From a virus, in the IMG/VR virus record IMGVR_UViG_3300032782_000029, positions 1 to 23,329 of that record: a stretch of 23,329 nucleotides of DNA, one strand, 5' to 3'. Within the stretch, counting starts at the first letter, position 1. Each line of letters starts with the position of its first letter. A model generated the notes under the pieces. That model did not search any database and had not been told where the DNA came from. It was given only the letters and a program-made list of their open reading frames with translations. Positions 1 through 23,329 of this stretch are shown here, piece after piece. The position numbers and the translations under genes were made by a program.

Positions 1-1860
1 GATGTGAATGCTTTTACGCGTGGGCTGCAAGGCTATGCTCAGGACCGTGCTTATCCGGTGAAGGTCGCTGCTGCTGCTAAATCCATTCCGGAACGCATCC
101 TGAATGCGATCATCCCCTCCGCACAAGCGCAGGAAGCTCCGAGCGGTCCCGATCTTTCCAAAATGTCGGAAGCGGACTTGCGTGCTGCCGCTGGCCTTCC
201 GGCTGCGGGCGATCTGTCGCAAATGTCAGAAGCCGATTTGCGGGCCGCTGCCGGGCTTCCCGCTACCCCTACACAAGCCCATGCACCGCAGGCTCCTGCT
301 GCCCCGCAGACGCCCAAGCAAAAGGCATCGCAAGCGGTGCAACAGGCTCTGGAAGGTGGGCCGCTGAATGAATTTACGCACGGGATTGCAAGCGGTGCGG
401 CAAACATGGTCGGCGGCGCGGGCCAGTTGCTGGCGCACGGTGTCGGCGCTGGGTTGAATGCGCTCAACTTCCCGAACGCTGCCAAAGCGGTATCGGGAGC
501 AGGGGATCAGCTTGCGCAATTCCTGAATCAGGGTACGCCGAACGGTGTCGCCGGTTCCATCGGTCAAGCGGTGGGCGGCGCGGCGCTGCCTATGCCTGCC
601 AAGTCCATTATCGGCGCGGCTGCTGCCGGGGCCGGGATGGGCGCGGCTCAACCGGTGCTGACGGGTAATGACTATTGGACGCAGAAAGCCCTACAGGCTG
701 GCGCTGGGGGCGCGGCTGGGCTCGGCGGTGCTGCCGTGGGCCGTATCATCGGCGGTCTGCCGGTGCGCCCAGAGGCGCAGCAATTGATGGATGCCGGTGT
801 GCAACTCACTCCCGCGCAAGCCGTAGGCGGCTTCCTCAACAAGGCGGAACAGAAACTGTCGAAGACCGTTCCTGTCGTCGGCGAAAGCATCGAGAACGCC
901 CGGTATGCTGCTAATGCGACTGCGAATACCGCATTCGGTAATCAAGTGCTCGCTCCCATCGGAGAAACGGTAGACAAGGGCGCGGCTGATTCCGTGAGAA
1001 CGCTTGCCGCAAACGTCCATGAGAAACTGAGCGCCAAATATGAAGCGGTGCTTCCGCAGATCACGTTCAAGGTTGATCCGCAGTTGGCTCGGGACATGGC
1101 TCCGATCATGCAGGAAGTCCGTAACTTGCCGCCTGACACGCAGAATGAATTCATGAATATCTGGCAACGTAATATCGGTAGCCAGCTTAAAAACGGGCAA
1201 ATGCCCGGTCCTGTCTTCAAGCAAGCGGATAGCGTGATTGGCCGTGAAGCGGCTAACTTTTCCAATAAGCCCGATGCTTTCCAAGCAAAACTTGGCCGTT
1301 TGTTGGGGAATACTCAAGACGTACTGCGTGATTCCGTGGAACGCACGAACCCGAATGTGCCGTCGCTGGCTCCGCTGAATCAGGCATGGCGCAATTACGC
1401 CATCCTGAGAGATGCCGCGTCGCGGGTGAATAACCCTGACCTGCCGATGATGCCGGGCCAGATTCAAGCTGCTGTAAAAGCGGCGGCTGGCCGGGGCGCG
1501 GTTGGTAAGGCTGCGTTCGGGGAAGGTCGCGCGAACATGCAGGACTTTAGCGACAACCTTGTACGTGTGCTGGGCGAAACCGTGCCGAACTCTGGTACGC
1601 CGGGACGTAATGCGCTCATGAAGCTGCCTGCAACCGTGGCGGCTCTGGGAAGTTTGGCGATGGCCGGGCATCCGCTGCCTGCCGTGTTGGCCGGAACCGG
1701 GCTGGGGCTGGGTGTCGGCGCATACGGTACGCAAATGGGCCGTCAGGCAATGATGAACTTGCTTATCAACCGCCCTGACCTTATCCGCACTATCGGGCAA
1801 GGCATGGCAACAAGCGCGCCCCTTATGGGGCTGTTGGGTGGCGCTAAGGTCGGTCAATGA
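1..1860 (+). CDS. Large phage virion protein, DNA-ejection/internal-protein-like (5' end outside window)
   Basis: The reading frame is open from base 1, so the gene probably begins upstream; the GTG at position 4 need not be the start. About 619 residues are visible. Near residues 50-87 there is a tandem repeat, DLS(K/Q)MSEADLRAAAGLP, followed by a Pro/Ala linker. Glycine- and alanine-rich hydrophobic stretches lie near residues 135-250 and again near 545-580, with a more charged helical region between them. Phage DNA-ejection or internal virion proteins often combine short repeats, Ala/Gly-rich hydrophobic segments and helical regions, so this is the best guess. No catalytic motif is visible. 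It ends a rightward late cluster and is followed by two small plus-strand genes. Confidence 0.6.
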   Translation, partial: DVNAFTRGLQGYAQDRAYPVKVAAAAKSIPERILNAIIPSAQAQEAPSGPDLSKMSEADLRAAAGLPAAGDLSQMSEADLRAAAGLPATPTQAHAPQAPAAPQTPKQKASQAVQQALEGGPLNEFTHGIASGAANMVGGAGQLLAHGVGAGLNALNFPNAAKAVSGAGDQLAQFLNQGTPNGVAGSIGQAVGGAALPMPAKSIIGAAAAGAGMGAAQPVLTGNDYWTQKALQAGAGGAAGLGGAAVGRIIGGLPVRPEAQQLMDAGVQLTPAQAVGGFLNKAEQKLSKTVPVVGESIENARYAANATANTAFGNQVLAPIGETVDKGAADSVRTLAANVHEKLSAKYEAVLPQITFKVDPQLARDMAPIMQEVRNLPPDTQNEFMNIWQRNIGSQLKNGQMPGPVFKQADSVIGREAANFSNKPDAFQAKLGRLLGNTQDVLRDSVERTNPNVPSLAPLNQAWRNYAILRDAASRVNNPDLPMMPGQIQAAVKAAAGRGAVGKAAFGEGRANMQDFSDNLVRVLGETVPNSGTPGRNALMKLPATVAALGSLAMAGHPLPAVLAGTGLGLGVGAYGTQMGRQAMMNLLINRPDLIRTIGQGMATSAPLMGLLGGAKVGQ

Positions 1861-1985
1861 CTCTCATAGATGTTCAGCAATAGCGTGAGAGCCGCGACGA
1901 TCCAAAAGAATGGACTTGTGGCGATAGCCAGAATCCATTCCACGCCCAATGAAAAACATCCAGTAACGAAGGTAAGAAAGTCCAT
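1854..1985 (-). CDS. Possible 43-residue two-helix membrane protein, antisense
   Basis: An ATG-initiated frame encodes 43 residues made almost entirely of two hydrophobic stretches, FLTFVTGCFSLGVEWILAIA and FFWIVAALTLLLNI, separated by a short TSP turn. It fills the 141-nt gap between two plus-strand genes and overlaps the stop of the virion gene by 7 nt. Against it, no Shine-Dalgarno sequence is seen and it runs against the surrounding transcription. It may be a chance hydrophobic frame. Confidence 0.22.
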   Translation of the reverse strand: MDFLTFVTGCFSLGVEWILAIATSPFFWIVAALTLLLNIYESH

Positions 1986-2001
1986 GATTCAGGGGTGTGT
2001 C

Positions 2002-2229
2002 ATGTCGAATGATGATTACGATCCGGTTACGATGGGCCGCGTGTTGGCGCGGCTCGACAACCAAGACAAGGTTCTCGCGGAACTCCAAGAGGACATGGAA
2101 GTCTTAATGACCCATTTGCATCGGCGCGATGGAATGCGCAAAGTGCTTTTCGGTGTCGTTACCGTGTGCAGTTTCCTCATCGGTAACGTCGTCCAGTGGT
2201 TCATTTTTAGGGGTCCGGGGCATTCCTGA
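2002..2229 (+). CDS. Small phage protein with helical N-terminus and C-terminal membrane anchor
   Basis: The protein has 75 residues if it starts at the ATG preceded by AGGGGTGTGTC. Upstream ATGs at 1984 and 1870 are in frame but have poorer ribosome binding sites. The N-terminal half is acidic and probably helical (VLARLDNQDKVLAELQEDMEVL), followed by a basic stretch and a single hydrophobic segment (VLFGVVTVCSFLIGNVVQWF). This layout, a short coiled coil plus a C-terminal transmembrane helix, is seen in small phage accessory membrane proteins, including haemolysin XhlA-like ones. No family assignment is certain. It lies in a short plus-strand pair after the virion gene. Confidence 0.6.
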   Translation: MSNDDYDPVTMGRVLARLDNQDKVLAELQEDMEVLMTHLHRRDGMRKVLFGVVTVCSFLIGNVVQWFIFRGPGHS

Positions 2230-2241
2230 CAAGGTGTCGCC

Positions 2242-2493
2242 ATGAATGCGCTGAAACTTGTTGGTAAGTATGTGCTTAACGTACTTCGCTGGATCGATTG
2301 CGGCGTGAATTGCATCTTCCTGCTAGGTTCCTACAACGAGACGATCAGCAGACGCGCGGCCAAGGCGCGCGCTGCTGGGAGACCATGGGGATGCTATCTC
2401 TGCAAATTTCTTGAATGGTTGAATCCCGGTCACTGCAAGCATGCACTGCGCGCCAAGGTCGGCGAGGACGCAATTATTCCAGACGACGAATAG
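2242..2493 (+). CDS. Conserved-looking cysteine-containing phage protein, function unknown
   Basis: This 83-residue protein starts at an ATG preceded by AAGGTG. The N-terminus is amphipathic to hydrophobic (LVGKYVLNVLRWIDCGVNCIFLLG), followed by a basic helix (SRRAAKARAAGRPWGCYLCKF) and an acidic tail. Cysteines sit at about 20, 24, 50, 53 and 65, with a CYLC pair that could bind metal. Small proteins of this pattern (an LRWID/LNVL N-terminus, then KARAxGxxWGCxLC) recur near the structural or lysis genes of proteobacterial phages, from memory, with no known role. It ends the leftmost plus-strand cluster and overlaps the convergent minus-strand gene by 20 nt, with no obvious terminator between them. 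Confidence 0.7.
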   Translation: MNALKLVGKYVLNVLRWIDCGVNCIFLLGSYNETISRRAAKARAAGRPWGCYLCKFLEWLNPGHCKHALRAKVGEDAIIPDDE

Positions 2494-2998
2494 GCTTCTT
2501 GTCTTTGGGAAAGCCTGCCGCACGGAATTCCGCGATGGGGTTCACAACGGCTGGCAACGAACGGTTCGGCGCTTGGTCCGTGGGAATATACTTCTCGAAA
2601 TCGGGAAGCAGTTCAATCGCCTGTTTCGTTGTGTTGCAGGAATAGAGGGCAGCTTTGATTTTAGCTCTCAATACCCTTGCGACAACACTTTGTTGGTCTA
2701 TCTTGATTTGAAAAGATAGAATGCCATCCCAGAACGCCGTATCAGCCGCCATCTTCCGCTTGATTTCATCACGGTTATGACCGACGACATAAACCGAAGT
2801 AAGACTTCCGGGCAACCAAATGGCTACCGTGCTGAAATATTCAGGATGCTTCTTGTAAGCTACCCGCAAATCCGCCGGTAATAAAAAGACGGCAAAATCC
2901 TGACACATTTTCCGCACTGTTTCTTCATAGTCCACTTTCGGCACGTCCTGCATAATTGCCGCGATGATGCAATCGCGCATTGCGTTTGTCAGTTTCAT
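2474..2998 (-). CDS. Putative Nmad5-type (nucleotide-modification-associated) protein
   Basis: This 174-residue protein starts at an ATG with AAGGGG upstream. The opening MKLTNAMRDCIIAAIMQDVP and the C-terminal pattern of a Cys-x-Thr-x-Lys-Gln turn followed by LLPDFEKYIP resemble the phage proteins grouped as Nmad5, a domain predicted from gene context to be linked to DNA base modification. That match is from memory and is not proven. It is the last gene of the long leftward early operon and overlaps the convergent plus-strand gene by 20 nt. It is soluble, with no membrane segment and no recognised catalytic motif. Confidence 0.6.
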   Translation of the reverse strand: MKLTNAMRDCIIAAIMQDVPKVDYEETVRKMCQDFAVFLLPADLRVAYKKHPEYFSTVAIWLPGSLTSVYVVGHNRDEIKRKMAADTAFWDGILSFQIKIDQQSVVARVLRAKIKAALYSCNTTKQAIELLPDFEKYIPTDQAPNRSLPAVVNPIAEFRAAGFPKDKKPIRRLE

Positions 2999-3013
2999 CC
3001 CCTACCCCTTATT

Positions 3014-3106
3014 TCAACCGGTCAGCCACGCAAGAGCCGCACAAAGGACGATGAATAAAATGAATGCCGCCAGTCCCAGAACGGCGTCCTTTCCTTCCTC
3101 TGTCAT
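3014..3106 (-). CDS. 30-residue single-span membrane protein
   Basis: A 30-codon frame starts at an ATG with GGAGGA four bases upstream, a near-ideal ribosome binding site. It begins inside the stop of the preceding gene (ATGA overlap). The peptide has a charged N-terminus, MTEEGKDAV, and then one hydrophobic helix of about 20 residues (LAAFILFIVLCAALAWL). It is too short for most gene callers. The strong ribosome binding site, the operon overlap and the clean transmembrane segment support it being real. The function is unknown. Confidence 0.6.
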   Translation of the reverse strand: MTEEGKDAVLGLAAFILFIVLCAALAWLTG

Positions 3107-3315
3107 TCGATCCTCCAGATACGGACGCCTTTCTTCTCCTGCCGCACGGTGAAGCGGATGCCATGCTTGTGACCGTAAGTCCATGCCGAAGCCTTAGCGG
3201 CTTTCTCGCGGCCTGCCGGAATCAGGAAGCTGTCGCCCACTTCCATTTCATGGAAAGGCCATTTCCCACGCGGTGCCGGGAACGGAACCGTCTTATCGAT
3301 TTTGATCGATGCCAT
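3103..3315 (-). CDS. Conserved phage protein (DUF7303-like), function unknown
   Basis: This 70-residue protein contains the block KWPFHEMEVGDSFLIP, followed by a basic Ala/Ser helix and a C-terminal RFTVRQEKKGVRIWRIE. The combination of YPFxxMxVGDSFxxP with a terminal (R/K)xxxxGxRVWRIE is typical of a small, widespread family in phages and proteobacteria (DUF7303-like, from memory). No biochemical role is known to me. GAGG lies upstream of the ATG. The start overlaps the end of the preceding gene by 23 nt, and the stop overlaps the start of the 30-residue membrane gene. Confidence 0.75.
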   Translation of the reverse strand: MASIKIDKTVPFPAPRGKWPFHEMEVGDSFLIPAGREKAAKASAWTYGHKHGIRFTVRQEKKGVRIWRIE

Positions 3316-3586
3316 TTTCTGTTACCTCTTCAAGTACATTGTCGCCCGTCATGGGCTTGAGATTGCGCCGGGCCATGAGAATGTCCCGGCCCATTGCGAA
3401 ACTCATATCAGTGGTTTTGACGCCCGGCATTGGTTCTGCTGACCGCACCACATAAGCGTCTCTCACGACTCTGCCGTGGAATTCGTAGTCTCCGATATGA
3501 CGCACGACTTCCACAACACGGCCATTTACAGCCGTGTTAATCATGAAATTGCAGAGCCAGCATGGCGTTCCCGGTTTCAGAATCAT
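3293..3586 (-). CDS. Small beta-rich phage protein (KOW/SH3-like), paralogue of the gene at 18154
   Basis: This 97-residue protein opens with MILKPGTPCWL and continues with a beta-strand-like N-G-R-V-V-E-V-V segment, ending in a NLKPMTG motif. The same order (LKPG start, N-x-G-R-(V/I)-V-E-V-V, then (L/I)-x-P-(M/V)-(T/S)-G) occurs in the protein at 18154-18489, so the two are probable paralogues. The pattern suggests a small SH3- or KOW-like barrel, but no function is assigned. The gene lacks a clear ribosome binding site and its ATG overlaps the upstream stop (ATGA), suggesting translational coupling. Confidence 0.65.
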   Translation of the reverse strand: MILKPGTPCWLCNFMINTAVNGRVVEVVRHIGDYEFHGRVVRDAYVVRSAEPMPGVKTTDMSFAMGRDILMARRNLKPMTGDNVLEEVTENGIDQNR

Positions 3587-3837
3587 GGTTTGTTTTTGAA
3601 ACTCTCGAATTCCTTGACGATTTCCGTCATCAGTTCCACGTATGCGTTCGTCCCTTCCTCCAAATTCTTGCCATGAGTCATCCGGATAATGTCACTTAGG
3701 GCCATGAACGCATACGCGCCCGCGTAATACATGCGACGCAGGTTTTCCCGCGTAACCGGCGAAACATCATCTGGGATGGCGCGCTCGGCGGTAACTGCCC
3801 ATGCGTTCGCAAAGGTTTTGGCTTCTGACAGGCTCAT
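3583..3837 (-). CDS. Helical phage protein, function unknown
   Basis: The chosen start, MSLSEAKTFANAW, gives 84 residues and overlaps the stop of the lipoprotein gene by ATGA; an in-frame ATG 15 nt upstream would lengthen it slightly. The protein is almost all helix and moderately charged, with an aromatic stretch (RRMYYAGAYAFMAL) and an acidic C-terminal half (VELMTEIVKEFESF). No motif, signal peptide or membrane span is evident. It sits inside the chain of four-base overlaps that runs through this operon. Confidence 0.6.
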   Translation of the reverse strand: MSLSEAKTFANAWAVTAERAIPDDVSPVTRENLRRMYYAGAYAFMALSDIIRMTHGKNLEEGTNAYVELMTEIVKEFESFKNKP

Positions 3838-4007
3838 GATTTTGCCGGGCAAGCGGGAGCGGTCGGCCCCGTGGTTTCACACGCCCGCAATTGGACGACC
3901 TGCCCGCCATGCGTGGCATTGGGCTCGTGGACTGGCTGGCCGAAGTCGTCGCCTCCACCGCACGCGGATAGGAGGACAAAGATGGATGCTACGATCAGTG
4001 CTTTCAT
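3834..4007 (-). CDS. Small lipoprotein with lipobox
   Basis: This frame of 57 residues begins at an ATG that overlaps the previous stop and is preceded by AAAGGGGAAATCGAA. The N-terminus MKALIVASIFVLLSACGGGD is a textbook bacterial lipoprotein signal: a lysine, a hydrophobic core, and the lipobox LLSAC with Cys16 as the lipidated residue. The mature part is about 42 residues with two further cysteine-containing turns (RACETT, APACPA). Phages use small lipoproteins as Rz1-type outer-membrane spanins or as superinfection-exclusion proteins. Its place in the early-type operon, far from the lysozyme, argues for exclusion or host modification over lysis, but this is inference. Confidence 0.7.
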   Translation of the reverse strand: MKALIVASIFVLLSACGGGDDFGQPVHEPNATHGGQVVQLRACETTGPTAPACPAKS

Positions 4008-4189
4008 TTCGATTTCCCCTTTTTCTTCCCTTGCTGGATACGACGTTGCGTTTCGATGATGCGCGCCAAGTGGGCCGCGCTCGCTTCCTTGCTGCGTTTC
4101 TTGTAGATGGGCCGCTGGTCAGGCGCAAGATGCGTGAAGCCCATTGCTGCCTGACGGCGACGACGTTTCGCTTGTTGTGTGGCGCTCAT
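4004..4189 (-). CDS. Highly basic small protein, possible nucleic-acid binder
   Basis: This 61-residue protein is very rich in Lys and Arg: AKRRRRQAA near the N-terminus and QQGKKKGKSK at the C-terminus, with a basic helix between them. A good ribosome binding site (AGGAGA) precedes the ATG. Its stop overlaps the start of the lipoprotein gene by ATGA. The charge suggests DNA or RNA binding, but no fold or family is recognised. Confidence 0.65.
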   Translation of the reverse strand: MSATQQAKRRRRQAAMGFTHLAPDQRPIYKKRSKEASAAHLARIIETQRRIQQGKKKGKSK

Positions 4190-4207
4190 GATTCTCCTAA
4201 TATAGGG

Positions 4208-4462
4208 TCAGAAGGGTATGTCTTCGTCGTCAAACCCATCATTCGACTGTTGTGGCCGTGGTTGTGGTCGGCCACGCGGCTTGTCTTCCGGCTGGCTCAG
4301 GAAAATCCAGCCATCGAAATTGACAGGCAACGCTTCCAGCTTGATAACGGGTCCGTTCTTGGAGTCCATTACCACGCCGCATCGGACGTATGCCGTCTTC
4401 TCGTTTCCCTGACCGTCCTTATAAGTGCCGGTCTTCGCTTTCAGAACGTACTTAATTGCCAC
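4208..4462 (-). CDS. Single-stranded DNA-binding protein-like, with DEDIPF tail
   Basis: This 84-residue protein starts at GTG with GGAGG six bases upstream. Residues 1-55 form alternating beta strands (AIKYVLKAKTGTYKDGQGNE; VIKLEALPV; GWIFLSQPED), compatible with a short OB-type fold. A flexible Pro/Arg/Gln linker and the acidic-aromatic tail DDEDIPF follow. That tail is the hallmark by which bacterial SSB recruits partner proteins. It is much shorter than E. coli SSB (178 residues) and looks like a small phage family. Its neighbours are a YqaJ-type exonuclease and an annealing-type protein, so it probably coats single strands during phage recombination or replication. Confidence 0.7.
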   Translation of the reverse strand: MAIKYVLKAKTGTYKDGQGNEKTAYVRCGVVMDSKNGPVIKLEALPVNFDGWIFLSQPEDKPRGRPQPRPQQSNDGFDDEDIPF

Positions 4463-4676
4463 GGTGAGCCTCCTGATATTTCTCCCAGAGCCAGTTGATC
4501 ATCGCTCCCTGACGAATCATGGAACCCGTCAGCATTTTCTCCATTCTGGATAGAGTTTCAAAGTGCGGCGATTCCGTCAACTCTGCAAGCGCGCTGATTA
4601 ATTCAAAATTGATCGCCCAATGCTCGCGGAACCATTGCTCTTTATCGGCATCCGTTTCAAGTTTCTCGATTGACAT
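4452..4676 (-). CDS. Small helical phage protein between exonuclease and SSB-like genes
   Basis: Start chosen at MSIEKLETD because GGAGG lies five bases upstream; an ATG 18 nt further up is weaker. The 74 residues are helical and charged, with a tryptophan-rich first half (EQWFREHWAINFEL) and a C-terminal WLWEKYQEAHRGN. No motif is recognised. It overlaps the exonuclease gene upstream by 20 nt and the SSB-like gene downstream by 11 nt, so it is part of the recombination block and might be an accessory to it. Confidence 0.6.
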   Translation of the reverse strand: MSIEKLETDADKEQWFREHWAINFELISALAELTESPHFETLSRMEKMLTGSMIRQGAMINWLWEKYQEAHRGN

Positions 4677-5235
4677 TTTTCCTCCGTGCCGCACGCGGCG
4701 GCTCTACGTCCTTTGCGACATACTCGTTGTAAAACTCTTCAAGAATGGGGAAACTCCGCTTCCACCATTCCGCATCCCGTTCTACTTTCGTGACCCATTG
4801 GCCGTTTTCCGTCCACGACACGAAATACCCATATGGCACGTCGCAGACTTCCAATTGCGTTTGGACTTGATCGTAGTAATACGGCGGTATTTCGGAGTGC
4901 AATTTGCGCGGGCACTTGCACTCTATAGGGATGACGTAATCACCCTCCACCAGAAACCCGTCAGGACTAGCCCCAAGCCAAGGAAGGCGATCATGACAAC
5001 GGAAAGAACCATCCAAAACAATACGTCCGAAGTCAATCTCAAGCGACTCAATCGCATCCGATTCATGCGCGAGTCCACGCCTTGCGTCCCATCCGGGCTC
5101 GGAGAAAGGTTCTCGCCCGGTAACGACGCGCCATGCCCATTTACATGAGTGATAGGGGTCGGATCGTAGGATGGCTCCCACAACGCTGGCGGTGATTTTC
5201 CCGGCTCTGTCGTAGTCGATGAGATGGTCGGACAT
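4657..5235 (-). CDS. YqaJ-type (lambda Exo-like) viral recombinase exonuclease
   Basis: The protein has 192 residues. Motifs in order are ITASVVGAIL (14-23), RRGLAHESDAIE with Glu58 (52-63), GASPDGFL with Asp92 (88-95), IECKCP with Glu105 and Lys107 (104-109), and DQVQTQLEV (122-130). This is the PD-(D/E)XK arrangement of the YqaJ/lambda exonuclease family: a 5'-to-3' double-strand exonuclease that leaves 3' overhangs for an annealing partner. The start is fixed because the frame has a stop five codons upstream. The annealing-type gene (5444-6085) and SSB-like gene (4208-4462) nearby complete a Red-like recombination set. Confidence 0.88.
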   Translation of the reverse strand: MSDHLIDYDRAGKITASVVGAILRSDPYHSCKWAWRVVTGREPFSEPGWDARRGLAHESDAIESLEIDFGRIVLDGSFRCHDRLPWLGASPDGFLVEGDYVIPIECKCPRKLHSEIPPYYYDQVQTQLEVCDVPYGYFVSWTENGQWVTKVERDAEWWKRSFPILEEFYNEYVAKDVEPPRAARRKNVNRET

Positions 5236-5348
5236 GCGTAGGTCGCCTCAAATTGCTGTAGCCATTCATGCCGACGTGCAATATCATAGTGACGACGACA
5301 TAGCCCCTTGGCGTGATGTTCACGCCCGCATAGCAGACATGCGCGCAT
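4923..5348 (-). CDS. Zinc-knuckle protein overlapping the exonuclease out of frame
   Basis: Starting at 5348 the frame begins MRACLLCGREHHAKGLCRRHYD. The C-x2-C-G-x(n)-(A)KGLCxxHY pattern is a zinc-knuckle motif common in short phage proteins and at the edge of HNH nucleases, so the first 35-40 residues look genuine. The frame then has no stop until 4923, giving 141 residues, of which the last 104 or so lie inside the exonuclease gene in another frame; they end with a hydrophobic run (FWMVLSVVMIAFLGLGLVL). Either the whole overlapping protein is made, or the gene has lost its stop or frame. The 3' end is uncertain. Confidence 0.45.
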   Translation of the reverse strand: MRACLLCGREHHAKGLCRRHYDIARRHEWLQQFEATYACPTISSTTTEPGKSPPALWEPSYDPTPITHVNGHGASLPGENLSPSPDGTQGVDSRMNRMRLSRLRLTSDVLFWMVLSVVMIAFLGLGLVLTGFWWRVITSSL

Positions 5349-5559
5349 ACCGTTTCTTCTCCGCGAGATAGATCGCGCGCCCGCAGTGTGGGTCTAACTC
5401 GTAGGACCGCCACGCGAGATAGGGCACGCCGGGAACAAGGGGATTACGCGAAACCGTCGTCCCCATTACTTCCGTCGCCGGAAGTAGCTTCACTTCTTTC
5501 ACGTTCTCCCCGAAGTACCGCAGGTTCTTCCGGATTTTCTTGCAAATCTTTGCGTTCAT
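5320..5559 (-). CDS. Small basic phage protein, function unknown
   Basis: The 79-residue protein begins MNAKICKKIRKNLRYFG, a basic opening that recurs among small proteins of early phage operons. A beta-like middle section follows, then a basic tail (AEKKRYARMSAMRA). GAGG precedes the ATG at some distance. It overlaps the 3' end of the annealing-type gene by 116 nt in another frame and the zinc-knuckle gene by 29 nt. No catalytic or metal-binding motif is seen. Confidence 0.6.
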   Translation of the reverse strand: MNAKICKKIRKNLRYFGENVKEVKLLPATEVMGTTVSRNPLVPGVPYLAWRSYELDPHCGRAIYLAEKKRYARMSAMRA

Positions 5560-6085
5560 GATTCGTCGCCTCTCTCTTTAACCGGGCTAGATGCCCCCTA
5601 CAAGCCATCCGATCCGTTTTGGATAGCTCCCCTTCCCAAACCTTACGCAACGCCTCTGGACCGCGTTTTGCGGCTTGCTGTAGCAGGATCAGCGCGCCCG
5701 GCTTCGCTTCCGAAATTTCGGTTGCCTTGCGTTTGGCCCCTTGGACTTCCTCAGCACTCGCAATGGAATTAGGCGAACCGTACCCGAGAAAGGACAACGC
5801 TCGACCCAATGCCGACGTTTCGCAGTTTTCAAGCGCGGACGTAGCATTGACCCCTTCGTCAGTCCGATATTCCTCCGCGTGAGCCGATGCCAAAACTCTA
5901 AGTTCGCCGTCATCGCCGACCCATCCGATATCCACACGCATCCGCACTACGACGTGATCGCAATTAAGAATATGCGTGATGATGGACCAATCCGGTTTAT
6001 CCGCACGGAAACGATGCAACCGGGAAGCAACCGTTTCGTATTCGCGCGTTTGACCGCGCTCGTTAGTCAGACTGACTGTTTCCAT
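5444..6085 (-). CDS. Probable phage single-strand annealing/recombination protein
   Basis: The protein has 213 residues. The second ATG (6085) is preferred because CCGGAG lies at correct spacing; the first, six bases upstream, is too close. It contains VASRLHRFRADKPDWSI near the N-terminus, strands over 40-60, and the block ATSALENCETSALGRALSFLGYG (about 84-106). The (E/A)N(A/C)ETSA(L/I)GRALxxLG(Y/I) signature is shared by Erf/Sak-type annealing proteins and their phage relatives. The C-terminus is charged and ends acidic and glycine-rich (GDGSNGDDGFA), as in annealing proteins that contact SSB or exonuclease. Its place two genes before the YqaJ exonuclease supports a Red-beta-like role. The exact subfamily is unresolved. 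Confidence 0.72.
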   Translation of the reverse strand: METVSLTNERGQTREYETVASRLHRFRADKPDWSIITHILNCDHVVVRMRVDIGWVGDDGELRVLASAHAEEYRTDEGVNATSALENCETSALGRALSFLGYGSPNSIASAEEVQGAKRKATEISEAKPGALILLQQAAKRGPEALRKVWEGELSKTDRMACRGHLARLKREATNHERKDLQENPEEPAVLRGERERSEATSGDGSNGDDGFA

Positions 6086-6251
6086 CGTCATCTCCGGGAT
6101 TAGGAATGCGGTTCCAAACGAATTCGGCCCGCAAGGGTTCGCGTTGCAATTCCCATTTCCCTACCCAGAGGATGCCGTCATTGTCCAAGCCAACATAGTA
6201 CGGGCTACCATCCCGGTCCTTGATGACTTGGAATTGAACGATCTTGCTCAT
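6063..6251 (-). CDS. Small phage protein with beta-rich core, function unknown
   Basis: Start taken at MSKIVQFQVIKD, giving 62 residues and an ATGA overlap with the gene upstream; an in-frame ATG 45 nt earlier lies inside that gene. The sequence reads like a short antiparallel sheet (IVQFQVIKDRDG, PYYVGLDNDGILWVGKW) followed by an acidic tail (PNPGDDDGNSQSD). The aromatic GILWVGKWE strand is typical of tiny phage proteins displaying a command-like sheet, without known role. It overlaps the annealing gene by 23 nt. Confidence 0.6.
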   Translation of the reverse strand: MSKIVQFQVIKDRDGSPYYVGLDNDGILWVGKWELQREPLRAEFVWNRIPNPGDDDGNSQSD

Positions 6252-6400
6252 ATGATTCCATCCGATATCGGATCGACCACTATCCTGCACTCGCACGGCG
6301 GATATGAATTCGTCCGAAACAACAACATATCTGCTAATGAATCAACCTTAACCCATCCTATCTCTTTGTCAAGGCAGTAGTAACCCGGATCAGTCGGCAT
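6248..6400 (-). CDS. 50-residue phage protein, function unknown
   Basis: The frame runs from an ATG at 6400, preceded by GGAAACG, to a TGA that overlaps the next ATG. The 50 residues start MPTDPGYYCLDKEIGWVKV and contain a C-E-C pair near residue 37. There is no membrane span or recognised motif. The gene exactly fills the interval between its neighbours, overlapping the upstream gene by 11 nt and the downstream one by 4 nt, which is the main support for it. Confidence 0.6.
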   Translation of the reverse strand: MPTDPGYYCLDKEIGWVKVDSLADMLLFRTNSYPPCECRIVVDPISDGII

Positions 6401-6596
6401 CGTTTCCGTCATGGTGGTTAACCCATTCGCGCAAAGAAATTCCTAGACATTTGCCAGCAAAAAACGACGCGGCACACAACGCGATGAGAGGTACGTTACC
6501 AAAGTCGCCGCTTTCGGTAATCCCATAAACTACGATTCCGCCTACGGCGAGAACCGAGAACATCAGCCGCACCACAATCCATTCATATTCAGTCAT
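6390..6596 (-). CDS. Two-span small membrane protein
   Basis: The 68 residues hold two hydrophobic segments, VVRLMFSVLAVGGIVVYGI (about 8-26) and VPLIALCAASFFAGKCLGI (about 35-53), joined by a short acidic loop and followed by an acidic, His-containing tail (NHHDGNDAD). Its ATG overlaps the stop of the nuclease-like gene. An inner-membrane location is likely. Its role is unknown; in an early operon, exclusion or host-envelope modification is one possibility. Confidence 0.65.
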   Translation of the reverse strand: MTEYEWIVVRLMFSVLAVGGIVVYGITESGDFGNVPLIALCAASFFAGKCLGISLREWVNHHDGNDAD

Positions 6597-6898
6597 GATA
6601 GGTCCGTTTCCTTTAGATTGCCTTTGGCATCCCAGCCATGGACCACGATCCGGATTCCCGCTTTTCTGACAAAAGCGACTGTTTCGGAGTCCGTAATCTT
6701 TTTAATTCTGGCGCTCATGTTCGACCGGCTCGTCGTCTGCACTACCAGTATCTCGCCATTCCCCAGACACAAAATGTCGGCGAATCCGAATAGGTCTTTC
6801 CGGAACCCTACCTTCCCCAGCTTCATGTAATGTTCCGTGATTTCGCAGTAGTAACCCCTCGCTCTCATCTCCTTCAGACTCAGTTCCATTGGACTCAT
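6593..6898 (-). CDS. PD-(D/E)XK-like nuclease fold protein with Q-x-T in place of E-x-K
   Basis: The 101-residue product (start MSPMELSL, with GGAAG just upstream) contains DLFGFADILCLGNGEILVVQTTSRSN at about residues 34-59. This places an Asp before a beta hairpin and a second strand ending in Q-T-T, the layout of PD-(D/E)XK nucleases but with Gln-x-Thr where the catalytic Glu-x-Lys is expected. From memory, the motif DLFGxxDxLxxxxxxxLxVQTT(S) is a recurrent small phage family. It may cleave or bind branched or damaged DNA; activity is unproven. Its 5' 197 nt overlap the AP2 protein's tail in another frame. Confidence 0.7.
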   Translation of the reverse strand: MSPMELSLKEMRARGYYCEITEHYMKLGKVGFRKDLFGFADILCLGNGEILVVQTTSRSNMSARIKKITDSETVAFVRKAGIRIVVHGWDAKGNLKETDLS

Positions 6899-7274
6899 AT
6901 GCTTCCACCGCCGCAGCGGCCTCCTCTTTAGTGGCAAAGCTACCTAGCCAGATAGTCTGGCCATTATGCCATTTAGAGGCGCACCAGCGGTTTGAGTGGG
7001 GCTTGTAGTAAACGCCCTTTACGCCCGACTTGCTGACGTTCGGATACCGGGTGATCGCCTTCTCGTCGGGCTTGAAATCAGGATTCGTGCAGCGCCCCTC
7101 ATGGCGCATCCGGTCCTGATATTTCACCGTGCAATCAGCGCAGAAACTCACCACACGCCGCGCGCTACGTCGGTTGTATCCGACGCTACGTGTAACGGTT
7201 TCCATCTCCTGCCATGCTTCCCATTGCTCCTGACTGTCGAAACAAGGGGGCATCTCATCCTTGTGGTCCATCAT
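6702..7274 (-). CDS. AP2-domain protein with zinc-like Cys motif and out-of-frame tail
   Basis: Residues 45-62 (CADC ... GRC) resemble a small Cys cluster, and residues 80-126 form an AP2 DNA-binding domain: SGVKGVYY, RWCASKWHNGQTIWLGSF, ATKEEAAAAVEAY. Phage AP2 domains usually sit in HNH homing endonucleases or stand-alone DNA-binding proteins; no HNH catalytic motif is visible here. The AP2 domain ends exactly where the nuclease-like gene begins (6898), yet the frame stays open for 64 more low-complexity residues inside that gene. This suggests a lost stop or a frameshift, or a true overlap. The start overlaps the zinc-ribbon gene by 20 nt. Confidence 0.65.
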   Translation of the reverse strand: MMDHKDEMPPCFDSQEQWEAWQEMETVTRSVGYNRRSARRVVSFCADCTVKYQDRMRHEGRCTNPDFKPDEKAITRYPNVSKSGVKGVYYKPHSNRWCASKWHNGQTIWLGSFATKEEAAAAVEAYESNGTESEGDESEGLLLRNHGTLHEAGEGRVPERPIRIRRHFVSGEWRDTGSADDEPVEHERQN

Positions 7275-7461
7275 AGTTAGCCATCCATTGCTCTAGGGAC
7301 TTTCTGCAATTCGGGCAAAGCATCATCTCGATTTCCCTGTAAGCCATCCTCATCCTGCAAAAAATGTATTGTTCCTTCCCGAATACCAAATACTCCCATG
7401 TCACAGTTTTAGGGATTTCGTTTTTGCAGCGGTCGCAGAAATACGTTGTCTTGGAACTCAT
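7255..7461 (-). CDS. Zinc-ribbon protein
   Basis: The 68-residue protein has two Cys pairs, CDRC near residues 9-12 and CPNC near 49-52, spaced as in a zinc ribbon, with a third Cys between them. The start has GGAG six bases upstream. Such small zinc ribbons bind nucleic acid or act as protein adaptors; nothing more specific can be said. It lies three bases after the gene at 7465 and overlaps the AP2 gene by 20 nt. Confidence 0.7.
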   Translation of the reverse strand: MSSKTTYFCDRCKNEIPKTVTWEYLVFGKEQYIFCRMRMAYREIEMMLCPNCRKSLEQWMANYDGPQG

Positions 7462-7464
7462 CCC

Positions 7465-7659
7465 CTACTCCAAATGATCGAGAAGCAATAGTTCTTGCTT
7501 ATCCGTTTCCTTTCCCCATCCGTCCAGAAACACGACCTTGATGAAGATTTGTCGGCGACCGTGGACGGTCGCGAGTGCCTTTACGAGCCGCCCACGGTAG
7601 GTTCCGGTTTTGACGCGCCGCACCGAACCCGGCGGCGCGGTCTTCGTCTTCTCGGTCAT
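7465..7659 (-). CDS. Small basic beta-rich phage protein
   Basis: Start taken at MTEKTKTAPPG (64 residues), one base after the TGA of the preceding gene; a longer frame would run backwards through that gene. The sequence has a GTYRGRLVKAL strand, a basic loop (VHGRRQIFIKVVFL) and an acidic-hydrophobic tail. An SH3-like small barrel is plausible by eye, but no family is recognised. Confidence 0.6.
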   Translation of the reverse strand: MTEKTKTAPPGSVRRVKTGTYRGRLVKALATVHGRRQIFIKVVFLDGWGKETDKQELLLLDHLE

Positions 7660-7660
7660 G

Positions 7661-7909
7661 TCAGTGCTGCATGCCGAACCGGCCGGTTTCTTCTTCGCCA
7701 TCGATGCCGAAATGCAGCTTGGCAATCTGGTGGCTCAGAAGGAGAGCGAGCCCGTAATAGCGCTCGTCCGTCGTCGGGATGTTGGGGCCGCCGATGAAGC
7801 ATCGATAATGGCCCCCATCGTCTTCCATCCCGAACATACAGATCGCGCCTTCCGGGCAGTTGTCTTTGATGTAGGCGCATACACCATCATGGAATTCGTC
7901 GGGTGTCAT
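7661..7909 (-). CDS. Tandem paralogue B, unknown function
   Basis: The 82-residue protein starts at MTPDEFHDG, with its ATG overlapping the stop of the gene before it. Its core reads IKDNCPEG, then GG, FIGG, a Tyr-Tyr, and a leucine-rich helix ending in HFG. The same order of landmarks, KD-x-PEG, GG, IGG, Tyr, Leu-rich helix, Phe, appears in the immediately upstream gene, so the two probably arose by tandem duplication and diverged. The family is unknown. It looks like a compact alpha/beta domain without a signal peptide. Confidence 0.65.
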   Translation of the reverse strand: MTPDEFHDGVCAYIKDNCPEGAICMFGMEDDGGHYRCFIGGPNIPTTDERYYGLALLLSHQIAKLHFGIDGEEETGRFGMQH

Positions 7910-8175
7910 TGCTTCATCTCCGGTGGTTCTTCGCGGTGAAACCGCGTGGTGTTGTGAGTGCGGAACCGCGCTTCGTACAGCTTCCCGGCGAGACAGAGAA
8001 GCATGTCGTCGTAAGACCGAAGATCGGTATCCGATCCGCCGATGCTTGCCGCGACGGGACCACCGTTCGAAATTGCGATCATCACGCCATATCCTTCTGG
8101 GAGTGCGTCCTTGAGGAACTCCGTGATTGAGCAAATCAATTGAAATGCTTCATCACGATCTTCAGTATTGCTCAT
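7906..8175 (-). CDS. Tandem paralogue A, unknown function
   Basis: The 89-residue protein has a helical, acidic N-terminus (MSNTEDRDEAFQLICSITEF), then LKDALPEGYGVMIAIS, GGPVAASIGG, an acidic turn, and a leucine-rich helix LLCLAGKLYEARF. These landmarks align with the next gene in order and spacing. It has an extra basic and His-containing tail (RTHNTTRFHREEPPEMKQ). The gene overlaps its paralogue by ATGA and the Ref-like gene by 14 nt. Confidence 0.65.
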   Translation of the reverse strand: MSNTEDRDEAFQLICSITEFLKDALPEGYGVMIAISNGGPVAASIGGSDTDLRSYDDMLLCLAGKLYEARFRTHNTTRFHREEPPEMKQ

Positions 8176-8458
8176 GGTATATCCTGATTGTGTGTGCTAG
8201 TAACTCTAATTCGTCCATCTTTATCGCAGGTATCCGATTTCCATTGGAATGCACTCCATCCTTGCCGGTGTGGTGCATCACGCACAATGGGATAGCCAGC
8301 CAATTGGACGCCCTTTGCGCCTTTCCTTGCCCGGTGCGTGGATGGTGAATAACGGTCATTTGCAGAGACGGATCAGGCGGCTCATAGTCGTCGTAAAGCA
8401 ACCTGCACGCGATGCATCCAAGGGATGCCAGCCGACCTAGATACTCGCCTTCCGTCAT
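8162..8458 (-). CDS. Ref-like HNH-type nuclease
   Basis: This 98-residue protein contains GCIAC near residues 14-18, then HHPRTGQGKAQRASNWLAIP and LCVMHHTGKDGVHSNG. The HH-x-R-x-GQGxxQRASxxxxIPLCxxHHxGxxGxH pattern is that of the phage Ref family, HNH-related nucleases; P1 Ref cuts single strands at RecA-bound D-loops. The key histidines and cysteines are present. It fits the recombination theme of the operon. Its start overlaps the preceding stop as TAATG. Confidence 0.8.
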   Translation of the reverse strand: MTEGEYLGRLASLGCIACRLLYDDYEPPDPSLQMTVIHHPRTGQGKAQRASNWLAIPLCVMHHTGKDGVHSNGNRIPAIKMDELELLAHTIRIYHEQY

Positions 8459-8652
8459 TACAATGCGCGCCAGAGCAACACGGCAAGCAGCACGAAACAG
8501 AGTGCCGCGCCGACTTCCTTCACGACCGACGCATGCGCGCGCACATAGTGCAGCGCACTCAGCCAGCCGTAGAAGGCTTCCTTGATCGCCGAGCCCACTT
8601 TACCGTGGATTGCCGTCGCGTCTTGTTCCAGTTCTTTCAGTGGTTCGCTCAT
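8458..8652 (-). CDS. Small protein with C-terminal membrane helix
   Basis: The 64 residues begin with a charged helix (MSEPLKELEQDATAIHGKVG) and end in a hydrophobic segment, VVKEVGAALCFVLLAVLLWRAL, that would anchor it in the inner membrane. GGAG is eight bases upstream of the ATG. No family is recognised. It follows the AAA+ ATPase gene after a 99-nt gap and overlaps the Ref-like gene by one base. Confidence 0.6.
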   Translation of the reverse strand: MSEPLKELEQDATAIHGKVGSAIKEAFYGWLSALHYVRAHASVVKEVGAALCFVLLAVLLWRAL

Positions 8653-8751
8653 CTCTTATCTCCGTAGGGTGAGCCCGTTTCGTGGGCTAACCGGTCATAC
8701 GCCGAGACTAGGGCGGGAACGTATGACACCTTGCCCGCCGTGCCATGCAAC
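8653..8751. repeat. Inverted repeats in the gap after the AAA+ ATPase gene
   Basis: This short gap holds AGCCC/GGGCT arms, a perfect 8-bp inverted repeat GTCATACG (8694-8701) with CGTATGAC (8720-8727), and overlapping GGCGGG/CCCGCC arms. None is followed by a T run on the minus strand, so it does not look like a standard terminator. It could be an attenuator, a processing site or a protein-binding site. Confidence 0.4.
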
Positions 8752-10503
8752 TTAGTCGGAGACGTATTCCTTCACGTCGACCAGTTGGTCTTTCAGTTCA
8801 GCCAGTTCGGGTTCGATTGCTGCCCGAACGGCTTGTTGCAGCGCGACCGTGAGCGCCGGTGCTTCCGGCTTGCCAAGCTGGTTCATCGCCAGCAATTCCA
8901 GTTGCGCCGTCATGGTCTGCGCCGCGTCTTCAAGAGCGTCCGCCGTCAGGCGCGTGACTGCCACGCCGGGCGGGTTCAGCCGCAGTTGCGACAACTTCGC
9001 ACGCTGTACGACTTCCGCGACGACTGCCGGGATTTCCCCGTCCAGAATCGCGGCGACGCCGCTCAGGTCTTCGTCTGCGCCGATGGCCGAACCGCCGTAG
9101 TAGCGCAGCAGCTTTTCCACCGCTTCTGCGTCAGGTGCCTTGACTTCGATCACGGAATCCAGACGACCGGGGCGCAGCATGGCCGGATGGATGCCGTCCA
9201 GATTGTTCGTTGTCAGGACAACGATCAGGTTGCTTGCCTTGCTGTCGATGCCGTCGATGATGTTCAGGATGTCGTCCATTGCCACGGAACGTTCTCCGTC
9301 CATCACGCGGTCGATGTCTTCGCAGAAGATCACGCAGGCCGGGTCTTGATACTGCCGGGCGAACGCGATGGCATGCGACAACTCGTCGGCGCGGGTGACG
9401 TACAGGAACGTAACGCCATTGTCCACCGCATACTTGCTCGCCGCACGGGCCGCAAGCGTCTTGCCGCAACCGTATGCACCGCCCAGCAACACGCCGCGCT
9501 TGACCGGGATACCGTTTGCTTTCAGTTCGCGCACGCGCTGGATCGGCGTGAACAGGTTCGTGTCGATGGATGCCTGCACGGTACGCGAGTACACCAGTTG
9601 CGACGGATCGATATCGTCGGTAACCATGAACTTCGGTTCGGGCATTTGCAGCACGTCGCCATCGTCATCGAGGAAACGCATCCGGATTGCCTTGCCACGG
9701 TAAATGCTGCCCGTCTTGAGATATTCGCGGACCTGAGCGAACAACTTTTCGACCACATGCTGCGAAACGCGCTTCACTTCCGCCGAAAGCTGGAAGGCGA
9801 GCCGCCCTTCTTTCCGGGCCACGCCCGTATGCAGGATGCCTTCCACGTTCGGCAACGAGAAGTTGCCCCACGGGACCATTGCCTTGGTGTGCGGGCCGGT
9901 GTCGATTGCGATCATCTTTGGCGGAATATCGCCCCAGAATGATTTCTGCGCTTCTGCTGGCGTCCAGCCGTAGACCGCCGTCAGTACCTTGTCGAAGGCG
10001 TGCGCGCCGTCCCACGGAAACACATCAAACGATTCGGAAAGACTGACCACTTCCTCTTCGTAGGACATGCGCCGTTCGATCAGGTCTTTTGCTTGCCGCA
10101 ACGATACGCCTTCCGGGACGATCAGCTTGTCGCCGGTCTTCACGATTTCCGCGTTGATGATCGGCTCTGCCGCTTCATTCAGCGTCTTTCCCTTTTCCAT
10201 AGCCATTTCGTCTATTTCCCTTTGCACTTGTTTCGCCGCCTCCAGCAATTCGCCGGTGGCATGGTCCAGCAGGTTTTTCATTGACTCCGGATTCTTGTCA
10301 TACCCGAGCCGCCGAATGCTGGCTTTGAATTGCTCTACATGCTTATCGTTCACATAGATTTCCTTTTGCAGTTTTCGCGCGGCTTTCCGAAATTCGAGAG
10401 TCGCGCCATTCTTAGCAAGATACATGAGATATTCGGGATTTTTGTCGTATCCCATATCCAGCATGTATTTCTTGTAGAACTCAATAAGTTCTTGATTGGT
10501 CAC
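8752..10503 (-). CDS. AAA+ ATPase with duplicated N-terminal domain
   Basis: This 583-residue protein starts at GTG overlapping the NinB-like stop, with GAGGA upstream. The AAA+ core has Walker A GGAYGCGKT (341-349), Walker B VIFCEDID (391-398), sensor-1 TTNN (431-434) and the LRPGRLD arginine-finger region (443-449), as in FtsH/Cdc48-type classical AAA proteins. No protease or HD domain follows; the C-terminus ends in a helical, acidic region. Residues 7-49 and 56-97 are repeats sharing GYDKNPE and a C-terminal AA(R/K)-x-(L/V)-Q-(K/R)-E-I. It may remodel a protein complex in replication, assembly or host takeover; the partner is unknown. Confidence 0.85.
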   Translation of the reverse strand: MTNQELIEFYKKYMLDMGYDKNPEYLMYLAKNGATLEFRKAARKLQKEIYVNDKHVEQFKASIRRLGYDKNPESMKNLLDHATGELLEAAKQVQREIDEMAMEKGKTLNEAAEPIINAEIVKTGDKLIVPEGVSLRQAKDLIERRMSYEEEVVSLSESFDVFPWDGAHAFDKVLTAVYGWTPAEAQKSFWGDIPPKMIAIDTGPHTKAMVPWGNFSLPNVEGILHTGVARKEGRLAFQLSAEVKRVSQHVVEKLFAQVREYLKTGSIYRGKAIRMRFLDDDGDVLQMPEPKFMVTDDIDPSQLVYSRTVQASIDTNLFTPIQRVRELKANGIPVKRGVLLGGAYGCGKTLAARAASKYAVDNGVTFLYVTRADELSHAIAFARQYQDPACVIFCEDIDRVMDGERSVAMDDILNIIDGIDSKASNLIVVLTTNNLDGIHPAMLRPGRLDSVIEVKAPDAEAVEKLLRYYGGSAIGADEDLSGVAAILDGEIPAVVAEVVQRAKLSQLRLNPPGVAVTRLTADALEDAAQTMTAQLELLAMNQLGKPEAPALTVALQQAVRAAIEPELAELKDQLVDVKEYVSD

Positions 10504-10871
10504 ATAGCTTCTTCCTCAAAATTCACGCCTCTTTCAGCGCCCCATGAATAGATGTACTCCAACAGATTCCATTTCTGCGCGCCGCTCATCGTTGACGTGC
10601 GTTTGTCTAGGACAACGAAGCCTTTACCATCCGGAGATGGGAGTACCCGTTGGCCGTAGAGCGCAGCAGTGAGAAGCCGTTTCCAGTCGTCTTCCCCTAA
10701 ATGCTGGCCTGCCCATACAACCTGTTTAGAGACGCAGCGAATCGCACAATGTAGCCGTGCCGTCAGTTCGTCAGAAGCGCGTGGGCCAGTAATGGTGACT
10801 ATAGACCCTTCACAAATTGAGTCAATGATTTCGCAAAGTTTTTTTCTTGTTACATCAGAACGGATCACCAT
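10500..10871 (-). CDS. ninB: NinB-like recombination protein
   Basis: Landmarks match lambda NinB (Orf): IRSDVTR near the start, AIRCVSKQVVWAGQHL, DDWKRLLTAAL, GQRVLPSPDGKGFVVLDKRTSTM and a C-terminal YIYSWGAERGVNFEEE. In lambda this protein binds SSB and single-stranded DNA and stands in for RecFOR functions in phage recombination. The start is uncertain: ATG 10871 gives 123 residues and a 17-nt overlap with the helicase; ATG 10919 gives 139 residues. Neither has a strong ribosome binding site. The SSB-like protein encoded in the same operon is a plausible partner. Confidence 0.82.
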   Translation of the reverse strand: MVIRSDVTRKKLCEIIDSICEGSIVTITGPRASDELTARLHCAIRCVSKQVVWAGQHLGEDDWKRLLTAALYGQRVLPSPDGKGFVVLDKRTSTMSGAQKWNLLEYIYSWGAERGVNFEEEAM

Positions 10872-11751
10872 CTTGATCGCTTCGTCTGTAACGTTGTTCT
10901 CGGTCAATGTTGTCTTCATAGGTGCCAGTACCGAAATTGAAATGTAAGAATGTATTCCCTTTCTTACCCAAGTGTTTGAATCTACACTTCTCCACGTCAA
11001 TCTCAGTCACATTGTCCTCTCTGCGTCGCACAATGATGCCGTGGTCGCACTTGTTGAAGTACGCTGCCGATCCGTTGATATCGTAGAGTCCGACCGGGCG
11101 CAGGTCGCCATCTCTGCCCCGCTGGGGCTTCTGCGGGTGCGCGACGACGAAGCCGTGGACGTTGTGACGACGAATCCAATGGCGAAAGTGCATCAGTTCG
11201 TAGTTCGTCATTTGGGTTTCATTCATCCCCGCAATGGGGGAATGATCCAATTCATTCCATGGATCAATCAATAGTCCTACTTTATTGGTCGGCCATATCT
11301 CATTGATAATTTCATGGGCCACGTCCATGATATCGCCCAGCGCAGGGAAGACATGGGAATCGGCATCCAGCGCAAGGATTCGTATGGAATTTTCGAGATG
11401 GGAGAGAACGCGGGCCAGATCAGGCGGTGTCAAGCGGTTGTTGTAGCCGTCGCGGAAGGGACGCCGTAGCGCCTTTTCTACAAGCTGGGCCATATGGAGA
11501 GCCGGGGGCTGGTTCTCAGGGCTGTAGACGACGAATTTCCAGCCTTGCCGGATCAAATTCAGCATCAGGTTATCCATCCATGTGGATTTCCCGTGAGATG
11601 GGATGCCGGTGATGATGGTCCAGTAGTGGATGGCCACGGAATATAGCTCGTCTACGCTCGCCCATCCCGTTCTGTCCCCGCTTGGTAGCCCCTCGTTGTA
11701 TAGCCTGCCTATTTCCTCTGCATATTGCGTAGGCGTAGTGATTTCGATCAT
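10855..11751 (-). CDS. DnaB/Twinkle-like replicative helicase (RecA-fold ATPase, no primase domain)
   Basis: The protein has 298 residues. Motifs: Walker A GIPSHGKST (49-57), a catalytic-type Glu in YSPEN (about 79), Walker B GLLIDPWNEL (159-168), the VVAHPQKP sensor strand (202-209) and a C-terminal DHGIIVRRRED strand pair with HLGKKG. This order is typical of the helicase half of DnaB, T7 gp4 and Twinkle; the primase half is absent. AAAGGGGAAAAACG precedes the ATG, an excellent ribosome binding site. It is the first gene of the long leftward operon and carries a near-palindromic 15-bp motif 37 nt upstream. Confidence 0.85.
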   Translation of the reverse strand: MIEITTPTQYAEEIGRLYNEGLPSGDRTGWASVDELYSVAIHYWTIITGIPSHGKSTWMDNLMLNLIRQGWKFVVYSPENQPPALHMAQLVEKALRRPFRDGYNNRLTPPDLARVLSHLENSIRILALDADSHVFPALGDIMDVAHEIINEIWPTNKVGLLIDPWNELDHSPIAGMNETQMTNYELMHFRHWIRRHNVHGFVVAHPQKPQRGRDGDLRPVGLYDINGSAAYFNKCDHGIIVRRREDNVTEIDVEKCRFKHLGKKGNTFLHFNFGTGTYEDNIDREQRYRRSDQDGDPF

Positions 11752-11788
11752 CGTTTTTCCCCTTTGTAACGAGCAACCAAGTGTACAC

Positions 11789-11803
11789 CTGCAAAATCTA
11801 CAT
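11789..11803 (-). promoter_or_regulatory. Candidate operator A (15-bp near-palindrome) upstream of the helicase
   Basis: On the minus strand the sequence reads ATGTAGATTTTGCAG, a degraded copy of the perfect palindrome found before the holin gene. It lies 37 nt upstream of the helicase start, in the only promoter-bearing gap for the leftward early operon. No clear sigma70 boxes were identified beside it. Confidence 0.4.
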
Positions 11804-11844
11804 GTGCTAAGATTGAGTCATCGGCGCTTCGCTCCATCAGTAGC

Positions 11845-11990
11845 GGTATCCGATACCCCTCACGGTCCCTCGCTCGGTTCCCGTGAGGGGTGCTAAGAGG
11901 GGATGCTCTACCTTCCCCAAGGTGTCCACGCAGACGCCCTGAGTGTCCCCCCTTAGCACTCTCAGTCGCCCCTACCCTTTGCGACTATTC
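11845..11990 (+). ncRNA. Candidate structured phage RNA ahead of an intrinsic terminator
   Basis: The plus strand holds a series of stable hairpins: palindrome GGTATC-C-GATACC (11845-11857); a perfect 10-bp stem CCCCTCACGG/CCGTGAGGGG (11856-11865 and 11881-11890); a long stem of 14 positions with one mismatch pairing 11890-11903 with 11946-11959 and enclosing ACCTT-CCCC-AAGGT; and AGTCGC/GCGACT (11964-11986). A strong terminator follows at once. No ORF of note lies here and the preceding gene points the other way, so the terminator needs a rightward transcript starting in this gap. No convincing promoter was seen. Confidence 0.4.
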
Positions 11991-12018
11991 CGGCCCTCTT
12001 TGCTGAGGGCCGTTTTTT
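11991..12018 (+). terminator. Strong intrinsic terminator, rightward
   Basis: A perfect 8-bp stem CGGCCCTC/GAGGGCCG with a six-base loop is followed directly by six T residues. It lies between a leftward and a rightward gene, so it must end a short non-coding rightward transcript or act as an attenuator of the downstream gene. Confidence 0.85.
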
Positions 12019-12048
12019 GTCTAAGTCTGTGTTACAGTCCGGATCAGG

Positions 12049-12143
12049 CTCTCCCGGAAGGTAGCCAAGCCCTTTTAGGGCTGCATCTCTCCCGCGCCGT
12101 AAGGCGCACTTCCGGGGGAGGGGTGTAGCGCCTAAAGGGGCTT
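12049..12143 (+). promoter_or_regulatory. Riboswitch-like three-way-junction leader with possible ribosome-site sequestration
   Basis: P1 pairs 12049-12060 (CTCTCCCGGAAG) with 12109-12120 over 12 bp with one G-U. Inside are P2, AGCCC-TTTTA-GGGCT (12068-12082), and P3, GCGCC-GTAA-GGCGC (12094-12107) with a GNRA tetraloop. Downstream a weak stem AGCgCC-TAAA-GGgGCT is followed by a T tract that runs up to the ATG at 12148. Bases 12067-12079 can instead pair with 12131-12143 for 13 contiguous bp (one G-U), hiding AAAGGGG, the likely ribosome binding site. This is an aptamer-plus-switch layout; no known riboswitch class was recognised. Confidence 0.5.
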
Positions 12144-12147
12144 TTTT

Positions 12148-12393
12148 ATGTCTGATAATTTTGAGGCTTACTTGTCAGCTTTTGCAGAAACCGGATTAAA
12201 GTGCGAATGGAAGCCGTCAGGTGACGGTATGCCTACATTGACGATATCGCATCCCGAATCACGCTATGTTGCTAGATTCGCAACGCGTAATCAGAAATGG
12301 CGCATTAAACGCAATAATGTTGGTAATCCGACAAAGTACAGCGGGCAGGGACTTTCAAAATTAATTGATTGGTTCCAGTCTCAGACTGCGTGA
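12148..12393 (+). CDS. 81-residue basic protein controlled by the structured leader
   Basis: The protein starts six bases after the AAAGGGG site that can be sequestered by the leader. Residues 19-57 look beta-rich with many basic residues (CEWKPSGDG, LTISHPESRYVARFATRNQKWRIKRNN), followed by a helix LSKLIDWFQSQTA. No family is recognised. Its basic character would suit nucleic-acid binding. It stands alone between the divergent early operon and the lysis cassette, and its stop codon lies in the stem of a perfect 10-bp hairpin. Confidence 0.6.
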   Translation: MSDNFEAYLSAFAETGLKCEWKPSGDGMPTLTISHPESRYVARFATRNQKWRIKRNNVGNPTKYSGQGLSKLIDWFQSQTA

Positions 12394-12414
12394 CGTTTTA
12401 ACGGCACGCAGTCT
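12376..12414. repeat. Nested inverted repeats across the stop codon
   Basis: CAGTCT-C-AGACTG (12376-12388) is a perfect palindrome, and AGACTGCGTG (12383-12392) also pairs perfectly with CACGCAGTCT (12405-12414) over 10 bp. The second stem overlaps the TGA of the 81-residue gene. There is no T run after it, so it may stabilise the 3' end or alternate with the upstream palindrome instead of terminating. Confidence 0.5.
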
Positions 12415-12743
12415 TCGGCTCAAAACCTTCTGAGCGTGCTGGATTTGCCACAAAGAAGCCTGACGGTGGCGATGGCGGGAAGCGAAAGCGCAAGTGCCAT
12501 AGGGGATCGGGTCGCACTCCCGATTAAGTCTAGCGCAGTCCTAGCGAGTGTCGATCGACTAGGATGCCGTGACGATGCTTGGCTCCGTCCGGCTGGCTTT
12601 CTCTCCCATCTCATGGGTAGGGGGAAGCTTTGCCGATCCTCCACTTTCACCATCCGGCTGGTAGATAGCCCCGCCGCCAAAGGCGGGGCTTATATACATC
12701 AATACAGTACAATATATGCAGATTCTGCATTTGGGGCTAGACC
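12415..12743 (+). other. Gene-free, hairpin-rich region before the lysis cassette
   Basis: No convincing gene is present on either strand. Visible structures are ATCGGG/CCCGAT (12506-12524), TCCTAG/CTAGGA (12539-12564), GCTTTC/GGGAAGC arms enclosing CCCAT-CTC-ATGGG (12605-12617), a direct repeat of TCCGGCTGG (12588-12596 and 12653-12661) and a perfect 9-bp GC-rich stem AGCCCCGCC/GGCGGGGCT (12667-12690). The last stem is followed by TATATACATC, not a T run. A possible -10 box TACAAT (12708-12713) lies before the holin gene, without a good -35. Confidence 0.5.
12716..12730 (+). promoter_or_regulatory. Candidate operator B: perfect 15-bp palindrome before the holin gene
   Basis: ATGCAGA-T-TCTGCAT is a perfect inverted repeat around one central base. 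It ends 13 nt before the holin ATG and begins three bases after the possible -10 box TACAAT, where a repressor would block transcription. Related sites precede the helicase and the second HTH gene. Confidence 0.5.
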
Positions 12744-13217
12744 ATGTTACTCACAATTTTGTCAGGCTTATTCGGTGGTTTCTTGCGTCTCGCGCCTGAA
12801 ATCTTGAAATATCTGGATGCCAAGCAAGACAGAGCGCATGAAGCTCTAATGCAGGACAAAGCCCTTGCTTTCCAGCAATTGACGGGTACGCAGAAGATCG
12901 CCGAGATTACGGCGCAAGGGCAAATCGATACCCAAAAAGCGCAATTCGATGCGTATTCCTCTGCGTTCGCTTCGCAGTCCGCTATGTCGGTTGCTGGCGG
13001 CAAGGTGATGAGCGCGATTTCCGCGTTCGTGCGTCCGTCCGTAACGTTCTTCGTGTTCTGCATGTGGGCCGCGTGGAAAATCTGCACCTTCTACATGGCG
13101 CTCAAGGGTTCTGGTATTCAAGGTTTGATGGCTTCGTGGACGGATGACGACACGTCCATGATGACGATGATTATCAGCTTTTGGTTTTGTGGTCGCGCTA
13201 TCGAAAAAAACTCATGA
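12744..13217 (+). CDS. Holin-like membrane protein (GTA_holin_3TM-like)
   Basis: The 157-residue protein has a hydrophobic N-terminus (MLLTILSGLFGGFL), a long charged helical region with many Gln and Ala (about 25-80), then two membrane segments: ISAFVRPSVTFFVFCMWAAWKI (about 91-112) and MMTMIISFWFCGRAIEK (about 138-154). The RPSxTFF and ISFWFxGRA(I/L)EK pattern is shared by phage proteins related to the three-span holin family, usually encoded beside the endolysin. Here the GH24 lysozyme follows two genes later, supporting a holin or lysis-membrane role. GGGGC lies ten bases before the ATG. Confidence 0.65.
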   Translation: MLLTILSGLFGGFLRLAPEILKYLDAKQDRAHEALMQDKALAFQQLTGTQKIAEITAQGQIDTQKAQFDAYSSAFASQSAMSVAGGKVMSAISAFVRPSVTFFVFCMWAAWKICTFYMALKGSGIQGLMASWTDDDTSMMTMIISFWFCGRAIEKNS

Positions 13218-13552
13218 AATTCTTCCGCCCTGCTGTAGAACCGGCGCGCGAACTACCTGCTGGTGATGTGTTCGCCGCTCTCACAACCATCCTTACTTTT
13301 CAGGAATCAATCATGTCCGCTCTGTCTGACCTCCAAGCCCAAGTAGCTGCCGCTGTTGCCGCGCATAACGCCGCGATTGCGCTGATTTCCGATCTTCACG
13401 CCAAACTGTCGGCGGTCGCGCCCAGCGATGATGCCGATGTGGAAGCTGCGACTGCAACGCTGGCGACCTCTACAGCCGCCCTGCAAGCCGCTGTTGCGCC
13501 AGCCCCTGTAGCTCCCTCTGCCGACCCTGCCCCAGCGGCTCCTACGGCCTGA
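13214..13552 (+). CDS. Small Ala-rich coiled-coil protein in the lysis cassette
   Basis: The frame starts at an ATG overlapping the holin-like stop (ATGA), giving 112 residues; an alternative start at 13313 (MSALSDLQAQV) has a good AGGAA site and would give 79. The C-terminal part is an Ala/Val heptad-like helix (LQAQVAAAVAAHNAAIALISDL), then TLATSTAALQAAV and a Pro/Ala tail (APAPVAPSADPAPAAPTA). Proteins with this layout are common near phage tail or lysis genes, with unknown role. It lies directly between the holin-like gene and the lysozyme. Confidence 0.6.
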   Translation: MKFFRPAVEPARELPAGDVFAALTTILTFQESIMSALSDLQAQVAAAVAAHNAAIALISDLHAKLSAVAPSDDADVEAATATLATSTAALQAAVAPAPVAPSADPAPAAPTA

Positions 13553-13557
13553 TTTCC

Positions 13558-14121
13558 ATGCTACGGGGCATTGACCTCACCAAGTCATTCGAATCGTGCG
13601 CGGTCATTCTCTCCGATGGGAATGTCCGCGCCTATTGGGATGCGCTTGGCGCAGTGTGGACAATTGGATGGGGAACAACCGGGAACGGCGTGGAATCCGG
13701 CACAATCTGGTCCAAAACCGCGTGTGACCAGAAATTACAGGATGAATGGAATGCTTGCAGAAATGGAGTGCTTAGGGCTTCTCCCATTCTGGCTGGATAC
13801 CCAGATCGTTGTGATGCCTGCACGGATTTCGCTTACAACCTCGGAATCGGTGCTTACCAAACCAGCACACTCCGACGTTATGTCAACCAGCAACGATGGA
13901 CAGACGCCGGAAATGAATTCGGAAAATGGAATCACGCAGGCGGTCGCGTCGTCTTAGGACTGACGCGCCGCCGCGCCGTGGAGAAGGCGTTATTCCTTCT
14001 CGCGCCGGAACCAGTTGTTGTAGCTACTCAGACTGTCAGCAATCCCGCACCGGTCGCTTTCGACTTTGGCGGGTTCCTGAGTGGTCTGCGTGACCTCATC
14101 AGGCGATTCTTTGGGGGATAA
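13558..14121 (+). CDS. GH24 phage lysozyme (endolysin)
   Basis: The protein has 187 residues. The catalytic region is KSFESC (Glu12), AYWDALG (Asp28) and VWTIGWGTT (Thr35), matching the E-D-T triad of T4/P22-type lysozymes that cleave the MurNAc-GlcNAc bond of peptidoglycan. DFAYNLGIGAY (90-100) and WNHAGGRVVLGLTRRRAVE (124-142) are the usual second-lobe motifs. There is no N-terminal signal or SAR helix, so export would depend on the holin. A 35-residue C-terminal extension (FGGFLSGLRDLIRRFFGG) is amphipathic and could aid membrane contact. The last 132 nt overlap a convergent gene. Confidence 0.9.
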   Translation: MLRGIDLTKSFESCAVILSDGNVRAYWDALGAVWTIGWGTTGNGVESGTIWSKTACDQKLQDEWNACRNGVLRASPILAGYPDRCDACTDFAYNLGIGAYQTSTLRRYVNQQRWTDAGNEFGKWNHAGGRVVLGLTRRRAVEKALFLLAPEPVVVATQTVSNPAPVAFDFGGFLSGLRDLIRRFFGG

Positions 14122-14349
14122 CGGGCGACGCCAGTAACGCCCCTCCTGCACAAGCCCCAAGGCCCTGAGCGCGCGCCGTGCGTCCCGTTGCCGGGCATAG
14201 CCTTGCACGTACACATGGGGGCCGCGCGCATGCTCGGCGAAGACTGCGCACGTATGCGCATCGTTCTCGCCGACGCTCCACGGGCGAATCAGAAACTTCG
14301 CCCTGCCGTGTTCCTGATAATATTTCCCCAATTTGTTTTTGGCGCGCAT
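13990..14349 (-). CDS. Phage protein overlapping the lysozyme gene, function unknown
   Basis: The ATG has AGGAGGT five bases upstream, the strongest ribosome binding site in the window, so the start is secure. The 119 residues begin with a basic segment (MRAKNKLGKYYQEHGRAKFLIRPW), continue through a probable alpha/beta domain (CAVFAEHARGPHVYVQGYARQRDARRALRALGLV) and end in a charged, disordered tail that lies antisense to the lysozyme C-terminus. The RDARRALRALG helix with a preceding V-Y-V-Q-G-Y strand resembles small RNA-binding-like folds only by eye. It is the last gene of the leftward accessory operon. Confidence 0.65.
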   Translation of the reverse strand: MRAKNKLGKYYQEHGRAKFLIRPWSVGENDAHTCAVFAEHARGPHVYVQGYARQRDARRALRALGLVQEGRYWRRPLSPKESPDEVTQTTQEPAKVESDRCGIADSLSSYNNWFRREKE

Positions 14350-14358
14350 TGCGACCTC

Positions 14359-14766
14359 CTAGTGGACGGTATGGCCGTCAGGTTTCGAATTCAGGATTTC
14401 ATCCTTTTCGATATTGAGTTCGATGATCTTGATGAACGAGTCTTTCAGACCTTCGCTCAGTGATTGGATCATATCGGCGAACGGGAAATCCAGCCGTGCC
14501 AGAGCCGTGGAGCAAAACATAAGCTGCTGAATCAGTTCAGCCGAGATGGGAACCAGTTGCTTCTCATCCACACGCGATGGTAGAGAGAGAAGCATTTGCA
14601 TCATCGCGGCATATTGCCGAAGCAACCAGACGTTTTCACCCGGTTGCTTCTGGATTGCCTCATCCCCTTGCGTTATCGCATTGATGGCTTTCACTTGATC
14701 GGCCAGCATTCCCGGTGCTTTCGAGAGTTCGGCCAGTTCCTTCTCTATCTGTTCAAGAGTACGCAT
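14359..14766 (-). CDS. Helical phage protein, function unknown
   Basis: The 135-residue protein starts one base after the preceding TGA. It is almost all helix, with coiled-coil-like opening MRTLEQIEKELAELSKAPG, a central amphipathic stretch (LLRQYAAMMQMLLSLPSRV) and a charged end. No motif is recognised. An oligomeric scaffold or regulatory role would be a guess. Confidence 0.65.
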   Translation of the reverse strand: MRTLEQIEKELAELSKAPGMLADQVKAINAITQGDEAIQKQPGENVWLLRQYAAMMQMLLSLPSRVDEKQLVPISAELIQQLMFCSTALARLDFPFADMIQSLSEGLKDSFIKIIELNIEKDEILNSKPDGHTVH

Positions 14767-14767
14767 G

Positions 14768-15097
14768 TCAGTCTTCTCCCTCTGGTAATTGATCCTTCAC
14801 GTATTGATCGGCAAGGATGATTTGGCCGATTCCGTATCCCCTATTGTTGAATACGAGAAATGGCGGAAAATACGGCAACACCAGCCGCGCCGGAAAGAAT
14901 GTGCGCTGCCGGTCTTGTTCGGCTTGTGCCATGTCGAATACAGCATGGCATTGCGCCGGTGTCATGCCGCGCGTATATTGCGGTTCTCCGACATAGCGCA
15001 GGACATAATACCCGTCCATGCGGTATAGGTCGCCATGTAATACCGCGTTATAGGACGTATCCCATACGTCAGCGCCAGTTTTTACGCATTGATTCAT
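14768..15097 (-). CDS. Small phage protein, function unknown
   Basis: Start placed at MNQCVKTGADV (ATGA overlap with the preceding gene), giving 109 residues; a frame extending 30 nt upstream lies inside that gene. The sequence is rich in Tyr and Asp with a likely beta core (YYVLRYVGEPQYTRGMTP), a helix (AQCHAVFDMAQAEQ) and a strand-rich end. It is not recognised. Like the 17193 gene it directly follows a member of the ...WMLENWE paralogue pair. Confidence 0.6.
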   Translation of the reverse strand: MNQCVKTGADVWDTSYNAVLHGDLYRMDGYYVLRYVGEPQYTRGMTPAQCHAVFDMAQAEQDRQRTFFPARLVLPYFPPFLVFNNRGYGIGQIILADQYVKDQLPEGED

Positions 15098-15372
15098 TCC
15101 CAATTCTCCAGCATCCAGTTGATCCATGCGAGCCTGTTAAGCCGATTTAGATGAATGGCGGCAAAGCCCATATTTTTAAGTTGCCATCCTTCCAGCGTTG
15201 CCGGACCGCCCAATGCAGATAGGATGTCGTACGTTAGGCTAACAACCGCTTCACGTAGTTCTGGATATTGACGAGCGGCTCTGTCAAGCGCATAACAGAT
15301 ATATTTCTCTTGAACGCTTTCGATATATCCGCGCGCAACCAAAAGCGCGGTTCTCCGTTTTCCGCGTAGCAT
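15094..15372 (-). CDS. Paralogue 1 of a small helical family ending in WMLENWE
   Basis: Start placed at MLRGKRRTALL (92 residues). Landmarks G-(K/R)-RR-x-ALL-x-AR, I-C-x-ALD, TL-x-x-WQ and the terminal RL-x-RLAWI-x-WMLENWE recur in the gene at 17354-17638, which has the same length and the same downstream overlap. The protein is helical and basic at its N-terminus. Its function is unknown. The duplicate 2 kb away suggests family expansion inside the accessory operon. Confidence 0.65.
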   Translation of the reverse strand: MLRGKRRTALLVARGYIESVQEKYICYALDRAARQYPELREAVVSLTYDILSALGGPATLEGWQLKNMGFAAIHLNRLNRLAWINWMLENWE

Positions 15373-15383
15373 GGTAAAATTCC

Positions 15384-15635
15384 TTAATGCAGATAATGCT
15401 TGTCTCCGCCGATGACCGTGATGCGGTTCAGGTCTTCGTCGTCTACCATATCGCCAAGCATCCACACTTCGCCGCGTGCGACGCCAAGCGCAGTTTCTTC
15501 CACCTGTTCAATACGGATTCTCCATCCATAGATAGGACCGTATTCGATCAAGCCGACGAAAATATCCGGGTCAACGCAGTCTTCGCTATCGTCAAAGCGA
15601 ATCCGGACGCCGTTTTGCAATTCAAGGGCTTGCAT
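15384..15635 (-). CDS. Acidic beta-rich phage protein, function unknown
   Basis: The 83 residues start with MQALELQNGVRIRFDD behind a good GGAG site. The protein is strongly acidic, with runs of strand-like sequence (VGLIEYGPIYGWRIRIEQVEET, GEVWMLGDMVDDEDLNRITVIGG). No metal or catalytic motif is clear. It sits between the SH3-like gene and the WMLENWE paralogue. Confidence 0.6.
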   Translation of the reverse strand: MQALELQNGVRIRFDDSEDCVDPDIFVGLIEYGPIYGWRIRIEQVEETALGVARGEVWMLGDMVDDEDLNRITVIGGDKHYLH

Positions 15636-15658
15636 GATCGTCTCCTACAGGATAGGTC

Positions 15659-15973
15659 TTACAGACCTCTCATAAATTCATCGAAAGCATCTTGGTCAAT
15701 GACTTCCGGCGACAAGCCAGCGATATGCTTCTCGTCTTCGGAAGTCAACACGGATGCCGTAGAGGTTGACAACAGGATAACAGCGGGTTGACCATCGATT
15801 GATTCAGCAGGGTAAGCCAACCATGTGCCATCCTTACCCATCCCCTCTTTACCATCATCTCGTTTGATGTGGAGACATGGCGCTCCTACTCGCATTACCG
15901 TGCCGGGTACGTCTTTATCCGCACATGCAAAGACGCGATGGATAGCGACACGATCCCCTACTTTGAATTCCAT
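15659..15973 (-). CDS. Small protein with KOW/SH3-like N-terminus
   Basis: Start placed at MEFKVGDRVAIHRV (104 residues) because GGGGGA lies upstream; an earlier in-frame ATG at 16021 sits in the region after the upstream terminator. The opening KVGDRVAI, PGTVMRVG and CLHIKRDDG strands form the pattern of a small SH3- or KOW-like barrel. The C-terminal third is acidic and helical (EVIDQDAFDEFMRG). A promoter must lie in the short gap after the terminator at 16048-16078, but I could not define it. Confidence 0.6.
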   Translation of the reverse strand: MEFKVGDRVAIHRVFACADKDVPGTVMRVGAPCLHIKRDDGKEGMGKDGTWLAYPAESIDGQPAVILLSTSTASVLTSEDEKHIAGLSPEVIDQDAFDEFMRGL

Positions 15974-16047
15974 AATTTCCCCCAAGGTCCGCGATTCTTT
16001 AGAATTTTGGAACCGCATCACGCAAACAGATAAAAAGAACGCGAGTC

Positions 16048-16078
16048 AAAAAAAGGGATAGGGCCGACTCCCTATCCC
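16048..16078 (-). terminator. Intrinsic terminator after the DUF932 gene, leftward
   Basis: On the minus strand a perfect 9-bp stem GGGATAGGG/CCCTATCCC with a six-base loop is followed by seven T residues. It starts six bases beyond the stop of the DUF932 gene and separates it from the next leftward genes. Confidence 0.9.
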
Positions 16079-16084
16079 ATCCCG

Positions 16085-16909
16085 TCAGGCTTGCTTAAGT
16101 TCGGCCATCTTTTCGGCGAGCGTCCAGAGCGCGCGATTCAGTTTCAGGTCCGAATCGATGGCGGTCACTTCGCGGGTGCGCACGCGCCGACCGTTTGCGT
16201 TATGGCCTGCCAGACCGCCGCGAATCACGTTCTCTTGGACCCGGTTGAAGGTCTTCCAGAGCGTATCGTCTGCGTCTTCCATGCGACGCGGGCGAAGAAG
16301 CTGGGCGGGTTGAATCGGCGCGGTTTCCCCGTCATACTTGAGAGACAGAGCCGTTTCAGCGAAAAGCTGTTGCTCTGGCCGTGAAAGCGTGATGCTTTTC
16401 ATCTCGCCCTTTACTTCGCGGATCAAGCCGAAGCCGTCGATCACGTCGTAAGCGCCTTGGATCACGTCCGACACGATATCGCCCTTGTGGCGAATGCGAA
16501 TGTCGGCCATTTTGTTGCCAGTCACAAGGCCGTTACAGCACACGAAGACGAACTCACCCGCCAACAGTTGATACGACGACGTGCCGTCATGGCTGTTGAT
16601 AAGAATGATTTCTTGCGCTTCGCCCGTGTTGATCTGGCTCGCATGGCGCATACGCAGCATGTGCTTCGTGAATTCGGCCTTGCCCGGAATCCGTGTGCGG
16701 CCTTGCGCAACCATGAAGGGTTCAAACCCTTCCTTGCGAAGACCACGGATCACATCAATGGTCGGAATGTACGTATAACGATCCGACCGTGAGGCGTGCG
16801 CTTCTTCCGCGAAGACGGAAGGGGCTACGCGCATGATTTGCTCGTCAGAGAGCGGCGCGGTAGAGCGATATTGGACGGAATTACCCATCCGGGCTGCAAG
16901 TGCGTTCAT
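16085..16909 (-). CDS. DUF932-family phage/plasmid protein
   Basis: Start chosen at MNALAARMGNSVQYRS because GGGGAAG lies five bases upstream, giving 274 residues. The middle holds RHASQINTGEAQEIILINSHDG, YQLLAGEFVFVCCNGLV and IRIRHKGDIV, the pattern (L-R-N-S-H-DG ... R-x-(V/I)-C-x-N-x-(L/M) ... x-H) of DUF932 proteins, which are carried by many phages and plasmids and whose role is unknown. The C-terminal 80 residues contain NRVQENVIRGGLAG and a helical end. It is the largest gene of the accessory operon and is bounded downstream by a strong terminator. Confidence 0.82.
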   Translation of the reverse strand: MNALAARMGNSVQYRSTAPLSDEQIMRVAPSVFAEEAHASRSDRYTYIPTIDVIRGLRKEGFEPFMVAQGRTRIPGKAEFTKHMLRMRHASQINTGEAQEIILINSHDGTSSYQLLAGEFVFVCCNGLVTGNKMADIRIRHKGDIVSDVIQGAYDVIDGFGLIREVKGEMKSITLSRPEQQLFAETALSLKYDGETAPIQPAQLLRPRRMEDADDTLWKTFNRVQENVIRGGLAGHNANGRRVRTREVTAIDSDLKLNRALWTLAEKMAELKQA

Positions 16910-16931
16910 TTTCTTCCCCAAAAAGAACGTT

Positions 16932-17120
16932 TCACAAATATCTACCTTCCGGTAGGTCATCCAAGCAAGCATCCACTATTTCCGAATAGTCAACCGTCCG
17001 GATATAGACAGAGGACACAACACGGCATCCAGCCGTCTCTGACCAATGCTCAGGCGTCTGCACATATTCCATGTAGCAGTGAGACAACGGTACGATCTGG
17101 TGGTGGAGATGTGATTCCAT
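16932..17120 (-). CDS. 62-residue phage protein, function unknown
   Basis: An AAGGGGAAG site precedes the ATG. The sequence opens with His-rich MESHLHHQIVPLSHCYMEYV, suggesting possible metal contact, and ends acidic (SEIVDACLDDLPEGRYL). No family is recognised. It is the first gene after a good sigma70-type promoter and precedes the DUF932 gene by 22 nt, so the two are likely one transcript ending at the 16048-16078 terminator. Confidence 0.65.
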   Translation of the reverse strand: MESHLHHQIVPLSHCYMEYVQTPEHWSETAGCRVVSSVYIRTVDYSEIVDACLDDLPEGRYL

Positions 17121-17146
17121 GATTCTTCCCCTTGGCCTGCACTTCT

Positions 17147-17174
17147 AGGATAGGCCATTCTGCGCGCATCTCAA
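17147..17174 (-). promoter_or_regulatory. Sigma70-type promoter for the 16932/DUF932 unit
   Basis: On the minus strand TTGAGA (17169-17174) and TATCCT (17147-17152) are separated by 16 bp, 27 nt upstream of the 62-residue gene's ATG. Around the -10 it shares GG-x-CTAT-x-CT-x2-AAGTG with the promoter at 19079-19107. Confidence 0.55.
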
Positions 17175-17188
17175 AACAAGAAATTGTA

Positions 17189-17204
17189 ACAGTCACTCGA
17201 CTGT
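17189..17204 (-). terminator. Weak hairpin at the end of the 17193 gene
   Basis: ACAGTC and GACTGT form a 6-bp stem with a four-base loop, which includes the stop codon. It is followed on the minus strand by TACAATTTCTTGTTTT, a weak T-rich tail. It may partly terminate the upstream small-gene operon before the promoter at 17147-17174. Confidence 0.35.
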
Positions 17205-17357
17205 ATTGTCATCGTATGGAAGCGCGCCGACGAAGCATACGATGAACGTCCATATCAGGATGCCCCATAATGACCATGACAGGTGGATGTATTGGAGCAT
17301 GTCTGCAAGCAATATGCCACCAGAGACGATGGCAATCAGTGCCATAATGCGTTTCAT
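17193..17357 (-). CDS. Two-span 54-residue membrane protein
   Basis: Start placed at MKRIMALIAIVSGGILL, with an ATGA overlap with the WMLENWE paralogue upstream. It contains two hydrophobic segments, IMALIAIVSGGILLADML and LWGILIWTFIVCFVGAL, with a short loop and an acidic tail (PYDDNTVE). It is probably inner-membrane; the function is unknown. Confidence 0.62.
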   Translation of the reverse strand: MKRIMALIAIVSGGILLADMLQYIHLSWSLWGILIWTFIVCFVGALPYDDNTVE

Positions 17358-17638
17358 TCCCAATTCTCCAGCATCCAGTCGATCCAAGCCAAACGGTCAA
17401 GACGCTGTTGCGTCATGCTTCGCCGTCCTCTTCCATTCCGAAATTGCCATGCACCTAAAGTGCCAGAGGGATAGATAGCCCGCCGAATATCCTTTTTGAG
17501 AATATTTATCACACTCCTAGTGAGTGATTTATCGTTAGCCTTATAGTGATCCAACGCAAGACAAATCAGCGTGTCTTGCCGATATAAGATGCGCGAACGC
17601 GCCAATAACAGTGCATCCCTACGTCTTCCGGTAATCAT
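17354..17638 (-). CDS. Paralogue 2 of a small helical family ending in WMLENWE
   Basis: Start placed at MITGRRRDALLLARS (94 residues), overlapping the preceding stop by ATGA. It shares G-RR-x-ALL-x-AR, LICLALD, TLGAWQF-x-N and the end RLDRLAWIDWMLENWE with the gene at 15094-15372. The central part has diverged. Its basic, helical character suggests nucleic-acid or protein binding, but no function is known. Confidence 0.65.
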   Translation of the reverse strand: MITGRRRDALLLARSRILYRQDTLICLALDHYKANDKSLTRSVINILKKDIRRAIYPSGTLGAWQFRNGRGRRSMTQQRLDRLAWIDWMLENWE

Positions 17639-17811
17639 GCGAATCTCCACCGGATAATGTCTTGGTCATCATTCAAAATGAGCCATAAATCAGGATCATC
17701 ATATTGGTCCTGATTATGCATAATATTGCCGTCCCGATATTCAATATCGAGACGGCAATCGTGAGTTACACCCTTGGGGATTTCCCCGTGATTATCTTCC
17801 CATTCGTTCAT
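17635..17811 (-). CDS. 58-residue acidic protein starting MNEWED
   Basis: An AGGA site lies nine bases before the ATG, and the stop overlaps the next start by ATGA. The protein is acidic and polar (MNEWEDNHGEIPKG, MHNQDQYDDPDLWLILNDDQD). It is too short for ordinary gene callers. The first 19 coding bases, ATGAACGAATGGGAAGATA, recur exactly at 18114-18132 at the head of a gene relic, showing that this gene type was once present twice. Confidence 0.6.
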   Translation of the reverse strand: MNEWEDNHGEIPKGVTHDCRLDIEYRDGNIMHNQDQYDDPDLWLILNDDQDIIRWRFA

Positions 17812-17832
17812 GATATAATCCTCATGTGAGAG

Positions 17833-18063
17833 TTAGGCACGAAGCCGTGCCACAAGCGCATTAATCATTGTCTGTTCCGCCATGCAATGCACGTTATGGA
17901 GAATGATGGGAAGCGGCACGTCAAGCGCCGCGTCTTCGCGTAGCAGGACCACGTTATGAGTACCACGGTGGAGATGCCACGCGACGCCACTAGCGGCCAT
18001 CTCACGGAACATAGCGCGGTATTGACCGCGTGCGGACTGGCAAGCATTCAATTCGGTAAGCAT
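17833..18063 (-). CDS. 76-residue phage protein, function unknown
   Basis: Start placed at MLTELNACQS because AAGGGGATCAATC precedes it, the same style of ribosome site as the neighbouring genes. A longer frame reaching 18147 runs through the relic upstream and is unlikely to be the native start. The sequence has a helical N-terminus (RGQYRAMFREMAASG), a His-rich strand (VAWHLHRGTHNVVLL) and a helical end. No family is recognised. Confidence 0.6.
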   Translation of the reverse strand: MLTELNACQSARGQYRAMFREMAASGVAWHLHRGTHNVVLLREDAALDVPLPIILHNVHCMAEQTMINALVARLRA

Positions 18064-18074
18064 GATTGATCCCC

Positions 18075-18147
18075 TTAAAGCGTTTCGGTGGCAGTGCACC
18101 AAATAATCCACGGTATCTTCCCATTCGTTCATCGTAAAATACTCCAT
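18075..18147 (-). pseudogene. Recombinant gene relic: MNEWED-type 5' end fused to PWIIWCTA-type 3' end
   Basis: The first part repeats 19 bases of the gene at 17635-17811, with a similar leader. It joins directly to 39 bases (18075-18113) that match the last 39 bases of the gene at 18499-18591 at 31 of 39 positions and would encode PWIIWCTATETL then stop, in a frame different from the MNEWED start. No start codon serves that second frame. This looks like the scar of a deletion between two neighbouring small genes. Confidence 0.55.
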
Positions 18148-18153
18148 AGTGAA

Positions 18154-18489
18154 TCAGATACCCGTGTTCGCCGTGGTGGGGATTTCTTCGGATTCAGGCA
18201 AACCAGATACAGGACGTAACCAGCTATCCAGAATTGGGCGCTCATAGTAATAGCGCCTGACAGGATTGAGGAAAGAGCTATTCCAAGCCAAGGGCGAGCC
18301 TACACTTCGGACGCGCCACATAGGCTTGCCTGATGGAGCATCTACGGGAGTCGTTTCTCCTTTCACAGAGACGAACCTTTCGCCGTGAACAGCTACGGCG
18401 ACGACCTCAACAATGCGCCCAATGTTTTCCGGTGCGCCGTGCGGGCCAGTAATCACGATGATGGCCAGATCACCGGGTTTGACGTTCAT
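18154..18489 (-). CDS. Small beta-rich phage protein (KOW/SH3-like), paralogue of the gene at 3293
   Basis: The 111-residue protein starts MNVKPGDLAIIVITGP and has ENIGRIVEVVAVAV, then PMWRVRSVG and WLRPVSG. From memory, the KPGDLA(I/L)I, (E)NIGRIVEV and W-x-V-x-(S/A) order is a recurring small-barrel family in phages. Shared landmarks with the gene at 3293-3586 point to paralogy across the two leftward operons. The tail (ESEEIPTTANTGI) is disordered. The role is unknown. The ribosome binding site is weak. Confidence 0.65.
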   Translation of the reverse strand: MNVKPGDLAIIVITGPHGAPENIGRIVEVVAVAVHGERFVSVKGETTPVDAPSGKPMWRVRSVGSPLAWNSSFLNPVRRYYYERPILDSWLRPVSGLPESEEIPTTANTGI

Positions 18490-18498
18490 GGTTAGCTC

Positions 18499-18591
18499 TT
18501 AGAAGGTTTCGGAAGCGGTGCACCAGATGATCCACGGGCGACGCACCCAGCGGCCCGTGGTGTCGCGTTCTCGTATCCAATAGACTCTCAT
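18499..18591 (-). CDS. 30-residue basic peptide gene
   Basis: The ATG is preceded by AAGGGGAACAATC, the same site used by neighbours, and the frame runs 30 codons: MRVYWIRERDTTGRWVRRPW then IIWCTASETF. It is basic and Trp-rich. The 3' third has a diverged duplicate in the relic at 18075-18113, where the protein sequence is kept better than the DNA (changes mostly at silent sites), which argues that this peptide is translated. Confidence 0.5.
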   Translation of the reverse strand: MRVYWIRERDTTGRWVRRPWIIWCTASETF

Positions 18592-18602
18592 GATTGTTCC
18601 CC

Positions 18603-18731
18603 TTAATACCGGCCTGCGATGATTTGGCGAGCAAGGAAGTCACGTTCCGCGCTGTAAAGCTGGCGTTCGAAACGATCCGACGTGTTGGCGAGACGCATCC
18701 ACGTCAGCAATTGGAAGGCGGTGTTGCTCAT
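18603..18731 (-). CDS. 42-residue phage protein, function unknown
   Basis: Start placed at MSNTAFQLLTWMRL because AAGGAGAACATC precedes it; a longer frame would run back into the gene before. The peptide is helical and basic (RLANTSDRFERQLYSAERDFLARQIIAGRY). No family is recognised. Confidence 0.55.
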   Translation of the reverse strand: MSNTAFQLLTWMRLANTSDRFERQLYSAERDFLARQIIAGRY

Positions 18732-18741
18732 GATGTTCTCC

Positions 18742-19041
18742 TTAAAGCGTCTTGAAATAGACCGGATTGAACGTACCCCATTCAGAGACACGGGGACCGA
18801 TCAGTTCGCCGTGTGTGCCGTCAACCACTGCAATACAGTCTTGATCCAGAGCAACCGACACATCAAAGGCGATGGAACGGGTAAAACCAGAGACAGAGGC
18901 GATGAACGTGTCTTCGGGAATGTCACGCACAACCTTGGATTCGTGAACAGTGACCGCGAACGCCGTGAGTGTGGATGTGATATCGTCAACAGACAGTGAG
19001 CCACCGTGTGACCTGTTCATCCCGACATTGATAGTAGACAT
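18742..19041 (-). CDS. First gene of the accessory operon, function unknown
   Basis: Start placed at MSTINVGMNRSHGG, with GAGAGG seven bases upstream and a good promoter beyond, giving 99 residues. The sequence is beta-rich and polar (TLTAFAVTVHESKVVRDIPEDTFIA, FDVSVALDQDCIAVVDGTHG) and ends GTFNPVYFKTL. No catalytic motif, signal or membrane span is visible. Being promoter-proximal it is probably the most highly expressed member of the accessory set. Confidence 0.65.
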   Translation of the reverse strand: MSTINVGMNRSHGGSLSVDDITSTLTAFAVTVHESKVVRDIPEDTFIASVSGFTRSIAFDVSVALDQDCIAVVDGTHGELIGPRVSEWGTFNPVYFKTL

Positions 19042-19078
19042 GGCATCCTCTCTATAACTTGCTGTACCTCTCACTTTG

Positions 19079-19107
19079 AGAATAGCCCAGAGAGCGCAGA
19101 ATACCAA
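19079..19107 (-). promoter_or_regulatory. Sigma70-type promoter of the accessory operon
   Basis: On the minus strand TTGGTA (19102-19107) and TATTCT (19079-19084) are spaced 17 bp apart, 37 nt upstream of the first gene's ATG. The -10 surroundings, GGGCTATTCTCAAAGTG, closely resemble GGCCTATCCTAGAAGTG at the other promoter of this operon. Confidence 0.6.
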
Positions 19108-19109
19108 GG

Positions 19110-19253
19110 TCTGTTACACAAATCAGGGCAAACCTGCTGCGCGTGGAGATGAGAGCATTCGGCGCGTTCGCCGTGGGGTCTAGGAATGGCTAGAAACCCC
19201 GTAGACAGTACGATACAGACAAGTAGATATAGGGATAGCAAGACAGTCCAGAT
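19110..19253 (+). ncRNA. Possible small structured RNA in the divergent gap
   Basis: The plus strand has CGGCG-CGTT-CGCCG (19160-19173), then GGGGTCTAG paired with CTAGA-AA-CCCC (19175-19200, two-base bulge), then a terminator-like hairpin at 19254-19278. There is no gene here and the flanking gene points left, so the terminator would serve a non-coding rightward transcript. No clear promoter is seen and the 5' end is arbitrary. Confidence 0.3.
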
Positions 19254-19278
19254 AGCCGCCCACAGAGGCGGCTTTATT
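19254..19278 (+). terminator. Terminator-like hairpin, rightward
   Basis: A perfect 7-bp stem AGCCGCC/GGCGGCT with a six-base loop is followed by TTATTG, a short interrupted T tract. It is oriented rightward, 430 nt before the next gene. Confidence 0.55.
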
Positions 19279-19706
19279 GTGTGTGTAATCGGATTACAGG
19301 GGCAGAGTACGTAATGAGTGAGGGATATTTAGCTTGGTTGAGATAAGCCCCCATTACTCGCGCTTGCGTTACGCTCCTGACCCTATCATCCTCCATTGTT
19401 GCTGGATATCGACGTATTAGCACACATACCAATCGTTGATAATCTCCATTATGTCAAATTGAGATGTATTACCAGCATGGCGTGCAACAATCAGGCCAGA
19501 TTCATGGTGGAAGTGGTGGATGGAAGCAGGCCCAAAAGGGTGGTCAAAACCGCAGTTCCATATGGCCGGGCGTGCGTGTCCTCATCCTTCCTCCCGTCCA
19601 GAAATTTTTTCCAGAGTACAATGTCTAAATTCGCATGATGAGATGTGAGGATGCGTTTTTCTCGGGAAAACACTTCGTTTTTATCCCAAATTGAGGGATT
19701 GGCCAC
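19279..19706. other. Gene-poor stretch before the packaging operon
   Basis: No convincing coding sequence is seen on either strand; the available frames lack ribosome binding sites and conserved motifs. There is a TACAAT box at 19617-19622, like the one before the holin gene, and an AAAAC/GTTTT hairpin near 19675. The rightward promoter for the HTH and packaging genes should lie here, but no clear -35/-10 pair was found. Confidence 0.4.
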
Positions 19707-19934
19707 ATGAGCAAGAAAGGATGGGTAGATTGGGAGAAGAAGATTCCAGAGCGGAACCATTGGTTCGAAAAGGCGTTGACAGAGATCGGATGGACGAAAG
19801 GGGATTTTGCGTGTCGGGCAGGGGTCAGTATCAAGACGGTCTACCGGTGGTGCCATAGCGATTTCCCCCATTGGGTGAGGGAGTATCTCAGGCTGGTCAA
19901 GGTGGTGCGGAATATGGGAGACGGTTTGGAGTAA
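19707..19934 (+). CDS. Small HTH DNA-binding protein 1
   Basis: The 75-residue protein has a helix-turn-helix near residues 27-48 (GWTKGDFACRAGVSIKTVYRW), of the Cro/phage-regulator kind. After it comes FPHWVREYLRLVKVV. The next gene has the same order, T-x2-D-x-A-x4-GVS-x3-VY-x-W ... V-x2-YLR, so the two are likely tandem duplicates. GAGGG lies upstream of the ATG. A regulatory role at the gap upstream, or a role as a packaging-site recognition protein, is possible. Confidence 0.7.
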   Translation: MSKKGWVDWEKKIPERNHWFEKALTEIGWTKGDFACRAGVSIKTVYRWCHSDFPHWVREYLRLVKVVRNMGDGLE

Positions 19935-19943
19935 CATAGGGAC

Positions 19944-19958
19944 ATGCAGAATTTGCAG
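19944..19958 (+). promoter_or_regulatory. Candidate operator C (15-bp near-palindrome) before HTH gene 2
   Basis: ATGCAGAATTTGCAG matches the perfect palindrome of site B at 12 of 15 positions. It lies between the two HTH genes, ending eight bases before the second ATG and overlapping its AGG ribosome binding site, so binding could also affect translation or give autoregulation. Confidence 0.4.
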
Positions 19959-19966
19959 GTCGCCAT

Positions 19967-20200
19967 ATGAATAAAGAGTTATTGCCTACCGGTATGACGT
20001 TCGAAGACTTGGCCCGTAGCCTTGGGGTCAGCCTGTCTGCCGTATATCACTGGAAAGAGCCTCCGGAGTACGTCCATGCCTACCTCAGACAATATCTGGC
20101 CTCTCACCCGGAAACATGTGAACCTGTACGGTCAGGTGGTGTGGATGGCAACGAGCCGGAAGGAGTACGGCAAGGCGTTGAAGTTTCTGGGGGCGAATAA
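19967..20200 (+). CDS. Small HTH DNA-binding protein 2
   Basis: The 77-residue protein carries an HTH at residues 10-30 (MTFEDLARSLGVSLSAVYHW), followed by EPPEYVHAYLRQYLA. It resembles the preceding gene in the HTH and in the V-x2-YLR helix. The last 40 residues are Gly/Glu/Val-rich and lie in a 125-nt overlap with the next gene in another frame, so they may be little constrained. Site C sits in front of it, consistent with autoregulation. Confidence 0.65.
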   Translation: MNKELLPTGMTFEDLARSLGVSLSAVYHWKEPPEYVHAYLRQYLASHPETCEPVRSGGVDGNEPEGVRQGVEVSGGE

Positions 20201-20438
20201 GCTGGAAAAGAATATCGGCGGGATATCGCAGGTCTTCGAGAATACGAAGACCAAAGCGCCGGTATATCTGATTGGCTGGTTTAATGGCGACCCGGCGACA
20301 TTAGCACATGAGTGTTCGCACATGGCATTCAATATATTGGCTGAGGTAGGAATTCCGGTAACGCATGAGAGTAACGAAGCCCATGCGTATTTGCTGGCCG
20401 CGATCATGCGGGACTTTCTGAAACTGGAGAAATCATGA
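20076..20438 (+). CDS. HExxH metallopeptidase-like phage protein
   Basis: Start placed at MPTSDNIWPLTRKHVN because CGGAG lies eight bases upstream, giving 120 residues. LAHECSHMAF (76-85) has the zinc-binding HExxH motif, and THESNEAHAYLL (96-107) supplies a downstream Glu or His as third ligand. Similar small proteins occur in phages near packaging or structural genes, from memory, with no known substrate. The N-terminal half is basic and strand-rich (VYLIGWFNGD). It overlaps HTH gene 2 by 125 nt. A processing or anti-host protease role is possible but unproven. Confidence 0.7.
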   Translation: MPTSDNIWPLTRKHVNLYGQVVWMATSRKEYGKALKFLGANKLEKNIGGISQVFENTKTKAPVYLIGWFNGDPATLAHECSHMAFNILAEVGIPVTHESNEAHAYLLAAIMRDFLKLEKS

Positions 20439-20632
20439 ACGAAGGATGGCAATGCCCCTGCTGCAAGATGGTATATGCGCCGTTTGTTTCCTCTTGCGGC
20501 TGCCAAGCCAAGGATAGTAACCCGCTTCTACGTCCCGATACGGGTATGGCATATTTTAAGGGATTGCGGTCGATGACGAATGAGTTACCGCAACAGGCAA
20601 TGCCGGGCGACTATGGTCCGCTAGGTTTGTGA
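20435..20632 (+). CDS. Small zinc-ribbon-like protein
   Basis: The 65 residues begin MNEGWQCPCCKMVYAPFVSSCGCQAK: a CPCC knuckle followed by CGC, spaced as in a zinc ribbon. The rest is polar with GDYGPLGL at the end. GGAG lies upstream and the ATG overlaps the previous stop. It sits directly before the small terminase gene, whose ATG overlaps its stop (TGATG). Confidence 0.65.
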   Translation: MNEGWQCPCCKMVYAPFVSSCGCQAKDSNPLLRPDTGMAYFKGLRSMTNELPQQAMPGDYGPLGL

Positions 20633-21165
20633 TGAACCCGAAAGCCGTAAAAAAACACATTCTGGAAGAGTTGGCGCATGGGAAGCCGGTTCAGGAAATC
20701 CTGAATCCTCCTGCCCCTCTGAATGATCCTGATTGGGTCCGGCCGGATTTGCCGGACTGGAATCTTGTCGTCCAGTGGTTGAAGGAAGACGAAGAATTCC
20801 GTGCCGCTTACGAACATGCGATGAAGTACGGGGCTGCGTATCTGGCTGACGAAATGCTCATGTTGAAAGAAAGATTGTTACAAGACCCGAAGTCGGCGAC
20901 TGCCTACAAAACGGCGATGGACATGATTAAGTGGGCGACCATGATCCGCGATCCGAAATACTCGGAACGGACCATTCAGGAAATCAAAAACACCACGCCG
21001 CAGGATGCGGAAGTGGTGAAGGCGAAAGTGGAGCAATTGCGGGAAGAATTGGGGATGCACCAAACCATCGTGGACGTGCAGGCGAAGGTCGTAAAGGCTT
21101 CGCCTAAGCGACTGGAACATTTGGCAAAGGCGCGTGCCGCGAAAGCCGCGAAAAAGAATGGTTGA
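20632..21165 (+). CDS. terS: Terminase small subunit
   Basis: The 177-residue protein directly precedes the large terminase. It has a short N-terminal helical region (AVKKHILEELAHGKPVQEIL), LPDWNLVVQWLKEDEEFRAAYEHAMKYGAAYLADEML, a pattern typical of small terminases with an HTH-like N-terminus and a repeating helix, then a long charged C-terminal helix ending in AARAKAAKK-like basic residues that may bind DNA. It would recognise the packaging start site and feed the motor. The ATG at 20632 is chosen over the GTG three bases before. Confidence 0.85.
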   Translation: MNPKAVKKHILEELAHGKPVQEILNPPAPLNDPDWVRPDLPDWNLVVQWLKEDEEFRAAYEHAMKYGAAYLADEMLMLKERLLQDPKSATAYKTAMDMIKWATMIRDPKYSERTIQEIKNTTPQDAEVVKAKVEQLREELGMHQTIVDVQAKVVKASPKRLEHLAKARAAKAAKKNG

Positions 21166-21235
21166 TATTATTTGGAACGTTGTTCTGGCAATCGTGGTTC
21201 TCGTTCTATTTTTTGCTTGCCTCTTTGGTGGATAA
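21158..21235 (+). CDS. 25-residue membrane peptide between terminase genes
   Basis: The ATG lies inside the 3' end of the small terminase gene and the TAA directly abuts the large terminase ATG (TAAATG), so the frame exactly fills the gap. The peptide is a single hydrophobic helix, MVDIIWNVVLAIVVLVLFFA then CLFGG. There is no strong ribosome binding site; coupling to the upstream gene is likely. Its exact fit supports it being real. The function is unknown. Confidence 0.5.
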   Translation: MVDIIWNVVLAIVVLVLFFACLFGG

Positions 21236-22651
21236 ATGCTTCTCACGCCCGCTCAGGAATTGGCGAAGTTGGAGGAACTAAAACGGCTGACGCGCGATTA
21301 CAGCCTGTTCTTCTACAAGCCCTATGGCAAGCAAAAGGAATTCCACGCTGCTGGCGCGGAGTTTCGGCAACGCTGCCTCATGGCAGGGAACCAACTCGGC
21401 AAAACTTATGCGGCGGGCTGCGAGACGGCAATGCACCTTACGGGTATGTATCCCGATTGGTGGACGGGAAAACGCTTCAAAAGGGCGACCCGTGGCTGGG
21501 CCGGGTCTAAGAACGCGGAAGTCGCGCGGGACGGCGCGCAACGTATCCTTCTGGGTCCAGTCAACGCGATTGGGACAGGGACAATCCCTCGGGATCGCAT
21601 TGTTGACTACAAAAAGGCGCGCGGAGTCCCGGATGCTATTGAATCAATATTGGTTCGCCATACGTCCGGGGACACGTCATTGCTGGTTTTTAAGGGCTAT
21701 CAGGACGGGCGCGAAGCATGGCAGGCCGAAACGCTTGATTTTGTGTGGTTTGACGAAGAACCTCCGGAAGATATTTACTCGGAAGGTCTTACCCGTACCA
21801 ACAATACCAAGGGCATCGCATATCTCACTTTCACGCCGCTGCTAGGCATGACGTATGTCGTTCTCCGCTTCTGGAACAAGGAAGCGGGAACCAATCTGGT
21901 CCAAATGACCATTGACGACGTGGACCACTATACGCAGGCAGAACGGGATCAGATCGTCGCCGCGTATCTCCCTCATGAACGGGAAGCCCGTGCCAATGGC
22001 ATCCCGTTCCTTGGCTCTGGGAAGGTCTTTGAAACGCCTGAGTCCATGATTCTGGAAAGCCCGCTGGCTGAGATTCCCGACGAGTGGAAACAGATCATCG
22101 GCTTGGACTTCGGCTGGTCCCACCCTACCGCTGCCGTGCGGCTCGTCTACGATGAGGAAAACGATGTGATTCACGTCGTCTCGGCCTACCGGCAATCCCA
22201 GCAAACCCCGATCATCCACGCCGCTGCCATCAAGCCGTGGGGGGACTGGATTCCCGTGGCATGGCCTAAAGACGGTCTGCAAACCGACAAAGGGTCAGGA
22301 CTCCAGATCGCCCACATTTACCGCGATCAGGGATTGAGAATGCTCTCGGACTTTGCCCAATTCCCTGACAAGCGCGGAATCGGCGTGGAAGCCGGTCTTA
22401 TGGAGATGGCGCAACGTTTCGACACGGGGCGGCTCAAGGTTGACCGCAATCTGAGCCAATGGATCGATGAATACCGCATGTATCACCGCGTGGATGGAAA
22501 GGTTGTTACGTTAAATGAAGACTTAATGTGTGCAACCCGCTACGGGGTTATGATGCTGCGCTATGCCCTGAGCCGTGAAATCGGCACGGGAAAGAATGAC
22601 CGCTGGGGACGGCATAGTTTTAACGACGGTCTTACTTGGATGAGTAACTGA
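21236..22651 (+). CDS. terL: Terminase large subunit (packaging ATPase/nuclease)
   Basis: The 471-residue protein has Walker A AGNQLGKT (50-57), Walker B FVWFDEEPPE (169-178) with the catalytic Glu, coupling motif YLTFTPLLG (196-204) and an RNase H-like nuclease domain with Asp291 in GLDFGWSHPTA, Asp346 in WPKDGLQTD and Asp429 in LNEDLMCA. This is the standard two-domain motor that pumps DNA into the procapsid and cuts the concatemer. The length and motifs fit P22-like headful terminases. The ATG directly follows the stop of the 25-residue peptide. Confidence 0.93.
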   Translation: MLLTPAQELAKLEELKRLTRDYSLFFYKPYGKQKEFHAAGAEFRQRCLMAGNQLGKTYAAGCETAMHLTGMYPDWWTGKRFKRATRGWAGSKNAEVARDGAQRILLGPVNAIGTGTIPRDRIVDYKKARGVPDAIESILVRHTSGDTSLLVFKGYQDGREAWQAETLDFVWFDEEPPEDIYSEGLTRTNNTKGIAYLTFTPLLGMTYVVLRFWNKEAGTNLVQMTIDDVDHYTQAERDQIVAAYLPHEREARANGIPFLGSGKVFETPESMILESPLAEIPDEWKQIIGLDFGWSHPTAAVRLVYDEENDVIHVVSAYRQSQQTPIIHAAAIKPWGDWIPVAWPKDGLQTDKGSGLQIAHIYRDQGLRMLSDFAQFPDKRGIGVEAGLMEMAQRFDTGRLKVDRNLSQWIDEYRMYHRVDGKVVTLNEDLMCATRYGVMMLRYALSREIGTGKNDRWGRHSFNDGLTWMSN

Positions 22652-22660
22652 GGGAACAAA

Positions 22661-23329
22661 ATGAATTTAGCTGAGTATGAACGCATTCAACCGAATGCAA
22701 CAGTAGAAGGGATTTTATGGAATCTGCCGAATTCGCATTGCGAATGGCGCGTGAAAACGATGCTGACGAAAGAGCCGGATACCGTAGCATGGATTCGCTC
22801 CATGCCGGTCGGCGACGTGTTTTTCGACATTGGCGCGAACATCGGTATCTACTCCATGCTGGCGTGGAAGCATGGCCTCAAAGTGGTCGCATTCGAGCCG
22901 GAAGCCCAGAATTACTCCGTGTTGGTGCGGAATCTGGCAATGAACCACTGCGCCAAAGTGGACGCCGTGGCGTTCCCGTTCTGCATCTCCGATGGCGAAA
23001 CCATCAATACCTTGCGTCTGTCTGATTTGCGCGCGGGCGGTTCGTGCCATTCCTTTGGCTCGGACATGAACTACAAGCGGCAAGAGAAGCAATGGGCTTA
23101 CGAGCAAGGTTCCGTGGCTTTTTCATTGGATACGCTGGTGTTCGAATGCGGCTTGCCGGTCCCGAATCACATCAAGATCGATGTGGACGGATTCGAGGAC
23201 AAGTGCCTGAAAGGTATGAGTCGCGTTCTTGCGCATCCAAGCCTAAAATCGGTGTTGGTGGAAATGGATTCCGCCAATTCTGACCATATGGGGTGGAAAG
23301 ATGGACTCGAAAAACTCGGATTCAAAACC
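22661..23329 (+). CDS. FkbM-family methyltransferase (3' end outside window)
   Basis: AGGGA precedes the ATG and the frame is open to the window edge, 223 residues. It has the SAM-binding motif DVFFDIGANIGIYS (52-65), VVAFEPE (75-81) and HIKIDVDGFE (170-179), which are the signature blocks of FkbM-type methyltransferases; these usually O-methylate sugars or small molecules. A gene of this kind just after the large terminase is unusual. It could modify a virion glycan, host surface polysaccharide or a nucleotide; the sequence does not say which. Confidence 0.85.
   Translation, partial: MNLAEYERIQPNATVEGILWNLPNSHCEWRVKTMLTKEPDTVAWIRSMPVGDVFFDIGANIGIYSMLAWKHGLKVVAFEPEAQNYSVLVRNLAMNHCAKVDAVAFPFCISDGETINTLRLSDLRAGGSCHSFGSDMNYKRQEKQWAYEQGSVAFSLDTLVFECGLPVPNHIKIDVDGFEDKCLKGMSRVLAHPSLKSVLVEMDSANSDHMGWKDGLEKLGFKT

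Follow-up and report, generated by a model that had tools for sequence, protein, structure and literature searches.

A probable two-state leader RNA, kept by structure, in a small clade of tailed phages

The window analysed here is positions 1-23,329 of a tailed-phage contig in IMG/VR (IMGVR_UViG_3300032782_000029). Replication genes run leftwards from 11751 (helicase, NinB-like, AAA ATPase and YqaJ exonuclease) and a lysis cassette runs rightwards from 12744 (holin-like phrog_6637, an ORF at 13181 and an endolysin), where the labels "holin-like" and "NinB-like" are our own reading. Between the two sets of genes lies a leader of the following composition.

12031..12063, + strand: possible hairpin P0 (tentative), promoter-proximal bases with the P1 5' arm and the bases following it
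12033..12038, + strand: -10-like TACAGT with extended TG (TGTTACAGT), the predicted leader promoter, from a reading of the sequence
12049..12060, + strand: 5' arm of P1, the closing stem of the junction, 12 bp with 12109-12120; compared as own versus swapped arm
12067..12093, + strand: 5' arm of helix T, a 27-bp terminator-like helix; comprises P2 and the P2-P3 linker
12068..12082, + strand: hairpin P2, AGCCCU-UUU-AGGGCU, inside the 5' arm of helix T
12094..12107, + strand: hairpin P3, GCGCC-GUAA-GGCGC, common to both folds; stem 12094-12098/12103-12107
12109..12120, + strand: 3' arm of P1, from the predicted fold
12116..12143, + strand: 3' arm of helix T, holding the ribosome site AAAGGGG at 12134-12140
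12142..12147, + strand: U6 tract of the terminator-like structure, read from the sequence; abuts the ATG at 12148
12148..12393, + strand: ORF of 81 amino acids directly behind the leader

The protein encoded by the 81-aa ORF, which had not been recognised by the sequence-only reading either, matches no family, and no relatives of it were found in IMG/VR or in phage records; by codon use the sense frame is the best of six, if weakly. On its upstream side the leader directly follows the terminator that closes a conserved non-coding stretch, of which 11837-12021 is identical in the closest relative of the window (L006).

Several observations were made on these surroundings. The non-coding stretch at 11825-12019 ends in an intrinsic terminator, is identical to L006 over 185 nt with flanks of about 88-90% identity, and folds with a z of -6.7; it has no Rfam match and is probably a separate phage small RNA, placed like the lambda 6S RNA before the lysis side. 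Also, a palindrome, TGCAGATTCTGCA, occurs at 11790-11802, 12717-12729 and 19945-19957 with 0-2 mismatches on one strand and heads three transcription units (the helicase, the holin-like gene and the group of ORFs at 19967); it is likely a phage operator or promoter element. The non-coding 12394-12740 behind the 81-aa ORF contains a tRNA T-arm-like CGGGTCGCACTCCCG, and similar GGTGCAA(C)TCCC motifs lie at the equivalent place in L030 and L031; this may be a second RNA or a decayed tRNA. ARAGORN detected no tRNA gene in the window. Genes for tRNA-Asp (L004, 566-641) and tRNA-Met (L005, 3088-3158) are found between the helicase and lysis genes of two other contigs, and a large ORF, glycoside-hydrolase-like by eye, occupies 1000-2740 of L005 between the helicase and holin-like genes.

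From sequence and folding prediction, the leader RNA at 12049-12147 has two alternative folds, namely a three-way junction or a 27-bp hairpin. The 12-bp closing stem and the two enclosed hairpins, one with a GNRA loop, that had been proposed from the sequence are all present as P1, P2 and P3: the P2 stem pairs 12068-12073 with 12077-12082 around a UUU loop and has two additional pairs (12064-12065/12083-12084), and the GUAA loop of P3 is of the GNRA type. In the long hairpin, 12067-12093 pairs with 12116-12129 and 12131-12143, leaving G12130 bulged; the 13-bp alternative pairing proposed before (12067-12079 with 12131-12143) thus exists but is merely the outer half of a 27-bp helix. Helix T buries AAAGGGG in the predicted fold, as had been anticipated. 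The terminator-like stem suspected just before the ATG is weak when taken alone (-6.4), and the strong terminator-like structure is the 27-bp hairpin. The junction and the long hairpin are mutually exclusive on topological grounds. For the predicted transcript 12045-12147 the minimum-energy fold is the long hairpin at -64.3 kcal/mol (z -6.3; none of 200 dinucleotide shuffles folds equally well), with the junction at about -49 kcal/mol.

No Rfam family reached its gathering score anywhere in the window, consistent with the earlier failure to recognise a known class; the best sub-threshold match at the leader, to a microRNA hairpin model, scored 30.9 bits where 150 are required. Also, no description of the element was found in the open-access literature that was searched.

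The same pair of folds was found in L006, L030, L031 and L004, at the same position upstream of the divergent helicase gene, three of the elements being located via that gene:

L030, 272-389, minus strand: element found via the helicase gene
L031, 2941-3062, minus strand: element found via the helicase gene
L004, 718-851, minus strand: element found via the helicase gene

The clade as found in IMG/VR comprises six contigs that hold the region, the window included, and five of them have the element; it is absent from L005, the most distant member (helicase 52% identical). Searches via the AAA ATPase, holin and NinB-like proteins gave no additional members, bacterial genomes yielded no helicase relative and had holin relatives without the element, a pattern search for P2 plus the terminator foot matched the L006 contig alone, and the DNA of the region gave nothing but short chance matches with annotated phages.

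Apart from the pair of the window and L006, the elements are only 38-50% identical to one another. Even within that pair, where the leader is kept, P1 is nearly all changed with its pairing intact (CUCUCCCGGAAG/CUUCCGGGGGAG in the window vs CUCGUGGCGGGGAU/AUCUCCGCCACGAG in L006). Among the 26 comparable pairs of helix T in these two phages, 21 are unchanged, three are changed on a single side, two on both, and none is broken; P3 of L006 (GCAUC-UUCG-GAUGC) shows two double compensatory changes and a loop turned from GUAA into UUCG. Across the five elements the P3 loops are GUAA, UUCG, GAAA, UAAA and GUAA, the junction strands are unrelated, and a tract of U5-U8 is present in every one. The check for covariation in homologues that had been proposed with the sequence-only reading accordingly turned out in its favour for P1, P3 and the alternative helix.

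Since P1 and T shift register between members, one nested alignment cannot hold both, and the pairing was therefore evaluated with arm-swap tests instead of a covariance model: the 5' arm of one element was paired with the 3' arm of another, for the five elements. In P1, own arms pair with a mean of -22.1 kcal/mol (worst -16.6) and swapped arms with a mean of -7.6 kcal/mol (best -13.8); in helix T the means are -40.0 and -20.8 kcal/mol, respectively. Among 120 permutations, the own-arm assignment comes first both for P1 and for T, while P2 ties because the window and L006 share it, and P3 is a short stem for this test. When P1 was compared with genomic segments and with shuffled 5' segments, the Fisher combined p-values were 9e-10 and 4e-10, which assume five independent elements, an assumption only roughly true because the window and L006 are close relatives in the remaining genome. 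The weakest P1 is that of L031, which 786 of 20,000 shuffles equal. A structural descriptor, which asked for a long hairpin next to a U tract, with P2 within the hairpin's 5' arm and a P1 that crosses the hairpin, was furthermore scanned over both strands of about 1.7 Mb of loci, some of which overlap. The five elements stood out clearly, with spans of 75-89 and energies of -62 or below; weaker matches numbered nine in real sequence, the five excluded, vs eight in dinucleotide-shuffled sequence in a controlled scan. L115 and a few other matches were rejected for long spans, weak energies or apparent coding sequence. Given that five phages keep both folds despite an almost complete change of letters, we take the leader for a genuine two-state RNA whose structure is conserved within a small clade of phages, and probably for an RNA switch.

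The ATG lies 0-1 nt past the U tract in four of the five phages and opens unrelated ORFs: 81 aa in the window, a 62-aa DUF5710 protein in L006 (E 6e-18; unrelated to that of the window), 44 aa in L030 and 75 aa in L031. No common family and no toxin family match was found among these small ORFs. Behind the L004 element there is no ATG-started gene and the tRNA-Asp gene follows, so that translation control would not be universal. The ORF is swapped exactly at the ATG between the window (12148-12393) and L006 (5377-5565), two phages that are otherwise about 90% identical, as if the leader marked a point of cargo exchange.

Folding order was predicted for transcripts that start near P1. In all five phages the junction remains the most favourable fold until the transcript is within 5-9 nt of the U tract's end; from there on the long hairpin is ahead by 7-15 kcal/mol (across the five, -39 to -51.5 kcal/mol for the junction and -52 to -64 kcal/mol for the long hairpin). 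RNA polymerase hides roughly the last 10-14 nt of a transcript; once polymerase has reached the last U of the tract, the junction is still best in five of five when 12 nt are hidden and in three of five when 10 nt are. The computed direct barrier from junction to hairpin is 27-39 kcal/mol, an upper bound because pairing between the P2-P3 linker and the new 3' strand proceeds via a pseudoknot, which the program cannot represent. With a barrier this high, refolding would require a pseudoknotted displacement path or a helper; together with the hidden-nucleotide predictions, it suggests that the default is read-through, or else that refolding is assisted. Also, P2 is stronger in every phage than the mirror hairpin of the 3' arm, which is weaker because of extra bulged or mismatched bases. 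Such an imbalance is what one would expect of a junction state that has to avoid termination and keep the ribosome site exposed, and the folding model is consistent with the junction being the on state and the long hairpin the off state.

As to where transcription begins, each of the five phages carries a TANANT hexamer that ends 6-10 nt upstream of P1, in four of them with the extended TG. The RNA would accordingly begin at P1; in the window its predicted 5' end falls near 12045, upstream of the 12060 limit beyond which a start would have spoken against the sequence-only reading. A sigma-70 consensus scan gave no full match at 12033-12038, because the -35 boxes are weak. If transcription started further upstream, the hairpin P0 could possibly form; its pairing is own-specific (rank 1 of 120), with a combined p of about 1e-4 that is moderate and post hoc. 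With 17 upstream nt added and 12 nt hidden, the hairpin replaces the junction as the predicted best fold in four of the five phages, and with 10 nt hidden the hairpin is best in five of five, vs two of five without the extra nucleotides. P0 and this shift suggest that the leader could distinguish initiation at its own promoter from read-through: RNAs from the local promoter would fold into the expressing junction, and in those reading through from upstream P0 would trap the P1 arm and favour the terminator. We regard such a start-site-reading switch as a doubtful extension of the folding model. An operator dyad at P0 was considered and rejected, as spacers and sequences are too variable.

Taken together, we lean, with slightly better than even confidence, towards a bistable leader that works as a kinetic attenuator. 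Two exclusive folds, one of them terminator-like with a U tract, and the retention of both by compensatory change are what such an attenuator would present. In this model, transcription would start near 12045 at the predicted promoter, and the emerging RNA would form P2, P3 and then P1 to complete the three-way junction, which would occupy the 5' arm of the long helix and block the terminator-like hairpin; AAAGGGG would be left largely free and the downstream small gene presumably expressed. Upon opening of the junction, or simply with time, the 3' strand would pair with the P2-P3 linker and displace P2 and P1, and the resulting 27-bp hairpin with its U6 would probably terminate transcription and bury the ribosome site, leaving no translation.

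The same folding order could instead serve a translation timer like that of MS2, in which termination is not regulated, the newborn junction RNA is translatable, and the later hairpin shuts the ribosome site. Junction first and hairpin last in five of five predictions, the ribosome site within the hairpin and the ATG at its foot in four of five, and the precedent of a transient MS2 structure that permits translation before the stable fold (PMC6733600) all agree with a timer; we nonetheless hold it to be unlikely, since the clean U5-U8 in all five, L004 included, points to termination, and a mere spacer between the ribosome site and the ATG would not have to consist of U alone. Since L004 retains the U tract even though no ATG-started ORF lies behind its element, the leader could also act as a free small RNA of about 100-115 nt, transcribed from its own promoter up to its own terminator and only incidentally followed by an ORF. 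With a predicted 5' end at P1 and a 3' end at the U tract, the length is similar (98-117 nt) in the five phages. Chance, however, hardly explains why four of the five U tracts run straight into an ATG, each opening a different, unrelated ORF, one of which encodes a known domain; we find the free small RNA somewhat less credible still.

A plain strong terminator or an RNase III processing hairpin, with the junction as a by-product of a long inverted repeat, would agree with the long hairpin being by far the most stable structure (-64.3 kcal/mol), and such hairpins are common in phages. P1, however, joins a segment outside the hairpin to its loop; it is not needed for the hairpin and is yet kept in five of five with different letters, so that we give this explanation little credence. 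The riboswitch-style layout noted at the outset holds insofar as a two-state leader is able to hide its ribosome site, and an aptamer-like junction next to an expression platform would be the arrangement of a ligand riboswitch of a new class. A ligand-sensing aptamer does not follow from it, however: nothing is conserved outside the stems, with no conserved unpaired nucleotides among the five members, and the downstream ORFs share no family. The lack of a conserved sequence core argues against a classical ligand riboswitch, which we consider highly improbable.

Selection appears to keep the folding pathway and not the sequence, as two incompatible folds outlive a near-complete turnover of letters. 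Such clean conservation of a pair of folds is rare and is missed by sequence searches; Rfam has no family for the element, and the small phage ORFs that it precedes are unrelated to one another. Confirmation would make the leader a compact, naturally occurring expression switch with two states, and a model on which to test how RNA folds during transcription.

Among known systems, the maturation-gene leader of MS2 has a transient fold that leaves the ribosome site open before the stable fold closes it (PMC6733600). Both are phage leaders, and for ours folding prediction places an open site before a closed one; MS2, however, is an RNA phage whose leader lacks a terminator U tract, whereas the leader described here belongs to a DNA phage and likely involves termination. 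The hok and aapA mRNAs likewise pass through metastable structures before a late stable fold hides the ribosome site (PMC6733600), and coupled covariation of the hok folding pathway is reported according to a reference cited there. In MS2 and in hok-type mRNAs, as would be the case here, expression depends on the order in which the RNA folds. Their metastable hairpins, however, prevent early translation or steer folding, and antisense RNA is involved, whereas the ORFs behind the present element match no toxin family, and its early fold is predicted to expose the ribosome site. With attenuators and terminator-type riboswitches it shares an antiterminator fold set against a terminator hairpin ahead of a gene, but no conserved aptamer core and no room for a leader peptide were seen, and the ribosome site lies inside the terminator stem itself. 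The put element of phage HK022, which comprises two stem-loops of about 70 nt, is similar in sequence between its copies and binds RNA polymerase (PMC9378689), is likewise encoded by a phage, folds as a nascent transcript close to a promoter and influences termination. Compared by description, the leader differs from put in its three-way junction, in the lack of sequence conservation and in carrying a conditional terminator of its own.
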